Assembly (NCBI GenBank): GCA_019637915.1
Contig: JAHBUV010000001.1
Coordinates: forward strand, 2,016,565-2,080,564
Length of the DNA: 64,000 nucleotides
Reading direction: 5' to 3'
Source: Pseudobdellovibrionaceae bacterium
GTDB taxonomy: Bacteria > Bdellovibrionota > Bdellovibrionia > Bdellovibrionales > Bdellovibrionaceae
Under the pieces are notes generated by a model, which did not search any database, was not told the DNA's origin, and saw nothing but the letters and a program-made list of their open reading frames with translations. Positions 1 to 64,000 of this stretch are shown here, piece after piece; positions within the stretch are counted from its first letter, which is position 1, and each line of letters opens with the position of its first letter. The position numbers were made by a program, and so were the translations under genes.

Positions 1-1
1 C

Positions 2-688
2 GGTTATGCGCCCGTTCAAATCGCCGAAAATCTCGATCTGGCGCTGTGGAGCGGCCGGGACAGCCTGCGCGAGTACGCCCATCACCTTTTGAAGGTGGAG
101 GCCCTGGTGAAGCTGCTGTTCGAAAATTCCGTGAGCCGCAGCCTGATCGACATCGCGCCGGCCCTGCCGGAGCTGGCGATCCTGGGCAAGGCCACGAGCG
201 GACCGCGCCGTCACGGACCGCCCGCGCCCCATCAGGTCTTGATCATCGACGCCTTCGCCACCGGGCATTTCCTGGCGTTGTTGCAAGCCCCCCGCGGCAT
301 GGCCGAGGCCGTGCGTTTCGGCCCGATGGGCGAACAGAGCCGCGCCATCGAAGCCGTGCTGACCGACCCGAAAGTGACCCGCGTGCACGTGGTGAGCCTG
401 CCAGAAGAAATGCCGGTCAAAGAGAGCGAGGAGCTGACGGAAGCGCTGACCACGCGTTTCGGTTTGCGTCCCGACATCATCCTGAACAAAACCATCGACC
501 TGGCCGGCGTTTCCGACCGCGCCCTGAATACGCCCCATCCTTTCGCCGTCCACATGAAGGACGTCAAAGACCGGCAGAACGAGATGCGCGATCGCCTGCT
601 GAAAACCGGTTGCCCTTTGCGGGAAGCGCCCTTGATTTTGAGCGATGACCCGTGGGCGCTGACCGGCAAGATCGCGGAGGTCTTGTGA
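2..688 (+). CDS. ArsA-family ATPase-like protein, 5'-truncated by window edge
   Basis: The reading frame is open to the left edge, so only the last ~228 residues are visible. The visible part has the ArsA/Get3-style switch segment 'IIDAFATGHFLALL' (compare D-x-A-P-T-G-H in the family), followed by an alternating helix/strand C-terminal half. The P-loop must lie upstream of the window. Its stop overlaps the GTG start of the next gene, a second ArsA-like ATPase, so the two are translationally coupled and probably act as a heterodimer, in line with the pseudo-dimeric architecture of ArsA. The substrate cannot be inferred; nothing arsenic-related is nearby. Confidence 0.75.
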   Translation, partial: GYAPVQIAENLDLALWSGRDSLREYAHHLLKVEALVKLLFENSVSRSLIDIAPALPELAILGKATSGPRRHGPPAPHQVLIIDAFATGHFLALLQAPRGMAEAVRFGPMGEQSRAIEAVLTDPKVTRVHVVSLPEEMPVKESEELTEALTTRFGLRPDIILNKTIDLAGVSDRALNTPHPFAVHMKDVKDRQNEMRDRLLKTGCPLREAPLILSDDPWALTGKIAEVL

Positions 689-1743
689 CGGCGACGACGA
701 CGACTCAAGTGATGGTGTTCGTCGGTTCGGGCGGCGTGGGGAAAACCACCCTCGCGGCGGCGGCCGGATTGCTCGCGGCCCGGGCCGGGAAAAAAGTCCT
801 CGTGCTGACCATCGATCCTTCGCGGCGGCTGGCGAGCACCCTGGGCATCGAAGGCTCGACGGAAGCGACGAAGGTTCCGGGCTTCGAAGGGCCCGGGGAG
901 TTGTGGGCCTCGATCGTCGATCATCGACGCACCTTCGATGAGTTCGTGATGAAAGCCGCCAAGCACGCGCCCGGCGCGGAGAAGATCCTGAAGAACGGTC
1001 TTTACCGCCAGCTCACGACGACGCTGGCGGGTTCGCAGGATTTCAGCGCGCTGGAAAAACTCTACTCCTGCTACAAGGACGGCGGTTACGACGTGCTGAT
1101 CCTGGACACGCCCCCGGCCCAGCACGCGCGCGAGTTCCTGGAGGCGCCGGCCAAGATCGCCGCGCTTTTCCAGGAGGGCATCGCGCGCTGGTTCCGTGAC
1201 CCGCAGAGCGGCGGCGCGGGTTTCCTGCAAAAGATCGTCAGCACCGGCACGCGCCAGGTTCTGAAGGTGCTGGAGACGCTGACGGGTTCGGACTTCATCC
1301 GCGAGCTCGGGGATTTTTTCCGCACCATCGAGGGCTGGCAGGGGCGGTTGCAGGAACGCACCACCGCCGTGCATCGTTTGCTCGTGTCCGATGAAACGAG
1401 ATTTTATCTGGTCACGGGCTTCGACCGGGCCAAATGGCTCGAGGCCGAAAGCTTCGCCCGGGACATCCGCCAGGCGGGCTACCACCTGGGACGGGTCATC
1501 GTGAACCGCGCCTGGCCGCAATGGCTGGCGGAAAAGACCGAGGCGCCGCTGGACCCCGAACTGGAGCCCTTGCACCAGCGCTTCGTCGAGTACGACCGCA
1601 AACGGGCCGAAGCCCTGGATCGTTTCACCGCCGATTGGCGCGGGGAGCAGAAAGTCTTAAGACTCCCCGAATTGTCGGAACGGGTTTATGATCTGCAAGG
1701 ATTGGCAAAAGTCGCGGAAGCTTTGTCTCGGGGAGGGTGGTGA
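685..1743 (+). CDS. ArsA-family ATPase
   Basis: The 352-residue protein starts with a deviant Walker A 'GSGGVGKTT' at about residue 12, then 'DPSRRLASTLGI' (switch I-like) and 'LDTPPAQHAREFL' (switch II-like), which is the SIMIBI-class ArsA/Get3 pattern. GTG at 685 is preferred over upstream in-frame starts: GCGGAGG sits 4 nt upstream, and GTGA overlaps the previous stop. Paired single-domain ArsA-like ATPases are known in Bdellovibrio-type genomes, where their function is not established. A membrane-insertion, MinD-like or complex-sorting role is possible but is inference. Confidence 0.85.
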   Translation: MTATTTTQVMVFVGSGGVGKTTLAAAAGLLAARAGKKVLVLTIDPSRRLASTLGIEGSTEATKVPGFEGPGELWASIVDHRRTFDEFVMKAAKHAPGAEKILKNGLYRQLTTTLAGSQDFSALEKLYSCYKDGGYDVLILDTPPAQHAREFLEAPAKIAALFQEGIARWFRDPQSGGAGFLQKIVSTGTRQVLKVLETLTGSDFIRELGDFFRTIEGWQGRLQERTTAVHRLLVSDETRFYLVTGFDRAKWLEAESFARDIRQAGYHLGRVIVNRAWPQWLAEKTEAPLDPELEPLHQRFVEYDRKRAEALDRFTADWRGEQKVLRLPELSERVYDLQGLAKVAEALSRGGW

Positions 1744-2762
1744 TGGTCTGTCGTGCGATCGTCGGTTTGATGGCCGGCCTTCTGTTCGCGTCCTGCGCCC
1801 AATTGGCGACGAAACCCGCGGCCCCGAAAAAAGTCTCCCCCACCGCCCAGGAGGACCGTTTCGGCAAAGCCCGCGAGCTGGAGGACAAGGCCCGCTGGGG
1901 GGAGGCCGAGAGCGAGTACCGCTCGATTCGCGACGTCACTCTCGAGCGCGAACCGGAGCTGGCGGCCCTTTCGGAATGGCGTCTGTCCTTCGTCGCGGAA
2001 GCGCAAGGCGACGACACCAAAGCCATGGCGCACCTGCTGGGGGCGGAACGGAAGTCCTCCCTGCTGACCGAGCAAATCGTGCGCGTGGAGCTGCCGGCGC
2101 GAAAAGCCCTTTTCCTGCACCGTTTGGGCCGCTCGGACGAGGCGCGCGCCGAGGTGTTGAAGGCCGAGCAGGGATTGCAGGTTTTGATGTCGGGGCCGCG
2201 TCCCGCGCCGGGCACGGCCTGGCTCGCCAAACTCTATTTCGAGATGGGTCAGTCGCTGTCGACCCCGGCGAACGAGGGGAATTTCATCCCGGATCTGCGG
2301 GCCCTGTCCCTTTCACAACGTTATTTGTTGAGATCGATCTCCTATTCCGACCCGCAATGGTCGGCGAAGGCGTTCGGGAACCTGCAGGGCAGCTACGCGG
2401 CCTTCTGGAACCTGATCCAGCAAGTGCCGCCGCCGCCGGGAATCGACCCCATGGCGGCCGACCGCCAGAAACGCGAGCTGCAGATCCCCTTGCTGGCGGA
2501 ATTTCTGAAAGTCGTCGAAGAGGGCGCGGCCTTGGCGCCCGTCAACCCGGAAAAAAACAACCGCTGGCAGAATGAGTTCGCGGCCTTGGCGGCGGATCTC
2601 CAGGAAAAAAGCCGCGGCATTCTTTACGCGGACTCCGAGAGCACCGTGCTCACGGAGGAATCGCGCCGTCTGAACGGCGTGCGCCGCGCGGGACAAATCA
2701 AACCCGCCCCGCCGACGCCCGCCGCGCCCAAAGCGCCGACCACATCGGATCCGAATCTTTAA
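1743..2762 (+). CDS. putative outer-membrane lipoprotein with helical repeats
   Basis: A 339-residue protein with a lipoprotein signal: hydrophobic stretch, then lipobox 'LFASC', with the lipidated Cys near residue 19. The mature part is helical with TPR-like character (segments such as 'ARELEDKARWGEAESEYRSI') and a Pro/Ala-rich tail. ATG at 1743 shares its A with the TGA of the ArsA-like gene and has GGGAGG upstream; the GTGs at 1737/1740 are less likely. The coupling suggests it works with the paired ATPases at the cell envelope. The family is not recognised. Confidence 0.75.
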   Translation: MVCRAIVGLMAGLLFASCAQLATKPAAPKKVSPTAQEDRFGKARELEDKARWGEAESEYRSIRDVTLEREPELAALSEWRLSFVAEAQGDDTKAMAHLLGAERKSSLLTEQIVRVELPARKALFLHRLGRSDEARAEVLKAEQGLQVLMSGPRPAPGTAWLAKLYFEMGQSLSTPANEGNFIPDLRALSLSQRYLLRSISYSDPQWSAKAFGNLQGSYAAFWNLIQQVPPPPGIDPMAADRQKRELQIPLLAEFLKVVEEGAALAPVNPEKNNRWQNEFAALAADLQEKSRGILYADSESTVLTEESRRLNGVRRAGQIKPAPPTPAAPKAPTTSDPNL

Positions 2763-2771
2763 AGAGGACAT

Positions 2772-4043
2772 ATGGCCCAGAAGCAGGTTCACCAGGGAAT
2801 TCTGAAAAACATGGACGCGGTTTGCGCGTGGTACAAAAAGGTTTCCGCCGAAGTGGCGGTGCCGGTGTACTCGAGTTACGACATCCGCGACGCCGGTTAC
2901 AAGATCGCCAACGTCGACGCCAACATCTATCCGGCGGGTTTCAACAACATTTGCCCCGCCGATCGCGAGACCTCCGTCGGTCTGATGGGAAAATACATCA
3001 AGGGCCATTACGGAGCCGGGGTGAAGCGCATTCTCCTGGTGACGGAAGAGCACACGCAAAACCCCTTCTACTGGGAAAACGTCGGCGCCATCAAGGACCT
3101 GATCGAGGGCGCGGGCTACGAGCTGAAAATCGGTTTCCCGCGCCTGTTGCCCGAGCCGATGTCCCTGACGAGCGCCACCGGTCGCGGCTTCCAGGTGGAA
3201 TCCGCCATGCCGGAGTCGGCGATGTTCCGCGATTTCCGCCCGGACCTGGTGATCTCGAACAACGACTTCTCGAATTCCCATGAGGAGTGGGGGCGTTCGC
3301 TGCCGGTGCCGGTGAACCCGCCGCGGGAACTTGGCTGGTACCAGCGCAAGAAAAGCCGTTACTTCCGCCACTACAACGACCTGGTGAACGAGTTCTCCAA
3401 GGTCGCGGAGCTCGATCCTTTCCTGTTGCGGGTGGAGACCGAGGAGTTCCAGGGATTCGAGATCGAGAGCGAGGAGAGCCGCCGCGCCCTGGCCGCGCGG
3501 GTGGACACGTTCCTGGAGGCCCTGCGCGACGGTTACCGGAAACGCGGCCTGACGCAGGAGCCCTTCGTTTTCGTGAAAAACAACGCCGGCACCTACGGGC
3601 TCGCCGTCGTGCGCGTGAGTTCGGGCCGCGACGTCCTCGAGTGGAACTACAAATCCCGCAAAAAGATGAAGGCCGCGAAAGGCGGGCGGGACGTCGAGGA
3701 AGTCATCATCCAGGAGGGCATCCCGTCCGTGGTGAAGTCCGACAACGCCTCCGCCGAGCCCGTGATCTACATGATCGGCTGCGAATTGGCGGGCGGTTTT
3801 TTGCGCACCCACGCCGAAAAGGACGACACCGAGAGCCTGAACTCGCCGGGCGCGGTTTACCGACGCCTTTGCGTGTCCGATCTGCTGGTGGATCCTCAAG
3901 GCTGCCCGAAGGAAAACGTTTACGGTTGGTCGGCGAAGCTGGGCCTTTTGGCCATCGGCCGCGAAGCCCACGAAATGGGAGTGGTTTTCAAGGACTACAA
4001 ACAGCTCGAGGAAGGTTGCGGGTCAAAAGTCGGGGCCGGGTGA
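2772..4043 (+). CDS. gshA: glutamate-cysteine ligase, T. ferrooxidans type
   Basis: The 423-residue protein resembles the TIGR02049-type glutamate-cysteine ligase (Acidithiobacillus/Bdellovibrio type), which is unrelated to E. coli GshA in sequence; it would catalyse the ATP-dependent first step of glutathione synthesis. The recognisable segments are 'YKIANVDANIYPAGFNNI' near residue 45 and an ATP-grasp-like C-terminal half ('FVFVKNNAGTYGLAVV', 'VIIQEGIPS'). AGAGGAC lies just upstream of ATG 2772. A glutathione synthetase (gshB) is not in the window. Family assignment is from memory of the motif pattern. Confidence 0.75.
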   Translation: MAQKQVHQGILKNMDAVCAWYKKVSAEVAVPVYSSYDIRDAGYKIANVDANIYPAGFNNICPADRETSVGLMGKYIKGHYGAGVKRILLVTEEHTQNPFYWENVGAIKDLIEGAGYELKIGFPRLLPEPMSLTSATGRGFQVESAMPESAMFRDFRPDLVISNNDFSNSHEEWGRSLPVPVNPPRELGWYQRKKSRYFRHYNDLVNEFSKVAELDPFLLRVETEEFQGFEIESEESRRALAARVDTFLEALRDGYRKRGLTQEPFVFVKNNAGTYGLAVVRVSSGRDVLEWNYKSRKKMKAAKGGRDVEEVIIQEGIPSVVKSDNASAEPVIYMIGCELAGGFLRTHAEKDDTESLNSPGAVYRRLCVSDLLVDPQGCPKENVYGWSAKLGLLAIGREAHEMGVVFKDYKQLEEGCGSKVGAG

Positions 4044-4095
4044 TTTCCGGGTTTGGATCGTTTAGACTGAACCTATGTTCGCCAAGGAGGGCGTG

Positions 4096-4725
4096 TTGAA
4101 GACGACATTTCTGCGACTTTTTGTCCTGTGCTTTTTCGCCATCGGCGGTTTTTCCCTGGTTTTCTTCAGCACGGATCGTTTCCAGATCGCCCGGGATCCG
4201 GCGGCCATCCGCCAGGTTTATGATTTCTCCCATCTCCGCGGTTCCGCCCTCGACGTGGCGATGAAAGAGCGCCTGATCGCCGGGATCGAAGTGGACCGTC
4301 AAACCGACCGCGTCGGCCTGGGCATGGGTCACTTCGCTTTCGTGAACGCTTCCGGCGAAAAAACCCTGGGTTGCCGCGAGTTCGGCAAAGTCGCGATGCG
4401 CTTCGAGGCCGAAGGCATGGTGGTGAACGGCGAACGCCCCGCCATGGAAGTGGAAGGCGCGTGTGAATTCTCCGACGACCTGGCCCGCGTCAGCCCCTTG
4501 TACATCCCGGTGGCGCGCATCCTCGGCGAGAAGCCGGCGGACGGCGAGTTCCAGTTCCGCGACGGCAAGGAAATCACCGTGCGCTTCGCGAATCTGTCCG
4601 ACGAGTGGCCGCGCAAATGGGTGCTGGTCAGCGTGCGCATGATGGGTTCCCGCGCCCATTTCAACATCGACCGCAACGACCTGAACAAAGTCCTCGGGCA
4701 TCCCTTCCTGGTGAATCTCGAATAA
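4096..4725 (+). CDS. exported/membrane-anchored protein of unknown function
   Basis: TTG at 4096 is chosen because AAGGAGG ends 5 nt upstream; the ATG at 4075 in the same frame lacks a ribosome site. With this start the protein (209 aa) begins with a clean signal peptide or anchor, 'MKTTFLRLFVLCFFAIGG', then a beta-rich periplasmic domain containing one Cys in 'LGCREFG' and a second in 'EGACEFS', which could form a disulfide. No family was recognised. It is followed by the 4731-4751 hairpin. Confidence 0.6.
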   Translation: MKTTFLRLFVLCFFAIGGFSLVFFSTDRFQIARDPAAIRQVYDFSHLRGSALDVAMKERLIAGIEVDRQTDRVGLGMGHFAFVNASGEKTLGCREFGKVAMRFEAEGMVVNGERPAMEVEGACEFSDDLARVSPLYIPVARILGEKPADGEFQFRDGKEITVRFANLSDEWPRKWVLVSVRMMGSRAHFNIDRNDLNKVLGHPFLVNLE

Positions 4726-4751
4726 AAAAACCCGCGTGGTCCGCACGCGGG
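4724..4751 (-). terminator. intrinsic terminator of pepA
   Basis: CCCGCGTG (4731-4738) pairs perfectly with CACGCGGG (4744-4751) around a 5-nt loop. Read on the minus strand the stem is followed by a run of seven U, as expected for termination of pepA. On the plus strand there is no U tract, so it is probably one-directional. Confidence 0.85.
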
Positions 4752-4779
4752 CTCTCAAGAAAGAAAATCCCGTTTTCCC

Positions 4780-6288
4780 TTACGCGAAGGACTTCGCCAG
4801 CTCCACGAAGGTGCGCAGGATGGCGCCGCTGGCGCCTTTTTTCGGGCAGTAGTTCAGGCGGTTGCCGACGCCCCAACCGGTGCCGGCGATGTCGAAGTGG
4901 GCCCAGGGGATGCCTTCGCCCACGAACTGCTCGAGGAAGGCCGCGGCCGTGGCGGAACCGGCGCCTTTGCTGGACGAGATGTTCGACAGGTCGGCGAAGG
5001 TGCCGCGGACGTCTTTCGTGTGGAAATCGGTGAGCGGCATGCGCCACACCCATTCGCCGGACTCGTCGGCGGCGCCGTTGATGCGTTTGCTCAGGGCGTC
5101 GTTGCGGGTGAAGAAGCCGGTGTGGGTGTTGCCGAGGGCGACGACCATGGCGCCGGTGAGGGTGGCGGCGTCGAAGATGGCCTGCGGCTTCAGCTCGCTC
5201 GCGTAGGACAAAGCGTCCGACAGGATCAGGCGGCCTTCGGCGTCGGTGTTGTTCACTTCGAAGGTTTTGCCGTTGCGGGCGGCCATGATGTCACCCGGTT
5301 TGTTGGCCGAGGGACCCGGCATGTTTTCCGTCGAGGGCACCAGGCCCACGGCGTTCACTTTCAGCTTCAATCGCGCGATGGCGAGCATGGCGCCGATGAC
5401 GTTGGCGCCGCCGCACATGTCGTACTTCATCTCTTCCATGCCGGCGGAGGGCTTGATGCTGATCCCGCCGGAATCGAAGGTGAGCCCTTTGCCGACGAAA
5501 ACCACCGGGGCTTTCGAAGCCGGAGCGCCTTTGTATTCCATGATGATGAAGCGCGGCTCCTGGTCGGAACCGAGGGAGACGCCCAAAAGCCCGCCCATTT
5601 TCTCTTTCTTGATGCGGGCTTTGTCCCACACGGTGACCTTGAGGCCCGTGCCCTTGGCGGCTTCCTGGGCTTTCTGCGCCAGGATCGTCGGGGTCATCAG
5701 GTTGCCGGGCATGTCGCCGAGGTAGCGCGAGAAGTTCACGCAGCCGGCGAGCATCAGGCCTTCGTTGAAAGCTTTTTTCACGCTGGCTTCGGCGGCGGCC
5801 GTGCTGACCACGTGGATGGTCAGTTCGGTTTTGTCGTCTTTCTGGTCTTTCTTGCGCGATTTCAACTCGTCGAACACGTAAGAGGCGAGAGTCGCCCCTT
5901 CGGCGAAAGCCTTCGCGAAGGCCGGGGCATGGCGCTTGTTCGCGGCCAGGCCGTCGAAGTGCACGGCGGCTTCCTTGATGCCGGCGCTTTTCAGGGCTTC
6001 GAAGACCTGGGCGGCGGCTTGACGGACGTGCTCGTGGTCGAGCTCGCTGTCTTTGCCCAGGCCCACGACCAGAATGTGACGGAAGCCCAGGTGGTTTTTG
6101 TCGCGGAACAAGACGGATTCAAGATGCTTGCCAGTGACGGCTTTTTCAGCCACAGCTTGAGAAAGATCCTTGGCCACTCCCGGAAGGGAGATTTTCACGG
6201 ATTGATCCTTGCCGACGATTCTGGAGAACACGACCAAAGCCTGGCAGGTGAGGGATTCGAGATCTTTTTTCATGAGATTGAGAAGCAT
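4780..6288 (-). CDS. pepA: leucyl aminopeptidase (M17)
   Basis: The 502-residue product has the M17 catalytic domain in its C-terminal half: 'VGKGLTFDSGGISIKPS' (metal-binding Lys/Asp), 'MKYDMCGGA', and the signature 'NTDAEGRL' carrying the metal-binding Asp/Glu and the catalytic Arg. The N-terminal ~170 residues form the usual regulatory domain. ATG at 6288 has GGAG upstream and gives family-typical length; an open frame continues upstream to 6429 but without such a site. It is a cytosolic aminopeptidase that completes degradation of peptides released by Clp and Lon proteases, which are encoded next to it. Divergent from clpP. Confidence 0.95.
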   Translation of the reverse strand: MLLNLMKKDLESLTCQALVVFSRIVGKDQSVKISLPGVAKDLSQAVAEKAVTGKHLESVLFRDKNHLGFRHILVVGLGKDSELDHEHVRQAAAQVFEALKSAGIKEAAVHFDGLAANKRHAPAFAKAFAEGATLASYVFDELKSRKKDQKDDKTELTIHVVSTAAAEASVKKAFNEGLMLAGCVNFSRYLGDMPGNLMTPTILAQKAQEAAKGTGLKVTVWDKARIKKEKMGGLLGVSLGSDQEPRFIIMEYKGAPASKAPVVFVGKGLTFDSGGISIKPSAGMEEMKYDMCGGANVIGAMLAIARLKLKVNAVGLVPSTENMPGPSANKPGDIMAARNGKTFEVNNTDAEGRLILSDALSYASELKPQAIFDAATLTGAMVVALGNTHTGFFTRNDALSKRINGAADESGEWVWRMPLTDFHTKDVRGTFADLSNISSSKGAGSATAAAFLEQFVGEGIPWAHFDIAGTGWGVGNRLNYCPKKGASGAILRTFVELAKSFA

Positions 6289-6453
6289 GGGCACTCCGTT
6301 GTAACATTGCGCGTTAAGATGCGAAAATAGCGAGTGAACCGTCTCTATCACAGGTCTCAATTCGATCAAGTGTTTTTCATTGAAGTCCGGCCTGGTGAAA
6401 TCCGATAGTGGAATCAGTAGAACTATCACCTGCTATTTGTTGAAGGAGACATC

Positions 6454-7062
6454 GTGCCACTCATTCCGTACGTGATCGAACAAACCTCCAAGGGCGAACG
6501 CTCCTATGACATCTACTCGCGATTGCTGAAGGACCGCATCATCATCCTCGGCACGCAGGTCACGGACGAGGTGGCCAACACCCTGATCGCGCAATTTCTT
6601 TTCCTCGAGGCTGACAACCCGGAAAAAGACATCAACTTGTATATCAACTCCCCGGGTGGCAGCGTCTCGGCGGGGCTGGCGATTTATGACATCATGCAGT
6701 TCGTGAAATGCGACGTCGTGACTTACTGCATGGGGATGGCCGCCAGCATGGGCTCCCTGCTGTTGACGGCGGGGACCAAGGGCAAGCGCTACAGCCTGCC
6801 CAACACGCGCATCATGATCCACCAGCCGCATTTGGGCGGGGGCGGGATCGGAGGCCAGGTGACGGACATCGAGATCCACGCGCAAGAGCTGGTGCGCACC
6901 AAGCAAAAGCTCACGCAGATTTACGAACAGCACACGTCGCAGTCCTATGATAGCCTGCACACGTTGATGGAGCGCGACCGCTTCTTCAGCCCGGAGGAGG
7001 CGAAACAGTTCGGGCTGATCGACCATGTCCTCGTGTCCCGCAAAGCCTCGCTGAAAGCCTGA
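6454..7062 (+). CDS. clpP: ATP-dependent Clp protease proteolytic subunit
   Basis: ClpP serine peptidase, 202 aa, with oxyanion segment '[11 protein letters not shown]', nucleophile motif 'GMAASMGS', catalytic His in 'IMIHQPH' and the Asp in 'VTDIEIHA'. The start is GTG with AAGGAG 8 nt upstream. It forms the tetradecameric peptidase chamber used by ClpX, whose gene follows after 20 nt. Trigger factor, which often precedes clpP, is absent; a divergent pepA occupies that place. Confidence 0.97.
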
Positions 7063-7082
7063 GTTCGGAAAGGAACTGGAAG

Positions 7083-8408
7083 ATGACGACGACAAACAGC
7101 GGAACACTTCGTTGCAGTTTCTGCGGCAAGGGCCAAAAAGAGGTCAAAAAACTCATTGCCGGCCCGGGCGTTTACATCTGCGACGAGTGCATTGATCTCT
7201 GCAATGACATCATCGACGAGGAAAAGGACCGCGAGACCCAGGTGAAGGGGACCTTCAAGGTGCCCCGCCCCCTGGACATCAAGGCCCACCTCGACGACTA
7301 CGTGATCGGCCAGCTGCGCGCCAAGAAGGCCTTGGCCGTGGCCGTGCACAATCACTACAAGCGCATCAACAACCCCATCGCGAAAAAATCCGGCGAGGTC
7401 GAGCTGCAGAAATCCAACATCCTGCTGATCGGTCCGACGGGCTCGGGGAAAACCCTGCTCGCCCAGACCATCGCCAAGATCCTCAACGTGCCTTTCGCCA
7501 TGGCGGACGCCACGACGCTGACCGAAGCCGGTTACGTCGGCGAGGACGTCGAGAACGTCGTGCTGAACCTCCTGCAGGCCGCCGACTGGGACATCGAGAA
7601 GGCCCAGAAAGGCGTGATCTACATCGACGAGATCGACAAGATCTCGCGCAAGTCGGAGAACCCGTCCATCACCCGCGACGTGAGCGGCGAGGGCGTGCAA
7701 CAGGCTTTGTTGAAAATCCTCGAAGGGACCGTGGCGAACCTGCCCCCGAAGGGCGGCCGCAAGCACCCGCAGCAGGAATTCATCCAGGTCGACACGTCGA
7801 ATATCCTGTTCATCGTCGGCGGCGCTTTCGTGGGCCTGGACAAAGCCATCGAAAACCGCACCACCAACCGTTCGATGGGCCTGGGCGCCGACATCCGCAC
7901 GGCGGCTGAAAAAGCCAGCGAGGCGGACAACATCCTCCACAAGGTCGAGCCGGACGATCTGGTCCGCTTCGGTCTGATCCCGGAGTTCATCGGCCGTCTG
8001 CCGGTGATGGCGGTGCTGGATCCCCTGGACGAAGCCGCCCTCATCGACATCCTCGTTCGCCCGAAGAACGCCGTGACGAAGCAGTACCAAAAACTCTTCG
8101 CCATGGAGAACGTGGAGTTGAAGTTCACGGACAAGGCCTTGAAAGCCATCGCCCAGACGGCTTTGAAGCGCAAAACCGGCGCTCGCGGCCTGCGTTCCGT
8201 GATCGAAGTGGCGATGCTCGACGTGATGTTCGAGATCCCCGGCCAGGAAAACGTCAAAGAGTGCATCGTGGACGACAAGGTCATCCTCGAGGGCGCTCAG
8301 CCGAAGCTGGTCCTGCGCAATGAGGCCGAGATGGCCGCCGTGAGAGCCGCCGCCGCGGCCGCCGCGGCTCCGGCTGAAGCCAAAAAAGCTTCGGGCGACA
8401 GCGCTTAG
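7083..8408 (+). CDS. clpX: ATP-dependent Clp protease ATP-binding subunit
   Basis: ClpX unfoldase, 441 aa: N-terminal C4 zinc domain ('CSFCGKG' ... 'CDECIDLC'), Walker A 'GPTGSGKT', Walker B 'VIYIDEIDK', sensor-type '[11 protein letters not shown]' and a C-terminal small domain ending in an Ala-rich tail that is longer than usual. Co-transcribed with clpP. ClpXP would degrade proteins tagged by the tmRNA located at 43 kb in this same window (tag ends in LAA). Confidence 0.97.
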
Positions 8409-8414
8409 AGCGAA

Positions 8415-9404
8415 TCAGATCGAAGATTTTTTCTCAAGGGCTTGATTGAGCTTCGCTCGGTCAAGCTCTTGCCATTTCAGCTCCCCGCAGGATTTTTTCG
8501 CGTAACCGAACCACAGGTCGCGGCCCGGTGGGGCGATTCGCGAAGAGAGTTCGCTTAAGTTCTGGATCTTCTTCAAGATGAATTGCGACACGAGCCGCCG
8601 CTGCTCTTCGGAGGCCGCTTCCGGCTTCAGGACGGGCACGCGGCCGGCGATGCGGGCGCGGATCAGGGGCTCTTCCCTGCGGGCTTTTTCCAGGGCCTCG
8701 ATCTCGGCCGTGACGTTGCGGATGCTTTCGTAGTCCATGCGGATCTCGATGGGCACGGCGTCCTCTTCCCTTTCCCTGGTGGCGGTGCGGGTGTTCATGG
8801 GCTTCGGCATCATGGCGCCGAGCAATCCGCCGAGGACGGAGGTGAAGGAGGGGCCTTCGGCGCATTTCGCCTCGTGGGCCTCGCGGTGCTGGCGCAGGAT
8901 TTCCTTGTGGAGATCCAATTTCTTTTTCAGGCGGTCGATCTCGCCCTGCAGTTCCTGGGGTTTTTCAAGAAGGGCGCTCTTCACGGTCATCCGGGAGCCC
9001 AGGAGGCGGGCCGTCGTTTTGTCATAAGGCATATCCAGGAAAACTTCATCGCCGTTGGGCAGGACGAGGCGCCGTCGCTGGGGGACGAGGCGTTCTTGTT
9101 CCCGCTGACCCGCCGGTTTTTCCACGGAAATCGTTTCATTTTCAATTTGGTCGACCTGCAGGGAGGCCACCCGCAGACCGTCCGGCCCCGAGACCACCGC
9201 GCGGAAATCGTCCAGGGGAAAGACCACGGCGGCGATGTCCTCGGTCTTCCGGTCGAGCACGGCATAGGGGGGCAGGGCCTCGGCGCGCAGTCCGGCGCGG
9301 CGTTCGATGTGCTCAAGCGCCGTCAGGCAATCGAAGAATTTCGCATCTTCTGTTTTCGCGAAGGCCGGGGCGGTTAAAAAAGAGAGAAAGATTTCCAGGA
9401 CCAT
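8415..9404 (-). CDS. exported protein of unknown function
   Basis: A 329-residue protein with a short signal peptide ('MVLEIFLSFLTAPAFA'). The middle contains a charged predicted coiled coil (around 'EIDRLKKKLDLHKEILRQHREAHEAKC'-type sequence, residues ~145-180) and a helical C-terminal part. Tail-to-tail with clpX with only 6 nt between stops, so no shared terminator is visible. Family not recognised. Confidence 0.65.
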   Translation of the reverse strand: MVLEIFLSFLTAPAFAKTEDAKFFDCLTALEHIERRAGLRAEALPPYAVLDRKTEDIAAVVFPLDDFRAVVSGPDGLRVASLQVDQIENETISVEKPAGQREQERLVPQRRRLVLPNGDEVFLDMPYDKTTARLLGSRMTVKSALLEKPQELQGEIDRLKKKLDLHKEILRQHREAHEAKCAEGPSFTSVLGGLLGAMMPKPMNTRTATREREEDAVPIEIRMDYESIRNVTAEIEALEKARREEPLIRARIAGRVPVLKPEAASEEQRRLVSQFILKKIQNLSELSSRIAPPGRDLWFGYAKKSCGELKWQELDRAKLNQALEKKSSI

Positions 9405-9535
9405 GGGGTGATTTTCTCACCGATTTTTGGTTTTCAACAATGGGTATTGGTCCGAGCAGGACTTCGGGCAGCGCCCGGGGTGTCATGGCGGGTCCGGGCG
9501 TGAAAAATGTCTTCCACTGCCTCTGTGCGTCGCTT

Positions 9536-9541
9536 TATAAT
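9536..9541 (+). promoter_or_regulatory. possible -10 element for lon
   Basis: An exact TATAAT lies in the 253-bp gap before lon, about 117 nt upstream of the start. No convincing TTGACA is correctly spaced; a CTTCCAC-like stretch is nearby but 19 bp away, so an alternative (heat-shock-type) -35 is possible. Nothing else is seen in this gap. Confidence 0.35.
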
Positions 9542-9657
9542 GGAGTTAAGTTACAAGACGGGAAAAATGATTTTGCCCGTTGGCCTCGCGATCCGTGTCT
9601 TGTTCTCAACGCGGGGTTTCGTCGACCGAGTCGTTGCAGCAGCTTAAGGAGGGGCCG

Positions 9658-12123
<2,466 letters not shown>

Positions 12124-12165
12124 TCGCGAAACAGGCGAAAAGTCATTTGCACAATAATTAAGCAG

Positions 12166-12193
12166 AAAGGGGGGTTTTTTGACCCCCCTTTTT
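12166..12193 (+). terminator. intrinsic terminator after lon
   Basis: AAAGGGGGG (12166-12174) pairs with CCCCCCTTT (12183-12191) and is followed by more T residues. The spacer TTTTTTGA gives an 8-nt loop. Nearly symmetrical, so it may also work on the other strand. Confidence 0.8.
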
Positions 12194-12308
12194 CACGGAA
12201 GCTGCGCAAAATATCAGCAAAAGGCCTTTCCGTGCCTTGACCCTTAAGACAGATTCTGTCAAATCATGATGCTCACAAAGTCTTGAACATTGTTTTTGGA
12301 GCCTATCA

Positions 12309-13421
12309 ATGAGCGCCGAATTGGACCGCACATTCGAACTCGGGAAGTTGTACTTCGACCGGGGTGATTTCGAGCAGGCGGTCGACAATTTGAAAGAAGC
12401 CGCGTCCCTGTTCTTCGCAGGCCGCCAGTTTTCCGACTACCTGAAATGTCAGAACATCCTTTTGAAGATCTACGCGGAGCGTGAGCAGCAGGAGGAAATC
12501 CACGCCACGAAAGAGCGCCTGCAGGATCTCGTTCTGAAAGAGGGTTTCGAGCTCAATTCGAAGACCTATTACACGCTGGCCTTGTGCGCCTCGAACAAGG
12601 AGCAGCAGGAGACGGCCCTCGATTACCTGCAAAAGGCCCTGGCCATCGCTTTGGCCGCCGACAACAAAGAGGACATCTGTTACGCCATTTTCGGCCTGGC
12701 CTCGGTCTACAGCCGCATGAACCCGCCGCGCCTGCAGGAAGCCTTGAAGGAGATCTACAATCTCGAGGTCTTTTTCCAGGTCATCAACATCCCGGAACTG
12801 CGCCTGTCCACGCAGATGCTGAACGCGCGCATCCTGCAGGAGCTGAAAAAATACGACGAAGCCATCGATCTGTGCTGGAAGGCCTACGATCACGTCAAAG
12901 AAACCAAGAACATCGTTTACAGCGTCTACCTGCTGGGCATGCTCGGCACCATTTACTTCGACATGGGCGACAAGGATATGGCCCGCATGTACATGAGCCT
13001 GGCGCGCAAGTCCTGCGATCCGAAGAACTACGTGCGCCTCTCGCGCATGATCAACCATTACTTCGACAAGCTTGGCGGCGTGGGGGAACAGAGTTTCGAC
13101 CTGATCTTCGACGAGGAAAACCACACCGTCATCGAGCGCAAGCTCGGCCGCATCGAATTCAAAAATCAGTTCATCCTGCTTGATCTGCTGAAACTCTTTG
13201 TTCAGAATCAAGGCTCGGTCTACTCGAAGGAGTACCTCGTTGAGCATGTGTGGAAGCAGCCGTACGATCCGGCGATCCACGACAACAAGATTTACGTGAC
13301 GATCAAACGTCTGCGGAAGCTCATCGAGCCCGACTATGAGAAGCCGAAGTACATTTTCCGGGCGAAAAACGGCTACTACATGAACAAGGCCGCCCGGGTG
13401 CATCTGGAACAGAGTCCTTGA
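12309..13421 (+). CDS. TPR-repeat protein with C-terminal winged-helix DNA-binding domain
   Basis: A 370-residue protein. Residues ~1-245 are tandem TPR-like helical pairs ('ELGKLYFDRGDFEQAVDNLKEA', 'YLGMLGTIYFDMGDKDMARMYM'-type). Residues ~260-365 resemble the OmpR/PhoB winged helix ('FILLDLLKLFVQNQGSVYSKEYLVEHVW', 'IYVTIKRLRKLIEPD', 'IFRAKNGYYM'). No receiver domain is present, so it would be a one-component regulator whose TPR part binds a protein or peptide partner. GGAG lies 7 nt before ATG 12309. Monocistronic or with the small exported gene 13 nt downstream. Partner and targets are unknown. Confidence 0.8.
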   Translation: MSAELDRTFELGKLYFDRGDFEQAVDNLKEAASLFFAGRQFSDYLKCQNILLKIYAEREQQEEIHATKERLQDLVLKEGFELNSKTYYTLALCASNKEQQETALDYLQKALAIALAADNKEDICYAIFGLASVYSRMNPPRLQEALKEIYNLEVFFQVINIPELRLSTQMLNARILQELKKYDEAIDLCWKAYDHVKETKNIVYSVYLLGMLGTIYFDMGDKDMARMYMSLARKSCDPKNYVRLSRMINHYFDKLGGVGEQSFDLIFDEENHTVIERKLGRIEFKNQFILLDLLKLFVQNQGSVYSKEYLVEHVWKQPYDPAIHDNKIYVTIKRLRKLIEPDYEKPKYIFRAKNGYYMNKAARVHLEQSP

Positions 13422-13434
13422 GGGGGAATGAGGA

Positions 13435-13995
13435 ATGAAGCTTTTCGCGACGTTGAGCCTTCTCTTGAGTTGCACGTTGGCGGCGGCGAATCTCCCGCCG
13501 GAAAACGTCCATGCCTTCGGCGGAACGCCTTCCCTGACGGACGCCCGTCCGCTGGGGGGCGATGATTTCGTGCCGTGGCCGTTCGGCAGCGAGATGCCCT
13601 TCCCCTGGTCCTTCGTGCAAGGAGTGTGGCTGGCGGAGCACGGCGAATTCCGTTCCTACTTCCGTTTCCGCGTCTTGAAGAACGACGACGGCATGCGCAC
13701 CCTGAGCGTGCAGCAGATCGATCCCGTGACCTGCGAGCAGATCGCGGAGGGCGTGGGCATCGAGTACGGCAACGTGGTTTGGGCGCAGATCACCGTGCCG
13801 GGCGGCCATATCCTGCGCATGCAGCTGCGGTCGTTCCACAAGAACGCCGTTTCGGTGCCCCTGCGCCAGAAGCCGATCTACGATCAGTACGTGGTGATGT
13901 CGCTGAGCAATTCGTCCGATTACAAGACATTGAACATGCCCATGCAGCAGATCACGCCGCAGTTGAATTTCAAGTGTCACATCATTGAAAGATAA
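13435..13995 (+). CDS. small exported protein of unknown function
   Basis: 186 aa with a signal peptide ('MKLFATLSLLLSCTLAAA'). The mature domain is beta-rich and contains two Cys ('VTCEQIAEG' and 'KCHIIER' at the C-terminus). Starts 13 nt after the TPR/winged-helix gene with GAGG upstream, so the two may form an operon. No family recognised. Confidence 0.65.
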   Translation: MKLFATLSLLLSCTLAAANLPPENVHAFGGTPSLTDARPLGGDDFVPWPFGSEMPFPWSFVQGVWLAEHGEFRSYFRFRVLKNDDGMRTLSVQQIDPVTCEQIAEGVGIEYGNVVWAQITVPGGHILRMQLRSFHKNAVSVPLRQKPIYDQYVVMSLSNSSDYKTLNMPMQQITPQLNFKCHIIER

Positions 13996-14028
13996 AGAGA
14001 GGCCGGAGGGGAACTTCCGGCGCATGAC

Positions 14029-14104
14029 AGGGGCTTAGCTCAGTTGGTAGAGCGCCACCCTTACAAGGTGGATGTCGTCGGTTCGATCCCGGCAGCCCCT
14101 ACCA
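14029..14104 (+). tRNA. tRNA-Val(UAC)
   Basis: A 76-nt cloverleaf: acceptor AGGGGCT/AGCCCCT, D-stem GCTC/GAGC, anticodon stem CCACC/GGTGG with loop CTTACAA (anticodon TAC), T-arm with loop TTCGATC, and encoded CCA. All stems pair, with one wobble in the T-stem. Confidence 0.97.
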
Positions 14105-14127
14105 AATTTTGCGCCAGCAAAATTCCT

Positions 14128-14203
14128 CGATTTTCGATTCTCCATTTTCCAGGCGAGCCGCGACAGCGCGAGCCGGTCACCCCGGCACAAAATTCGAAAA
14201 TCG
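14128..14203. repeat. short inverted repeat between tRNA-Val and radical SAM gene
   Basis: CGATTTTCGA (14128-14137) is repeated inverted as TCGAAAATCG (14194-14203), with a further GAAAATCGA nearby at about 14218. There is no T tract, so it is not a classic terminator. The rest of the 150-bp gap holds nothing recognisable. Confidence 0.35.
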
Positions 14204-14258
14204 ATGCATCGAGATCCGAAAATCGAAGAGAAAAAGGAACTTAAATCCGGTCGTGCGC

Positions 14259-15662
14259 TCACAGGGACAGGGTCGGCTCTTTTGGTTTACCTAGGTCCCG
14301 GCAGAACTCCCAGAAACCCTTCATCTCCGGGAAGGTCGCCAGGAAATCCGTGCCGCGGCGGCGGTCGTGCTCGCGGAAGTAAAGATAGAAATCATGGCGT
14401 AAAGTCCGCAGCTGGTCTTCGGGCAGGGGCTGACGCATCCATTCGTGGATGCGTCTCATTTTCTCGAATTCAATGGCGCGCAGGCGGGGTTTTTTGCGGT
14501 CCTCGTCGACGCGGGCTTGGATGTAACGGGCAAGGCCCGCGACCTTGTCCTGGTAATCCGGCGTGAGGATGCGGGCTGACAGATGCATCGGGCCGGTCAG
14601 GTGGGGGATGTCGAAATTGACCCAACGGCCGTTTTTCTGGTGCTGCTCGCGCAGCTCGATCATCCAGTCGAGGAAACGCTCGTAGCCATCCACGCTCAGG
14701 ATGTTGAAGGTGCTCATGAAGGAGATGTCGCCCTGGGGAAGCCGGGTCAGGTAGTCGTGCACGTGTTTCTGGAAGCGCTCGAAATCCAAACCGTGACGGA
14801 TGTACTCGGCTTTGGCGCCGAAGTTGTCGAGGCTCGTGTGGATCTTGAAATGACGGATCTTTTTTTCACGCGTGAGTTTTTCGACCCGCGCCAGAAAACG
14901 TTCGAAGACCGGGGTCGGAACGCCGAGGTTGGAATTGATGTCGAGCTCGAGCCCGGTGTGGGGATGCTCGTCGATCCAATCCAGAACGCGGAAAGTGTGT
15001 TTCGAGAGGAGAGGTTCGCCACCCGTGACGCGGAAGACTTTCAAGTGGGGATAAACATCGGGCCACCATTTCCAGAAAGCCTCGATGTAGGGGTTGTTGT
15101 CCTCGTCCTCGATGGGCATGAGCCCCTGGTCCACCACCCACTGCATGTCGTTGTGGCGGGCGGAAAGCTCGTAAGGGCCGTGCTGCTTGATCTCTTCGTG
15201 CCACTTGGTGCTGACGTGGGGCGCGCAGTAGCTGCATTTGAAATTGCAGATGCTCGAGAAGCTCACTTCCATGTAGGCCGGGAAGACGTCGGCGTCCCAG
15301 GGCATCCGGCGGACTTCGTCGAAATAGGGCTTGGTCCAGGTCTCCGTGCCGCGCACGATGCGGTCGCTCAATTGGTTGCCCGGCAAGTCCTCGATCGTCC
15401 AGCACATGCCGCACTCCTTGGTGCGGCGTCCCTCCAGCATGTCTTTGCGCACTTGTTTTTTGTGGGACGAGTTGTGCAAAGCCGACGGATTGCGGGCGAT
15501 TTCCTCCAAAGGGATCTTGTGGGGCGGCGGCAGGTAACAGGAATGGTTGGTGCCGTTCAAAAGATGGATGGTCACGTGCTTCCACTTCGCCAGGCAGAAG
15601 CAGGGCGAAACGGAGTTGAGTCTTTGCCGGACCTCGTCCAGATTTGACGTATCGCCGTACAT
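14259..15662 (-). CDS. twitch domain-containing radical SAM protein
   Basis: A 467-residue protein with the radical SAM [4Fe-4S] motif 'CNFKCSYCAP' (CxxxCxxC) at about residue 160, preceded by 'PAYMEVSFSSI', and the SAM-binding 'VTGGEPLLS'. The N-terminal ~100 residues contain several Cys ('SPCFCLAKW', 'KECGMCWTIED') matching the extra SPASM/twitch-like cluster segment placed before the core. This is the layout of twitch radical SAM proteins that modify peptides or act in cell-surface biosynthesis. ATG at 15662 begins MYGDTSN; no clear ribosome site. Substrate unknown. Confidence 0.85.
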   Translation of the reverse strand: MYGDTSNLDEVRQRLNSVSPCFCLAKWKHVTIHLLNGTNHSCYLPPPHKIPLEEIARNPSALHNSSHKKQVRKDMLEGRRTKECGMCWTIEDLPGNQLSDRIVRGTETWTKPYFDEVRRMPWDADVFPAYMEVSFSSICNFKCSYCAPHVSTKWHEEIKQHGPYELSARHNDMQWVVDQGLMPIEDEDNNPYIEAFWKWWPDVYPHLKVFRVTGGEPLLSKHTFRVLDWIDEHPHTGLELDINSNLGVPTPVFERFLARVEKLTREKKIRHFKIHTSLDNFGAKAEYIRHGLDFERFQKHVHDYLTRLPQGDISFMSTFNILSVDGYERFLDWMIELREQHQKNGRWVNFDIPHLTGPMHLSARILTPDYQDKVAGLARYIQARVDEDRKKPRLRAIEFEKMRRIHEWMRQPLPEDQLRTLRHDFYLYFREHDRRRGTDFLATFPEMKGFWEFCRDLGKPKEPTLSL

Positions 15663-15806
15663 GGCGGGGATGCTAAGAGCACCCCTTGCCCAAATCAAGC
15701 CGCACCTTCCTGAAAACTCAATGAGAAGAGGGAGGCAAACGATGTGACATCCCCGAAGGCCTGCTGCAAAGATGATTTCCTGTTCATTCTCAACCTGGAG
15801 GTTCTC

Positions 15807-16646
15807 ATGCGACGCTCTCTCCCGCTTCTTCTGGTTTGTTTGCTGTTTTCCCCGCTGTCGGCCCACGCGAAATTCCTTCTGCGCGATGTGGGGCTGATCG
15901 GCCTCATGTCCCACGATGTTTTCGCTTGGGACCACAAGCGCGAAGTGAACACCGAGAACGGGCGCCTGGACCTCAGCACGATTTTCGATTACGACGGCGG
16001 CAGCCGCTGGAGCCAGGGCGGCAATCCCAAGAACGCCGAAAACGCGCCCGTTTATTCCATCACCATGACCTTGGTGGATCACTATCGCGGGCGATTGTTC
16101 CGCGGCGATGATCCGAAGGAAGCCCGCCGCAGCACGGTCCTCCTGTTTCACGACATGCTGAAAGAGTGCTACGAGCGTCTGCTCGCCGAGCCGCTGCCGG
16201 CGCAGGCCCTGCGCGATTTCCCGAACAACACCGAGCAGGGCGCTTTGCGCGGACTGCATGACGTGCTGCCGGGCCAGGTGAAGCTCTACGGACGGGTGTT
16301 GCGCCGCAAACTCGTGCTCACGAATTTCCTCACGGCGAAGACCCGCCTGAACAAGCGCGAGCTGGACCAGCCGATCAAGGACTTCGACGGCGATTACGAC
16401 ATCGAGTACAAACAAATCCAGATCCCCCTCACCGGCGTGACGCTCAACCTGATGGAGATCGACCGCAAGTTCATCGAAAAATTCACTCCCTACAAGCAGG
16501 CCGAGATGCTGGCCGATCTCGCCCGCGTCGGCCGCGGTGAAATCCCCCTCCACCAGGTTTATTTCATCCATCACGTGAAGGAGCTCTTCGCGAAAGGCCT
16601 GTGTTCGGAGGAAAACGAGTACATGCCGGCGCGCAGCTGCATTTAA
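15807..16646 (+). CDS. exported protein of unknown function
   Basis: 279 aa with a signal peptide ('MRRSLPLLLVCLLFSPLSAHA'-type, cleaved near residue 21). ATG 15807 has GGAGG 8 nt upstream; an earlier in-frame ATG has none. The mature protein has no recognised domain. Two Cys occur near the C-terminus ('GLCSEE', 'ARSCI'). Followed by a terminator hairpin right at its stop. Confidence 0.65.
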   Translation: MRRSLPLLLVCLLFSPLSAHAKFLLRDVGLIGLMSHDVFAWDHKREVNTENGRLDLSTIFDYDGGSRWSQGGNPKNAENAPVYSITMTLVDHYRGRLFRGDDPKEARRSTVLLFHDMLKECYERLLAEPLPAQALRDFPNNTEQGALRGLHDVLPGQVKLYGRVLRRKLVLTNFLTAKTRLNKRELDQPIKDFDGDYDIEYKQIQIPLTGVTLNLMEIDRKFIEKFTPYKQAEMLADLARVGRGEIPLHQVYFIHHVKELFAKGLCSEENEYMPARSCI

Positions 16647-16667
16647 AGGGGGCGAGGCCCCCCTTTT
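16645..16667 (+). terminator. intrinsic terminator overlapping the preceding stop codon
   Basis: AAAGGGGG (16645-16652) pairs with CCCCCTTT (16659-16666), with a short loop, followed by T. The stem begins in the stop codon of the exported-protein gene. Confidence 0.7.
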
Positions 16668-16714
16668 CCCCGCGGGCGTTGCATTTCCCGCGGAATTCCG
16701 TATTCTCGCCGGCG

Positions 16715-17566
16715 ATGCATTTCCCTTTCACCGGCGAGCCCTACAAACCGCAAATGGGTCTTTTCCCCCTCGATCTGAACGATTGGATCGAGGTGGACGA
16801 GCATCAGGCCTCACGCCTGGAGCGCAAACGGGAATTGCTGCAAAAAGAACGCGATACGGTTTTGCGGATCCTGCCCGAGTCCCACGAGGCCGTGCTGGAG
16901 CTGCGGCGAATCCTGCGCGGTCATTTGCTGGCGGTTCATCCGGATCATTACTCGGAAAGCGACGCCGGCTTTTTGGTGAAGGACACGGGCCGGGTTTTTC
17001 CCGAGCCGGACTCGGCGCCGGAAGCCCTGGAGCAGATCGCGCAGTGGACTCAGGAGGACTGGTGCGTGCTGTCACCGCGCCCTCCGGTGAGGCTGATCGC
17101 GGGGGCCGTTTGTTTCCCCTCGCGCTGGTCCCTGAAGGACAAGATCGGCCGGGACTCCGACGCCATCCACGGGCCGGTGCCGAAATTCAAGGAAAGCATC
17201 GGGCGGCCCACGGCGGGTTTTCTGGAGCGCATGAGCGTGGACAAACCCATGTGGCGGCTCAATTGGACCATTCATGACTCCGATGAGCTTTTTTGCCCGG
17301 GCCCCCATCCGGGGCGGACCGATCTCACGGAGTCCAATGTCCTGGAGCACACTTTCCTGAGGATGGAACGCCAAACCCTGAGGCGCCTGCCCGGAACCCA
17401 GGCCGTGGTCTTTTCGATCCGCAACCACGTCCATCCCCTGAAAGAGGTCTTGAAAGACCCGGAACGCCGACGTTTGCTCAAGGAAAGCCTTCTGGGGTTG
17501 CCCGAAGAAACGGCTGATTACAAGGGGATGCGCCACTTCTTCGGTCTGCTGAAAAAGGCCCTTTAA
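16715..17566 (+). CDS. DUF3445 / haem-dependent oxidative N-demethylase-like protein
   Basis: 283 aa. The opening 'FTGEPYKPQMGLFPLDLNDWIEVD' and central 'VCFPSRWSLKDKIGRDSDAIHGPVP' are hallmarks of DUF3445, now described as the haem-dependent oxidative N-demethylase family (known members remove methyl groups from small amines using haem). The 'LNWTIHDSDELF' and 'RMERQTLRRLP' motifs further match the family. ATG 16715 lacks an obvious ribosome site. It is a single gene between a terminator and a tRNA, so its substrate is not suggested by context. Confidence 0.8.
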   Translation: MHFPFTGEPYKPQMGLFPLDLNDWIEVDEHQASRLERKRELLQKERDTVLRILPESHEAVLELRRILRGHLLAVHPDHYSESDAGFLVKDTGRVFPEPDSAPEALEQIAQWTQEDWCVLSPRPPVRLIAGAVCFPSRWSLKDKIGRDSDAIHGPVPKFKESIGRPTAGFLERMSVDKPMWRLNWTIHDSDELFCPGPHPGRTDLTESNVLEHTFLRMERQTLRRLPGTQAVVFSIRNHVHPLKEVLKDPERRRLLKESLLGLPEETADYKGMRHFFGLLKKAL

Positions 17567-17631
17567 GGGCTTTTCGGGGCTTGTGAAATCGCCTCGGGCT
17601 ATGATAGAACCGCAAGCAATTTCCAGATCGT

Positions 17632-17706
17632 GGGCTCGTAACTCAGCGGTAGAGTACTTCCTTCACACGGAAGGAGTCAGGTGTTCGATCCACCTCGAGC
17701 CCACCA
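17632..17706 (+). tRNA. tRNA-Val(CAC)
   Basis: A 75-nt cloverleaf: acceptor GGGCTCG/CGAGCCC, D-stem ACTC/GAGT, anticodon stem CTTCC/GGAAG with loop TTCACAC (anticodon CAC), T-loop TTCGATC and encoded CCA. This is the second valine tRNA of the window. Confidence 0.96.
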
Positions 17707-17723
17707 ATTTTTTCCCCGAACAA

Positions 17724-19388
17724 TCAATTCCGAATGCCCTTGGCCGCGCAGACGCTCGAGAACTCGGCCGAGTCCAGGAAAGCTTGATCCAGCTGGTTCA
17801 GGCTCACGCGCCCGGCGCTCAGGTCCGTGTTCCAGAACTGAAATCCGGCCGCATCGGGCTTGCGCCAGTAGGCGACTTCGTACAACTGCGTGAGATAAGC
17901 GGTCTTGTCCTGGGACGTGCCTTTCGCGGCCTTGGAGCGGACGGTGTTTTCGGCGCTGGTCAGGAAGGTCTGAACCAGGCCGCGGCAATTGACCGCTTTG
18001 GCGTCGTATTGCCGGGTCCAATAATCGAGGCCGCTTTCATCCGGATCCCGTTCCGCCGTTTGGGCGTACAAATGCAGCAGGAAGGTTTTGATCTTGGTTT
18101 CCGCGGCGGGCGGCGGGGGCGAGCCGGGATTGCGCAGATCTTTGTACTCCTGCGAATTGAGGAGGGCGTTCCTGATGTCATCCAGGGTGCCGCCGCGGCT
18201 TAAGGCATCCTGGTGGGCCTTGAGTTCGGCGGCGCCAACCTGGCGTTTCAGCAGTTCCACGTACAGATCGTTGATGTGTTCCCGGGCTTCCGCGCTGCGG
18301 GCGAACTGATCGCGCAAGGTCGCCAAGGGCAGATGCTGGTGAAGCGCGACGAGGTTGGCGCGCAAGCCCGCCTTGTCGAACTCGCGGCCGAGGATGTCAC
18401 GGTAGAGTTTTTTGATCTGCTCCTCCAGATCCTCGTCCAGAAGTCCCGCGGGACCGTTTTTCTTCTGCGAGAAAACGCTGAAGTAGCGCTTGCCGAACTC
18501 GATGTTGGCTGGCGCGGAAAAGTGGATGCCCTGGACGGGATCGGAATCCGTGCCGTCTTCATAGTTCGACAACAGGCCGAAGGAGGAGACGTAGTAAGCG
18601 GGGGAGTTCTTTTTCAGAACGGCGACCGTGGCGTCCTTGACGTCGAATTTCGCCTGATGATCGGCGTACCAGGAAGGCACGAAAGCGCCGGCGAGGATGG
18701 GGAACGCGCCCCGCTCCCCGAAATCGGCGCGCACCGAGGTGAAGAGCTTCTGCAGGCGGTCGCCGTAGACGGCGGCCTTCGACATGACATCGTGCTTGCT
18801 CTCGATCAGGGCGATGTCGGTTTCACCCTGATGCCAGAGGAAGGCCACGACGCGGTTTTCGGGATTGAGCGAAAGCGCGTGCAGGACGCGCATTTTCATG
18901 TCGGAGTAAAGCTCCCCGGAATTCTCCCATTGCAGAATCGAGGTCGCCCCTTTGGCCGTGGGCACGATCAGGACTTTGCGGCCCGGGTTCTTTTTCACGT
19001 ACTCGCGCGCGAAGGACGTCGTGAATCCCTGCCAGGGCCAGTTCGGCGCGAAGTGCCAGTTCTGCAGGGCGTCCGTCGCGGGCACGACCTTCAGGTTGTC
19101 GTCCTCGAAACGCCCGATCTGGAAGATCTGGGAATCGCGGGAGCGGTCGTCGTTGATGGACCCCAGGCCCGAGCCCGCGGCGTTCGACTGGCCGGCGATG
19201 ACGATGATGTCGTAGACGTCGTTGGGATTGATGTTGACGGAGGCGAGGGAGTTCGAAGAACCCATCATCCCCTCCGGAGACGTGAGCGCATTGTCCGCCC
19301 CCACGAGCGCCGTCATCTGCGAGCAGTTCTGAAAACCGAGAACGAGACCGATCACCGCCGCAATTTGAAACATCCAACGCTTCATCAT
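17724..19388 (-). CDS. lipoprotein with SGNH/sialate O-acetylesterase-like domain and DUF4214 repeats
   Basis: 554 aa. Lipoprotein signal ending in lipobox-like 'GFQNC' near residue 20. Residues ~50-320 look like a carbohydrate esterase of the SGNH/SASA type: block I 'VIAGQSNAAGSG' with the nucleophile Ser and a later 'WHQGETD' block. The C-terminal ~220 residues hold at least two DUF4214-like units ('KLYRDILGREFDKAGL', 'QLYEVAYWRKPDAAGFQFW'), a module common in surface or S-layer-associated proteins. ATG at 19388 is followed by a second ATG; an in-frame upstream extension is not supported. It probably deacetylates surface or prey polysaccharide, which is inference. Confidence 0.75.
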   Translation of the reverse strand: MMKRWMFQIAAVIGLVLGFQNCSQMTALVGADNALTSPEGMMGSSNSLASVNINPNDVYDIIVIAGQSNAAGSGLGSINDDRSRDSQIFQIGRFEDDNLKVVPATDALQNWHFAPNWPWQGFTTSFAREYVKKNPGRKVLIVPTAKGATSILQWENSGELYSDMKMRVLHALSLNPENRVVAFLWHQGETDIALIESKHDVMSKAAVYGDRLQKLFTSVRADFGERGAFPILAGAFVPSWYADHQAKFDVKDATVAVLKKNSPAYYVSSFGLLSNYEDGTDSDPVQGIHFSAPANIEFGKRYFSVFSQKKNGPAGLLDEDLEEQIKKLYRDILGREFDKAGLRANLVALHQHLPLATLRDQFARSAEAREHINDLYVELLKRQVGAAELKAHQDALSRGGTLDDIRNALLNSQEYKDLRNPGSPPPPAAETKIKTFLLHLYAQTAERDPDESGLDYWTRQYDAKAVNCRGLVQTFLTSAENTVRSKAAKGTSQDKTAYLTQLYEVAYWRKPDAAGFQFWNTDLSAGRVSLNQLDQAFLDSAEFSSVCAAKGIRN

Positions 19389-19550
19389 CAGCCCCCGTGT
19401 CTCTGAATGAATTTGCAAAGTTCGGACCTGGGAAAGTGCCTTTTCCTCTCTCTGAATCGGCCCATTTGCCCAAGCTCTTGACGGCTGGTCACGCGGGTCA
19501 CAGTTTCCGGGGATCCGGTTCATGGTTCTCTTTTTGAGACGCGATCCGTA

Positions 19551-20051
19551 TCAAAAGGGGAACGACGGCCGCGGCCGCTGTTCGAGGGCGAGGAGGCGGG
19601 CTTTCATCTCCAGGCCTCCGGCATAGCCGGTGAGGGCGCCGTTGCCGGCGATGACCCGGTGGCAGGGGATGACGATGTAAAGACGGTTTTTGCCGTTGGC
19701 GGCGCCGACGGCGCGGCAGGCTTTTTCGTCCTTCACGCGCAAGGCCAGCTGCTTGTAGGACCAGGTCGCGCCATAGGGGATTTGCCGCAGCTCCGACCAG
19801 ACTTTCTTTTGAAAGTCCGTGCCCTCGATGTCCAAAGGCACGCTGAATTCCGTGCGCTCGCCACGGAAGTACTCTTCCAGCTCGCGCGCGGCGTGGGCGA
19901 GGATCCTTGCCGCCGGCTGCGGGCTTTGCAAAGAGTCCACCATCGGCACATCGGGGTCAGCGGCGCCGGTCAGAGCCCGCAAACCCCGGTCCGTGGCGAT
20001 CAGGGACAGGGTTCCCACGGGAGTCTTCATCAGGAATTGCGCGATTTTCAT
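19551..20051 (-). CDS. ogt: methylated-DNA-[protein]-cysteine S-methyltransferase
   Basis: 166 aa with the acceptor motif 'IPCHRVIAGNGALTGYAGG' and upstream 'FQKKVWSELRQIPYGATWSYKQLA', the helix-turn-helix that inserts into DNA. It transfers the alkyl group from O6-alkylguanine irreversibly to the Cys of PCHR. Length fits the Ogt type with no Ada regulatory domain. Confidence 0.95.
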   Translation of the reverse strand: MKIAQFLMKTPVGTLSLIATDRGLRALTGAADPDVPMVDSLQSPQPAARILAHAARELEEYFRGERTEFSVPLDIEGTDFQKKVWSELRQIPYGATWSYKQLALRVKDEKACRAVGAANGKNRLYIVIPCHRVIAGNGALTGYAGGLEMKARLLALEQRPRPSFPF

Positions 20052-20102
20052 GGGATCAACTTACGACGGCCGCGCCGGTTTGTCGCCCTTTTCAGGGGGA
20101 AA

Positions 20103-21440
20103 TCACTGCTGGCCCGACGCGGGTTGAGAGCGGCCGGAGCAGCGTCCCCGGGAGAGGGTTTTCTCGCGCGTTTTCAGGAGGGCGAGCTGGCCGCTGAAAA
20201 CGCGATCGAAAATCTCATCCGTGCAATAGGCCATGCCGCCGGTCATGGTCTCGGAATGCCCGCCGAGCTCGGGGGCGAGCATGACTTTTTGACTGGCTTT
20301 GGTCTGACTCCGCAGATGGGTTTCAGCCCAGGCGTAGGGGGTCGCGGCATCCTGGTGGCCGTTGATGTAGAGCACGGGCACTCCCTGAATCTGATACTCG
20401 GAGGGGTCCCAGAGTTTCGACAGCAAGGGACAATCGCAGTAGCCGGGCTCCCCGGGCATCTGCCCCACCGCGAGCGTGACCTGCCCGCCCATGATTTTCG
20501 TGGCGGGAACGGCCCCGGCCTGGCCCAGGATCTGGCAACCCGCCGCGCGGTACAGGCGAAGTCCCTCGGACGTCTTCGCTTTCTCGAGGAAGTCTTTCGT
20601 GCGCTGGACTTTTTCGGGAACGTCTTCCGGGTACGTGGCGAAGCTGAGCAGGGCGTCGATGGCCTCGAGGGGGCCGCCCAGGAGTGATTCCGTCAGGTAA
20701 TAATCGACATCGAGTTTTTGCGACGCCGTCATTTTCGCGGTGTACTTCTTGTAAGCGGCGGTGAAGTCTTTTTGTTCTTTGGGGGTGAGCATCTTCCAGG
20801 CCTCTTCCGCGACTTGCAGATGGCCGCGGCCGTAAGGCTCCTGGCCGCCGTGACCGACGACCCCCTCCAGCACCACGCTCTTCAAAGCGACTTTGGGCGT
20901 GGCGGCGGGATTCGTGAGCTTCGAGGCCGCCGCCGTGGCGACGGTCGTGCCGAAAGAGTGGCCGTAGATCACCAGATGGGGGGCCTTGATCTGGCGCGCG
21001 ATGGCTTCCACCGCCTGCGCTTGCGCGTCGATGGACATCTGCCCGGGCTCATTGTGCGCGCGGTTCTGGCCGATGCCGAGATAGTCCAGCGTGACGACAT
21101 CGTACTCCGGCGGCAGATGGCCGGGACGCCCGCCCTCGGTGCAGGGAAAACCGGGCCCGCCGCACAGGAAGAGGATGGTGCCTTTGGCGGGACGCACGGG
21201 CGCCGGGTACTTCTGGTATTTGACCGGGATTTCCTGGCCGTTGATTTTCGCCGAAACGCTTTGGGTTTCGACCTCGGCGCCGGTGTCTTTGTTGCGAAGC
21301 GCGCGCTTTTTTTCGGATTGAACGGCTTCAGGCAGGGAGCCTGAAGGGCTCTCGCAGGATTTCGCCGTCTCGGCCCGTGACAGGAGGGGCGACAGTGACA
21401 GCGAAAAAGCCAGAATGAAAGACGCTTGAGGGCTCTTCAT
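20103..21440 (-). CDS. secreted alpha/beta hydrolase (TAP-like peptidase family)
   Basis: 445 aa with signal peptide 'MKSPQASFILAFSLSLSPLLSRA'-type. Oxyanion segment 'LFLCGGPGFPC', nucleophile elbow 'YGHSFGTTVA', and a C-terminal 'VPVLYINGHQDAATPY' plus a late His ('GGHSETM') give the catalytic triad order of prolyl aminopeptidase/TAP-like hydrolases. It is periplasmic or secreted; Cys pairs suggest disulfides. ATG 21440 has AAGGACG upstream and sits right at the signal peptide. Confidence 0.8.
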   Translation of the reverse strand: MKSPQASFILAFSLSLSPLLSRAETAKSCESPSGSLPEAVQSEKKRALRNKDTGAEVETQSVSAKINGQEIPVKYQKYPAPVRPAKGTILFLCGGPGFPCTEGGRPGHLPPEYDVVTLDYLGIGQNRAHNEPGQMSIDAQAQAVEAIARQIKAPHLVIYGHSFGTTVATAAASKLTNPAATPKVALKSVVLEGVVGHGGQEPYGRGHLQVAEEAWKMLTPKEQKDFTAAYKKYTAKMTASQKLDVDYYLTESLLGGPLEAIDALLSFATYPEDVPEKVQRTKDFLEKAKTSEGLRLYRAAGCQILGQAGAVPATKIMGGQVTLAVGQMPGEPGYCDCPLLSKLWDPSEYQIQGVPVLYINGHQDAATPYAWAETHLRSQTKASQKVMLAPELGGHSETMTGGMAYCTDEIFDRVFSGQLALLKTREKTLSRGRCSGRSQPASGQQ

Positions 21441-21533
21441 CGTCCTTATTTTATGGAAGGACTTTGGAAACATTGTGGAATGCGGGGGCCTCAGATCGAA
21501 ACCAGGGGCCCCTCGCCAGAAAAGACATTCCGC

Positions 21534-22100
21534 TCAGGCCGGTTTGACCTGTTGGCGCTGGCGTTTGCTCAAGGCGAAACCGAAGGCCAGCCACTGGATG
21601 CCGTCCACCATCAGGTCCGCCGCGATGGCGACGCCGATGAACCACAGGCCCGACACCGGCCATTGGGCCCAAACCATCATGCCGAGGAAGGTGGACACCA
21701 TGCCGCTGACGATGACCAGGCCGTTGCCGCGGGCGACCGGGGAAAAGCCCCACACCACGCGGAAGACGCCGCTGACGATGAGGTACATGGCGATCACCAA
21801 GGTCAGCATCAGGGTCGCTTCCAGCGGGTTCGACAGGATGAGGCCGCCGGTCACGATCTGCAAAATGGCCATGAGCAGGTTCAGGGCGACCCCGGTCCAC
21901 TCCTTGAAACGGAACGAGGAAACCACCTGGAAACCGCCGGCGATGAGCAGCAGGATCCCGAACACCAGGGTCGAGAACTGGCTGAGCATCGTGGCCGAAC
22001 CGAAACCCAGGATGCCGAGAATGATGCTGACCAGGCCCAGGGCGACGAACCAACCGCCCGACAGGCGCGAGTCTTCGATTTTCAACGAGGAATGAAACAT
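21534..22100 (-). CDS. HdeD-like (DUF308) membrane protein
   Basis: 188 aa with about six transmembrane helices, each with the repeating 'GI..I..G' character of DUF308 ('LGLVSIILGILGFG', 'LVFGILLLIAGGFQVVSSFR'). AAGGAG is well placed before ATG 22100. HdeD in enterobacteria is linked to acid resistance at high density; the role here is unknown. Confidence 0.85.
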   Translation of the reverse strand: MFHSSLKIEDSRLSGGWFVALGLVSIILGILGFGSATMLSQFSTLVFGILLLIAGGFQVVSSFRFKEWTGVALNLLMAILQIVTGGLILSNPLEATLMLTLVIAMYLIVSGVFRVVWGFSPVARGNGLVIVSGMVSTFLGMMVWAQWPVSGLWFIGVAIAADLMVDGIQWLAFGFALSKRQRQQVKPA

Positions 22101-22158
22101 GGGAAGCTCCTTTCAGTTAGAAAGAGCTTCTCAACCGAACCTGTTTTCCAGTCAAGAA

Positions 22159-23298
22159 TTACTCTTCGTTCTGGGTGGTTTTCGGGATTTCGTTTTCGTG
22201 AAGTACCAGGGTCGGCTGACCGTGGGCTTTGGCCAAAAAACGCGGGATGGCGGCGAAAGCCAGGGTCGCGAGCAGGGGCCCCACGAAAAGACCCACGAAG
22301 CCCCAGAGGTAAATCCCGCCCAGGACGGCGAGGAAGGTGATCAAGGGGTGCAGCTCCTCCTCCGTACGGATCACGAAGGGCTTCAGCACGTTGTCGATGG
22401 TGCCGGCAATGGTGGCGATCACCAGCCAGGCGACGCCGAGACCCACGTGCCCCGATGTGAATTTCGTCAAGGACAGGGCGATGGCGACGGGGGCGGCGCC
22501 GATGATGGGGATCAACGAAAAAACGAAGGTCAAAACGAAGACGATGAAAAACTCGCCCGGGCCCAGGATCAAGGAGGACACCGACACGACCAGCGCCTGG
22601 ATGCCGCCGATCACGAGGGTTGACAGCAGGATCGAGCGGCAGGAGCGCTTGGTGACGTCGATCAGAAAGTCGAGATCGTCGGAATCGACGATGTTCAAGT
22701 CATCGACGACCTGGCGCATGCGCGGCCCTTCCGTCAGCAGGAAGAACAGGGCCACCGTGAAAACGAACAGCGACAGGAGCAAATCCGGCACCTGCAGCAG
22801 GAACTGCGAGGTCAGGTTCACGATGGTGGTCATGGATTTTTCGATCGCCTGCTGAGTGAGGTTCTGGAAATCCCCGGACAGCTGGAGACCGACGGACGAA
22901 GCCAGGGAATTGATCTTCTCGTCGATCGTGCCTTTCAGGCTCATCAAATTCTGGATGGTCTGCGAACCGCTTTGGCCCCCTTGAGGGCGCAAGGCCTCGT
23001 TCAGGCGCGCCACGAGCTTGGTGACGCCGATGATGAAGGGCAGGGTGAAAAGAACGTAGATCGCGAAAATGATCCCCGTGGCCCAGGCGCCGCGCAGGGT
23101 TTTCTGGCGTTCATAAACGCGCTTGAAATAGGGCTCCACCGTGGCGGCGACAAAAGCCGCCATCATGATGGCCAGAAGGAAAGGCGACATCACCCACATG
23201 AACAGGCCGAAGAGTCCGCCGGCCATGAAGAGCGAGGAGACCCGCGCCTCAGGACGGTTCTTCGGAGGGGTCGGAGGTGTGGGCGTTTGAATGATCAT
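22159..23298 (-). CDS. AI-2E/PerM family transporter-like membrane protein
   Basis: 379 aa with a cluster of two or three N-terminal TM helices, a long periplasmic/helical middle, and a C-terminal block of several TM helices ending in 'GIYLWGFVGLFVGPLLATLAF', the conserved AI-2E tail signature. Substrate predictions in this family are weak (autoinducer export, Na+/H+ exchange). The first ~50 nt overlap the end of the upstream YqjE-like gene, suggesting coupled translation. Confidence 0.85.
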   Translation of the reverse strand: MIIQTPTPPTPPKNRPEARVSSLFMAGGLFGLFMWVMSPFLLAIMMAAFVAATVEPYFKRVYERQKTLRGAWATGIIFAIYVLFTLPFIIGVTKLVARLNEALRPQGGQSGSQTIQNLMSLKGTIDEKINSLASSVGLQLSGDFQNLTQQAIEKSMTTIVNLTSQFLLQVPDLLLSLFVFTVALFFLLTEGPRMRQVVDDLNIVDSDDLDFLIDVTKRSCRSILLSTLVIGGIQALVVSVSSLILGPGEFFIVFVLTFVFSLIPIIGAAPVAIALSLTKFTSGHVGLGVAWLVIATIAGTIDNVLKPFVIRTEEELHPLITFLAVLGGIYLWGFVGLFVGPLLATLAFAAIPRFLAKAHGQPTLVLHENEIPKTTQNEE

Positions 23299-23743
23299 GG
23301 GATCCTCGGTGAGCTTGTTGCTGGCGGCGGAAACGGCGTTCTTCGGTTTGATCCTTCATCCACTGCACGGCGAGTTCTTCCAAAGCCTGCGGCAGGCCCG
23401 AAGCGGCGGGGGCCGGTTGCGGGGCGGGACGCAGCCCCTGGCGGGCGCGCAGGCCGCTCATGCCCAGGATGAGGAGGGGCAGGATCAGCAGACCCAAACC
23501 CACCGACAGAGTCGCCGACCACGACACGACGCCATCGCGGTCGTACTGCTGGGCGAGCACGAAGAGGGTCATCACGAAACCCATCATGGACAGCAACAGC
23601 AGGAAAAAGGCGGCCAGGGCGGCGACCAAAGCCGTTTGGATTTTTTCCGTCACGTTCTGCGTGATCTGGGCGAGGGAAGGGACTTCGGCGGGGGCGCGGC
23701 GGCTCAGGAAAAACATCACCAGGGTGAAAATCCAGCGCAACAT
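23249..23743 (-). CDS. YqjE-like / phage holin superfamily III-type membrane protein
   Basis: 164 aa: short amphipathic N-terminus, two strong TM helices ('LVAALAAFFLLLLSMMGFVM', 'LSVGLGLLILPLLILGM') and a charged, Pro/Arg/His-rich cytosolic tail. The layout and the partner upstream (a DUF883-like mini-protein) match the YqjD-YqjE arrangement in proteobacteria. ATG 23743 shares its A with the upstream stop. Assignment is by architecture rather than by strong motifs. Confidence 0.6.
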   Translation of the reverse strand: MLRWIFTLVMFFLSRRAPAEVPSLAQITQNVTEKIQTALVAALAAFFLLLLSMMGFVMTLFVLAQQYDRDGVVSWSATLSVGLGLLILPLLILGMSGLRARQGLRPAPQPAPAASGLPQALEELAVQWMKDQTEERRFRRQQQAHRGSHDHSNAHTSDPSEEPS

Positions 23744-23907
23744 CACTGACGTCCTTTCGGGGTGAAAATCCAAGCCAGCACGAAACCGATCAGGAGAGCG
23801 CCCAGCACCGCCATCAGGGGCTTTTCGCGGACGAACGCGCGGACCTCTTCGGCGACCTCATCGAAGCTTTCTTCCAGCTCGGGAATGTTCAGTTTTTGCT
23901 CGGACAT
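23743..23907 (-). CDS. DUF883/YqjD-like small tail-anchored protein (54 aa)
   Basis: A short gene starting at ATG 23907 behind GAGGGAGGG. The sequence is an acidic amphipathic helix ('ELEESFDEVAEEVRAFVREK') followed by one C-terminal TM helix ('VLGALLIGFVLAWIF'). That is the ElaB/YqjD/DUF883 plan, in which the TM anchors a soluble helix to the inner membrane; E. coli members bind ribosomes. It overlaps the next gene by one base and heads a three-gene membrane operon. Confidence 0.75.
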   Translation of the reverse strand: MSEQKLNIPELEESFDEVAEEVRAFVREKPLMAVLGALLIGFVLAWIFTPKGRQ

Positions 23908-23963
23908 GCGTCCCTCCCTCGGGCCCCATCTCTATCAGGAGGGGCCGGGGCGGACAATCAGGT

Positions 23964-24548
23964 TTATTCAACAATGATAAAATGATCGCGGACCTGATCC
24001 CGCGGCAAGGCTTCGAAATGCCACCATTCGTGGGGAATTCCCAGAAACCCCGCCTCCAGCATCAGGCTCCGCAAAAAACGGCGGTTTTCGACGTGTTGAG
24101 GGGTCAAATGCCCCGAGGCCAGGAAGCGCTCTTCATGGCGGGGCTGGGCGAGCTCGCGAAAATCATCAAAAGGCGTTCCCATATCGACTTCTTCACCGCG
24201 CTCATCCAGCAAAGACAGATCCACGGCCATGCCGAAGTTGTGAATCGAGCCGGGGACGGGGGGCGCGATGTAGGGTTCCTGATCCGTGCCTTCCACGAAA
24301 GCGAAAAGGATTTTTTGCGCGGACCGCGGGCGGAGGGCATCGAAAACCAGAAGCTTCCAACCGGGCCGGTGCCCTTCGAGGGCCTGGCCCGCATGGCGCA
24401 GTTTTTCAAAAGCGATGCGATGCAGGTAGGCCGTGACGAAAGACCCGTAGACGTTGCGTTTCATAAAATTATTTTCGCTCGCGTAACGCAAATCGATCCG
24501 CGCCTGCGGCAGAGTGGACACATCAATGAATTCAGGGCCGAGCTTCAT
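23964..24548 (-). CDS. D-alanyl-D-alanine dipeptidase-like (M15 family, VanX/DdpX)
   Basis: 194 aa. The metal-binding motif 'SIHNFGMAVDLSLLD' (SxHxxGxAxD) and the 'HEWWHFE' (ExxWHxE) motif supply the His/Asp/His ligands and catalytic Glu of M15D dipeptidases; the early 'DLRYASENNFM' and the Arg in 'FDALRPRSAQK' also match. No signal peptide, so cytosolic, where it would recycle D-Ala-D-Ala from peptidoglycan (self or prey). ATG 24548 is chosen; an in-frame ATG at 24566 is an alternative. No van resistance genes are nearby. Confidence 0.88.
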   Translation of the reverse strand: MKLGPEFIDVSTLPQARIDLRYASENNFMKRNVYGSFVTAYLHRIAFEKLRHAGQALEGHRPGWKLLVFDALRPRSAQKILFAFVEGTDQEPYIAPPVPGSIHNFGMAVDLSLLDERGEEVDMGTPFDDFRELAQPRHEERFLASGHLTPQHVENRRFLRSLMLEAGFLGIPHEWWHFEALPRDQVRDHFIIVE

Positions 24549-24614
24549 CGGGATCCATCCTAGCATGTCGCGCGGTTTCTTGCCAGGCGACCAAGGGGGC
24601 GTTGAAATCGATCG

Positions 24615-26621
24615 ATGCGGACTTTCCCTCTTCTGGTCCTTGGTTTTGTCGCCTTGTTGAACCCTCCAGGAGCGGGGGCGGCCCCGCAGGTGAAGGCCCC
24701 CCACGTCGAAGTCTCTTTGCTGTCGGCCGATCGCGTGATGGCCCGCGGGGAAAAGTCGTGGTGGGGGGTCGCCTTCAAGCTCGACCCCCACTGGCACATC
24801 TACTGGAAAAATCCCGGCGACTCGGGCGCCGCCCCCAAATTCACCCTGAACGTCGATGGCGGGACGGCCGGCGAGCCGCAATGGCCCGTTCCCCAGCGCT
24901 TGCCTTTGGGTGAAATGGTCAATTTCGGCTACGAAGGCGAAGTCATTTATCCTTTCGAGGTGATGGCGGGGGCGCGGGACCGCGTGAAGGTGCGGGCGAA
25001 ACTCGAGTGGCTCGTGTGCCACGAGGAGTGTGTGCCGGGTTTCGCGACCCTGGACCTGGAGCGCGAAATCAAAGACCAAAAAATCTCCGATCCTCTTTTG
25101 GAAAACGCCTTCGCCGCCACTTTGCGACGGGTGCCCTCGTCGATGTCCCCGGGGCGTTTGAGCGGTCGATTCCTTTCGCCGACCTCTTACGAGCTGACAT
25201 TCGAGCCCGCCGGCGCCATGGACCCGTCATCGTGGCTTGTTTTTCCGGTGGACGGGGAAAAGTTCAACCCGCGGGAGCCGGAAAAAAAGATCCAGGGCCC
25301 CCGCATCACCTGGACCTTCCGCGCGGTCGCCGCCGCCCCGGACAAGACCCCTTATTTTTTGCTCGCCAACGAGCAGGCGGCGCACGAGGTGACGCTGACC
25401 GCGGCCGATGAAAGCCCTCTCGCCCTGTTGCTGTTTTTCGCGTTTCTCGGCGGCATGATCCTGAACCTCATGCCGTGCGTTTTCCCGGTGTTGTCGATCA
25501 AGGTTTTTTCCTTGATGAAGGAAAGCGGCGGCGGCCGCGCGGCCCTGGCGCGCGAAGGGATTCTTTACACGTCGGGCGTGCTGGTGACCTTCCTGGTTCT
25601 GGGCGCGGTCTTTTTGCTGTTGCGCGAGGGCGGGGAAGCCATCGGCTGGGGTTTTCAACTGCAATCGCCCGTGGTGGTTTTTTTCCTGATGCTCTTGTTC
25701 TTCGCCCTGGCCTTGAATTTCCTGGGCGTGTTCGAGTGGGGCACGGCCCTGATGAACTGGGCCGGCATGCGCTCGACCACCAGCAAAGGGGCCAGCGCCT
25801 TCGGCACCGGGGTGCTGTCGGTGTTCGTGGCGGCCCCTTGCACGGGGCCTTTCATGGGCGCCGCGCTCGGGGCGGCGGCGACTTTGCCGGCGGTTCCCGC
25901 GATGAGTCTGTTCCTCGCGCTCGCCCTGGGGCTGGCGGCGCCGGTCCTGGCGTTGTGCCTTTTGCCGGGCGGTTTGAAGATGCTGCCGAAGCCCGGCGCG
26001 TGGATGGAAACCCTGAAGGAGTTTTTCGCTTTCCCCTTGTTCGCGACGGTGCTGTGGTTGTGGTGGGTGCTGGTCCAGCAAGTCGGCGCCGCGGCCGTGA
26101 TCAGCGCGGGCGGCGGTTTGCTTTTGCTGGCCTGGGCCTTGTGGATCCGCGGCCAGGGCTGGCGCAAAGGGGCGCGCGTGCTGTTGATTCTCATCGCCGT
26201 GCTGGGGCCGGCGATGATGTTGAGGCCGTCGGCGCCGGCGGAATCAGGCGCTCCCGCCGCGCCAAAAACCTGGGTGGATTACGATAAAAGCGCTTTGGCC
26301 GCGGCCCGGGCGGAAAACCGCGCCGTGTTCATCGATTTCACCGCCGCCTGGTGCATCACCTGCCAGTGGAACAAAAAAGCCGTTCTGCAAACGGCGGCGG
26401 CCGAAGAGCTGTTCCGGCGCAACAACGTGCTGCTCATGCAGGGGGATTGGACCCGTTATGATGAAAAGATCACGAAGGCCCTGGCGGCCTTCGGGCGGGC
26501 CTCGGTGCCGTTGTATGTTTATTATCCGGCCGGCGGCGGGGAGCCCCGCCTGTTGCCGCAAATGCTGACGATGTCCATGATTGAGGAGTTGTTTCAACCG
26601 ACCACAGGAGGTCAACAATGA
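24615..26621 (+). CDS. thiol:disulfide interchange protein, DsbD/ScsB type
   Basis: 668 aa. Signal peptide; N-terminal periplasmic DsbD-alpha-like domain with a Cys pair in 'WLVCHEECVPG' (~residue 135); central CcdA-like membrane domain of eight or so helices with the redox Cys in 'NLMPCVFPVLSIK' and 'AAPCTGPFMG'; C-terminal thioredoxin-like domain with 'WCITCQ'. It passes electrons from cytosolic thioredoxin across the inner membrane to periplasmic partners. The N-terminal domain looks more like ScsB than classical DsbD. Its stop overlaps the next gene, an exported thioredoxin-fold protein that is the probable recipient. Confidence 0.9.
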   Translation: MRTFPLLVLGFVALLNPPGAGAAPQVKAPHVEVSLLSADRVMARGEKSWWGVAFKLDPHWHIYWKNPGDSGAAPKFTLNVDGGTAGEPQWPVPQRLPLGEMVNFGYEGEVIYPFEVMAGARDRVKVRAKLEWLVCHEECVPGFATLDLEREIKDQKISDPLLENAFAATLRRVPSSMSPGRLSGRFLSPTSYELTFEPAGAMDPSSWLVFPVDGEKFNPREPEKKIQGPRITWTFRAVAAAPDKTPYFLLANEQAAHEVTLTAADESPLALLLFFAFLGGMILNLMPCVFPVLSIKVFSLMKESGGGRAALAREGILYTSGVLVTFLVLGAVFLLLREGGEAIGWGFQLQSPVVVFFLMLLFFALALNFLGVFEWGTALMNWAGMRSTTSKGASAFGTGVLSVFVAAPCTGPFMGAALGAAATLPAVPAMSLFLALALGLAAPVLALCLLPGGLKMLPKPGAWMETLKEFFAFPLFATVLWLWWVLVQQVGAAAVISAGGGLLLLAWALWIRGQGWRKGARVLLILIAVLGPAMMLRPSAPAESGAPAAPKTWVDYDKSALAAARAENRAVFIDFTAAWCITCQWNKKAVLQTAAAEELFRRNNVLLMQGDWTRYDEKITKALAAFGRASVPLYVYYPAGGGEPRLLPQMLTMSMIEELFQPTTGGQQ

Positions 26622-27235
26622 TGAAGACGATGAAATTCGCGATGGTCGCGATGATGGCTTTGGCGCTGCCCTTGGCGGCGCGCGCGGAAGCGGTTCCCGG
26701 TTCGCCGGCGCCGGCCTTTGACGTGAAAGACGCCAATGGCAAAAACGTCAAACTGGCCGATTTCGCCGGCAAGTGGGTGGTGCTGGAGTGGACCAACAAA
26801 GATTGCCCTTACGTGAAAAAGCACTACAACAGCGGCAACATGCAAAAGCTGCAGGAAACCTACCGCGGCAAAGGCGTTGCCTGGCTGACGGTCTTGTCTT
26901 CCGCCAAAGGCAAGCAGGGTTACCTGGATCCGGCCTCGGCCCTGAAACAGACCAAAGAGGTGAAATCCAACGCCACGGCCTTCCTGTTGGATGAAAACGG
27001 CGCCATGGGCAAAGCCTACGGGGCCAAAACCACCCCCCATATGTACGTGATCGACCCCAAAGGCGTCGTGGTTTACGCCGGCGCCATCGATGACAACGAC
27101 TCCTCCGACCCGTCGGTGATCGCCAAGTCGAAAAACTACGTGGCCATGGCTCTGGACGCCGGCATGTCGACCCCGGCCAAACCCGTCCAAACCGCGACCT
27201 CGAAGCCCTACGGCTGCGCCGTGAAGTACCAGTGA
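26618..27235 (+). CDS. exported thioredoxin-fold (redoxin/AhpC-TSA-like) protein
   Basis: 205 aa. Signal peptide ('MKFAMVAMMALALPLAARA'-type), then a redoxin domain: 'APAFDVKDANGKNVKLADFAGKWVVLEW' followed by 'NKDCPYVKKHY', where one Cys occupies the peroxidatic-like position. A further Cys lies near the C-terminus ('KPYGCAVKY'). The first ATG overlaps the stop of the DsbD/ScsB gene and has AGGAGG 7 nt upstream. It is therefore a likely periplasmic substrate of that reductase, perhaps as a peroxidase, but the function is inferred. Confidence 0.85.
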   Translation: MMKTMKFAMVAMMALALPLAARAEAVPGSPAPAFDVKDANGKNVKLADFAGKWVVLEWTNKDCPYVKKHYNSGNMQKLQETYRGKGVAWLTVLSSAKGKQGYLDPASALKQTKEVKSNATAFLLDENGAMGKAYGAKTTPHMYVIDPKGVVVYAGAIDDNDSSDPSVIAKSKNYVAMALDAGMSTPAKPVQTATSKPYGCAVKYQ

Positions 27236-27242
27236 AATTCTC

Positions 27243-27273
27243 GACGCCCGGCAGGAATGACCGGGCGTCTTCT
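27243..27273 (+). terminator. probable terminator after the redoxin gene
   Basis: GACGCCCGG (27243-27251) pairs perfectly with CCGGGCGTC (27261-27269) around a 9-nt loop, followed by a weak T-rich stretch (TTCT). Confidence 0.65.
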
Positions 27274-27293
27274 CCATGCTTCACTTGAGGGAC

Positions 27294-28100
27294 ATGAAAA
27301 AAGCTTTCAGCCTTTGCTTGCTCTCGGCGTCCCTTCTCTCCTGCTCTCAGAAAGCCTCGTTGAAGACGGGCTCGGCGGACGGACCGCCGCGGGATCCGCC
27401 GCAAACGGAAATCACCGTGTCGAAGAACGACCTCGCCGGTGGCTTGAAATCCCTCAAAGGAAAAAAGGTCACGGCCTTCGTGATCTTCAATTTGCCCGAC
27501 GGTTACCTGATCCGCGCCAAGGCCAAAATCAATCCCCCGGACTTCGCCATCCGTGAAGTGCTGGATCTGCAGAACGAGCGCATCAACTGGTTCAATGAGG
27601 CTTTGGTCGTCAATTGCGACGACTGCCCTGAAGTGGAGGCGAACCCGCCCCTGCAGGTGCTCCGGGAAAACGATCTCTTGCGGCTGATCGATCGCGTGTC
27701 CCTGAACCAGGATCCCACCGCCGCCGACTGGCAGGTCCTGCGGAAGGAAGCGCCGGCCGCGAATTTCCTGTGGCTGATTTTCGCCTCGGAAGATTACGAG
27801 CAAAAACGCGACAGCAACGAGAAAAAAGACCATGTGGTCGCCCGCTCCGAGAGCGAAGTGCGCCTGCGGAGTTTCTTTTACGACCCCGCCGCGCGCAAAG
27901 TGAGGCACGCGGCCCAGGTGCGCGGCTGGGATTTCAACGAAACGTCCTACCCTCTGCGCAAGACCGATTGGAACGTCCCGGCCGGAGGGGGCTTTGACAG
28001 CCTGCAATTCGATTCGATCTATTCCTACCCGGTGGTGCCGGACATCCCGCCCATCACCCGCAAGGCTTTCCTGCGGTTGACCGAGGCCTTGAATCCTTGA
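27294..28100 (+). CDS. putative lipoprotein of unknown function
   Basis: 268 aa with a lipoprotein signal: 'MKKAFSLCLLSASLLSC' with lipobox LLSC. ATG 27294 has GAGGG upstream. The mature part contains a CxxC in 'VNCDDCPEVE', which could bind metal or form a disulfide. No family recognised. Followed at once by a hairpin and a second uncharacterised gene. Confidence 0.7.
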   Translation: MKKAFSLCLLSASLLSCSQKASLKTGSADGPPRDPPQTEITVSKNDLAGGLKSLKGKKVTAFVIFNLPDGYLIRAKAKINPPDFAIREVLDLQNERINWFNEALVVNCDDCPEVEANPPLQVLRENDLLRLIDRVSLNQDPTAADWQVLRKEAPAANFLWLIFASEDYEQKRDSNEKKDHVVARSESEVRLRSFFYDPAARKVRHAAQVRGWDFNETSYPLRKTDWNVPAGGGFDSLQFDSIYSYPVVPDIPPITRKAFLRLTEALNP

Positions 28101-28102
28101 TA

Positions 28103-28128
28103 CTCCCATCGTCTTGAACGACGGGAGG
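28103..28128 (+). promoter_or_regulatory. hairpin that includes the ribosome-binding site of the next gene
   Basis: CTCCCATCGT (28103-28112) pairs with ACGACGGGAG (28118-28127) with one mismatch and a 5-nt loop. The right arm contains most of the GGGAGG ribosome site (28123-28128) for ATG 28135. It begins 3 nt after the previous stop. It could restrain translation until ribosomes or temperature melt it; no U tract, so it is not a standard terminator. Confidence 0.5.
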
Positions 28129-28134
28129 TTGCCG

Positions 28135-28773
28135 ATGTCACTCACGGAATTGCTGAATGTCCCCGACACCCAGCGGGATGTCCTGTGGGAGCGGCGTTTT
28201 TTCGATGCGGTGATCTCCTCGAAGCTGAAAGTGCTGTCCGCGGATCCGCAGCAAGGCCCGGATGGCTGGCCCTACCTGATGACGGAGACCTCTTTGGAGG
28301 CGACTGAACCCGCGCCGAAAATCCTGAACTGGCTCGCCACCCGCGGCATCGGCCTGGTCGTCAACCCCGGCAAGAAATCCTATCCCGATTACGTTTTCAA
28401 TTACGGCATGGTCTGGCACTTCAAGGAAACGAACCTGTTCGTGCGCCCCCAGGACGAGGTGCCCGCCGGCGCGGTGGACATCGCTCCGGCCACGGGGCTG
28501 CACGCCGGCGCTCCCACGAAGGAGTACCTGCCGGATTACGTGCGCACGATTTTGCGCGAGTTTTTCCGCGATCAGAATCTGTTGGCGGTGAAGATCCTGG
28601 TCATGAGCCAGGATCGCAAGCACTACGACTTGGCGTTTTCCCTCGAGTCCCTGGGAAATCCGCCGGAAAAGGAATTCGAGGGCATCAGCCAGGCCATCGC
28701 CTGGTTCCTGCCCACGCATTACTCGTTGATACTGGTGAGTGAAAAGGGCCTGCCGCCCTTCGTGAATCTCTAG
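28135..28773 (+). CDS. cytosolic protein of unknown function
   Basis: 212 aa, no signal peptide or TM. ATG 28135 follows GGGAGG by 6 nt; an in-frame ATG at 28114 lies inside the hairpin and is not supported. The protein is mixed alpha/beta ('GIGLVVNPGKKSYPDYVFNYGMVWHF', 'AIAWFLPTHYSLILVSEKGLPPF'). No family recognised. Confidence 0.6.
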   Translation: MSLTELLNVPDTQRDVLWERRFFDAVISSKLKVLSADPQQGPDGWPYLMTETSLEATEPAPKILNWLATRGIGLVVNPGKKSYPDYVFNYGMVWHFKETNLFVRPQDEVPAGAVDIAPATGLHAGAPTKEYLPDYVRTILREFFRDQNLLAVKILVMSQDRKHYDLAFSLESLGNPPEKEFEGISQAIAWFLPTHYSLILVSEKGLPPFVNL

Positions 28774-28798
28774 GGCCTTTGAAAAAAGCCCCTCTCTT

Positions 28799-29191
28799 CT
28801 AATCGATTTCGCCGGGCTGGGGCAGGAGTTCCGCCAGGCATTCGCGCCAGTACTCGGGCGCTTCCTCGCTGTAGTCGACGGCGATCAGGAAACCGGCTTT
28901 GCCCAGGAGTTGCGTGCGGGCGACGATGCCGGAGATTTCCAGGTCCATGTCCTGCAGGCGCATGAAAACGCGGTCACCGATCAGGGAATCGAGATTCAGG
29001 TTCCGGCGCAGGACGGGCGGGATCAGGGAGTCGCGTTTCACCAGCAGCAGCAGTCCGGACGCCGAGGCTTCAACGATGTCACAGGCGCGGGCGATCTTGG
29101 CGAAGTCATCGAGTGACGTCAGCGACGCCACGCGGATGGGCGTCGTTTGCTTGCGGGGCGAGATCCTGGTTTTTCTCTTCGGTGAAGCCAT
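28799..29191 (-). CDS. PilZ-like domain protein
   Basis: 130 aa. After a basic N-terminus ('MASPKRKTRISPRKQT') comes 'DIVEASASGLLLLV', which resembles the PilZ D/NxSxxG motif, then a beta-barrel-like alternation ('DRVFMRLQDMDLEISGIVAR'). An RxxxR motif as in c-di-GMP binders is not clearly placed, although RISPRK could serve. Start at ATG 29191 with GAGGAAGG upstream. It would be a c-di-GMP effector if the assignment holds. Confidence 0.45.
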   Translation of the reverse strand: MASPKRKTRISPRKQTTPIRVASLTSLDDFAKIARACDIVEASASGLLLLVKRDSLIPPVLRRNLNLDSLIGDRVFMRLQDMDLEISGIVARTQLLGKAGFLIAVDYSEEAPEYWRECLAELLPQPGEID

Positions 29192-29258
29192 TTCGCACCT
29201 TCCTCTTGTGATGATGACGTGCGGTCTTAAGATTCTCATCGGAAGAACTGGACCAAAG

Positions 29259-29846
29259 TTAAGGAAGGAATAAAAAAGCGGCGATCAAATAAATCTCAGA
29301 TTCAATAACGCAGCCGAGGCCCGAGGGTGACGAAGAGTCAGACAGATTTTTCGCCTGGAAAATCCCACTCCGGGAATCCTTGTCAAGAGGCGACCAGTTC
29401 ACCGTCTCGATCCGGGACAGGAGCGAAACGTCGTCAAAGGAGCCAAAAGCTTTGTAGGCGGCCTCTTTGGCCGTCCACAAATGGGCCGGCGAGGGCGCGC
29501 TCCGCAACTCAGCGGGTTTTGAGACGCGGGCCACGGCTTTTTCGTTCACCCGTGAGACCATTTCCACGTCAAAACCGCAGGCGCGGGGGGCGCTCAAAAA
29601 CCCCCCTAAACCACGGGTGTGGGAGATGGAAATCCCCCGCCCACGCACGCGGGTGAGCGGGCGGGACAGATCGCGGATCTGAGCCTCTTCTTCCGTGGTG
29701 AGAGGGCCGAGAAGGGTGCGCAGGTGGCGGGCGATGGCCTCGCGCAAATGCCCTCGTCCCGCGGGATTTTGCGCGCCGAAATCGGCGGAGAGTTCCGCAT
29801 GCAGGTCGTTTTCCTTCAGCAGATGCCGCAGCCGGGATTCGATCAC
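29259..29846 (-). CDS. 4'-phosphopantetheinyl transferase superfamily protein
   Basis: 195 aa. Sfp/AcpS-type motifs: 'ISISHTRGLGGF', 'GFDVEMVSRV' (Mg-binding Asp) and 'LWTAKEAAYKAFG' (W-x-x-KEA-x-x-K). It transfers phosphopantetheine from CoA to carrier-protein serines. The start is the GTG at 29846, which overlaps the nadA stop (GTGA); the longer open frame upstream is a shadow of nadA. A carrier protein is not in the window. Confidence 0.85.
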   Translation of the reverse strand: MIESRLRHLLKENDLHAELSADFGAQNPAGRGHLREAIARHLRTLLGPLTTEEEAQIRDLSRPLTRVRGRGISISHTRGLGGFLSAPRACGFDVEMVSRVNEKAVARVSKPAELRSAPSPAHLWTAKEAAYKAFGSFDDVSLLSRIETVNWSPLDKDSRSGIFQAKNLSDSSSPSGLGCVIESEIYLIAAFLFLP

Positions 29847-30808
29847 TGGGTGAACGCCTCGGGCCACCGCACGGGACGGCCGGCGGCGATGTCCATCATG
29901 CGGTCCAGGGACACGCGGGCGCGCTCGCGCAGGGCCTCGTCGAGGGTCACTTCCGGTTCGCCGGTTTCCAGGGCGTGGCGGATTTTCTCGAGCGTGTTCA
30001 GTTTCATGTAGGGGCAATCGTTGCAGCTGCAGCCGGCGTCCAGCACGGGCGCCTGGATCAGCTCCACGTCCGGGCGGGATTTTTTCATCTGGTGGAAGAT
30101 GCCGGTCTCGGTGGCGACGATGAATTTTTTCGCCGGATTGTTCGCGACCTCCTCCAGGAGGCGCGAGGTCGAACCCACCACGTGGGCGTAGGCGAGGATG
30201 CTCTCGTCGCATTCGGGGTGCGCGATCACCACGGCGTCGGGGTGTTGCAGGGTCAGCTCATGCAAGCGGCGCGCGTTGAAGAGCACGTGCACTTCGCAGG
30301 CGCCGTTCCACAGGTGGAACTCACGGCCGATCTTTTTCGATAGCCAGCGGCCCAGGTGCTGGTCCGGACCGAAGAGGATCGGCCGCTCCCTGGGGATCGA
30401 TTCGACGATCTTCTGCGCGTTCGAAGAGGTGAGGATCACGTCGGAGATCGCCTTCACTTCGGCGCTGGAATTGATGTAGGTGACGGCGATGCCGTCGGGG
30501 TATTCGCGGCGCCAGGCGAGGTATTTGTCGTAGGGCGAGCCTTTGACCAAAGAGCAGCCCGCATCGAGGTCGGGCACGATGACTTTTTTGGTGGGGTTCA
30601 GGATCTTCACCGACTCGGCCATGAAGACGACGCCGGCGAGCAGGATCACGTCGGCCCGGGTGGTTTGCCCGAATTTCGCCAGCTGGAAGCTGTCGCCCAC
30701 GTGGTCGGCGATGTCCTGGATGGCGCCGTCCTCATAGTAGTGAGCCAGGATGACGGCGTTCTTTTCCCGTTTCAGGCGTTGAATGTCGGCGACGACGTCA
30801 TAGCTCAT
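29843..30808 (-). CDS. nadA: quinolinate synthase
   Basis: 321 aa. Conserved 'LAHYYEDGAIQDIADHVGDSF' near the N-terminus, Cys ligands for the [4Fe-4S] cluster at 'AGCSLVKGSPYDKY' and 'DAGCSCNDCPYMKLN', and 'HPECDESI'. It condenses iminoaspartate with dihydroxyacetone phosphate in NAD biosynthesis. nadB and nadC are absent here. GGGGGG lies just upstream of ATG 30808. Confidence 0.96.
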   Translation of the reverse strand: MSYDVVADIQRLKREKNAVILAHYYEDGAIQDIADHVGDSFQLAKFGQTTRADVILLAGVVFMAESVKILNPTKKVIVPDLDAGCSLVKGSPYDKYLAWRREYPDGIAVTYINSSAEVKAISDVILTSSNAQKIVESIPRERPILFGPDQHLGRWLSKKIGREFHLWNGACEVHVLFNARRLHELTLQHPDAVVIAHPECDESILAYAHVVGSTSRLLEEVANNPAKKFIVATETGIFHQMKKSRPDVELIQAPVLDAGCSCNDCPYMKLNTLEKIRHALETGEPEVTLDEALRERARVSLDRMMDIAAGRPVRWPEAFTQ

Positions 30809-30841
30809 GGCCCCCCTTCTAGCACCACCCCCGGGGGGTGT

Positions 30842-31789
30842 CTAGGGGCCGGAAATATGGTGTTTTTTCAGCTTCGGATCGTCCCAGAGCTCGATGCAGT
30901 TGCGCTGATTGATGGAGGAACCGTCGATCCGGGCGTTGGTCACGTGGGTGAACCCCTGGCGCACCCGCATGTCGTGAACGGCCTGTCCTTTCGAGTAGAA
31001 GAGGCTTTTCACCGAATTGGTTTCCTTGCGGAAGGTTTTTTCGTGCAGCACCATCTCGGTGGCGACCTCCATGGCGCGGAACCAGTTCAGGTACTCGTTC
31101 TGCCCGGTGGCGAAGACGGCGTTGGCGACCTTGTATTTCTGCACGATGTTCGTCGACGGGCAGGCGAACCATTTGTTGGCGGGGTCTTTGCCGTCCAGGG
31201 CGGAAAACATGCTCTTTTTGGTGATGGCGTTGATCAAGGCGTCGCCGTCTTTCCTGTCGGCGAATTGCTTCCAGGAGTTCGTCGGGTCTTTTTTCACGTA
31301 GTCCATGCGGTTCAAAATCACGCGCGCCACGGCCTTGACGTGGGCGTCGCCGCAGCGGGGGGAGGAGGCGATTTCGCCGACCAGAACCCGGGCCAGCAGA
31401 TCGATGCGGATCCAATCGTCCGCGGTGGCCATGGTGCCGTCGTCTTTTTTCACCGGCGCGGGGGGATCGGCTTTCAGGCGCGCGCGGGTGCCGGGAATGA
31501 TCACCCGCTCGGCCAGTTGATCCTGGCCGTCGCTTTTGAAGCAGTGATTGAGGTTGTCCATCGCCTCGGACAGGGCCTTGCCCTGGGCCGCTTCGCTGAG
31601 ATGCGCGATCTCGCGGACCTGCGCGATCGGCAGGGGCGCCGGGCTTTCGCGGACGCTGTTCACCGGCGGGCAATCGTCGGCCAGACGAAGATCCAGGGAG
31701 TTCTCCTGGCGCCAGGTGAGGCCCATCTGCGCCCGGACCAAAGTCGGTGCGATCAGCAGCAAAGAAAGAAAAAGCACGGATTTCGTCAC
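30842..31789 (-). CDS. exported SleB-like cell-wall hydrolase
   Basis: 315 aa from the GTG at 31789, which gives a proper signal peptide ('MTKSVLFLSLLLIAPTLVRA'-like); a TTG at 31807 is an alternative. The central segment 'LLARVLVGEIASSPRCGDAHVKAVARVILNRMDYV' matches the SleB (Hydrolase_2) transglycosylase motif with catalytic Glu in V-G-E, and 'KKSMFSALDG' fits its downstream part. Such enzymes cleave peptidoglycan glycan strands. In a predator it could modify self or prey wall; that is inference. Confidence 0.7.
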   Translation of the reverse strand: MTKSVLFLSLLLIAPTLVRAQMGLTWRQENSLDLRLADDCPPVNSVRESPAPLPIAQVREIAHLSEAAQGKALSEAMDNLNHCFKSDGQDQLAERVIIPGTRARLKADPPAPVKKDDGTMATADDWIRIDLLARVLVGEIASSPRCGDAHVKAVARVILNRMDYVKKDPTNSWKQFADRKDGDALINAITKKSMFSALDGKDPANKWFACPSTNIVQKYKVANAVFATGQNEYLNWFRAMEVATEMVLHEKTFRKETNSVKSLFYSKGQAVHDMRVRQGFTHVTNARIDGSSINQRNCIELWDDPKLKKHHISGP

Positions 31790-31818
31790 AAAAAACGTAT
31801 CGGACAAGACGGCTCGAA

Positions 31819-31881
31819 CTGAAGGTACCGCCTACTTTCTGGTATCGCATCGCGATACCAGAAAGTAGGCGGTACCTTCAG
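31819..31881. repeat. 30-bp perfect inverted repeat with 3-nt loop
   Basis: Positions 31819-31848 are the exact reverse complement of 31852-31881; the loop is ATC. The right arm includes the last codon and stop of mglA, and the left arm lies between mglA and the SleB-like gene. There is no T tract on either side. The transcript would fold into a very stable rod that could protect or end the dnaX-recR-mglA mRNA; it could equally be a dispersed extragenic palindrome. Confidence 0.9.
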
Positions 31882-32471
31882 AGGGTGGCGCCGCCTTTGA
31901 GGACGTTCACGATGGATTTCGAGACGGTTTTCAGGCTCTCCATGACGCCGCGGCCTTCGGAGGCGCAGGCCTCGAATTCGGGGGCGTTGAAGAAGTTCAG
32001 GGAGCTGCGCAGCTCGGCGAGCGAGGCCGCGTTCGGTAAATCGCGTTTATTGTACTGCATGATCAAGGGGATTTCCTTGATGCTGTAGCCTTGCATCTCG
32101 AGGTTCTTCTCGAGGTTGCGCAGGGCCTCGCTGTTCTCCTCCATGCGCTCGATCTGCGAATCGGCGACGAAGATGACGCCGTCCAGGCCCTTCAAAATCA
32201 GGCGGCGGGAGGCATCGTAAACCACCTGGCCCGGGACGGTGTACAGGTGGAAGCGGGTCTTGTAGCCACGGATGTCGCCGAGATTGAGCGGCAGGAAGTC
32301 GAAGAACAAGGTGCGCTCCACTTCCGTGTTCAGCGCCACGAGTTTCGAGCGCTGATCCTCGGCGGTTTTCTGGTAGACCCACTGCAGGTTCGTGGTTTTT
32401 CCCCCGAGGGAGGGACCGTAATAAACGATCTTGCAGTGAATTTCTTTGGCGTTGTGATTGATAAAGGACAT
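31878..32471 (-). CDS. mglA: MglA-type small Ras-like GTPase
   Basis: 197 aa. P-loop 'GPSLGGKTTNLQ', switch/G3 region 'FHLYTVPGQVVYDASRR' and 'NKRDLP' (NKxD). The sequence matches the MglA polarity GTPase group of Myxococcus and Bdellovibrio, which localises polar motility machinery. Its ATG overlaps the TAA of recR by one base, and GGTGGAG sits inside recR, so it is translated from the dnaX operon. No MglB/roadblock partner is adjacent. Confidence 0.93.
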   Translation of the reverse strand: MSFINHNAKEIHCKIVYYGPSLGGKTTNLQWVYQKTAEDQRSKLVALNTEVERTLFFDFLPLNLGDIRGYKTRFHLYTVPGQVVYDASRRLILKGLDGVIFVADSQIERMEENSEALRNLEKNLEMQGYSIKEIPLIMQYNKRDLPNAASLAELRSSLNFFNAPEFEACASEGRGVMESLKTVSKSIVNVLKGGATL

Positions 32472-33085
32472 TACAGCTCCACCCGGTTTTCCAGGGCGCG
32501 CCCCATGGTGCGGTCGTCGATGAAGTCGATGTCGCTGCCGATGGGAACCCCGTGGGCAATGCGGCAGATTTTGACGCCTTTGCCGGCCAATTGTTTGGTC
32601 AGATACAAAATCGTCGTATCGCCTTCCAGATCCGCGTCCAAAGCCAGGATGATCTCCTTCACCGCCGGGCCTTCGCCGTGCCGGCCTTTTTCCACGCGCT
32701 CGATCAACTCGCTGATGCGCAGGTCATCCGGGCCGACGCCTTCCAGGGGCGAGATCGCGCCGTGCAGGACATGGTAGCGGCCGCGGAACACGCCGGAGGA
32801 TTCGATGCGCATGATGTCGGAGGGTTCCTCCACCACGCACAGAAGCTCGTCGGAGCGGTTGGTGTCCTCGCAATAACGGCAAAGATCGTGATCGGTGTAG
32901 TTGAAACAGCGCGGGCAGGTGTGCACTTCGGCGCGGACGCGGTGAAGGGCGTCGCTCAAACGATCGGTGTATTCATCCCGGGATTGCAGAATGTGGTACG
33001 CCAGGCGCTGGGCGGTTTTCGGCCCGACACCGGGAAGGCGACTCAATTCGTGCACGAGTTTTTCCAAAGCCGGGATGTTGAGCAT
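32471..33085 (-). CDS. recR: recombination protein RecR
   Basis: 204 aa. N-terminal helix-hairpin-helix ('LSRLPGVGPKTAQRLAYH'), C4 zinc finger ('CPRCFNYTDHDLCRYC') and Toprim domain ('ALDADLEGDTTILYL'). RecFOR pathway protein that loads RecA on gapped DNA. Lies 5 nt after ybaB. Confidence 0.97.
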   Translation of the reverse strand: MLNIPALEKLVHELSRLPGVGPKTAQRLAYHILQSRDEYTDRLSDALHRVRAEVHTCPRCFNYTDHDLCRYCEDTNRSDELLCVVEEPSDIMRIESSGVFRGRYHVLHGAISPLEGVGPDDLRISELIERVEKGRHGEGPAVKEIILALDADLEGDTTILYLTKQLAGKGVKICRIAHGVPIGSDIDFIDDRTMGRALENRVEL

Positions 33086-33090
33086 AAGTC

Positions 33091-33414
33091 CTAGAATAAA
33101 CCCGGAACACCCATTCCGCCAGTGATCTTTTCCATCTCTTTGGCGCTGGTTTCCTTGGCGATTTTCATGGCGTCGTTCACGGCGAGCATGATCATGTCTT
33201 GCAACATTTCGGCGTCACCGGATTTGAAAACGTCCTCTTTGATCGCCAGAGCGGTGATCTTGTGATCGCCGTTCACTTTCACGGTCACGGCCCCGCCGCC
33301 GGCGCTGCCGTCGTACTCGGCTTTCGCGAGCTCTTCCTGGACCTTCTTCATTTTCATCTGCATCTGGTTGGCTTGCTTCATCAGCTGGGCCATGCCACCG
33401 CCGAAACCCTTCAT
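33091..33414 (-). CDS. YbaB/EbfC family nucleoid-associated protein
   Basis: 107 aa: 'GGGMAQLMKQANQMQMKMKKVQEELAK' coiled helix, then 'VTVKVNGDHKITALAI', and a Gly-Met rich C-terminus. DNA-binding dimer usually encoded between dnaX and recR, as here. ATG 33414 overlaps the dnaX TGA (ATGA). Confidence 0.95.
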   Translation of the reverse strand: MKGFGGGMAQLMKQANQMQMKMKKVQEELAKAEYDGSAGGGAVTVKVNGDHKITALAIKEDVFKSGDAEMLQDMIMLAVNDAMKIAKETSAKEMEKITGGMGVPGLF

Positions 33415-35078
33415 TTTCTCGCTCCCTCTTTCACCGAGGTGATGGATTTGATTTCGCCTTGGAAGACCGTCTTGGCCGCTTTCACCAAAGGATGTTCGGC
33501 GATGCGGTTTTTGATCTCCTCGTCGGCCTCTTTCTGTCGTTGCGCCGCCAGGGCCTGGGCGCTGGTTCCACCCGGAGTCTCGCGTCCGGCAACGATTTCC
33601 ACAGAGTAGCTGTCGCCCCACAGTGAATCAATGAAGGCTTTGAGTTTTTTCCGCGTTTCGGGATCGTTCAGCTGATCCTTCAGGAAGACCATTTTGGGCG
33701 GAATGGCGAGCTTCAGGATTTGACCCATCTCGCCAGAAAACAACAGACTCTCGATTTTCGCGGCGAAAATCCGATCCTGGGCCCGCACCAGCTCGACAAA
33801 GTGCAGCCATTTCTCTTCCGGGGATTTTCCCTCAGCGCGTCGAGGTTTCGGCGCCACCGGAGCCGCCACTTTCGGCACGGCCGGCGCGGCTACTTCCCGT
33901 CGATTTTCGGTTTCTCGATGCTCGATTTGTCGAAGTCCCCTCCGGGGTGAGGGGTTCTGTCCGATCAGGCTTTGCAGGTCCGTGAGCCGCGGGGCCGCGG
34001 CCATGCGCAGGAGCAGGACTTCCAGCACCAGGCGGGGATCCTGGGCGCGCGGGATGTCGCCGGCCCCTTTGAGGGCCATATCGAAGAGCAGATGCATCTC
34101 CTCTTCGCTCATTTGCGCGCCGATCTCGGCGAAAAACTTCATCTCGGAATCCGGCAGATCGAGGATCGAGGTCATTTCGGCGCCCGAGATCTTGATCACC
34201 AGGAGATTGCGGACGGTCTCCAGCAGCTCGTTGGCGAACAGGCGCGGCTCGCTGCCGGTCGAGGCGAATTTCTCGATCACCTTCAGCATGCCGTGGGTGT
34301 CGCGGGCGAGCAGGTTGTTCAGCACCTCGAAGAGCAGACTGCGGTCCGTGAGGCCCAGGATGCGCGTGACGCTGTCTTTGTGCAGGACGCCGCTGGCGAA
34401 GGTGATGACCTGATCGAGCAGGCTCAGGCTGTCGCGCATGGAGCCGTCGCCTTGGCGGGCGATCAGCCACAGGGCGTCCTCGTCGGCCTTGACGCCCTCT
34501 TGCTCGCAGATGTGTTTCAGGTGATCGGCGATCTGGCGGGTGGAAATGCGGCGGAAATCAAAACGCAGGCAGCGCGACAGGATCGTTTCCGGGATCTTGT
34601 GCACTTCCGTGGTGGCGAGGATGAACAGCACGTGGGCGGGCGGCTCTTCGAGGGTCTTCAAAAGCGCGTTGAAGGCGCTCGCCGACAGCATGTGCACTTC
34701 GTCGATGATGTAGATCTTCCAGCGGCCCGAAGCGGGGGCGCTCATCACGCCGTCGAGGAGCTTGCGGATGTCATCGACGCTGTTGTTCGAGGCGGCGTCG
34801 AGCTCCTGCACGTCGAGGCTGCGCGAGGTGGAGATTTCCTGGCAGGAGGAGCAGGTGCCGCAAGGCACGAAGTCCACGGCGTTCGGGCAGCGCAGGGCTT
34901 TGGCGAGAATGCGGGCGGACGAGGTTTTTCCCGTGCCGCGGGGACCGGTGAAGAGCAGGGCGTGGTGCACGCGACCGGACTTGAGGGCGTTCCCCAAAGT
35001 CTGCGTGATGTGAACCTGTCCCACCACGTCCGCGAAAGTCTGAGGCCGCCATTTGCGGGCGATCACCTGATACGACAA
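33411..35078 (-). CDS. dnaX: DNA polymerase III subunit gamma/tau
   Basis: 555 aa. Clamp-loader AAA+ domain with 'GPRGTGKTSSARILAKAL', zinc-binding 'CGTCSSCQEI', 'YIIDEVHMLS' and the sensor region; domain III, then a Pro/Ala-rich linker and a tau-like C-terminal domain. The start is a TTG (35078) with GAGGGG upstream. I saw no A-rich slippery site of the E. coli type, so a separate gamma form is not indicated. Confidence 0.95.
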   Translation of the reverse strand: MSYQVIARKWRPQTFADVVGQVHITQTLGNALKSGRVHHALLFTGPRGTGKTSSARILAKALRCPNAVDFVPCGTCSSCQEISTSRSLDVQELDAASNNSVDDIRKLLDGVMSAPASGRWKIYIIDEVHMLSASAFNALLKTLEEPPAHVLFILATTEVHKIPETILSRCLRFDFRRISTRQIADHLKHICEQEGVKADEDALWLIARQGDGSMRDSLSLLDQVITFASGVLHKDSVTRILGLTDRSLLFEVLNNLLARDTHGMLKVIEKFASTGSEPRLFANELLETVRNLLVIKISGAEMTSILDLPDSEMKFFAEIGAQMSEEEMHLLFDMALKGAGDIPRAQDPRLVLEVLLLRMAAAPRLTDLQSLIGQNPSPRRGLRQIEHRETENRREVAAPAVPKVAAPVAPKPRRAEGKSPEEKWLHFVELVRAQDRIFAAKIESLLFSGEMGQILKLAIPPKMVFLKDQLNDPETRKKLKAFIDSLWGDSYSVEIVAGRETPGGTSAQALAAQRQKEADEEIKNRIAEHPLVKAAKTVFQGEIKSITSVKEGARK

Positions 35079-35100
35079 TGTCCCCTCGAAAATGAAAGTG

Positions 35101-35193
35101 GCCGGGCAACCCCTCTCGCAGGATCCGTCGGTTACCGTTGCTTCCTTCCGGACCTGGCGGGATTCGCCGCGAATATCCTCGGAGGGACCCGGC
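35101..35193 (-). ncRNA. ffs: small signal recognition particle RNA (4.5S type)
   Basis: The minus strand contains the SRP core CCAGGTCCGGAAGGAAGCAA, with the GGAA tetraloop and symmetric internal loop that bind Ffh. The flanks pair to form a long hairpin closed by GCCGGG/CCCGGC, giving 93 nt. It lies 22 nt upstream of dnaX in the same direction, a common arrangement. Ends are set from the pairing and may be off by a few bases. Confidence 0.93.
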
Positions 35194-35411
35194 CTCGCTT
35201 CATGTATCCGATCGCAGAGTGGATTTCACGAACTGCTGCGGCACTTTCTGCGGCCTGTCAAAGAATTGGTCGCCTGACGAACGCAATTCTGTCTTTGTCT
35301 CACTTTGAGACGGGGAACACCTGGCACGCCCCCATCCTATTGGATCTGAGGCGGCCTCGGGCTTGCTTTGAGGAAGGTCATTGAGAAGAAGTTTTTTTGA
35401 GGAGGCTTTTT

Positions 35412-36386
35412 ATGTTGTCCCGTCAATCCACCATCATGATCCTGGCCGCGAGCCTGGGTTTTGTTTCGAACGCGTCGGCCGCCGTGCTGACTAAAATGAA
35501 CAACACCCGCACGCGGGTCATCGTTTCCGGTCCCGAGTTGCAGGGGGCCCGCATCGGCGATCGCCTGATCCTGAGCAATCTCTGCGAACTGCGCGTGACC
35601 ACGGTCGCCAACGGCAAAGTGGCCGCCGACACCAGCACCTGTCGCGAACGCCGGCACTTGCGCCTGGGCGCTTCCGTCAGCCTGGTTCCGGGTCTGCAGA
35701 CCGAATATGAAAACGTGTACGCTTCGGACAACGCGGCCTCGTCGCAAATGCGCACGATGATCAATCCGAACTCCATGCTGCCCTCCTCCCACCTGGTGAA
35801 GGGCTTCTCGGTGGGCGCGGGTGTTTCGAACATCTCGAAAAAGGGTTCTTGGAAGAGCCAGGATTACACCATCAGCGGTGGTTACAATTTCCCGGTCGGA
35901 ATCCAGTCCGAAATGAAGGACAGCGGTTCCAGCACCAAAGGGAACGTCAACCTGAACTACTCCTGGATCCCGCGCGGCGGTTTCGGTTTCACGGCGGATC
36001 TGAGCATCTCGCAAGTGGATCAGATCATCTCGCCCGACACCTACACCTTCATCCGCCCGGCGGTGAACCTGGCCTTCGGCGCCACGGACCGCCTCTTCGC
36101 CTTCGCCGGCGCCAACTACACGGCTTACAACGAGGCTCCGGGTTACGCGGACGGCATGTTCAAGGATAAAACGGTGAAGCTGAAGCCGGATGTCGGCTGG
36201 CAGGCCGGTGGCGGTTTGATCTTCACGAAGAACATCCAGGCCCAAATCCAGTACTCCTGGTCGCGCCTGAGCTTCGACGAGAAGCTGGAACTCAACAACG
36301 GCTACATGATTGGCAACTACGGTCGCCGCATCCAAGGCAGTTACGAGTTCTCCGGTGTGGATGCCAGTCTCCAATACCGTTTCTAA
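35412..36386 (+). CDS. outer-membrane beta-barrel protein
   Basis: 324 aa. Signal peptide ending 'VSNASA', an N-terminal soluble domain with two Cys ('SNLCELRV', 'TSTCRERR'), then alternating beta strands and a C-terminal aromatic residue ('DASLQYRF'), the outer-membrane sorting signal. ATG 35412 has GAGGAGG upstream. A barrel of roughly 10-12 strands seems likely. Family not recognised. Ends at a strong bidirectional terminator shared with icd. Confidence 0.75.
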   Translation: MLSRQSTIMILAASLGFVSNASAAVLTKMNNTRTRVIVSGPELQGARIGDRLILSNLCELRVTTVANGKVAADTSTCRERRHLRLGASVSLVPGLQTEYENVYASDNAASSQMRTMINPNSMLPSSHLVKGFSVGAGVSNISKKGSWKSQDYTISGGYNFPVGIQSEMKDSGSSTKGNVNLNYSWIPRGGFGFTADLSISQVDQIISPDTYTFIRPAVNLAFGATDRLFAFAGANYTAYNEAPGYADGMFKDKTVKLKPDVGWQAGGGLIFTKNIQAQIQYSWSRLSFDEKLELNNGYMIGNYGRRIQGSYEFSGVDASLQYRF

Positions 36387-36401
36387 GAATCCATTGATTC
36401 C

Positions 36402-36449
36402 AAAAACAAAAAACCCCGGGATCTCCTCCCCGGGGTTTTTTGTTTTTTT
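36402..36449. terminator. bidirectional terminator between barrel gene and icd
   Basis: AAAAAC-AAAAAA-CCCCGGG (36402-36420) pairs with CCCGGGG-TTTTTT-GTTTTT (36429-36447) over about 19 bp; A and T tracts flank the GC stem on both sides, so it serves the two convergent genes. Confidence 0.92.
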
Positions 36450-36470
36450 CGGATCCCGCCGGAGCGGATC

Positions 36471-37694
36471 CTACAGGGAAGCCTTCTGCAGGCCCTGGTT
36501 GATGGCCTCGAGGAAGGGCTCGGTGTTCAGGTACTTGTCCGCGGACACCTTGTCGCCGTGGATGATGGAGGCCAGATCCTTCGTCATCTTGCCGGACTCC
36601 ACCGTCTCGATGCAGACGCGCTCGAGGGTGTGGCAGAATTTCACGAGATCCTGGTTGCCGTCGAGTTTCCCGCGGTGCTCGAGGCCGCGGGTCCACGCGA
36701 AGATCGAGGCGATGGGGTTCGTCGAGGTCGGCTTGCCCTGCTGGTGCTGGCGGTAGTGGCGGGTCACCGTGCCGTGGGCGGCTTCGGCTTCCATCGTTTT
36801 GCCGTCCGGCGTGACCAGCACGGAGGTCATGAGGCCGAGCGAGCCGAAGCCCTGCGCCACGATGTCGGACTGCACGTCGCCGTCGTAGTTTTTGCAAGCC
36901 CACACGAACCCGCCGTTCCACTTGAGGGCGGCGGCCACCATGTCGTCGATCAGGCGGTGTTCATAGGTGATGCCGGCGGCTTCGAACTTGGTTTTGAATT
37001 CCTTGTTGTAGATCTCCTCGAAGATGTCCTTGAAGCGGCCGTCGTATTTTTTGAGGATGGTGTTCTTGGTCGAGAAGTACAGGGGCCATTTCTTTTCCAA
37101 AGCCATGTTGAAGCAGGAATGGGCGAAACCGCGGATGGATTCGTCGGTGTTGTACATGGCCATGGCCACGCCGTCGCCCTTGAAGTTGTACACTTCGTGG
37201 GTTTGCTTCTCGCCGCCTTCGGGTTCGAAGGTGATGGTGAGTTTGCCTTTGCCCTTGGTGACGAAGTCCGTGGCGCGGTACTGGTCACCGAAGGCGTGGC
37301 GGCCGATGCAGATCGGTTTGTCCCAGTGACCGACCAGGCGCGGGATGTTCTTGATGATGATCGGCTCGCGGAAGACGGTGCCGTCCAGGATGTTGCGGAT
37401 CGTGCCGTTCGGCGATTTCCACATCGACTTGAGGTTGAACTCCTTCACGCGGGCTTCGTCCGGCGTGATGGTCGCGCACTTGATGCCGACGTTGTATTTC
37501 TTGATGGCTTCGGCGGATTCCACCGTGACGCGGTCCTCGGTTTTGTCGCGGTTTTCCATGCCGAGGTCGTAATACTTAATATCCAGATCCATGTAGGGGA
37601 GGATCAGTTTGCTTTTGATGAAGGCCCAGATGATGCGGGTCATTTCATCGCCGTCGAGCTCGACGACGGGATTGGCGACTTTGATCTTTTTCAT
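36471..37694 (-). CDS. icd: NADP-dependent isocitrate dehydrogenase (eukaryotic-like type)
   Basis: 407 aa starting '[21 protein letters not shown]', with substrate loop '[19 protein letters not shown]', '[31 protein letters not shown]' and '[11 protein letters not shown]'. This is the homodimeric type II enzyme related to eukaryotic IDH1/2 rather than the E. coli Icd type. It oxidatively decarboxylates isocitrate to 2-oxoglutarate. AGAGGA precedes ATG 37694. Confidence 0.95.
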
Positions 37695-37866
37695 AGGGAG
37701 TCCTCTTTCTCGTGTTGTCGATGAACGGCGCCAATATATTGAGCCCGCGGGCGTTTGTCGATAGTTATCAGCCCGACCTTGGTCGATGATTTCGAACTCT
37801 TCTTTCGTCCGGGGGTGGACTTGAGTCCTCGCGCCGCAGCTTTTACAGTGAAAGAAGGGGGCAAGG

Positions 37867-38133
37867 ATGCAGCCAATTCACCGCTTGAAGAGATCCTTTT
37901 ACGGAATCATGGGCGCCTTGCAGGTGATCGTGGGTTTCATGATCGTGGCCGCGGTGGCGCGGGAATTCCTGGTGACCGGCGCGACCACTTACGGCACGGA
38001 TTTGCCCTTCAATCACCCGCTGCTGCAGACCCTGCATCTCGTTCTCGGGAATGTTTTCTGGGTGGCGGTGCTGTGCAACGGCGCCGTGTGGTTGAATCGC
38101 GCCCGCCGCGGCCTGGAACCCGTCGGGGCCTAA
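37867..38133 (+). CDS. small two-TM membrane protein
   Basis: 88 aa with a basic N-terminus, then two TM helices ('[18 protein letters not shown]', '[19 protein letters not shown]') separated by a short periplasmic loop, and a positively charged end. AAGG lies upstream of ATG 37867. Ends 4 nt inside the convergent srkA-like gene. Function unknown. Confidence 0.65.
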
Positions 38134-39098
38134 AGGTCCCAGGAGATTTTTTCGAGGGCCTCCACCTCTTTGGCCCAATACGCGTAGCTGCCGAAATCCG
38201 GAAAGAGCCGCGGGAAGGAAGGATCCTGCCAGCGGTGCGCGATCCAGCCCGAGTACATGAGGATGCGCAAACCCCGCAGCAGGGGGATCCACTCCCACTG
38301 CTCGTGGGGGAAATCGAGAAGCTCCTCGTAGCCCTCGAGCAAAAGGTTCTGTTCATCCTCGAGGCGATCTTCGTCGCCGGAGAGCAGCATCCAGAAATCC
38401 TGCACGACGGGGCCGTTCACGAAATCATCGAAGTCGACGAGGAAGAATTTCTGTCCGTCATTGAGCAGGTTGCCGCGATGGAGATCGCCGTGAATGCGCT
38501 GGAACTGCGCGGGATCGAAGGTGTCCTCGATGGCTTCGAGGATTCTTTCCGCTGCGTCGATGTAGCGGGTGCGCACCTCCGGCGCGATCCAGTCCTCGAG
38601 CCGCGTGAGGGCGGGCCAGCCGCCGTGATAGGCGGTGTCCAAAGTCGGCCGGTGCGGCGCGGGTTTGCGCGCCCCCACCATGTGCACGCGGGCGAGCAGG
38701 CGGCCGACCTTCACCAGATCGGCGTCGAGCAATTCGTCGGGCAAACGGCCGCGCACTTTCGGGAAGAAGGCGGTCCACAGGCCTTCCTGCAAAGAAACGG
38801 TGGAGCCGTCTTTTTGGCGGACGGGCGCCACCGCCGTGATGTCCTCGGCCTGCAGGTCGAGCAGAAACTCGTGTTCTTCCAGAATGGTGTCCCGTGACCA
38901 GCGCCCCGGGCGGTAGAATTTGGCGATGAGATGGGAGCGATCCTCGAGACTCAGGTCAAAGACGCGGTTCTCGTAGGAATTCAGTTGCAGAAATTCCCCC
39001 GTCGGCTCAAAACCGGCGTTCTCCGCGGCCATCATGACGGCCTGCGGGTCCAACTGATAAAAGGTCGTTTCAAGGTGCTTTTGACTCATGTCCACCAT
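38130..39098 (-). CDS. srkA: stress response kinase A-like protein
   Basis: 322 aa of the YihE/SrkA (RdoA) group in the APH/choline kinase-like fold: 'NSYENRVFDLSLED' replaces the Gly-loop, 'HLIAKFYRPGRW' carries the ATP-binding Lys, 'IHGDLHRGNLL' is the catalytic loop, 'FLVDFDDFVNGP' the metal-binding DFD. SrkA is a Ser/Thr kinase that counteracts Cpx-type envelope stress and death signals in E. coli. ATG 39098 has weak context; ATG 39089 is possible. Confidence 0.9.
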   Translation of the reverse strand: MVDMSQKHLETTFYQLDPQAVMMAAENAGFEPTGEFLQLNSYENRVFDLSLEDRSHLIAKFYRPGRWSRDTILEEHEFLLDLQAEDITAVAPVRQKDGSTVSLQEGLWTAFFPKVRGRLPDELLDADLVKVGRLLARVHMVGARKPAPHRPTLDTAYHGGWPALTRLEDWIAPEVRTRYIDAAERILEAIEDTFDPAQFQRIHGDLHRGNLLNDGQKFFLVDFDDFVNGPVVQDFWMLLSGDEDRLEDEQNLLLEGYEELLDFPHEQWEWIPLLRGLRILMYSGWIAHRWQDPSFPRLFPDFGSYAYWAKEVEALEKISWDL

Positions 39099-39118
39099 TT
39101 CGGCATTCTGGGGCCACC

Positions 39119-39868
39119 ATGACCTCCGCCGAGCGCATCGAATATAGAGGATGGACCATCGAGGTGCAAAGGAAAGCCTTTCGCCGGAGCTTGTCCATCA
39201 CGCTGAAGCCGGGGCGTCCCTTGATGATCAAAACGTCTTTGCTCACGTCGTTCCGCACCATTTGCGAGTTCATCGACAGCCGCGAAGAGTGGATCCGCAA
39301 GCATTTGGGGCGTTTTGACGAGCAGGCGAAGCTTTTGCCGTCAGCCTCGTTGACGGCCGGGGGGCGTTACCCGTTTTTCGGCCGTGAGCTCGAGTTGAAG
39401 CCCGTGCTGACGCCTCTGGAAAAGATCTTCTTTTCGGCGACGGACACGGAGTTGTTGCTGCACGTGCCGGTCACGCGGTGGCGGGCTTTGGGAGAGGATC
39501 TGTCTTTCGCCCACGAAAAGCTGCGCGATTTTTACCGCCGCGAAGCCGGCCGCGATCTGATCGCGCGCGTGGAGCGTTGGGCGAGCCAGACGGGCTTGCG
39601 GCCCACCGGCGTCACCGTGCGCGAAGCGCGGGCCCGTTGGGGGAGCTGCCATCCGCGCGGTTCGATCTCATTGAACTGGCGTTTGGCGGTGTATCGTCCG
39701 GAAGTAATCGATTACGTGGTCGTGCACGAGCTCGCGCATTTGCGTCACATGAACCACTCCCGGCATTTCTGGGAGCTGGTGGAATCGATCCTGCCCGAGG
39801 GGCGGGCCCTGGGCCGCGAGATCCGCGATCAGCACCGCCTCAGCGATTTTTTGGAGAACCGCCGATAA
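39119..39868 (+). CDS. YgjP-like (DUF45) metallopeptidase
   Basis: 249 aa with 'REARARWGSCHPRGSISLNWRL' and the zinc motif 'VVHELAHLRHMNHSRHFW' (HExxH plus distal His), the signature of YgjP/WLM-related M48-like proteins. Some relatives sit with restriction systems, but no such genes are near. Its 3' end overlaps the convergent PAP2 gene by 29 nt. Confidence 0.9.
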   Translation: MTSAERIEYRGWTIEVQRKAFRRSLSITLKPGRPLMIKTSLLTSFRTICEFIDSREEWIRKHLGRFDEQAKLLPSASLTAGGRYPFFGRELELKPVLTPLEKIFFSATDTELLLHVPVTRWRALGEDLSFAHEKLRDFYRREAGRDLIARVERWASQTGLRPTGVTVREARARWGSCHPRGSISLNWRLAVYRPEVIDYVVVHELAHLRHMNHSRHFWELVESILPEGRALGREIRDQHRLSDFLENRR

Positions 39869-40472
39869 GGGGCCGGGGCTTCGGCACTTTTTTCTCGAGC
39901 CAGGCGTAGACCCACAGGGTGCCGAAGAAGCCGACCATGGCGCCGGCGATCACGTCCGACAGATAATGCTGCAGGATCATGACCCGCGTGAAGGAGAGCG
40001 CGGCGGCGAGGCCGAAAAAGATCCAGCGTCCACCCGGCCACAAGAGCACGAGCGCGGTCGCGACCGAAAACAGCACCTGCGTGTGGCCCGAGGGCATCGA
40101 CAGGTAATGCCAGTGATACTGAAAGGGGTGGAACACCAGGTGGTCGCCGGCTTCGCCGACGTGGGGACGTTGGCGGCCGAAGCTCCATTTCAGAATCTGC
40201 AGGATGATTCCGGAACCGAGGAGGCCGGCGAAGAGGTGAACGGCCCAGGATCGCAGATTGTCGTTTTTGCGGACCCAGCGGCTCCAGACATAAATGAGGA
40301 TCGCGAGCCCGAACCAATACTCACCGAGGGCGATGTTGGTGATCGAGCGCGCCGCCAGACGGATGCTTTCGCGGTGGACCTCGTTGAACCACAGCGCCAA
40401 ATCCTGATCAACGAACACGAGGCTCAGGCCGGTCGCCAGCAGTCCGAAAGAAAAAATCAAACCTTTCAACAT
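39840..40472 (-). CDS. PAP2-family membrane phosphatase
   Basis: 210 aa with about six TM helices and the three phosphatase motifs: 'KWSFGRQRP', 'PSGHTQ' and 'SFTRVMILQHYLSDVIAG' (nucleophile His in the last). Acts on lipid phosphates such as undecaprenyl-PP, PGP or lipid A; the substrate cannot be told from sequence. Confidence 0.92.
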   Translation of the reverse strand: MLKGLIFSFGLLATGLSLVFVDQDLALWFNEVHRESIRLAARSITNIALGEYWFGLAILIYVWSRWVRKNDNLRSWAVHLFAGLLGSGIILQILKWSFGRQRPHVGEAGDHLVFHPFQYHWHYLSMPSGHTQVLFSVATALVLLWPGGRWIFFGLAAALSFTRVMILQHYLSDVIAGAMVGFFGTLWVYAWLEKKVPKPRPLIGGSPKNR

Positions 40473-40586
40473 CTTGAAGAAGAGTGCCAGAGCCCGAAGG
40501 CGGTGTCACCTTGCAACCAGCGAAGGACGGCATTGGTCTTGCTGAGGAGGGCTCGTGACTGTTGAAAAAACCTTTTGGGGGACTGA

Positions 40587-41165
40587 ATGACACTGAAAAA
40601 CAAGGCCATGCTTTTCGTTTCGACTCTTTTCTTGGCGGCGAACATCGCCGACGCCCGTCCTGGGGGCCGACCGGGTGGTCCGGGAGGACCGGGTCGTGGC
40701 GGCGGTCATCACGGCGGCGGATACAACCCGCGTCCTCAGCCGCCGCGCGCGCAACCGCCCCGCCCGATTCCGCCGCGGCCGGTGCCTCCTCGTCCGGCTC
40801 CGATGCCGATCCCGCCGCGGTACCCGAATCCGGGGCCTGAGGTCGTCATCCCGGCCAGCGTTTTCCAGCGCGTGGTGGGTCAGGGCGTGATGTTCGACGT
40901 TGGTCGCTACTTCAATCTGTCGGGTTACTATAACTATCGCATCGCCGCGGTGGAGATCCAGGCTCAGCCGAATTTCGGTCAGGCGGGGATCAATGTGATG
41001 GTGAACAGCCAGCCGGCGGGTTCCATCATGGTGGATGCCTATCGTCCTTATCACGTGGTTTATCCGAACAATGCCCGGATCGGGGTGGGAATCACGAACG
41101 TGGTGTTCTTCGTGAGCGGTGATGTGACGATCCAGTCGGTCACCTTGCGTTTGAGCGCGTACTGA
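40587..41165 (+). CDS. exported Gly/Pro/Arg-rich protein
   Basis: 192 aa. Signal peptide, then a low-complexity Gly/His/Arg stretch, a polyproline stretch of repeating P-P-R-P units to about residue 85, and a C-terminal beta-sandwich-like domain ('VEIQAQPNFGQAGINVMVNSQ', 'VVFFVSGDVTIQSVTLRLSAY'). GGGGGAC lies upstream of ATG 40587. Looks like a linker-plus-domain surface or periplasmic protein. Unrecognised family; ends at a terminator. Confidence 0.7.
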   Translation: MTLKNKAMLFVSTLFLAANIADARPGGRPGGPGGPGRGGGHHGGGYNPRPQPPRAQPPRPIPPRPVPPRPAPMPIPPRYPNPGPEVVIPASVFQRVVGQGVMFDVGRYFNLSGYYNYRIAAVEIQAQPNFGQAGINVMVNSQPAGSIMVDAYRPYHVVYPNNARIGVGITNVVFFVSGDVTIQSVTLRLSAY

Positions 41166-41195
41166 GTTGTCCTCTTTGACGCTCCGTTTCGATGC

Positions 41196-41221
41196 AAGCC
41201 GCCTTTCGGGGCGGCTTTTTT
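41196..41221 (+). terminator. intrinsic terminator
   Basis: AAGCCGCC (41196-41203) and GGCGGCTT (41210-41217) form a perfect 8-bp stem with a short loop, followed by T6. Confidence 0.92.
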
Positions 41222-41239
41222 CATGTTCCCATTCCCGGA

Positions 41240-41596
41240 ATGAAGATCCTGTTGAAAAATCAAAACAATGAGGACGCGGGTTTCGCCGAGCGCGAGGCGC
41301 TGCCCTTGAGTTTGCGAGTCAAAAAAGGTTTCCGTTCGGGCGCCCTGTATTGGATCGCCGCGGTCGGTTGCCTGCCGATTCCGCTTTTGCATTTCATTCT
41401 GGTGCCCCTGTTCGTGATTCTGGGCACGGTTCAGGCCTGGTCCTACTGGACGGGGGAAAGCGTGCTTCGCCGCGGGCAGAGTCTTTGCCCCAAGTGCGCC
41501 ACGGCGATGGCTTTCGATGACGTGCCGGAGAAGTGGCCGGTGAAATTGCTCTGTCCCGCCTGCGGTTTTCAGCTGCGATTGCACGAACGGGAATAA
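41240..41596 (+). CDS. small membrane protein with C-terminal zinc ribbon
   Basis: 118 aa. Two TM helices around residues 33-65 ('LYWIAAVGCLPIPLLHFILVPLFVIL') and a C4 zinc ribbon ('LCPKCATAM' ... 'LCPACGFQL') at the cytosolic C-terminus. ATG 41240 follows the terminator; the longer open frame into the terminator is unlikely. Function unknown. Confidence 0.65.
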   Translation: MKILLKNQNNEDAGFAEREALPLSLRVKKGFRSGALYWIAAVGCLPIPLLHFILVPLFVILGTVQAWSYWTGESVLRRGQSLCPKCATAMAFDDVPEKWPVKLLCPACGFQLRLHERE

Positions 41597-41667
41597 GGCG
41601 GCGCTTCCATCTTTTGAGCTTGGCAACTCCGTTCGGCGAGGCGAGGATTTTGCCGAGGAGGGTTTGG

Positions 41668-42735
41668 ATGCAGAATCCGCAGCACGAGTTTCACAAAGTC
41701 TCTGAAAATCCCGCCACTTCCGTTCAGGTTCCCTCGGTCTCCGATTATATGGATTACCGCGTTTACCTGGCTGACTGGTATGCCCATCGCCGCAAGCTCA
41801 GTCAGGGGGAGATCCGCCCCTACGGTTATCAGATGTTCTCGGCCGCCGCGAACATCAAGTCGCCCAATTACCTGAAGATGATCATCGAGGGACGCCGCAA
41901 TCTGTCTGACGACATGATCGGCAAGTTCGGCAAGGCGCTGGGGCTCAACAAGGAGCAGACGGAAGAGTTCCGTTACCTCGTGCACTCGAGTCAGGCGACG
42001 GATCCGGTGGATCGCAACGTCTATTTGAAAAAACTCTCCGAGCTGCGCGTGGAGCGCAAACTCCGTTCGGGCGAGATCGACCGCAAAACCTGGGAGAAGA
42101 TCCCGAATTGGGTTGCGTGGGTGGTTTACGCCATGGTCGATCAGGAGGGCGTGAGCTTTGATCTGCCGACCTTGAAGCGTCTGTTGCGCGGCAAAGCGAC
42201 GGAGCACGAGATCGACGAGTCCCTCAAGGGCCTGCTGGCGAGCGGGGAGCTCAGCCGCAATGACGAGGGCGTGCTGGTGAAGTCGCGCCATCTGATCGAA
42301 TCGCCGGAGGACGTGCCGGTCGCCCTTGTGCGCAAGCTGCAGGCGCAGTTGATGCTCTTGGGTTTGGAGAGCCTGTATCAGGACGCTCCCACGGATCGCG
42401 AGTTCGGCACGCTGACCCTGGCGATGACGAAGGCGGAGTTCGAAGAGGTGAAGTTCAAGCTGCGTCAGCTGCGCAAATCCGTGCACAAGGACAACGCCAT
42501 CGCGCGCGGTCAGGGCAAAGGGGAGCGCGTGTATCAGCTGAACATCCAGCTGTTCCCGGTGTCGAACCGGGCTGCCGGCGTGGAGGAAAAAGCTGTTCCC
42601 GCGGCGCGCGTGGACCTGCGTGATTTGTTCAAATCGGCCTCTTCGGCGGGCTCTTCGGCCTCGGTGGACAGCTTGTTGAAGGATGCTCGACTCGCCGCAG
42701 AATCATTTGTCGACGCGTCAAAAGAAAAGTCGTAG
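41668..42735 (+). CDS. TIGR02147 family protein (putative regulator)
   Basis: 355 aa. 'SVSDYMDYRVYLADWYAHRRK', 'AAANIKSPNYLKMIIEGRRNLSDDMIGKFGKALGLN' (HTH-like) and 'FEEVKFKLRQLRKSVH' match the TIGR02147/DUF4423 family, known almost only from Fibrobacter and Bdellovibrio-like genomes and often regarded as transcription regulators. The C-terminal Ser/Ala-rich tail is extra. ATG 41668 with GAGGAGGG is preferred over upstream starts. Confidence 0.88.
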   Translation: MQNPQHEFHKVSENPATSVQVPSVSDYMDYRVYLADWYAHRRKLSQGEIRPYGYQMFSAAANIKSPNYLKMIIEGRRNLSDDMIGKFGKALGLNKEQTEEFRYLVHSSQATDPVDRNVYLKKLSELRVERKLRSGEIDRKTWEKIPNWVAWVVYAMVDQEGVSFDLPTLKRLLRGKATEHEIDESLKGLLASGELSRNDEGVLVKSRHLIESPEDVPVALVRKLQAQLMLLGLESLYQDAPTDREFGTLTLAMTKAEFEEVKFKLRQLRKSVHKDNAIARGQGKGERVYQLNIQLFPVSNRAAGVEEKAVPAARVDLRDLFKSASSAGSSASVDSLLKDARLAAESFVDASKEKS

Positions 42736-42755
42736 AATGGGGGCTTCTGTCAAAC

Positions 42756-42774
42756 AGGGTCTTTTTGGCCCTGG
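42756..42774 (+). terminator. weak hairpin after the TIGR02147 gene
   Basis: CAGGGTC/GGCCCTG form 7 bp with one G-U around TTTTT. There is no clear 3' T tract, so termination is uncertain. Confidence 0.35.
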
Positions 42775-42789
42775 CAAATTCCATTTTTA

Positions 42790-42830
42790 TGTGGATAACT
42801 CTGTGGAATAGGGGTCTAAACTGTGGATAC
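42790..42830. promoter_or_regulatory. cluster of DnaA-box-like sites upstream of tmRNA
   Basis: TGTGGATAA (42790-42798) is the exact complement of the consensus box TTATCCACA. TGTGGAATA (42802-42810) and TGTGGATAC (42822-42830) are near matches in the same orientation. An AT-richer stretch follows to about 42950. No replication genes are near. The 274-bp gap up to tmRNA otherwise holds only a TTGACA at 42956 without a good -10. Confidence 0.4.
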
Positions 42831-43009
42831 CAGGACCTTTCGAAGAATCCTTCACATTGCCTGTGTTAAGAACTTGTTAAGACCAGAGCTGTTTTGTCCA
42901 CTGGGTAAGTAATCAGTAGGTGTTAAAATACAGAAAAATCCGGCGGACACTTGAATTGACAGACCCCGGGTTCAAGATCGATCTTGGGTAGTTTTTTCGG
43001 ATCCTATGT

Positions 43010-43360
<351 letters not shown>

Positions 43361-43379
43361 ATTTTCTGGACGAAATTTC

Positions 43380-43480
43380 GTCCGCAGTTCGTCCACCAGC
43401 TCAAATAAAAAACGGGCTGGTGGCAAAATCTGCTTGTGCGTCTGATGTTGCTCCGCCTGTTGAGTCGGCGGGAGTCGAAC
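43380..43480. repeat. structured direct repeat A, just downstream of tmRNA
   Basis: About 101 nt matching repeat B at 53027-53126 from GTCCGCAG to GGAGTCGAAC, with shared blocks such as TCTGCTTGTGCGTCTG. It contains a hairpin CCACCAGC/GCTGGTGG (43393-43400 with 43416-43423) and a second imperfect one near 43451-43473. Between tmRNA and the repeat lies a 16-bp palindrome GGACGAAATTTCGTCC (43368-43383). See repeat B for the comparison. Confidence 0.8.
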
Positions 43481-43498
43481 AGAGTCAGACTTCTAGGC

Positions 43499-45988
43499 CT
43501 ACCTAGAAGAGAATCTCTTTCGTAAAATGAAGAGTATCGCGATCGCGGCCGCCACCGTGCCGAATACTTTTAACCAATCCAGGCCGTGCAGGGGCGTTAA
43601 ATGAAGTGGACCTGCCAGCCACTTAACTTGGATGAGCAATACGGAGCAGAGGAGCGATGCGGCCGCGATGATATTCGCCGGTCGAGACTTTCCCTTGGTT
43701 AAAAAAACGGCAAGACCCGCGCTCCAAAGAGCCAGAAGGGCCATTATCTTCGCTCGCCCATGATTGGCGTCAGAGTTTTCCGAAAGACCCGTCACGAAAG
43801 AGGTGATGAGCGCGGTCGTTACGGCCAATCCGACCAGTAAAACAAGTAGAGCATCCCTCTTATCGAAAAAAGAAACTCGCCGCTCGGGCGCACCGTCGTT
43901 CTCGGAAGTGGCTGCCTGCTGGAATGCGAACAGCGCCGTCGGATGAATGATTAACTCTAACCAAACAACGTGCGCCGGAAGATATAGGAGCGGGTAGCCC
44001 AATAGAGGAACAAGAGCCGCCGACAGCACGAATGGAATATGAAACAGCAAAAGATACTCGAAGCTCAAACGGAGATTCGAGAAAAGCTGACGGCCCTCTC
44101 GAATCGCGTTCACGATCGTGCTGAAATTGTCGTCGCTCAAGATTATGGAAGAAACTTCTTTTGCACTCCTCGTCCCTCTGACCCCCATCGCGATCCCAAT
44201 GTCCGCAGCCTTGAGAGCCGGAACATCGTTCACGCCGTCTCCCGTAACGGCGACGATCTCGCCGGATGACTTTAGAGCTTCGACGACCCGAAGTTTTTGA
44301 ATGGGATTGCAGCGCGCAATAACATCCGCACCCCGGAGGAATTCGGGGTTTGCCTTGAGCCAATCCGCCTCAAACTTTTCAGGATCAGCTTCCGCTGAGA
44401 TCACGATGGGCTGCCCACTTCCCAGCCCGACATCTTTTGCGATTGCAGCTGCCGTTTGAGGGTGATCGCCGGTAATCATCAAAACTTTGATTCCATTTTT
44501 CCCGCAATACTCGATCGCAGGGCGAACCTCGGGGCGCGCCGGGTCTTCGAAAGCTAGAAGACCCGCGAACTGAAACCCGGAGTCCGGCTCTTTTCCGTCT
44601 CGCAGCTCAGCTGCCGACACTTCGCGATTTCCGACGGCTAAAAGCTTATGCCCCTCCCGCGCCCAATTCGAAGTTCGGTCTAGCCACTTATTTTTCTCCT
44701 CGCTCGAAAGTGCCGATTTCGACAAGATCGTTTCCGGCGAGCCTTTCATTGCGCAAAATGCGCTGCCTTGATTTTCGTAGAAGGCTGTTTCCCTCTTACG
44801 GTCTTCAGTGAACGGAATCACGCTCGTCCGCAGCGGAATTTTTAGGTCTCTTTCCCCTGATAAGGCAAAAATCGCCTGGTCAACTGGATCAGTGCCTTCA
44901 TGGTTCGATGCCGCGCCAGCGTGGGAAAGGACTTCTGATTCCGAGAATGGGCTAGCCGCATCGACATGGGTTAGTTTGAGCTGGCCAGCCGTAATCGTGC
45001 CAGTTTTATCGGTACAGATTCGAGTGATTCGCCCGATATTCTCGACGGAAACCGCGCGCCGAACTAATGCTCCTCGTTTCGCCAGCCGGTAAACGCCGAC
45101 ACCGAGGAAGAACGAAAAGACGACAGGAAACTCCTCCGGCATTGCGGCCACTGCGAGAGTCGCGGCACTTAGAAGCGCATCCAGCCAACCGTGCCCCTGA
45201 TAAACTCTGATTAAGGCGAGAATCAGGCAGAATGCGGCCGCGGCGTAGATGAGCCTTTTGGTTAACTTCGCGATTGAGTGCTGAAGGGCAGTCCGTTCGT
45301 GAGCGATCGTGGAGACCGACTGCACGATTTCGCCATAGGAGGTATTTTTTCCCGTGAACAAAATGCGGAGGAGTCCGCTTCCAGTAAGGATCCGCGTTCC
45401 GGCAAAGCCCAGCGACTGGGAATCGACGAGTACCTCTTGTGCGGATCGAAAAGCATCGAAAGGAATTGTTCTTTTGGTGATCGGAAACGCTTCTCCCGTC
45501 AGCACCGACTCGTCCACCTGGAGCGAATCTACGCTTTCCCAGAATCCATCCGCAGGTAGAAAATGCTCCTCTGAATTCAGAACAACCAAGTCTCCCGGAA
45601 CGATATCGTGCGAATCAATGCGCAGGCGTTCTCCGTCGCGGATGACCAAAGCATCCGCAGCTAATTGTCCCTTGAGTGAAGCGGTCGATGCCTGCGTTCT
45701 CCAGTGGAGAAATGCATCCATGAAAAGCAATGGAATGGTCGCCAAGAAAAGAATGATCGCCTCTTGGCGATCACCTACAAGAAAGAACGCCGTGCCGATA
45801 CCAATCAGGAACCAGATCATCGGGTCCTTGATAGTATCCACGAAAAGCTCAAGCCATGGGTTGCCGGTGCGTTCAATGATCGCGTTCGCTCCGAAGCGTG
45901 AACGCTGAGAGGTAACCTCAGCAGCGCTCAGGCCGGTGGCTCTGCCATTTAGCCCGCTTAGAGTTTCAAGGGAGATTTTCTTTTTCAC
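43499..45988 (-). CDS. cation-translocating P-type ATPase of unknown specificity
   Basis: 829 aa, type II layout: N-terminal cation-ATPase domain, TM1-4, phosphorylation motif 'ICTDKTGTIT', 'MKGSPET' nucleotide-binding motif, hinge 'TGDGVNDVPALK', then six C-terminal TM helices. Departures: the actuator loop is TGEA instead of TGES, the TM4 motif is 'MPEEFP' instead of PEGLP, and the TM6 region reads 'WLELIIHPTAL', lacking the canonical N-x-x-D Ca-binding pair. So it is neither a standard Ca nor a standard Na/K pump. GTG start overlaps the stop of the LuxR-like regulator gene. Confidence 0.85.
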   Translation of the reverse strand: MKKKISLETLSGLNGRATGLSAAEVTSQRSRFGANAIIERTGNPWLELFVDTIKDPMIWFLIGIGTAFFLVGDRQEAIILFLATIPLLFMDAFLHWRTQASTASLKGQLAADALVIRDGERLRIDSHDIVPGDLVVLNSEEHFLPADGFWESVDSLQVDESVLTGEAFPITKRTIPFDAFRSAQEVLVDSQSLGFAGTRILTGSGLLRILFTGKNTSYGEIVQSVSTIAHERTALQHSIAKLTKRLIYAAAAFCLILALIRVYQGHGWLDALLSAATLAVAAMPEEFPVVFSFFLGVGVYRLAKRGALVRRAVSVENIGRITRICTDKTGTITAGQLKLTHVDAASPFSESEVLSHAGAASNHEGTDPVDQAIFALSGERDLKIPLRTSVIPFTEDRKRETAFYENQGSAFCAMKGSPETILSKSALSSEEKNKWLDRTSNWAREGHKLLAVGNREVSAAELRDGKEPDSGFQFAGLLAFEDPARPEVRPAIEYCGKNGIKVLMITGDHPQTAAAIAKDVGLGSGQPIVISAEADPEKFEADWLKANPEFLRGADVIARCNPIQKLRVVEALKSSGEIVAVTGDGVNDVPALKAADIGIAMGVRGTRSAKEVSSIILSDDNFSTIVNAIREGRQLFSNLRLSFEYLLLFHIPFVLSAALVPLLGYPLLYLPAHVVWLELIIHPTALFAFQQAATSENDGAPERRVSFFDKRDALLVLLVGLAVTTALITSFVTGLSENSDANHGRAKIMALLALWSAGLAVFLTKGKSRPANIIAAASLLCSVLLIQVKWLAGPLHLTPLHGLDWLKVFGTVAAAIAILFILRKRFSSR

Positions 45989-46506
45989 GACTCTCTCTCT
46001 TCGCTAGGACCCAATAGATCTTCCAGGAAAAATGCCGCGAGTTCCGACCGGCCGGATAAGTTCGACTTCTCGTAGATGGCCGTGGACTGCGCCCGCGAGG
46101 TCTTTTCTGATGTCTTTCGGATCTCCGCGATCTCTTTAAGGCTCAATCCTTTCAAGAGAAGAAATGCGACTTCTTTCTCAGACGATGTGAGCTTCCACGA
46201 GACCAGCTGCCTTTCGATTTCTTGGGAGAGGCCTTCAATGTAGACTCTGGCTTGTTGTCGCCACTGTTCGGCCTCTGCTTGGAGGCCGCTCGACTTGAGG
46301 ACTTCCGCAGCCAAGGATCGCTTCAGTGCGAACGAGCCTCGCAGCAGGAAAACGACGCCCGCGAGCGCGGCCAGCGCAACGAACCCTTCCGAAGCCAGAT
46401 GCCACCAAGGAGCGCCCTCACTGGAGTCAGTGATCAAGTCCGTTCCGACAAAGATGGCGGTTCCCGTGAGGATGGCTATTATAACCCAGCGTTCTCGGTT
46501 TTTCAT
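45985..46506 (-). CDS. membrane-anchored LuxR/GerE-type regulator
   Basis: 173 aa. Two TM helices at the N-terminus ('WVIIAILTGTAIFVGTDLI', 'LASEGFVALAALAGVVFLLRG'), a helical linker of ~50 residues, then a LuxR-type HTH: 'LTSSEKEVAFLLLKGLSLKEIAEIRKTSEKTSRAQSTAIYEKSNLSGRSELAAFFLEDLL'-like region, with the recognition helix around TSEKTSRAQ. No receiver or ligand domain is present. It is coupled to the P-type ATPase (GTGA overlap) and follows the cytochrome b561 gene by 12 nt. A frameshifted second copy lies at 55077-55614. Confidence 0.8.
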   Translation of the reverse strand: MKNRERWVIIAILTGTAIFVGTDLITDSSEGAPWWHLASEGFVALAALAGVVFLLRGSFALKRSLAAEVLKSSGLQAEAEQWRQQARVYIEGLSQEIERQLVSWKLTSSEKEVAFLLLKGLSLKEIAEIRKTSEKTSRAQSTAIYEKSNLSGRSELAAFFLEDLLGPSEERES

Positions 46507-46518
46507 GCAGCCACCTTT

Positions 46519-47259
46519 CTAATCGTCGTTATCCTCGTGCTCGGCACCTGCCTTTGTGGTTCCCTGATGGTCCGCGGACTCGCTCTCTCCGAGCTGGAGC
46601 TCTATACCAAAGACACTGGTCGTTGCCTGGGTGGCATCGTAGTTCTTATAGATGTGAAACGCAAATAGGCCAATGATTCCCATCATTCCCATAGCAACCC
46701 ATCGGTGGGAGCTCGCTATCGGTGACGCGCCCTCTTCGTTGTCTTTCTTTCCATTGATCATGCTGAGAGCGATTCCATCTCGGTGACGAAGGCCATGCAG
46801 AACGACGCCCGCAACGTGCCCAACCGCGACAAAAGCGAAGGCGTTTGCCATCAGCTCATGCATGTCTTCAAAAGCCTCTTTTTGACCAGCCGCCATTAAG
46901 TAGCCAGTTATACCTAGCCCAAGCGCGAGACCAAGCATCGTGACCGCCGCCCAGGCTGATGCTGGATTATGCGCGAAGTACATTCGCCCTTTCGTGCTTA
47001 AGATCTCGCGAAAGTACTCGATTAGCCGCAAGGGGTTCAGTGGGAACGATGAAAAGCGGGCGTAACGAGATCCAATTATTCCCCAGATTATGCGAAGTGT
47101 TGTTGCGACGAACAGAATTAGTCCGAGCAGCATGTGCTGAGAAAACCAGGATGATTCGTCATCGATCAGCTTTGCGATCGCAAAGGCAGCGATGAAAAGT
47201 CCAGCAAACAGCCAGTGAAAGAGTCTTGTAGGTAGATCGTAAACTTTTGCTTTGTCCAT
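46519..47259 (-). CDS. cytochrome b561-family membrane protein
   Basis: 246 aa. 'YDLPTRLFHWLFAGLFIAAFAIAK' opens the first TM with a haem-ligand His, 'FSQHMLLGLILFVATTLRIIWG' is TM2, 'MHELMANAFAFVAVGHVAGVVLHGLRHRDGIALSMI' TM4 with two or more His; this is the Ni/Fe-hydrogenase-type cytochrome b pattern. An extra C-terminal TM and an acidic tail ending 'EHEDNDD' are unusual. GGGAGG precedes ATG 47259. Head of the operon with the LuxR-like gene and the P-type ATPase. Confidence 0.87.
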   Translation of the reverse strand: MDKAKVYDLPTRLFHWLFAGLFIAAFAIAKLIDDESSWFSQHMLLGLILFVATTLRIIWGIIGSRYARFSSFPLNPLRLIEYFREILSTKGRMYFAHNPASAWAAVTMLGLALGLGITGYLMAAGQKEAFEDMHELMANAFAFVAVGHVAGVVLHGLRHRDGIALSMINGKKDNEEGASPIASSHRWVAMGMMGIIGLFAFHIYKNYDATQATTSVFGIELQLGESESADHQGTTKAGAEHEDNDD

Positions 47260-47436
47260 GGGGCCTCCCTTTAGATGTCTTAATAATGGGTCTGACCCAT
47301 GGTTTTGGCTATGGGGCAAATGCCCAATGATCAGTAAAAACAATGGCTTAAGGCTTATGCCCAATGGCCAAATCGAGCCTTCGGAAGCATCTTTGGTGAA
47401 AGGGCAACGGTGCCCCAATCAACCAAGGAGTGTTCT

Positions 47437-47697
47437 ATGAGAATCGCAACAATACTGACCGCCCTGCCGCTTTTGCTGAGTGCTCCGGCATTCGCCAAAA
47501 AGTCCTGCACGGATGAGCCCAAATCCAAGTGGATGACTGAGGAGGCCTTCAAGAAGAAGGTCACGGACGAGGGTTATAAGATCAGAAAGTTCAAACAACC
47601 TGGCTCGTGCTACGAAATCTACGGAACTGACAAAGACGGAAACGATGTCGAGATCTATTTCAATCCCGTGGACGGGAGCATCGTGACGAAAAAGTGA
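47437..47697 (+). CDS. exported PepSY-domain protein
   Basis: 86 aa. Signal peptide 'MRIATILTALPLLLSAPAFA', then a single PepSY_2-like domain ('MTEEAFKKKVTDEGYKIRKFKQPGSCYEIYGTDKDGNDVEIYFNP'). Such small PepSY proteins often sit next to cytochrome b genes. Two Cys could form a disulfide. Divergent from the cytochrome b561 operon. A piece of its 3' end is duplicated at 50297. Confidence 0.85.
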   Translation: MRIATILTALPLLLSAPAFAKKSCTDEPKSKWMTEEAFKKKVTDEGYKIRKFKQPGSCYEIYGTDKDGNDVEIYFNPVDGSIVTKK

Positions 47698-47705
47698 AAT
47701 CGAAT

Positions 47706-47727
47706 GCGGGGGGCCGTGGCCCCCCGC
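47706..47727. terminator. GC-rich hairpin after the PepSY gene
   Basis: GCGGGGGGCC and GGCCCCCCGC form a perfect 10-bp inverted repeat separated by GT. There is no T tract, so termination activity is uncertain. Confidence 0.45.
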
Positions 47728-47753
47728 CGCCCATCTCCTGAGGAGCGAGCAGT

Positions 47754-47936
47754 ATGCTGATAGCAATTTTTTTGGGTGTGTTTGGAATCTGGGTAGCTTT
47801 TCTGACCGCGATTCAGGTTTCTCTTGAAGGGGGTTGGAAACGCAAGAGAGGGGGCGAAGCGCCTCGTGTTCAAGTGAACCCCTCTGTTAAGCAGGTCTTC
47901 AGAGATCTTTGGAAGGAGATCTTGAAAGGGGCGTAA
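47754..47936 (+). CDS. small single-TM protein
   Basis: 60 aa: one N-terminal TM ('MLIAIFLGVFGIWVAFLTAI'), then a basic stretch and a cytosolic amphipathic helix ('VKQVFRDLWKEILKG'). GAGGAG lies upstream of ATG 47754. Probably in one transcript with the PepSY gene. It may be a small accessory subunit of the adjacent cytochromes; inference only. Confidence 0.55.
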   Translation: MLIAIFLGVFGIWVAFLTAIQVSLEGGWKRKRGGEAPRVQVNPSVKQVFRDLWKEILKGA

Positions 47937-47956
47937 GGCATCAGGCAAGGCGCCGC

Positions 47957-48610
47957 TTAATCTTCAGATTTTCCGCCGTGGATCATATCTGAAATGATCC
48001 CCTGATCCTTGCAATTTTCCGCAATTACGATTCCGATGATATGACCAGCAATAAAGACGACAAAGAACCACATCATGAATTCATGAATACTCTTAATTGT
48101 ACCGCCAAAGTCACTTGATAACCCGATTTCTGTTTTGAAAGTCATCAGAATGCCCGTAACAACCATTAGCATCGTCACGATATAGAAAACTGCGTATCCG
48201 ATCTTAACAAAAGCGAAATGGAGTGCCTCACCTCGTTCCTGAATCGGAATGCGTTTGATGCCCAGGGCGCTCTTTATGGCGGAAACGCTTGGGAACTGTC
48301 TTTCAATAAATAGTGCGATCAGCACTCTTGCTAGCAATAGAGCGCTTAGAATGTATCCCAAGTAAATATGCCATTCCCATAAAGGGTTACGGATGGCAAC
48401 AGCGATTTCCTTCGCCAATCCGGGAGTAATCTGGATTCCAGCCGCCCCTAATTTTTCTTCAATCAAAACGGAATTTATGCGCCAACTCAGGAATGTCTTT
48501 CTAATGAGTACGGTTGCCAGGAGTGCCAAGATCACTACAAAATTTGACCAGTGCCAGAGCCGAAGACAGAGGGGTTGGTATTTCTTGAAACTGAATTTTG
48601 AAACTGTCAT
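47957..48610 (-). CDS. cytochrome b561-like membrane protein
   Basis: 217 aa with four TM helices and paired His: 'LCLRLWHWSNFVVILALLATVLI' (TM1), 'LWEWHIYLGYILSALLLARVL' (TM2), 'LHFAFVKIGYAVFYIVTMLMVVTG' (TM3), 'IHEFMMWFFVVFIAGHIIGIVIAE' (TM4). Cytochrome b/b6-type electron carrier, distinct from the b561 at 46519. More AT-rich than its neighbours and single in its direction. Confidence 0.85.
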   Translation of the reverse strand: MTVSKFSFKKYQPLCLRLWHWSNFVVILALLATVLIRKTFLSWRINSVLIEEKLGAAGIQITPGLAKEIAVAIRNPLWEWHIYLGYILSALLLARVLIALFIERQFPSVSAIKSALGIKRIPIQERGEALHFAFVKIGYAVFYIVTMLMVVTGILMTFKTEIGLSSDFGGTIKSIHEFMMWFFVVFIAGHIIGIVIAENCKDQGIISDMIHGGKSED

Positions 48611-48664
48611 GAGCTAAGATCCTCTCTTTGCCGCGAGCGCGGAGCATACCAATATTAAAGCAGT

Positions 48665-50038
48665 TTAGTGCAGATGAAATTCCTGCCCATGTTCAGGGAC
48701 TAAGGCTCGCAGACCCAGCTCCTCTTCGATGCGATGGCGAAGGGCATCGGCCGCTTCCGGCTCGCCATGGGTTACGATAACTCTCTTCGGCTTGCGCTTC
48801 AAGGCCGAAATCCATTTAAGAATCCCGTCCGCATCCGCGTGGGCCGAAAACGTCTCGAGATTTACGAGCTCCGCCCTTATCGGCCAATACTGGCCGTGGA
48901 TCTTAACCTGTTCCGCTCCGCGCACCATGAGGTCTCCGCGAGTTCCCCCCGCCTGAAATCCCACGAACAGGATCGTGTTTTTCGGGTCCGGCGCAATCGA
49001 TTTCAAGTGATGGAGAACTCTTCCGCCCGTGGCCATACCGCTCGCCGCGATAATAACCGCAGGCTCGGTTCTGGCGTTTAGCGCTTTGGATTCCTCTGGA
49101 GTGCCCACGACTCGAACGGATTTCCAGAGGGAGTTCAGCTCCGCCTCGCTGATTTTCAGCTCATCCATATGTGCCGCGAAGGCTTTGTTTGCCTCTGCGG
49201 CCATGGGGCTATTGAGATAAACCGGCAAGTCGCGCGGGATCTGTCCCGCTTCTTTCAGGCGATGGACGTAGTAGAGAATGAGTTGCGCGCGGCCGACGGC
49301 AAACGATGGGATCAAGACGATTCCTTTCCGTTGAATCGTGCGAGTGATGATCTCCCTCAGCTCTTCTTGCGGATCGCGATCGGGATGTTTTCTATTTCCA
49401 TAAGTGGATTCGACAACGAGTTCGTCGGCGGCGTTCGGAATTTCGGGATCGCGAACCATCGGATCATTACTGCGACCCAGGTCGCCCGAGAAGATGATTG
49501 AGCCCCCTTCTGTCTTTACGCGAACGCTCGCCGCCCCCAACAAATGCCCGGCAGGAAAGAACTGAAACTCGAAAGTGCCGAGACCACCTTTTGAGACTTG
49601 AGTGACCGCCCCCCAAGGAACGGCCTTAAAATACTTCAGCGACTCCTTTGCATCGCTCATCGTATAGAGCGGAAGAGCGGGATGATGCTTGGAAAAGCCT
49701 CGAAGATTGGCGAACCTCGCCTCCTCCTCCTGAAGGAAGCCAGAATCCGGAAGCATGATTTCGCAAAGATCCACCGTAGGCGGCGTGGTATAGATCGGTC
49801 CTCGATATCCGTTCTTCACCAGGAGCGGAACGTAGCCGCTGTGGTCGATATGGGCATGGGTCAGGATGACAGCATCGAGTTTTTCAAGGTCGACAGGGAA
49901 TGGGTCCCGGTTCTTCAAACGAAGATTCTTGAATCCCTGGAACAGCCCGCAGTCGAGTAAAATCTTTGTCTCACCGTGCGAGAGAAGATAGCGGGAGCCG
50001 GTGACAGTGCCCGAAGCCCCGAGAAACTGAATTTTCAT
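48665..50038 (-). CDS. MBL-fold beta-CASP RNA-processing nuclease-like protein
   Basis: 457 aa. Metallo-beta-lactamase core 'LTHAHIDHSGYVPLL' (HxHxDH), 'AGHLLGAASV', 'FSGDLGR', then beta-CASP motifs including 'PSFAVGRAQ', 'IIAASGMATGGRVLHHL' and 'FSAHADADGIL', with 'VTHGEPEAADAL' at the end. These proteins (CPSF73/YsbA-like) are Zn-dependent RNases or uncharacterised hydrolases. AAGGAG precedes ATG 50038. Confidence 0.92.
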   Translation of the reverse strand: MKIQFLGASGTVTGSRYLLSHGETKILLDCGLFQGFKNLRLKNRDPFPVDLEKLDAVILTHAHIDHSGYVPLLVKNGYRGPIYTTPPTVDLCEIMLPDSGFLQEEEARFANLRGFSKHHPALPLYTMSDAKESLKYFKAVPWGAVTQVSKGGLGTFEFQFFPAGHLLGAASVRVKTEGGSIIFSGDLGRSNDPMVRDPEIPNAADELVVESTYGNRKHPDRDPQEELREIITRTIQRKGIVLIPSFAVGRAQLILYYVHRLKEAGQIPRDLPVYLNSPMAAEANKAFAAHMDELKISEAELNSLWKSVRVVGTPEESKALNARTEPAVIIAASGMATGGRVLHHLKSIAPDPKNTILFVGFQAGGTRGDLMVRGAEQVKIHGQYWPIRAELVNLETFSAHADADGILKWISALKRKPKRVIVTHGEPEAADALRHRIEEELGLRALVPEHGQEFHLH

Positions 50039-50420
50039 GTCGCTCCTTGGCTGAAAACTAAGTTTTTACCATAGCACAAGAGCTGAAGTTGTCGCTCCGC
50101 TCGCGGCTAAGCAAGAGTGCCTCGAATTTGATGCCCGTCCTCTCTGATTCCGATTTCCTAGATCGAGTTGCGAAAGTTGCTCTTGCGTGCTGGCGCTCCG
50201 AGGTCAAAGTCGTAAACAGCTTGGAATATTGGCTATTTTGTGGCGCGGCTTGCTAAAATTGCCGCGCCGGACTATCAACGGATCTGCTTTTGGGAGGACA
50301 AAGACGGAAATGATGTCGAGATCTATTTCAATCCCGTGGACGGGAGCATCGTGACGAAAAAGTGAAATCGAATGCGGGGGGCATACCCCCCCCCGCCATT
50401 CTCTTGAGGGAGCGATAAGA
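50039..50420. other. gene-poor stretch with a hairpin and a PepSY fragment
   Basis: No intact gene is seen. It holds a perfect hairpin GGCGCGGC/GCCGCGCC (50242-50249 with 50261-50268) and the duplicated 3' end of the PepSY gene described separately. Confidence 0.6.
50297..50365 (+). pseudogene. duplicated 3' fragment of the PepSY gene
   Basis: From 50297 to about 50383 the sequence repeats 47629-47715 with very few changes, including the last 22 codons (ending 'PVDGSIVTKK'), the TGA and the start of the downstream GC-rich hairpin. No signal peptide or start is present, so it is a remnant of a local duplication or recombination. Confidence 0.9.
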
Positions 50421-50888
50421 TCAATGGGCAAGCGGCTGCCAACCAGGATGGTCAAAATATTTCGGGTAGAGCTGAAGAGCATCGATAATTTTAATTGCTC
50501 CTGCCCGGCGGTCTTGAATCGATTTGGCGCTTTTCATCTGCTGATTCCCACCTAGAATCTGCGACAGAACCAAGTGAAGCTGCGCATCGGCTTTCGGGCT
50601 GAGCTTGCAGTTTTTGAAAATGGAATTCGTATGGGTGGAGATCTTCTCAGAGAGCTCGGCGTATCGAGGCTTCTTCAGCTTGCCGGCATGAATTTCGCCG
50701 AGCTTTGACGCCATGTCATCTCTGATTCCGGCCATGCCCTTCCTCAAGGGCGCATCCGTCTCCCATTTTTTTCCGGAATCCAGTTGTAGCGCAACGCCGC
50801 CGTGGGCGTTGTGACCGTGTTTTTCCTCAGCAAGCAGCGGGAACGAAGTCGTCACCATAAATACCAAAGCGAACAAAGATTTTTTCAT
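50421..50888 (-). CDS. exported helical protein of unknown function
   Basis: 155 aa. Signal peptide ('MKKSLFALVFMVTTSFPLLA'), a His-rich N-terminus of the mature protein ('EEKHGHNAHGG') that may bind metal, and a four-helix-like body with one Cys ('FKNCKLSPKADAQLHLVL'). The helical plan resembles cytochrome-c'-like or metal-resistance periplasmic proteins, but no CxxCH is present. GAGGT is upstream of ATG 50888. Confidence 0.65.
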   Translation of the reverse strand: MKKSLFALVFMVTTSFPLLAEEKHGHNAHGGVALQLDSGKKWETDAPLRKGMAGIRDDMASKLGEIHAGKLKKPRYAELSEKISTHTNSIFKNCKLSPKADAQLHLVLSQILGGNQQMKSAKSIQDRRAGAIKIIDALQLYPKYFDHPGWQPLAH

Positions 50889-50906
50889 AAGATACCTCAA
50901 TGTTTT

Positions 50907-51344
50907 TCAATCATTCGCGGAGAGATCAATTTTGAGCTGCACTTCGGTTTTCAACGCATTCGAAATGATGCAATATTTTTTGGCTGACTGGAGGAGCGTA
51001 CGAAGCTTCTCCATGTCAGCTGTAGAAGTATTAAGCGAAACATCCAGCTCAATCCCTGTGAAGACAATTCCCGCAGTGCTCTTATCCAGGTAACCACGAA
51101 TCGTAGAGCGGTAGCTCGTGAACTCGACGCCCTGCCGGCGCGTAAGAGATCGAAGGGTTGTGAAATAACAAAGCTCAACCGCGCCCAAGAGGAGAGTTTC
51201 GGGGCTCCAGACGCCGCCCGGTCCGTCGAAGTGCGGCGGAGGCCCTCCGCGAAGTGAGGGCTCGCTTTCGCCTTTCAGGGTGGCCAGCGACCCTTCGGCC
51301 TGATCAAGCTCGACTTTGTACTCGTGTGGAAAAGGAAAAGGCAT
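50907..51344 (-). CDS. OsmC/Ohr family protein
   Basis: 145 aa. 'GGVWSPETLLLGAVELCYFTTLRSLTRRQGVEF' carries the first family Cys, and 'AKKYCIISNAL' the second, i.e. the two redox Cys of the OsmC peroxidase family (reduce organic hydroperoxides, some act on persulfides). AGGAGA precedes ATG 51344. Follows the rhodanese gene by 9 nt in one operon with the ArsR-type regulator. Confidence 0.88.
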   Translation of the reverse strand: MPFPFPHEYKVELDQAEGSLATLKGESEPSLRGGPPPHFDGPGGVWSPETLLLGAVELCYFTTLRSLTRRQGVEFTSYRSTIRGYLDKSTAGIVFTGIELDVSLNTSTADMEKLRTLLQSAKKYCIISNALKTEVQLKIDLSAND

Positions 51345-51353
51345 GGGATTCTC

Positions 51354-51905
51354 CTATTGGTTATCGCAACGGCCAGAGGCCGGGCTGACTACACACATTT
51401 CTTTGGAGAGTGCCGGCTGAGCCTTATTCCAAGGCATGCGGGCGAGGAGCTCCGCCATTCCGCAGAAGCCGGTAGCGCCCGCGACGACGAGCCCGCCTCC
51501 CACGAACGCCGAAAGCAGAATGAAATTCAGGCTTACAAAATAACCGAGTAACGCTCCCAGCAAAACGATACCGCCTGCGATGAGCTGAACTTGCCGCAGA
51601 ATGGGAAGATGGACTTTCTGGGTTGCGACCGTAGGGTTGCCCTGACTTTTCCATTCCAGAATCCCACCCTTGAAGACTTCGATCCGAACTCCCTCACAGA
51701 AAGCCTCGGCCTGCTGAGCGGCTAGACCCGCGCGCTTGCCGCTCCGGCACATGAGGACGACCGGCTGACCGCGAAGAGTTTTTAAGATCGCTGGAGCTTG
51801 CTTGCCAAAGGCGGAAAGCGGGATATGGATCGAGCTTTCGATGTGCTCGGCCTCGAATTCGTCTTTCTCTCTTACGTCAATGATAACCGGATTTACTGGA
51901 TTCAT
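51354..51905 (-). CDS. rhodanese-DUF2892 membrane protein
   Basis: 183 aa. N-terminal rhodanese domain ('VIIDVREKDEFEAEHI') with the active-site loop 'CRSGKRA', then a DUF2892/YgaP-like membrane part with two TM helices ('QLIAGGIVLLGALLGYFVSLNFILLSAFVGGGLVVAGATGFCGM'-type region, residues ~113-155). Resembles E. coli YgaP, a membrane sulfurtransferase. ATG overlaps the stop of the ArsR-family gene (ATGA). Confidence 0.9.
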   Translation of the reverse strand: MNPVNPVIIDVREKDEFEAEHIESSIHIPLSAFGKQAPAILKTLRGQPVVLMCRSGKRAGLAAQQAEAFCEGVRIEVFKGGILEWKSQGNPTVATQKVHLPILRQVQLIAGGIVLLGALLGYFVSLNFILLSAFVGGGLVVAGATGFCGMAELLARMPWNKAQPALSKEMCVVSPASGRCDNQ

Positions 51906-52249
51906 AAAGGCTTGCTCCTTTTTGAAACTGAGGCGCTAACTTTGGTGCAGAAAACGTTGTGCAACGACCGCATCAGTTTCAGCACCCTCGGGTCTTGAAT
52001 CGCATAGCGGACGAACTTGCCGTCACGGCAGGAGGACACGAGTCCCTCCGCCTTCATGCGCTGAAGAAACTGCGAAAGCTGGGATTGCGAGGCGCCGCAA
52101 AGCTCCTCAAGATCGCTCACCGTCTTCTCTCCCATCGAGAGATGGCAGAGCACCTGAAGTCTTTGTGGGTGAGCAAGCAATTTAAGCAGATGCGCGACCT
52201 CGTCACATTGCTCAAGCATGGGATTAGCGTGTGAGTAGCTCGTTTTCAT
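51902..52249 (-). CDS. ArsR-family regulator of the BigR/YgaV/SqrR type
   Basis: 115 aa winged-helix repressor: 'LLKLLAHPQRLQVLCHLSMGEKTVSDLEELCGASQSQLSQFLQRMKAEGLVSSCRDGKFVRYAI'-type core. Cys35 ('VLCHL') and Cys101 ('LHNVFC') line up with the two persulfide/redox-sensing Cys of YgaV, BigR and SqrR; three extra Cys (15, 51, 74) are present. It probably represses the rhodanese-OsmC operon and itself. The start at 52249 lies inside the operator-like palindrome; ATG 52219 (Met11) is an alternative. Confidence 0.88.
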   Translation of the reverse strand: MKTSYSHANPMLEQCDEVAHLLKLLAHPQRLQVLCHLSMGEKTVSDLEELCGASQSQLSQFLQRMKAEGLVSSCRDGKFVRYAIQDPRVLKLMRSLHNVFCTKVSASVSKRSKPL

Positions 52250-52284
52250 ATTATGATATTATAATATGATAACGTTATGGTCAA
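52247..52284 (-). promoter_or_regulatory. promoter and overlapping operator of the ArsR-type operon
   Basis: On the minus strand TTGACC (52279-52284) is followed after 15 bp by TATAAT (52258-52263), or after 17 bp by TAATAT. The palindrome CATATTAT-N6-ATAATATG (52247-52268) covers the -10 element and the first start codon, the usual place for an ArsR-family operator. Transcripts would start at or just before the first ATG, so that ATG may be leaderless. Confidence 0.7.
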
Positions 52285-52327
52285 TGCCTATATTGCGCCG
52301 AGGGCCTCAGTGGTGAGCCAAGACCAT

Positions 52328-52498
52328 TTAGTCCGTCAGGGGTAGCTGCATAGCGCGGCCCCACTTGGACGATTGCGAGTCTTTGATCAGCTGAATTTGT
52401 GCCGCTCGAAGCATGTGATTAAGGCGCGGAAGCTGGCCCACCGCTGCGACTATTAGTACGACGATTAGAGCTGCTTCAACTAGTTTGCGGAATACCAT
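52328..52498 (-). CDS. small single-TM protein next to the recombinase remnant (56 aa)
   Basis: ATG 52498 has GAGGAGG 6 nt upstream, an unusually strong site for such a short frame. The peptide begins with a TM helix ('LVEAALIVVLIVAAVGQL'), then a cytosolic amphipathic part ('MLRAAQIQLIKDSQSSKWGRA'). It starts 10 nt after the recombinase frame, so the two look co-transcribed. No family recognised. Confidence 0.65.
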   Translation of the reverse strand: MVFRKLVEAALIVVLIVAAVGQLPRLNHMLRAAQIQLIKDSQSSKWGRAMQLPLTD

Positions 52499-52508
52499 TT
52501 GAACCTCC

Positions 52509-52949
52509 TCAGGTTTTGGCTGTTGTTTGTTGATGACGTTTGATAACGGCGTTGACGGAGCTGTGAAACCATTGCTTACCCATTCGAGTAGGGATGTTCT
52601 GTTGATTCAAGAGGTCGGCTATGAGTCTGGCGCTTTTCCCGTTCTGCCAAAGCCGCAGGATTTTTTGGACTACGCGGTACTCTTTCGGGTCCACAACGAG
52701 TTTGCCATCAAGCCAGTCGTAGCCGTAGGGGAGGACCGGAGGCCGCATTTGCTTAGACCGCGATGCTTTCTTCTTCGGACATTTGACCGCCCGCCTAAGT
52801 GTGTAGCCACGGGACGTGAGCGCCTCGCGGATGGAGGTTTTGGCGAAACCCGTTTTTGCTTCTATCTCGCGTAACGAGCATCCAGCGCGGTAAAGCGGCT
52901 CGCAAGCCTCGAAAATATGCTCTTTAGATTTCGGAGAAAATCGAATAAT
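52509..52949 (-). pseudogene. serine-recombinase C-terminal part (HTH plus Recombinase domain), no canonical start
   Basis: The frame encodes an HTH-like segment ('CSLREIEAKTGFAKTSIREAL'), a Lys-rich linker, and a Recombinase-domain match ('LPYGYDWLDGKLVVDPKEYRVV', 'LLNQQNIPTRMGKQW'). The N-terminal resolvase catalytic domain with its nucleophile Ser is missing. The frame is open up to a TAA at 53010-53012, but no ATG, GTG or TTG starts it before the conserved part; ATT at 52949 is the only plausible site, so it is probably decayed. It sits just inside repeat B. Confidence 0.7.
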
Positions 52950-53026
52950 ATCGTGGGGTACGGGGGTGACCTGCGCTTGTGCGTCTGTCCTCGCGCCGAC
53001 GCCACCATTTTATCAGACGCATTTAC

Positions 53027-53126
53027 GTCCGCAGTTTGTCCGTCAGCTCCAAATTAGAAGGAGCTGGCGGCGGTTTCTGCTTGTGCGTCTGTTGTTGCTC
53101 CGTTAACGAGACGGAGGGAGTCGAAC
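53027..53126. repeat. structured direct repeat B
   Basis: Copy of repeat A (43380-43480), 100 nt. The same hairpin is present, here 11 bp: 53040-53050 with 53060-53070, one G-U. Relative to A, one A-T pair is replaced by G-C and the loop differs, so pairing is kept while sequence drifts. A weaker match continues upstream (52993-53026), resembling the tmRNA 3' end (CCACCA-TTTT). The block GCTTGTGCGTCTG also occurs a third time at 52975-52987. Confidence 0.8.
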
Positions 53127-53142
53127 CTAAATGGAATGGCAG

Positions 53143-53751
53143 CTATGGCGTTTCCGTACAGAACGTCGCCTCGAGCCCCAGGATCGCGGCTTTGATCCTC
53201 ATTCTAAGTTCAGCATCTGTATCTGCGGGTTCTTTCTTCCGGGCGCCACGGTTGTGTACTTCAAGCAAGATATTAGGAATTCCAACAGCTCCGAGCAGAA
53301 ATCGAACTGCGTGGTGAGGATTCGAGAGCGAGAGGCTTCGCTTCCGTAGGTGAGCATCTAGAGTGCTTCTCAAAAGGACAAAGTGTTTCGAAAAATTTTT
53401 GCGAAGGAAAGATGTCACCACGCGATCATTCGATAGAACGTCCGATAGAATCGCTGTCAAAATCTCGCGATGGTCGCGCGAAAAAGTGGCGATTTGAAAA
53501 AGGACATCGTTGAGATCACCAGTTTCGTCATGAGCCTTTCCGAGATCGGCAAGAAATCCAAGATAGATCTCGTTTAGCGCCCGAAGGATGAATTTTTCCT
53601 TCGTCCCAAAATGATAGGCAAACATCCCCAGGTTAGCGCCCGCTTCGTTAGCTACATCTCTCACCGAAAGATTTGATGCGCCGTGCTTCTTCAGGAGGCT
53701 GATACCGGCTTCGATCATTTTCTTATCTAAGTTATTGGATTTTCTAGCCAT
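53143..53751 (-). CDS. TetR-family transcription regulator
   Basis: 202 aa. N-terminal TetR HTH: 'MIEAGISLLKKHGASNLSVRDVANEAGANLGMFAYHFGTKEKFILRAL', then a helical ligand-binding domain. Divergently placed from an exported cupin gene, with two operator-like palindromes between them, so it probably represses both. Low GC relative to backbone. Confidence 0.92.
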   Translation of the reverse strand: MARKSNNLDKKMIEAGISLLKKHGASNLSVRDVANEAGANLGMFAYHFGTKEKFILRALNEIYLGFLADLGKAHDETGDLNDVLFQIATFSRDHREILTAILSDVLSNDRVVTSFLRKNFSKHFVLLRSTLDAHLRKRSLSLSNPHHAVRFLLGAVGIPNILLEVHNRGARKKEPADTDAELRMRIKAAILGLEATFCTETP

Positions 53752-53772
53752 TTATCACCATTTTTTGATAAC

Positions 53773-53786
53773 TATACGATCGTATA
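53773..53786. promoter_or_regulatory. TetR operator-like palindrome 1
   Basis: TATACGATCGTATA is a perfect 14-bp palindrome, 22 bp upstream of the TetR start. Confidence 0.7.
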
Positions 53787-53805
53787 ATTTCGATTGATTT
53801 TAAAC

Positions 53806-53819
53806 TATACGATTGTATA
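53806..53819. promoter_or_regulatory. TetR operator-like palindrome 2
   Basis: TATACGATTGTATA, one base from perfect and near identical to site 1. The centres are 33 bp apart, about three helical turns, so two dimers would bind the same face of the DNA. Confidence 0.7.
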
Positions 53820-53847
53820 ATAATAGACGCAAAGCAATGGAGTCAAA

Positions 53848-54192
53848 ATGAAAACAGTAAAATATTTAATACCACTCGCGATTGGTTTCTTAAGCGGGCC
53901 TGCGTTTGGAGAGATGGGGAACAAGATGAAGGGTTCGATTTCGGATTCGGTTCAGTTGAAAAAAGAAGACAAGTCGGTGGCTTCTCTTTTTAGTGGCTCA
54001 TTCAAAGTTGTGGGAATTGGCCTGATGAAAGGTCAAAAGCTAGAGAAGCATACGACACCGACCTCAGCTTTTCTTTATGTTCAGAGCGGAGCCGTTGTCT
54101 TTTCAATGGGAGGAAAAATGGAATCGCTGCGCGCGGGTGATTACTTCGCGATCCCACCAAAGGAAATGCACGAAGTTGAACGACTTCAGTAA
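53848..54192 (+). CDS. exported cupin-domain protein
   Basis: 114 aa. Signal peptide ('MKTVKYLIPLAIGFLSGPAFG'), then a small single cupin barrel: 'GQKLEKHTTPTSAFLYVQSGAVVFSMGG', 'LRAGDYFAIPPKEMHEVER'. The His pair typical of metal-binding cupins is only partly kept. GGAG precedes ATG 53848. Heads a three-gene operon controlled from the TetR intergenic region. Confidence 0.82.
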   Translation: MKTVKYLIPLAIGFLSGPAFGEMGNKMKGSISDSVQLKKEDKSVASLFSGSFKVVGIGLMKGQKLEKHTTPTSAFLYVQSGAVVFSMGGKMESLRAGDYFAIPPKEMHEVERLQ

Positions 54193-54212
54193 GTACTGAT
54201 CAAAGAAGATCC

Positions 54213-54647
54213 GTGAATTTGTCTCCGGTCGAGAAAGATCTTGTTCTAGGTGAAATGCGCACAATGCTTAAAGCAATTAACGGCATGCTAGGGGCTTTGA
54301 GCGATGGTGATATGAGCAAGGCCGCTGAGGCCGCTACTTCGGCAGGAATGGCGATGGCCGTAGACGCCAGTCCGATATTGATGGCGAAGTTGCCATTGGA
54401 TTTTAAAGAACTGGGAATGGGCACTCAAAAGGCATTTGATGACCTTTCCTCCGAAATCAAAAAGGGCTCGACTGTGCCTCAGGTTCTGGTAAAAATGCAT
54501 CAGATCACAAACAGATGTATCGCTTGCCATGAGACAAACCGGCTTGGTTCTATCACTCCGAAGTTCGACGGGCTTACTGCACAATTTGCGTTTCATCGCT
54601 GGGATATGCCGACGGCCCCCGGATTAAACGGAAAAAATTCGCAATGA
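54213..54647 (+). CDS. cytochrome c'-like protein lacking a signal peptide
   Basis: 144 aa, helical, with a haem c motif 'CIACH' near residue 113, the C-terminal placement seen in cytochrome c' and related monohaem proteins. From the GTG start at 54213 no signal peptide is encoded, nor is one found upstream in frame, yet haem attachment requires export. So the 5' end may have been lost or a frameshift may have removed it. It starts 20 nt after the cupin stop. Confidence 0.6.
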   Translation: MNLSPVEKDLVLGEMRTMLKAINGMLGALSDGDMSKAAEAATSAGMAMAVDASPILMAKLPLDFKELGMGTQKAFDDLSSEIKKGSTVPQVLVKMHQITNRCIACHETNRLGSITPKFDGLTAQFAFHRWDMPTAPGLNGKNSQ

Positions 54648-55036
54648 TTAAATATCTGATTCCGGGTTTCATCGTTTTATTTGGCTTTATGACTCTTAGA
54701 GAGGGCGGTTCCGTTTTGTTTTTTGACGGGATTGCCAGGCAAGAAGCCGGAGCCTTTGTGCCATTTGTTCTATGGTTCAATTTTCTGACGGGCTTTGCGT
54801 TGGTGACGGTAGGAGTGGCATTATTCAGGAATGCGAAGTGGTCGTTCCGCGTTTCTGCTGTGGTGGCGGCGCTTTCTTTTCTGGTTTTGGCGACCTTTTT
54901 GGTTTTTGTGGCTTTCGGTGGACGGCATGAGATTCGAACTTTGATTGCGATGCCGCTTCGGACCTTGATCTGGGTGGGAATCGCATTTTGGTCCTCGCGA
55001 GTGCGGAAAATAGAATCCAAAGGAGCATTAAATTGA
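54644..55036 (+). CDS. four-TM membrane protein
   Basis: 130 aa with four hydrophobic segments ('LIPGFIVLFGFMTL', 'FLTGFALVTVGVALF', 'VSAVVAALSFLVLATFLVFVAF', 'LIWVGIAFW'). ATG overlaps the previous stop. DoxX/DUF-like small membrane protein; family not firmly recognised. Possibly works with the cytochrome c'-like protein. Confidence 0.65.
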   Translation: MIKYLIPGFIVLFGFMTLREGGSVLFFDGIARQEAGAFVPFVLWFNFLTGFALVTVGVALFRNAKWSFRVSAVVAALSFLVLATFLVFVAFGGRHEIRTLIAMPLRTLIWVGIAFWSSRVRKIESKGALN

Positions 55037-55076
55037 TTTAAACAATCGGTATTTGTTTTCTCGGCGGTGAGATCGC

Positions 55077-55614
55077 TTAGAGATTCTCTTTTTCAAGTTC
55101 CATTCTGGCCTCGCTAGGCCCCAAAAGATCTTCCAGGAAAAATGCCGCGAGTTCCGAGCGGCCAGATAGGCCCGACTTCTCGTAGATGGCTGTAGACTGC
55201 GCGCGCGGTCTTTTCTGATGTCTTTCGGATCTCCGCGATCTCTTTGAGGCTCAATCCTTTCAAGAGAAGAAAGGCGACTTCTTTCTCGGAGATCGTCAGT
55301 TTCCAAGACGTCAGTTGCCTTTCGATTTCTTGGGAGAGGCCTTCAATGTGGACTCGGGCTTGTTTTCGCCACTGTTCGGCCTCTGCTTGGAGGCCGCTCG
55401 ACTTGAGAACTTCCGCAGCCAAGGATCGCTTCAGTGCGAATGAGCCTCGAAGTAGAAAAGCGACGCCCGCGAGCGCCGCTAGGGCAACAAATCCTTCCGC
55501 AGCCAAATGCCACCAATGGACGCCTTCACTGGAGTCGGCGAATAGGTCTGTTCCGACAAAGATGGCGGTTCCCAGGAGGATCGCTATTATGACCCAGCGT
55601 TCTCGGTTGTTCAT
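55077..55614 (-). pseudogene. frameshifted second copy of the membrane LuxR-type regulator
   Basis: Very close to the gene at 45985-46506 through the TM helices, linker and first half of the HTH. Then one base is missing in the stretch GCGCGCGGTCTTTT near 55200-55210 compared with the intact copy, which shifts the frame in the recognition helix; the downstream sequence still matches the other frame up to a TAA at 55077. Two bases could be restored by programmed slippage, but simple decay is more likely. Confidence 0.88.
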
Positions 55615-55626
55615 TCGGGCGCCTTT

Positions 55627-56220
55627 CTAGTCGTCATCGTCTTCGTGCTCGGCGCCTTCCTTTGCGTTTCCGTGTTTTTCCGCGGACTCATTCTCTCCAA
55701 GTTGGAGTTTCACACCAAAGACACTGGTCGTTGCCTGAGCGGCATCGTAGTTCTTATAGATGTGAAAGGCAAATAGGCCAATGATTCCCGCCATTCCCAA
55801 AGCAACCAATCTGTGAGACCTCGCGATCGGTGACGCCCCCTCTTTGTTTTCTTTCATTCCGTGAATCATACTGAGGGCGATTCCATCTCGGTGACGAAGG
55901 CTGTGAAGAACGACGCCTGCAATGTGCGCAACCGCGACAAAAGCGAAGGCGTTTGCCATCAGCTCATGGATGTCTTCAAAAACCTCTTTTTGGCCGGACG
56001 CCATGAGGTAGCCGGTGGCGCCAAGCCCGAGCGCGAGACCAATCATTACGACCGCCGCCCAGGCTGAGGCTGGGTTGTGTGCGAAGTACGTTCGCCCTTT
56101 CGTGCTTAATATTTCGCGGAAGTACTCGATCAGCCGCAAGGGGTTCAGTGGGAACGATGAAAAACGGGCATAGCGAGATCCGATGATTCCCCAAACAACA
56201 CGAAGCAGCGTTGTGACGAA
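55627..56220 (-). pseudogene. 5'-truncated second copy of the cytochrome b561 gene
   Basis: Matches the gene at 46519-47259 from about residue 50 to the end, including the acidic tail ('EHEDDDD'). The similarity stops abruptly near 56220, so the first TM helix with one haem ligand and the start codon are lost. It lies 12 nt from the LuxR-type pseudogene, exactly as in the intact operon. Confidence 0.9.
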
Positions 56221-56238
56221 TATCCTCGCACGCTTACT

Positions 56239-56454
56239 ATGATTAAAGATCCCACGATCAGGGTGTACATCAACTACATCCTAGACTCATGCTTTGCAAA
56301 AATGATCCCTTTGAAGCCGGCAATTAAATCAATCGCGGAAGAGTTGAATCGAAGAGACGAGCTTTCAGGCGATGAGGTTTCCACTCTTTTTCACTCTATT
56401 GTACAAACGAGCTTGGGCGCGGATCAGATGAAAGGCCCGCCTCTCATTCTGTAG
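56239..56454 (+). CDS. hypothetical protein
   Basis: 71 aa, helical and charged ('KPAIKSIAEELNRRDELSGDEV'). No ribosome site before ATG 56239, and it starts at the break point of the truncated b561 copy. It may be a fragment of a longer gene. Unrecognised. Confidence 0.4.
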   Translation: MIKDPTIRVYINYILDSCFAKMIPLKPAIKSIAEELNRRDELSGDEVSTLFHSIVQTSLGADQMKGPPLIL

Positions 56455-56584
56455 GAGGTCAAGGCTGTCCTCCGGCTGTGTAGGACACTTCGGTACCCGT
56501 GATTCACGAGGAAATTAACTTGGAGCGACATGGCAATACATAATTGATCAACTTGGAATCGACAAAAATCTTGTATTCGAATTC

Positions 56585-56767
56585 ATGTTCTATTTTTCTC
56601 GCTTTGAATATTCCCTTAAGCGCGAAGGATTTCCTTTAAAACAAGATGGTGATGCCACGGCGGATTGGGACGGCTTCTTTAAAGCGAACCAAATCCAATT
56701 GATAGTGAGCTTAGCAGCTTTTTTGGTCCACTTCGGACTTGAGTCCAAGGGCGTCAACGCGGGTTAA
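56585..56767 (+). CDS. hypothetical protein, possible fragment
   Basis: 60 aa from ATG 56585, but the same frame reads protein-like sequence further upstream ('YIIDQLGIDKNLVFEF'), back to a stop near 56516 and without a start. This suggests a 5'-truncated gene. Its end overlaps the IS3 remnant. Unrecognised. Confidence 0.35.
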   Translation: MFYFSRFEYSLKREGFPLKQDGDATADWDGFFKANQIQLIVSLAAFLVHFGLESKGVNAG

Positions 56768-56912
56768 TCGAACTCTTCTTCAAACTGCTCCGGCGTCTTA
56801 AAATTCAAAGCCGTGTGGGGTCGGTTGCCGTTGTAGTCCCGACGCCACTTTTCAATCTTCCTCTTTGCGTCTTCTAGATTCAGGAAAATGCCGCTGGCTC
56901 TGAACGACCTCA
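56764..56912 (-). mobile_element. IS3-family transposase remnant (OrfB C-terminus)
   Basis: The minus strand encodes 'FLNLEDAKRKIEKWRRDYNGNRPHTALNFKTPEQF' and stops at 56764, the characteristic end of IS3/IS911-type OrfB (DDE integrase), including W-R-x-D-Y-N and R-P-H-x-x-L. Only about 45 codons remain; the catalytic DDE residues and both terminal repeats are absent. Confidence 0.88.
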
Positions 56913-57357
56913 AAAAATTTTAGCCATCTTGGCCGCCGCCGATGGGCACAAAAACACCATGGAATTTCTTCGGGAGAATTATCAAAAGTCGGAAATTGAA
57001 ATTATCGAAATTAAAGATTCCGACCTTAAGCCATATTCATACCTGGATACGCCCCAGGATAAATTTGTGACTCTAATTCAGAAATCCTTAGATGCTGATC
57101 TTCTGGTTTTAGCCACACCTGTCTATTGGTACGCGATGTCCGGCCCCATGAAAGACTTTATCGACAGATTTTCCGACCTTCTTTCGGGCGACCAAAAAGA
57201 ACTGGGTGAAGCCTTGTATGGCAAGCGGATTCAGGTTTTGTCTACGGGAAGTGACTCGAATCTCCCATTTGGATTTGAGGTGCCTTTTTCCGCAACGGCC
57301 ATTTATTTTGGGATGGACTACATGGGAATAGTTTATAAATCGGTCTCAAATATCTGA
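56911..57357 (+). pseudogene. 5'-truncated NAD(P)H-dependent flavin oxidoreductase
   Basis: From 56911 the frame reads 'QKILAILAAADGHKNT', a first strand and FMN phosphate loop of the flavodoxin-like fold, followed by 'LVLATPVYWYAMSGPMKDFIDRFSDLL', the clear FMN-reductase/iron-sulfur-flavoprotein motif. The initiator Met is missing and the sequence upstream is IS3 remnant, so the element cut the gene. TTG at 56929 could still start a shortened product. Confidence 0.75.
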
Positions 57358-57555
57358 TTGGGACTTCCTCCAGCTGGGCGAATCCTTGATGTTTGGGTGC
57401 GCCAATCTGGAAAGAAGCGCGCTAAGGGCATCGGCTTTCTCAAGCAGCTGCCGGTCTTTCAATCCCATCAATTTAAAAATCGTCTGGTATTCGCGCAATG
57501 AGCCATACGCGGTATGGAAGAGTCTCCGTTTTTCGCCCGCCGGCCCTGCCAGCAC
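57346..57555 (-). pseudogene. four-helix-bundle protein fragment
   Basis: The ~60 C-terminal residues ('RLFHTAYGSLREYQTIFKLMGL', 'LEKADALSALLSRL') resemble the end of four-helix-bundle proteins of the 23S rRNA intervening-sequence type. A TAG lies 7 codons above the GTG at 57555 and the first helices are missing. The neighbouring 57556-57780 stretch holds nothing else recognisable. Confidence 0.4.
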
Positions 57556-57780
57556 CCCATTGAGTTCACCCGCTCCCTATGAGATGATTCCCCCATGCCG
57601 GGGCCTTTTTCGAGAAACCTTTTTCCGCTGAGTTCTTTCAACCGTAATCCGGCTGGATCCTGCACTTTGATCTTTCTTTTCTGACGAGCAAACTCGGTCC
57701 CGGGTTTGCTCCATCCTCCGCATCTTCATCACAAGACGCTTTTGTGACCTGGCATTGGTTCATGAACGGGGAGAGAAGAA

Positions 57781-58719
57781 ATGATCTTGCGCATTGGGAC
57801 TCATCAACAGGTTTTTCCACATGAGAATCACAATAAATTTTCGGCTCTTTGGGCGCTCAAGCCGACTTTGCTGGAAACGCCGAGCCGGGTCATTCAGCTT
57901 TGCGGGCAGATCCGGAAGCTGCAGGGATCCGGGATTTTCCGGTCCATCGAGGCCATTTCCGTCATCCATCCCGATCTGTATCTCTATCCCTCGAGCTGGT
58001 ATCGGAGCATGAAGCGTGATCTCTACCGGCGGACCAAGGCGATCCTGGGCGCCATCCTGAACCGGGAGCTCGGCATGAGCCGTTTGCACGTGTTCTCGCT
58101 GCCCCAGCGCGGCCCGGATGACTTGATTGAGATGTTTTCCGGACAAGCGGAGCAGCACGGCTCGGATGTGCTGATCGTGTCGCACACCAGACGGAACCTT
58201 TTATTCAACTGCCTGTTCGGCAACGTCTCCGAAAAGGCCGTGATGCGTTCCCGCGTCCCCGTCCTGATCCTGAAGCCGGATCATGACCTCGAGGTCCGGG
58301 GCGAGAAGCCCAGCATCCTGCTGGCGGTGGATCCCCTGCATCCGCCCGCGAATGATGCTTTTGATCATGTCTTAAAAATGGCGAAATTTTTAAGCGCGGA
58401 GATTAAAATCGTCTCCGTGCGTCCTCGCGCGGGTCTGTTCTCGAAACCGATCCCGCGGGCGGGCGACGGATCGGGCATTTCAAGGATCAAGGACCGGTTG
58501 GTGGAGTCGGGAGTGAAGGTCAGCGTGGAGATGATTGATGAAACCGCCAACGTCGCGCGGGAGCTTGAAAAATACGCCTCCACCCACGGCGCCACGCTGA
58601 TCGCGACGGGCGCGCCCCGGCGCGGGCACACGGTCCGGGGTCTGCTGCGCGTGAGCCGCCGGCCGGTTTTTGTCCTGAGGGCGGATGAATTTTCAAAGAA
58701 CAACGGAGAATCCCGATGA
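57781..58719 (+). CDS. universal stress protein family, tandem-domain
   Basis: 312 aa with two UspA-like units. The first ends in 'VLIVSHTRRNLLFNCLFGNVSEKAVMRSRVPVLIL', the second in 'ATLIATGAPRRGHTVRGLLRVSRRPVFVLR'; both have G-x2-G-x-n-G-S/T-like ATP-loop remnants but imperfect, so nucleotide binding is uncertain. GGGGAGAG precedes ATG 57781. The stop overlaps the antiporter gene, suggesting that it modulates it. This marks return to GC-rich backbone. Confidence 0.85.
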   Translation: MILRIGTHQQVFPHENHNKFSALWALKPTLLETPSRVIQLCGQIRKLQGSGIFRSIEAISVIHPDLYLYPSSWYRSMKRDLYRRTKAILGAILNRELGMSRLHVFSLPQRGPDDLIEMFSGQAEQHGSDVLIVSHTRRNLLFNCLFGNVSEKAVMRSRVPVLILKPDHDLEVRGEKPSILLAVDPLHPPANDAFDHVLKMAKFLSAEIKIVSVRPRAGLFSKPIPRAGDGSGISRIKDRLVESGVKVSVEMIDETANVARELEKYASTHGATLIATGAPRRGHTVRGLLRVSRRPVFVLRADEFSKNNGESR

Positions 58720-60971
58720 CCCACTTGCCCCAGATGATCACGGACCTCGCCCTGATTCTCGCGGCGGCCGCCGTCAGCACCCTCATTTTCAGCGCGCTCC
58801 GGCAGCCGGTGGTGCTGGGCTACCTCATCGCGGGTTTCATCGTGGGCCCGCATTTCACCCTCTGGCCGACCGTCGTCGACGGGGAAGGGGTGAAGCTCTG
58901 GGCGGAGATCGGCGTGATCTTCTTGTTGTTCGGCCTGGGACTGGAGTTCAGCTTCAAGAAACTGGCGAAGGTCGGGAAAAGCGCCCTCATCGCCGCCCTC
59001 TTTGAAATCATCACCATGAGCTCGGTGGGCTATCTGTTCGGTCAAGCCCTCGGCTGGCCCGTCATGGACAGCATTTACCTGGGGGCCATCCTCTCGATGT
59101 CTTCGACCACGATCATCATCCGCGCCTTTGACGAGGCCGGCCTGAAACGGAAGGTTTTCGCGAGTCTGGTCTTCGGCATCCTGATCGTCGAGGATCTGAT
59201 GGCCATCCTCCTGATGGTCATTTTGTCCTCCATCAGCGTTCCCGGCTCTTTTTCCGGGTCGAATTTAACCTATCTTTCCATCCGGCTTTGCTTTTTCCTC
59301 ATCGCCTGGTTCCTGGTGGGCATCTACGTCGTCCCGTCGCTCCTGCGCAAGGTGCGGAAATTCCTGAGCAATGAAATCATGCTGATCGTCTCCATCGGGA
59401 TGTGCCTGTCCATGGTGGTGCTCGCCACCAAAGCGGATTTTTCCGCGGCCCTGGGGGCCTTCATCATGGGCTCCATCCTCGCCGAGACGGAAGAAGGGGA
59501 AAGGATCGAGCGTCTGCTGACCTCGGTGAAAGATCTTTTCGCCGCGATTTTCTTCGTGTCGGTGGGAATGATGATCGATCCCTCCATCCTGCGGGAGCAC
59601 GCGCTCACCGTGATTTTGATCACCGTCATCACGGTGATCGGCAAGCTCCTCGGCTCGGGATTCGGGGCCGTCCTGTCCGGACGCAGCCTGCAGCATTCCA
59701 CCCAGGCGGGGATGAGCCTGGCCCAGATCGGGGAGTTTTCTTTCATCATCGCCACCCTGGGTGTCAGCCTGAAGGTCGTGAGCGACTTTTTGTACCCCAT
59801 CGTCATCGCCGTGTCCGTCGTCACGACCTTCACCACGCCGTACATGATCCGCTACTCGGGCCCGATCTACTCCTGGATCGAGGCCCGCTTGCCGAAAAAT
59901 TTACTGAACCTGCTCGCCCAGTACGAGCGCGCCATGTCCGCCGACGGCAAAGAAGGGGCTCTCGGCCTGCTCTGGCGGAGCTACGGGATCCGCATTTTAT
60001 TGAACTCCGTGGTCGTCCTGGGGATCTGCCTGGCGGTGTCGCATTTCGCTTTCCCCTTCCTTCTCAACGCCCTGGGGGACAGTCTGGCCGTCCGTCTCCT
60101 GACCTGCGCCGTGACCCTCGCGATCTGTTCGCCGTTCCTGATCGGGCTGATCATGGCCCAGCCGAAAAAACTCTCCGTCGTGGAGACGGCCGCGATCCTG
60201 CGCCTGAGCCGCTTGCAGATCGGGATCATGTTGTTGCGCTTCCTGATCGGATTGGTGCTCGTGGAATTCCTGATCAATCAGTTCCTGGCGCACCGCTTGC
60301 CCCTGGTGACCTTCCTGCTGGCGCCGATGCTGATCTTTTTTTTCAGAAAACGCATCGGCCGTCTGTATTCGGAGGTCGAGAGCCGGTTTTTGAAGAACCT
60401 CAACGCCAAGGAGCGCGCGGAAGTGGAGTTGCTGGCCAGCACGCCGCAAATCGTGCCGTGGGAGGCGACGGTCTCGCGGACGGTGATTTCCTCGGACTCC
60501 CAGATCGCGGGATCCACCCTGGAGGAAAGCCAGCTCAAGACGATCACGGGCGCGACGATCGTGATGATCGATCGCGGCAAAAGACGGATTTTCTCGCCGG
60601 TCAAAGATGAAAAGCTATTGCCGAACGACGAGGTTTTTTTGATCGGGACGGATGAGCAGATCGAAGCGGCGCAGGACCTGCTCGCGCCTCAGGTCTCCGA
60701 TCTGCGGAGCACGCACAATGGCTCATACCATCTGGAGTCCATGGTCATCGACGGAAATTCGGTCCTCAGCGGCAAATCCATCCAGGAGCTGAACCTCAAA
60801 GAGCAGTTCGGCGGACTGATCGTGGGTGTTGAGCACCGGGGGGCGCGCACCCTCAATCCCGACAGTCACACGGTCCTGGACGCGGGCGACATCATTTGGG
60901 TGTTCGGAAACCCCGACAAGCTTCGCCCCTTAAAGGCGGTCTCGCAGGGGAAAGCGCTGGCGGGACGTTAA
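58716..60971 (+). CDS. KefB-like monovalent cation:proton antiporter (CPA2) with two TrkA-C domains
   Basis: 751 aa. About 12 N-terminal TM helices of the Na_H_exchanger type ('LGYLIAGFIVGPHFTLWP', '[19 protein letters not shown]', 'MSSTTIIIRAFDEAGLKRKVFASLVFGILIVEDLMAIL'), a second hydrophobic block (residues ~410-550), and two TrkA_C domains at about 600-660 and 680-745. A TrkA_N (NAD-binding) domain is not obvious between them, unlike KefB/KefC. Coupled to the universal stress protein by ATGA. Confidence 0.9.
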   Translation: MTHLPQMITDLALILAAAAVSTLIFSALRQPVVLGYLIAGFIVGPHFTLWPTVVDGEGVKLWAEIGVIFLLFGLGLEFSFKKLAKVGKSALIAALFEIITMSSVGYLFGQALGWPVMDSIYLGAILSMSSTTIIIRAFDEAGLKRKVFASLVFGILIVEDLMAILLMVILSSISVPGSFSGSNLTYLSIRLCFFLIAWFLVGIYVVPSLLRKVRKFLSNEIMLIVSIGMCLSMVVLATKADFSAALGAFIMGSILAETEEGERIERLLTSVKDLFAAIFFVSVGMMIDPSILREHALTVILITVITVIGKLLGSGFGAVLSGRSLQHSTQAGMSLAQIGEFSFIIATLGVSLKVVSDFLYPIVIAVSVVTTFTTPYMIRYSGPIYSWIEARLPKNLLNLLAQYERAMSADGKEGALGLLWRSYGIRILLNSVVVLGICLAVSHFAFPFLLNALGDSLAVRLLTCAVTLAICSPFLIGLIMAQPKKLSVVETAAILRLSRLQIGIMLLRFLIGLVLVEFLINQFLAHRLPLVTFLLAPMLIFFFRKRIGRLYSEVESRFLKNLNAKERAEVELLASTPQIVPWEATVSRTVISSDSQIAGSTLEESQLKTITGATIVMIDRGKRRIFSPVKDEKLLPNDEVFLIGTDEQIEAAQDLLAPQVSDLRSTHNGSYHLESMVIDGNSVLSGKSIQELNLKEQFGGLIVGVEHRGARTLNPDSHTVLDAGDIIWVFGNPDKLRPLKAVSQGKALAGR

Positions 60972-61270
60972 GCCGACTCCAGCTTGACGTCATAATGAAA
61001 ACCTTCTTTATTCAGAGAATCGCGAAGCGCCAATTCGATCATTCCCGCTTCCGGGAGACCAAGCTTCTTCGCAATGCGGGCGGCGCGGGTCGGTGATGGA
61101 ATGCGGCGCCCTTTTTCGAGATCATTCAAATTTTGAACGGAAAGACCGATTCTCTTGGCGAAGGCGGTTTGACTCATCTCCTCCCCTTCGCGCCACGCCT
61201 TCAGGAGGCCGCCGAACGTCAAAGACCCGTACTGCCTCTCGAGTTTTTCAAAGTAAGATTTAGTACTCAT
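60968..61270 (-). CDS. XRE-family antitoxin (HigA-like)
   Basis: 100 aa with an HTH ('MSQTAFAKRIGLSVQNLNDLEKGRRIPSPTRAARIAKKLG'). ATG 61270 lies inside the end of the upstream toxin gene (11-nt overlap). Toxin-first order is typical for HigBA. Ends 4 nt inside the antiporter 3' end. Confidence 0.85.
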   Translation of the reverse strand: MSTKSYFEKLERQYGSLTFGGLLKAWREGEEMSQTAFAKRIGLSVQNLNDLEKGRRIPSPTRAARIAKKLGLPEAGMIELALRDSLNKEGFHYDVKLESA

Positions 61271-61541
61271 GCTTATTGATCTCCAAAATTTCAATGTGAA
61301 CACGATCTTCAATCACGCGATAAATAAGCCGGTAAGCTTTGTTCATGCGCGCCGATCTTTGCCCGTGTCGCAGACCCTTCAACGGCTCATCGTGAAAGCC
61401 CGGTGATTTCATGACTTCCGCTGAGCCTTTCGATTCCACCAAGAAAATCCAGAAAATGACTTTTTTCCTGATGAATTCGGGAACCTTCTTCAGCTGTTTC
61501 TCAAAGTTTCTACTCCTTGAAACCTTGGTGAGAACATTCAT
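61260..61541 (-). CDS. RelE/HigB-like toxin
   Basis: 93 aa, RelE superfamily plan: 'RNFEKQLKKVPEFIRKKVIFW', 'GFHDEPLKGLRHGQRSARMNKAYRLIYRVIEDRVHIEILEINKHEY'-type C-terminus with basic residues and a terminal His/Tyr as in mRNA interferases. GGAG before ATG 61541 favours it over ATG 61556. Confidence 0.85.
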   Translation of the reverse strand: MNVLTKVSRSRNFEKQLKKVPEFIRKKVIFWIFLVESKGSAEVMKSPGFHDEPLKGLRHGQRSARMNKAYRLIYRVIEDRVHIEILEINKHEY

Positions 61542-61556
61542 TCGAGCTCCAATCAT

Positions 61557-61896
61557 ACTTCAATTTGAAGTAAATGTAAAGATCTGATTATTTTCGCGTT
61601 TTGAAGAACACAGCGGAGTTTTCTCAAAGACTTTTTCGGGAATACGCGGGTGTATCCCCGTACTTAAGATTTTGTGAAACGCATTGTGACGTCAAATCGA
61701 CGCGAGGTCGCGCTGCAGTTTTCGAACCGTAGGTGGTTGAGTTTTTTGATATTTGGTGGGGGAGATCCGTCTTTGATTGCCGATTGCCGATTGCCGATTG
61801 CCGGATTTAAATCCGTGCGAAAAAGCCCATGTCATCGGAGGTGGTGTTTGGCCGGTGGAGCATGGCGCTTGAAACTCCTGCGGGAGAAAAAGTCGA
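61557..61896. other. non-coding stretch with a 7-bp tandem repeat
   Basis: No supported gene; an 83-codon frame at 61674 lacks a ribosome site and looks non-coding. GATTGCC is repeated four times in tandem at 61775-61802. The first part (61557-61620) is AT-rich and probably holds the HigBA-like promoter. Confidence 0.6.
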
Positions 61897-62886
61897 TCAA
61901 TCCGCTGAATTCAAGGCTTCCATGATCAACTCAAACGACCTCAAGCGCGCCGGAAAATCATACACGTCCGAGACAACGATCAGCTCGTCGGCATGGGTTT
62001 CATCCACCAGCGCCTTCAAACCCCGTCGGACCGTGTCCTTGGACCCGATGATCGAGCGCGCGAGCATGCCCTGGGCGAAGCGCTTTTCCGCCGGGGACCA
62101 GTAAGTTTCAATGTCATCGATCGGCGGCTTGCTCAGGCCGCGTTGACCGCGGGCCATGTCCACGAAGGACATCTGCTGCGTGGTCGCCAGGCGACGGGCC
62201 TCTTCGTCGGTGGCGGCCGCGATGACGTTGACCCCCACCATGGCATGGGGTTTCGACAGCTGCGCCGAAGCCTGAAAATAACGCCGATAATCCTCCAGCG
62301 CCGTCAGAAGCTCCCGGGGCGCGAAGTGCGAGGCGAAGGCGTAGGGCAATCCCAGCTGCGCCGCCAATTGCGCGCCGAAATGACTGGAGCCCAGAATCCA
62401 GAGCGGCACTTTCGTTCCCGCCGCCGGCACGGCCTCGATCGCTTGCCCGCGGGCCTCGTCCGAAAGGTAGTGCTGCAATTCCAACACATCCTGCGGGAAA
62501 TTGTCCGCGGCGGCCGGCGTGCGGCGCAAAGCCCTCAGTGTGTTCTGGTCCGTTCCCGGCGCGCGCCCCAAGCCGAGATCGATGCGGCCGGGGAAAAGAT
62601 GGGCCAGGGTTCCGAATTGCTCGGCGATCACATAAGGCGCGTGATTGGGCAACATGATGCCGCCGGCGCCGACCCGGATCGTTTTGGTCGCTTGCGCCAA
62701 ATAGGCGATGACGAGGGACGTGGCCGCGCTCGCGATTCCCGGGAAGTTATGGTGCTCCGCGATCCAAACCCTGTGATACCCCAAAGCCTCCGCATGGATC
62801 GTCAGGTCGCGGGCCCGGTCCAGGGCTTGCTTCGGCGTGGATGTTTGCGTGACTCGAACGAGTTCGAGGATCGATAAAGGGACCAT
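61897..62886 (-). CDS. LLM class flavin-dependent oxidoreductase (MsnO8-like)
   Basis: 329 aa. '[53 protein letters not shown]' and '[42 protein letters not shown]' are the bacterial luciferase-like monooxygenase signature. It uses FMNH2 or F420-like flavin; substrate unknown. ATG 62886 is chosen at the start of the conserved domain; the frame open further upstream is antisense to the HD gene. Confidence 0.92.
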
Positions 62887-63024
62887 GCGATAACATGGAT
62901 CCGAAAAGCCCTCTTGGCAAGCTCCCGGAAGGCGGATGACATCACGGTCCCCGGCGCATGGCGTTTGGGGGATTACTTTATCGTCACGGACTGCCATCAT
63001 GGACAAAAGAGATAGGGAGAGTCG

Positions 63025-63660
63025 ATGCATTTGATGGAATTTGAGAAAGCCTTCGAGAAAAAGATTTCCTCCATCGCCTCCGCGGAAGATCCCGCGCATG
63101 ATCTCTTGCATTTCAAAAGAGTCGTGAAAGCCTCGAAATCCCTTTGCGAGAAAGAAGGGGCGAAGGCCGAAGTGGTGATTCCCGCGGCCTGGCTCCACGA
63201 TTTCGTGATCATTCCCAAAAACGATCCGCGTCGATCGCAGGCCTCCCAGATCTCCGCCGAAGCGGCCATTCTTTTTCTCGACGGACTTCAGTACCCGCAA
63301 AAACATTTCCAGGAGATCGCCCACGCCATTGAGGCCCATAGCTTCAGCGCGAACATCGAAGCCAAGACGATCGAAGCCAAGATCGTCCAGGACGCCGACC
63401 GCCTGGACGGACTGGGTGCGATCGGCATCGCCCGTTGCTTCGCGACCTCCGGCTTGCTGAAAAGACCCTTCTATTCGGAAGAAGACCCTTTCTGCGTGAA
63501 CCGGGAAATCGATGACCGGCAATTCACCATCGATCACTTTTTCGCCAAGCTCTTCAAAACAGCCGCCAGCATGAAAACCGACGCCGGCCGTGCGGAAGGC
63601 TTGCGACGCGTGGAAGTCATGAAAAGATACCTGCAGGACCTGGCTGTTGAAATCGAGTAG
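63025..63660 (+). CDS. HD-domain phosphohydrolase
   Basis: 211 aa with HD-type metal motif: '[13 protein letters not shown]' (first His), '[13 protein letters not shown]' (HD), 'IEAHSF' and '[19 protein letters not shown]' (final Asp). Resembles YedJ/uncharacterised HD hydrolases acting on nucleotides. GGGAGAG precedes ATG 63025. Divergent from the LLM gene. Confidence 0.9.
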
Positions 63661-63681
63661 GGAATTTCTTGTTCAAAACGT

Positions 63682-64000
63682 TCAAAGTCTCCGCATTATC
63701 AAGAAGCAGATATCTGTAGGCCGACCAACGACTTGAATAAGAGAAGTGAACGCCAAGTATGGTGGATTAAGAAGGAATTCAAAGTCTTGTTCTGGGACAA
63801 GTTGACCTTGTGTGTATGTTGAACTGAGTGTTGTTGGTGTGATGTTCCCAGTTATCATATCGAAAGACGTTGAAACGGAGCATGAGGAACCCGGGGTAAC
63901 TGAGGCTGTCGTAGCACCGAACTTTCCAAGTCCATATCCTCCGCTGGCGTTTCCAGCTTGAAGCTTGGCGACAATCCTTCTATTCATTGATATTTTGCAG
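63682..64000 (-). CDS. hypothetical protein, 5'-truncated by window edge
   Basis: The frame is open to the right edge, with an ATG at 63987. The visible part is Ser/Thr/Gly-rich with beta character ('ASGGYGLGKFGATTASVTPGSSCSVSTSFDMI', split by the edge of the window) and ends 'RRL'. It is AT-richer than its neighbours, like the island genes. No family recognised. Confidence 0.4.
   Translation of the reverse strand, partial: CKISMNRRIVAKLQAGNASGGYGLGKFGATTASVTPGSSCSVSTSFDMITGNITPTTLSSTYTQGQLVPEQDFEFLLNPPYLAFTSLIQVVGRPTDICFLIMRRL

Follow-up and report, generated by a model that had tools for sequence, protein, structure and literature searches.

A cytochrome b561 gene and a membrane-tethered LuxR-type regulator gene form a conserved cassette with a predicted operator pair in Bdellovibrionota

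In the window (the whole 64,000-nt stretch of DNA analyzed, from a Pseudobdellovibrionaceae bacterium), genes for a cytochrome b561, a membrane-tethered GerE/LuxR-type regulator, and a P-type ATPase lie contiguously (Table 1), with a 12-nt gap between the first two and a 4-nt GTGA overlap between the second and third. Open reading frames and coordinates agree with the first-pass annotation, which had described three tightly coupled genes on one strand. However, the unit is larger than was described there, with a PepSY_2 gene reading away from the same spacer as b561; this divergent gene, the operator pair, a decayed b561–regulator copy, and the position beside ssrA had all been missed. The annotated immediate neighbors are the regulator, PepSY_2, b561B, and MBL genes.

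Table 1. Positions of genes and predicted elements in the window
Feature	Position	Strand	Length	Remarks
Cytochrome b561	46519-47259	-	246 aa	Pfam PF01292
Two-TM membrane-tethered GerE/LuxR-type regulator	45985-46506	-	173 aa	Pfam PF00196
P-type ATPase	43499-45988	-	829 aa	GTG start; 4-nt overlap with regulator stop
PepSY_2 protein, divergent, periplasmic	47437-47697	+	86 aa	PF13670, E=2.3e-29
Predicted operator pair, PepSY/b561 spacer	47309-47366	-		Site 1 core 47351-47362; site 2 core 47314-47325
Decayed second b561-regulator copy	55080-56193	-		87% identical DNA
Second PepSY gene, remnant (3' end)	50297-50415	+		92% identical
b561B, neighboring gene	47957-48610			
ssrA (tmRNA)	43010-43360			

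The regulator contains a GerE domain scoring 27.0 bits against a Pfam gathering cutoff of 23.5, and two hydrophobic segments (residues 6–27 and 35–62). In its AlphaFold2 model (mean pLDDT 83), a helix at residues 3–30 and a second at 34–103 are followed by a four-helix GerE fold, which matched the heads of VraR, NarL, and GerE (7ve4, 1je8, and 1fse). Neither Pfam nor the model revealed a receiver domain, the HTH being preceded by a TM hairpin and a coiled coil alone; the two-TM LuxR-type protein without a sensor domain that had been recognized earlier was thus confirmed. A two-component response regulator was rejected for want of an N-terminal receiver domain: the GerE head is common to this protein and to NarL, VraR, and GerE, but here a membrane hairpin and coiled coil stand in place of a receiver. 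The HTH and preceding helix of the LIC13292 family (NF047608) align with regulator residues 40–169, but membership was rejected because the score (77.4 bits) is far under the curated cutoff of 200, and no paper on LIC13292 was found in the open-access literature searched. Besides HTH residues, D23, D27, and H36 were invariant in 30 aligned relatives, some of them from loci without b561, and among 8 closer relatives E40 did not vary either. D23, D27, and H36 sit at the hairpin end opposite the DNA-binding head and hence are probably periplasmic.

The b561 matched PF01292 with an E-value of 1.2e−25 (90.7 bits; Pfam gathering cutoff, 30.1). Haem-ligand histidines, a second mark of prokaryotic cytochrome b561, are conserved as well: H15, H42, H134, H148, and H155 were invariant in six sequences. 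Four haem-type helices are followed by a fifth at residues 186–205 and an acidic C-terminal tail (of its final 20 residues, 7.7 on average are acidic), bearing out the extra helix and tail reported in the first-pass annotation; b561B has no acidic tail. The AlphaFold model of b561 was poor (pLDDT 57) and too weak for a fold search. In related loci, DUF2231, a membrane protein unrelated to b561, takes its place, and eight of nine such partners end in a similar Asp-rich tail, often with His. No fusion of the regulator to b561 or DUF2231 was found in the scanned loci.

Among the 369 Bdellovibrionota genomes searched, 146 have the regulator family. Neighborhoods were examined at 101 loci, and because these were mainly the best-scoring ones, the fractions depend on sampling: a b561 of the same kind lies directly upstream on the same strand in 54 of them, usually within about 70 nt, and PepSY, a conserved neighbor and member of the core module, lies within three genes in 43 of the 54. 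The b561–regulator order recurs across many families of Bdellovibrionota. Maximum-likelihood analysis grouped all but one of the 54 b561-linked regulators in a single clade (55 rows, 53 of them b561-linked; support 98/92), and the b561 label required 4 changes on the tree versus 34 in shuffles. Chance adjacency of b561 and the regulator is ruled out by the 54 loci and the clade structure, and in this clade, with b561 in 53 of 55 rows, the regulator is not a gene that mostly occurs alone. Outside the phylum, alphaproteobacterial plasmids carry these genes as well: PepSY–b561–regulator sets were found in Thioclava, in Paracoccus fistulariae (on p7465, a plasmid of 7.5 kb), and in Sulfitobacter, and b561–regulator pairs in the same order occur on Ensifer and Sinorhizobium plasmids. 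Regulators on distant branches lie near type III polyketide synthase-like, YceI, ICMT-like, and MMPL-like genes (YceI and DUF2231 alone were checked with Pfam), and the b561-less relatives beside polyketide clusters indicate that the family as such is not tied to b561, which counts against the module reading.

Comparison of 38 PepSY/b561 spacers revealed a pair of conserved palindromes, one reading ATNGGNCAAATGNCCTAA and the other its inverse. When the two best core matches were taken at each locus, the core offset was 36–38 nt in 22 of 38 loci and usually 37 nt, the value seen in the window, and the summed core mismatches numbered 105, compared with 212.7 ± 5.5 in dinucleotide shuffles. A 61-position model of the pair, built from 23 spacers, had one strong match in this genome (E-value 7e−11), at the place listed in Table 1, where the near symmetry of the site gave a match on the opposite strand too; the next independent match was at 0.05. 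Matches at E-value ≤0.001 occurred in 47 of the 369 genomes, every one of which has the regulator family and 24 of which lay outside the training set. When coordinates were compared by hand, 44 of the 47 best sites were within 1.6 kb of a regulator, and of the remaining three, two preceded orphan genes (one b561, one PepSY) and the third preceded a b561 gene at a contig end; in other words, all 47 are at PepSY, b561, or regulator genes. DUF2231–regulator loci without b561 (L067, L069, L070, and L072) also carry the site, which indicates that the predicted operator tracks the regulator. The first-pass annotation had named the region near 47260–47436 for footprinting of the HTH domain; action of the regulator on this region is very probable, since two operator-like, predicted palindromes there track its family. 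No site at E-value ≤0.01 was present in 10 of the 54 b561 loci, some of them cut by contig ends, including the ATPase-linked L047 and L059. In the alphaproteobacterial cassettes, the model had no match and simple repeat searches gave nothing convincing. A sigma-70 consensus scan found no match between the operators, the sole regional match overlapping the regulator start codon. The half-site ATNGGNCA resembles TRGGY, the half-site of GerE, for which a literature search found no paper.

The ATPase gave an E1-E2 ATPase match in Pfam (E-value 2e−35) and has a P2-like fold with PEEFP in M4, H650 in M5, and E678 and H682 in M6. As regards the fold, its earlier designation as a type II P-type ATPase is correct, but it scored below the cutoff of every NCBIfam subtype model, with 354 bits against a cutoff of 798 for TIGR01522. 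Similarity to the P2A Ca2+ ATPases (LMCA1 and SERCA) extends over the full domain at about 300 bits and includes the M4 glutamate; in contrast, E678 and H682 replace N716 and D720 of LMCA1, and H650 replaces the M5 Asn. A Ca2+ pump was therefore rejected on the M4–M6 site residues and the model cutoffs. E285 (M4), H650, E678, and H682 were invariant in ten aligned members of this ATPase lineage, and the membrane site that they form is non-calcium; its two histidines and two glutamates suggest a transition metal. Other cation transporters occupy the neighborhood elsewhere: a VIT1 gene (PF01988, 230 bits) follows the regulator in L044, a VIT gene is convergent on the regulator in L067, and a VIT-family gene lies directly downstream of the cassette on the Paracoccus fistulariae and Sulfitobacter plasmids. 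A second ATPase lineage with PEEFP adjoins PepSY in L052, L058, and L133, that of L052 also having ELIVHP in M6.

We consider it rather probable that these genes constitute a membrane redox/metal module that regulates itself and can exchange its cation transporter. The first-pass interpretation as a whole, in which a membrane regulator could sense redox state or ion load and control the pump, is partly supported: the support concerns the conserved regulator–b561 pair and the probable region of action, while the link to the ATPase is weaker and the sensing of quinone, haem redox state, or ion load is putative. The two-TM LuxR-type protein would be a one-component regulator anchored at the inner membrane, its long coiled coil presenting a dimeric GerE head to the DNA. 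The head would bind the two palindromes of the divergent PepSY/b561 promoter, which are separated by about 3.5 helical turns; bound there, it would control PepSY, b561, its own gene, and any transporter joined to the operon. Together, PepSY and b561 probably carry electrons between the quinone pool and a partner in the periplasm, which would accept or donate them and might be an oxidant or a redox-active metal. As the signal, either a periplasmic cation or the state of the redox carrier in the membrane may be sensed at the membrane by the TM hairpin, which bears the invariant Asp/Asp/His, and probably also through contact of the regulator with b561, or with DUF2231 in related loci. The effector would be the cation transporter, in the simplest case a transition-metal exporter: here the P-type ATPase with its Glu/His/Glu/His site, in other loci a carrier of the VIT family (Fe/Mn type).

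How the signal might enter allows two views. The regulator may sense a metal or proton alone at its putatively periplasmic D23/D27/H36, with b561 a regulated target outside the sensor; the invariance of these residues even in b561-less relatives, and the very existence of regulators without b561, make this a serious contender, although we lean slightly against it. That b561 and the regulator have long stayed strictly adjacent and translationally close, and that b561 can be replaced by a DUF2231 protein with a similar acidic tail, suggests contact instead. Tentatively, b561 would then be the input half of the regulator, the electron load, or metal bound at b561 (or DUF2231), being passed through helix contact to the LuxR-type protein. 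A one-component system of this kind, sensing electron flow and able to exchange both its haem or redox partner and its metal exporter, is conceivable but somewhat doubtful.

The module could alternatively have an antioxidant core, in which b561 removes superoxide or lipid radicals by passing electrons to the quinone pool, the regulator answers membrane oxidation, and metal transport is secondary. CybB-type b561 oxidizes superoxide with quinone as the acceptor (PMC11869295), and in Burkholderia the b561 LcoA and the YceI lipocalin BcnA protect against lipid peroxyl radicals (PMC9113575). E. coli CybB and LcoA–BcnA resemble the present protein as PF01292 b561 proteins carrying electrons in the membrane to quinone (PMC11869295, PMC9113575), but the window's b561 differs in its extra helix, acidic tail, dedicated regulator, and transporter. 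YceI genes are often near relatives of the regulator (17 loci), whereas none was seen among the annotated immediate neighbors of the operon in the window. Cation transporters in the downstream slot, repeatedly found, and CzcA-type metal efflux genes adjoining PepSY–b561 on plasmids also make an antioxidant core unlikely.

Whether the ATPase belongs to the autoregulated redox/metal module is a separate matter. The first-pass annotation had looked for both b561 and the ATPase to recur with the regulator, and as a core part the ATPase did not: it directly follows the regulator in 11 of the 54 b561 loci, one of the 11 being broken, and close homologues unlinked to the cassette in several other genomes have no operator before them in the operator-model search. 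For these reasons the ATPase is an optional part of the cassette, and, with 43 of the 54 cassettes free of it, pumping may be incidental to the module. The operon lies directly after ssrA, and a 77% repeat starting at the tmRNA CCACCA recurs at 53002–53126 beside a recombinase-like fragment; this ssrA 3'-end repeat and a drop in G+C from about 0.60 to 0.50 indicate that the region is probably an island. The decayed b561–regulator copy, with its HTH frameshifted and the b561 5' end lost near 56221, has neither ATPase nor operator. The ATPase could be a passenger, placed behind the regulator by island shuffling near ssrA and functionally outside the module, as its at least eight changes of state on the regulator tree and the broken copy, in a close relative, would also allow. 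We nevertheless judge this improbable: PEEFP-type ATPases of both lineages lie within three genes in 14 of 54 b561 loci versus 0 of 47 others (Fisher p=7e−5), which is more linkage than chance would give; they come in two arrangements and from two lineages with common M4 and M6 motifs, and the regulator/ATPase stop/start overlap is kept in several distant relatives. That the palindromes are bound by another factor merely coexisting with the regulator is very unlikely, since the regulator family was present wherever the site was found, outside the training set as well, and the site also occurs at DUF2231–regulator loci, even though the model was trained on the same promoters and the palindrome–regulator link is a prediction.

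No paper on the cassette was found in the open-access literature searched, in agreement with the earlier statement that no system of this composition was known. Its parts belong to known families; as far as could be tested, what is new is their combination, the predicted operator, and the exchange of partner and transporter. It appears to be an undescribed, conserved cassette that couples an electron carrier of the membrane to a tethered transcription factor of its own, and an apparently self-regulated redox/metal module, the predicted site pair of whose switch lies only before its own genes. With a concrete predicted operator, candidate sensor residues that do not vary, and a group of P-type ATPases whose site suggests a transition metal, the regulation, signal, and ion are each open to direct test. 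The tethered transcription factor here stands where other bacteria have a two-component system: plasmids of Sphingomonas naphthae, Paracoccus AK26, and Paraburkholderia likewise carry adjoining PepSY and b561 genes with a dedicated signal-transduction gene, but have a histidine kinase and response regulator rather than a membrane-tethered one-component regulator. In S. naphthae, this PepSY–b561–two-component set lies between CzcA efflux genes and VIT.

The two copies of a 77% repeat, which starts at the 3′ CCACCA of the tmRNA, enclose a segment of reduced G+C content, and a recombinase-like fragment lies beside the second copy, so that ssrA is probably the site of a genomic island. The window also contains a decayed second b561-regulator copy and a 3′ remnant of a PepSY gene, which together suggest that an older duplicate of the module was once present here.

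Features of the window around the b561-regulator-ATPase module
Feature	Position	Remarks
ssrA repeat, copy 1	43355–43480	
MBL/beta-CASP protein	48665–50038	resembles type VII Cas14 and aCPSF1 models; under both curated cutoffs
PepSY 3′ remnant	50297–50415	
Recombinase-like fragment	~52.5–53.0 kb	
ssrA repeat, copy 2	53002–53126	
Decayed second b561-regulator copy	55080–56193	87% identical; HTH frameshifted; b561 truncated

Related cassettes occur on plasmids. PepSY-b561-LuxR-VIT (2184–4303 of locus L175) is the main cargo of the 7.5-kb mobilizable plasmid p7465 of Paracoccus fistulariae, and a two-component system replaces the membrane regulator in the plasmid PepSY-b561 cassettes of L215 (4055–7395; with genes for CzcA/TolC efflux and VIT on its flanks), L216, and L217.

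At locus L150 (3942–4554), an operator-like site (E ~8e−6) lies upstream of a lipoprotein-like gene, which carries an Asp/His-rich run and is convergent with a regulator-family gene. Distant two-TM LuxR family members (L073, L142, L144, L148, L151, L154, and L158–L165) adjoin clusters of genes for YceI and for proteins resembling type III polyketide synthases, ICMT, FAD oxidoreductases, and MMPL. The regulator-paired DUF2231 membrane proteins of L067, L069, L070, L072, L139, L149, L153, and L160 have an Asp-rich C-terminal tail, often with His, resembling that of the b561 partners, which belong to an unrelated family. In genus g6 genomes (e.g., G006, G053, and G055), short ORFs (open frame of ~100–130 aa) match only the HTH of the two-TM regulator family, the TM hairpin being apparently absent.

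Follow-up and report, generated by a model that had tools for sequence, protein, structure and literature searches.

The startless recombinase frame beside a small membrane protein gene at a Pseudobdellovibrionaceae ssrA island is very probably the tail of a large serine recombinase gene that splits on integration

In the archaeal "suicidal" integrases of the SSV1/pTN3/pT26-2 type, the attP site lies inside the integrase gene, which is thereby split into an int(N) and an int(C) part that remain as stubs, and a rescue of such stubs by an incoming element has been proposed, as described in the available text of PMC8371274. In the accessible parts of the literature, the self-splitting of integrases is described as exclusive to archaea, and the targeting of tRNA genes is not known from serine integrases. 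A bacterial integrase said to extend across attP is that of the myxophage Mx8, according to an extract of the Islander paper of 2014 (PMC4383910). The available text of an integrase-mining paper from 2026 contains nothing on split serine integrases (PMC12884075), and that of a paper on a Bacteriovorax strain from 2025 mentions isolated integrase-like ORFs only (PMC12642874). A search of titles and the beginnings of abstracts, with subscription papers mostly outside its reach, did not identify an earlier description of a serine integrase of the present kind, whether split or directed at tRNA genes.

The stretch of DNA analysed here, hereafter the window, has a length of 64,000 nucleotides and contains a frame of 166 codons on the minus strand (52512..53009, with the stop codon TGA at 52509-52511) that we refer to as int(C), for the C-terminal piece of a large serine recombinase (LSR) with a split gene. 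It is open through the att core described below and has no start codon. It contains the Recombinase DNA-binding domain that is expected of an LSR (PF07508, E=5e-9, residues 92-142 of the 150 amino acids given to the profile search), and the Resolvase catalytic domain was not found in it by the same search. Since the Resolvase domain is absent from this frame and present in the unsplit homologs and in the int(N) parts, what the window contains is not an LSR but an LSR fragment. The helix-turn-helix (HTH) domain at the N-terminal end is weak by profile (HTH_58, E=0.03) and clear in the AlphaFold2 model, which was built with 18 homologs as input (mean pLDDT 83.7, pTM 0.48). The modelled protein consists of two DNA-binding domains, a three-helix HTH at residues 13-50 (helices 13-25, 30-37, and 41-50), located at 52812..52925 on the minus strand from the model helices and the alignment of homologs, and a second, recombinase-domain-like DNA-binding domain at residues 81-149, located at 52515..52721 on the minus strand from PF07508, the model, and Foldseek. 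The best neighbours of the model in PDB are serine integrase complexes, with Foldseek probabilities of 0.99-1.00 and no E-value below 0.001, and the tight matches have a local rmsd of 1.4-2.3 Å over 61-76 columns. The HTH also gives a weak NCBIfam match, at E=2e-5 and well short of the cut-off, to the CRISPR repeat-binding protein Cbp1, and this match recurs in the recombinase of locus L118.

The int(C) frame is followed after a gap of 10 nt by an ORF of 56 codons on the same strand (52328..52498), which encodes a protein with a single transmembrane (TM) segment and has the Shine-Dalgarno (SD) sequence GGAGG 5 nt ahead of its ATG at 52498. The protein gave zero matches to NCBIfam or PHROG at E<=0.1 and to viral contigs, and a sub-threshold match only to Pfam. 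Our guess is that it has a role in the direction or timing of the recombination. A first-pass annotation of this DNA had described a frame that lacks both a resolvase domain and a normal start and is followed closely by a tiny membrane protein gene with a strong ribosome site, and all of these features were confirmed. No in-frame ATG, GTG, or TTG is present between the att core and the HTH in the window, and no promoter-like site was found upstream of the frame.

The frame and its 56-amino-acid membrane neighbour recur as a pair across the Bdellovibrionota. In a set of 196 relatives, the int(C) frame was matched in 88 genomes (E<=0.001) and the small protein in 61 (E<=0.1). An ORF of at least 40 amino acids starts at most 90 nt downstream of the frame at 29 of the 31 loci examined. 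Among the listed search matches alone, a small-protein match follows directly downstream of 57 of the 150 frame matches, and a frame match directly precedes 57 of the 118 small-protein matches. These counts depend on a single 56-amino-acid query, which does not find every copy, and ordinary recombinase domains may account for some of the 150 matches to the frame. The genome of the window contains a second pair of frame and small gene, and the small gene occurs there a third time on its own. A scan of named-species genomes with the small protein identified 37 loci, 35 of which carry labels of the Bdellovibrionota type and two of which are labelled "Proteobacteria" and "Lysobacteraceae". Many of the genomes of the relatives are metagenome assemblies, where contig ends hide some of the sites. 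The unpaired small membrane gene, at G000:C1:1805610-1805759 (L005, L007), is located near tRNA-Ser and serS, and no int(C) match accompanies it.

Mobile elements of other kinds were also considered. A phage or plasmid origin was rejected because the phage and plasmid collections gave partial matches only, mostly to integrase or recombinase genes; no record held 80% of the query in one place, and the matches listed were at most 44% identical. The ends of an IS or transposon were rejected as well, as an all-against-all comparison of ORFs of at least 70 amino acids from 23 stretches identified no shared transposase, and the int(C) cluster, present in 18 of the 23 stretches, was the sole cluster found in more than four.

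A mutual comparison of the neighbourhoods of the pairs revealed large serine recombinases adjoining the small gene. Two of these are uninterrupted, one in G029:C100 with an open frame of 771 codons and another in G005:C46 (L118) with an open frame of 784 codons (782 amino acids from the first start codon), and in both the C-terminal end is formed by this HTH domain and the small TM gene comes directly after. The latter contains the Resolvase, Recombinase, and Zn_ribbon_recom domains within residues 35-398 and the HTH at residues 636-681. With the readable part of the G029:C100 enzyme as query, such LSRs were identified in 72 of the 196 genomes (E<=1e-20), and many of the matches are frames of 550-630 codons that end before the C-terminal part. 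The domains of these int(N) parts are Resolvase, Recombinase, and Zn_ribbon_recom. The best NCBIfam matches of the LSR are CcrB and XisF, both below the curated cut-offs, and in PHROG it matches the family 95 integrase. The first-pass annotation had suggested a protein search for the pair in other genomes, and had named homologs that always have an upstream resolvase domain and no adjacent small protein as the observation that would speak against its reading. The pair does recur without an adjacent upstream resolvase domain; the first half of that observation applies to the intact form, which has such a domain upstream, and the second half does not, the membrane gene following the whole genes too.

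The position at which the genes are interrupted coincides with the ends of tRNA and tmRNA genes. A tRNA gene is located near the end of the recombinase match at 18 of the first 30 of these LSR loci. Among the 26 int(N) loci with an int(C) or a small gene on the same contig, a tRNA or tmRNA gene was detected at 23 (21 tRNA and 2 tmRNA), and at all 23 the int(N) frame extends, in antisense, into the 3' end of that RNA gene. The 3' end of such genes is the target of self-splitting integrases, and the window has its site at ssrA. In most of the elements for which both ends were found, int(N) is found next to the tRNA, at the island end opposite to int(C). If the insertion of a circle opens one gene at an internal site, the C part should lie upstream of the N part on the same strand, and in a comparison of the nearest C or TM gene with the N part on one contig (<80 kb), all 35 pairs are on the same strand, with the C part upstream in 29. 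The six pairs with the N part upstream are two unsplit genes, one tandem neighbour, and three pairs at distances of 10-63 kb that are unexplained.

The core that is common to both halves has a length of 6-26 nt and is located where the RNA gene ends in CCA. With a strict definition of the core, which has to contain at least 5 nt of the tRNA terminus, two of the 27 pairs have no core, and rejoining the N and C parts at the core yields a continuous frame with a read-through of 79-195 amino acids in 24 of the other 25 and one that is out of frame, where one third would be expected in phase by chance; with a looser definition, used in a first run, 22 of the 27 pairs are in frame. The int(C) frames are open through the core at 28 of 30 loci; of two copies without int(N) (hereafter N-less), the frame at L049 is not, and that at L048 has a stop between the core and the HTH. 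The att core is consequently placed within the coding frame of the integrase, as in the self-splitting systems. The distance from the core to the HTH is 97-112 nt at 28 of the 30 loci, and 54 and 62 nt at the other two. At 24 of the 30 loci there is no in-frame ATG, GTG, or TTG between the core and the HTH, and an SD-like site was found in this interval at none of the 30, so that no locus has the start with an SD-like site that a stand-alone DNA-binding gene would have. The int(C) frame represents the final part of a gene rather than a gene in its own right. Two candidate starts were dropped. For the TGGTGG motif, a start by frame shift or at ATG-GTG is out because the motif, which is the tRNA-end core, lies in all three phases relative to int(C) among the 30 loci, and the ATT at 52949, raised in the first-pass annotation, need not be a start, the codons that precede it (x-P-H-D) varying, on inspection, mostly synonymously among the loci examined. 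In the window's own genome, a split element of ~40 kb at G000:C1:2612645-2652934 (L006, L116) contains both halves, with int(N) at tRNA-Pro(TGG) and in-frame rejoining.

In the window, the putative integration target is the tmRNA gene ssrA, identified with ARAGORN at 43010..43360 on the plus strand. Its last six bases, CCACCA (43355..43360, plus strand; TGGTGG on the minus strand), represent the att core at the tmRNA 3' end, and the distal core TGGTGG is located at 53002..53007 (minus strand), in the first codons of the open int(C) frame, which gives a unit of 9647 nt from core to core. The neighbouring repeats to which the first-pass annotation referred are real: a direct repeat of 112 nt (75%) is present at 43344-43455 and 52991-53102, and a 19-nt repeat extends it to about 137 nt, so that it covers both ends of the island. 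A segment here called the B segment was recognized from the repeats and the alignment at 43361..43480, where it contains a hairpin, the exact arm GCTTGTGCGTCTG (43432-43444), and an inverted T-arm-like sequence, GGGAGTCGAAC, and in a second copy outside the distal core at 53008..53126. The arm repeat CAGACGCACAAGC is also present inside the start of int(C) (52975..52987, minus strand), with copies at 53079-53091 and 43432-43444; it is exact in all three copies, and matches with at most two mismatches are not rarer than in shuffled sequences. With its hairpin, arm repeat, and inverted T-arm-like end, the B segment resembles one half of an att site in the opposite polarity. A B-segment-like stretch after the core at the ssrA end is also present in G024, G039, and G007.

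The cargo region as a whole (43499..52249) contains genes from the ORF list that are all on the minus strand and were named by reading the sequence rather than by profile searches: a P-type ATPase against the ssrA side (43499-45988), a LuxR-like regulator (45985-46506), a cytochrome b561-like protein (46519-47418), an MBL-fold protein (48665-50038), an OsmC-like protein (50907-51344), a rhodanese (51354-51905), and an ArsR-like protein (51902-52249). None of the ORFs in the window island is an int(N). A direct repeat of 97 nt, 94% identical, at 47629-47725 and 50297-50393 covers the end of a small gene. The ssrA island in G007 is 86% identical to the window island at the nucleotide level over 4.6 kb; no int(N) was seen in it, and no LSR match at E<=1e-20 lies on its contig. 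Since the P-type ATPases of the window and G007 are 90% identical in amino acid sequence, as compared to 68% for the seryl-tRNA synthetase (SerS), the cargo with the ATPase is probably shared by transfer and not by descent, as judged from these sequence identities. The history of the window island itself we infer from its relatives. Beyond the distal core, the window contains second copies of the LuxR-like and cytochrome b561-like genes (55114-56139) that are 91% identical over 146 amino acids and 88% over 170 amino acids to the genes in the G007 island, and perhaps represent an older unit.

In G062:C137, the same cargo was identified together with int(C) and the small gene, and without int(N), in a unit that extends from a core at 8850 to a core at 16836. 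The same unit is present in G015:C9, from a different genus, with 8001 nt shared at 99.5-99.8% identity, and it is ~92% alike in G114, from another family. The edges of the G062/G015 unit are at TGGTGG, the flanks in G062 and G015 are unrelated immediately past the short core on both sides, and no resolvase signature was found in the stretches from G062, G015, and G114. Because a near-identical unit of 8 kb with both edges at the core is found in two genera, the N-less units seem to be mobile as cassettes. Between related N-less copies (L045/L046, L048, and the L066 copy), the dN/dS ratio of int(C) is 0.07-0.08 at dS values of 0.34-0.39, as for L045/L046 versus L048, which have the same cargo (dN 0.024, dS 0.34), and over all pairs that are at least 87% identical it is 0.07-0.21. 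The ratio for the small TM protein is 0.05-0.32 between related copies, where finite. These substitution patterns indicate that the N-less units are under purifying selection. The coupling of the two genes is thus not simple decay, as the first-pass annotation had argued, given that the pair recurs in relatives and that both partners have low dN/dS ratios. A frame that has no start and is conserved as a protein would most simply be kept by occasional completion with an arriving int(N).

Tandem arrays are found in three genomes. The uninterrupted gene in G005:C46 is located about 24 kb from an int(N) whose stretch holds tRNA-Met, and in G029:C100 the uninterrupted gene is followed at a distance of 12 kb by an int(C), the two junctions both having the sequence AAAATTGGTAG. 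G058:C1 contains a fusion of an int(C) with a partial int(N), which is flanked by more copies of int(C) in one direction and by an int(N) at tRNA-Gln in the other. Such arrays would be expected if a second element integrated at the far core of the resident.

Taken together, the window frame is very probably the int(C) of an LSR whose gene splits on integration at its internal att core. The predicted order in the circular element is LSR(N)-core-LSR(C)-membrane protein. The core would recombine with the last bases (the CCA end) of a tRNA or tmRNA gene, presumably by the action of the LSR, and the LSR gene would be split in the process. In the integrated state, the int(N) frame abuts the 3' end of the tRNA gene and is convergent to it, and int(C) with the TM gene faces inward from the far end of the island, without a start codon. 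The integration of a second element at the far core would place its int(N) before the resident int(C) and restore the full LSR frame, an arrangement that is seen in the three tandem arrays, in one of them with a partial int(N) only, and for which the order of events is presumed. The window unit is a unit at ssrA with int(C), the TM gene, and cargo, and without int(N); such units are kept in frame by selection and seem to have moved between genera with core-to-core edges, probably via an LSR acting in trans. As a tentative extension, it is possible that there is a cassette system at ssrA, in which cargo units with an attachment tail consisting of int(C) and the TM gene, and no catalytic part, depend on an enzyme acting in trans for their movement. 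The resident tail would be docked by the int(N) of an arriving element and would contribute the DNA-binding half of a chimeric recombinase, and selection for docking would keep the tails intact although they have neither a catalytic part nor a start.

The pair in the window might alternatively be an inert relic, the leftover end of an island that lost its int(N) and survives, idle, by its youth. The absence of int(N) from the island and of a start codon are in line with this, as is G039:C1, a genome of 3.0 Mb in one contig with three int(C) matches and zero LSR matches at E<=1e-20. However, the N-less int(C) frames with the same cargo in L045/L046 and L048 are conserved as proteins, the N-less units hold exact core edges that are common to different genera, and stops are present in just 6 of the 150 listed int(C) matches, which makes an idle relic rather unlikely. 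The near identity of the 8-kb unit in two genera is also what recent uptake would give if N-less units were spread not by an LSR but by homologous recombination between the repeats at the ssrA end after DNA uptake, and repeats of 112-137 nt flank the window unit. Long flanking homology would, however, not yield flanks that are unrelated right past a short core, as those of G062 and G015 are, and we consider this route improbable.

The first-pass annotation had itself suggested a possible domesticated module, namely that the pair is translated into a catalytically dead DNA-binding protein and a membrane partner that act at the adjacent repeats. The wide recurrence of the pair, the low dN/dS ratios of both partners, the strong SD sequence of the TM gene, and the location of the arm repeats where a DNA-binding protein could act would all agree with such a module. 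But the interval from the core to the HTH mostly lacks an in-frame start and always an SD-like site, the window frame has no promoter-like site upstream, and the frame runs through the core into the LSR in the whole genes (L118 and G029) as well as in the 24 rejoined pairs. The domesticated module is thus unsupported and very improbable, the frame being the C-terminal piece of an LSR.

If the LSR gene is split on integration, as we propose, a process known so far from archaea and from another enzyme class would here be carried out by a bacterial serine recombinase. Because gene finders would show at most a truncated "recombinase" and a short hypothetical peptide for int(C) and the TM gene, islands of this kind in predatory bacteria are easily overlooked. 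They also provide natural chimeras of the N and C parts of recombinases. A set of LSRs with highly conserved targets, the tRNA ends, bears on how the choice of target is encoded in these enzymes, and the splitting of the gene bears on how integration becomes one-way.

The archaeal suicidal integrases resemble the system in the Bdellovibrionota in that the att site is located in the integrase gene, which is split at integration and leaves stubs. However, they are tyrosine recombinases, whereas the enzyme described here is a serine recombinase and bacterial. The catalytic part is in int(C) in the archaeal enzymes, but in int(N), in the form of the serine Resolvase domain, in the Bdellovibrionota, which therefore do not have the catalytic int(C) of a tyrosine recombinase that defines the SSV type. 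The small TM gene after int(C) is a further feature that distinguishes the Bdellovibrionota from the archaeal systems. The Mx8 integrase is also of the tyrosine family, unlike the Bdellovibrionota LSR. The other LSRs (phage integrases such as Bxb1, LI, and SPbeta YokA; the SCC recombinases CcrA/B/C; XisF) share the order of Resolvase, Recombinase, and Zn ribbon domains in int(N), but the Bdellovibrionota LSR differs from these by an extra C-terminal HTH and a second recombinase-like domain past the att core, by its tRNA or tmRNA target, and by the split of its gene on integration. Finally, the N-less units are similar to integron gene cassettes in being discrete cargo units with exact edges that occur in tandem and have no catalytic gene of their own, but they are kilobases long, each contains a C-terminal piece of an integrase and a TM gene, and their site is ssrA.
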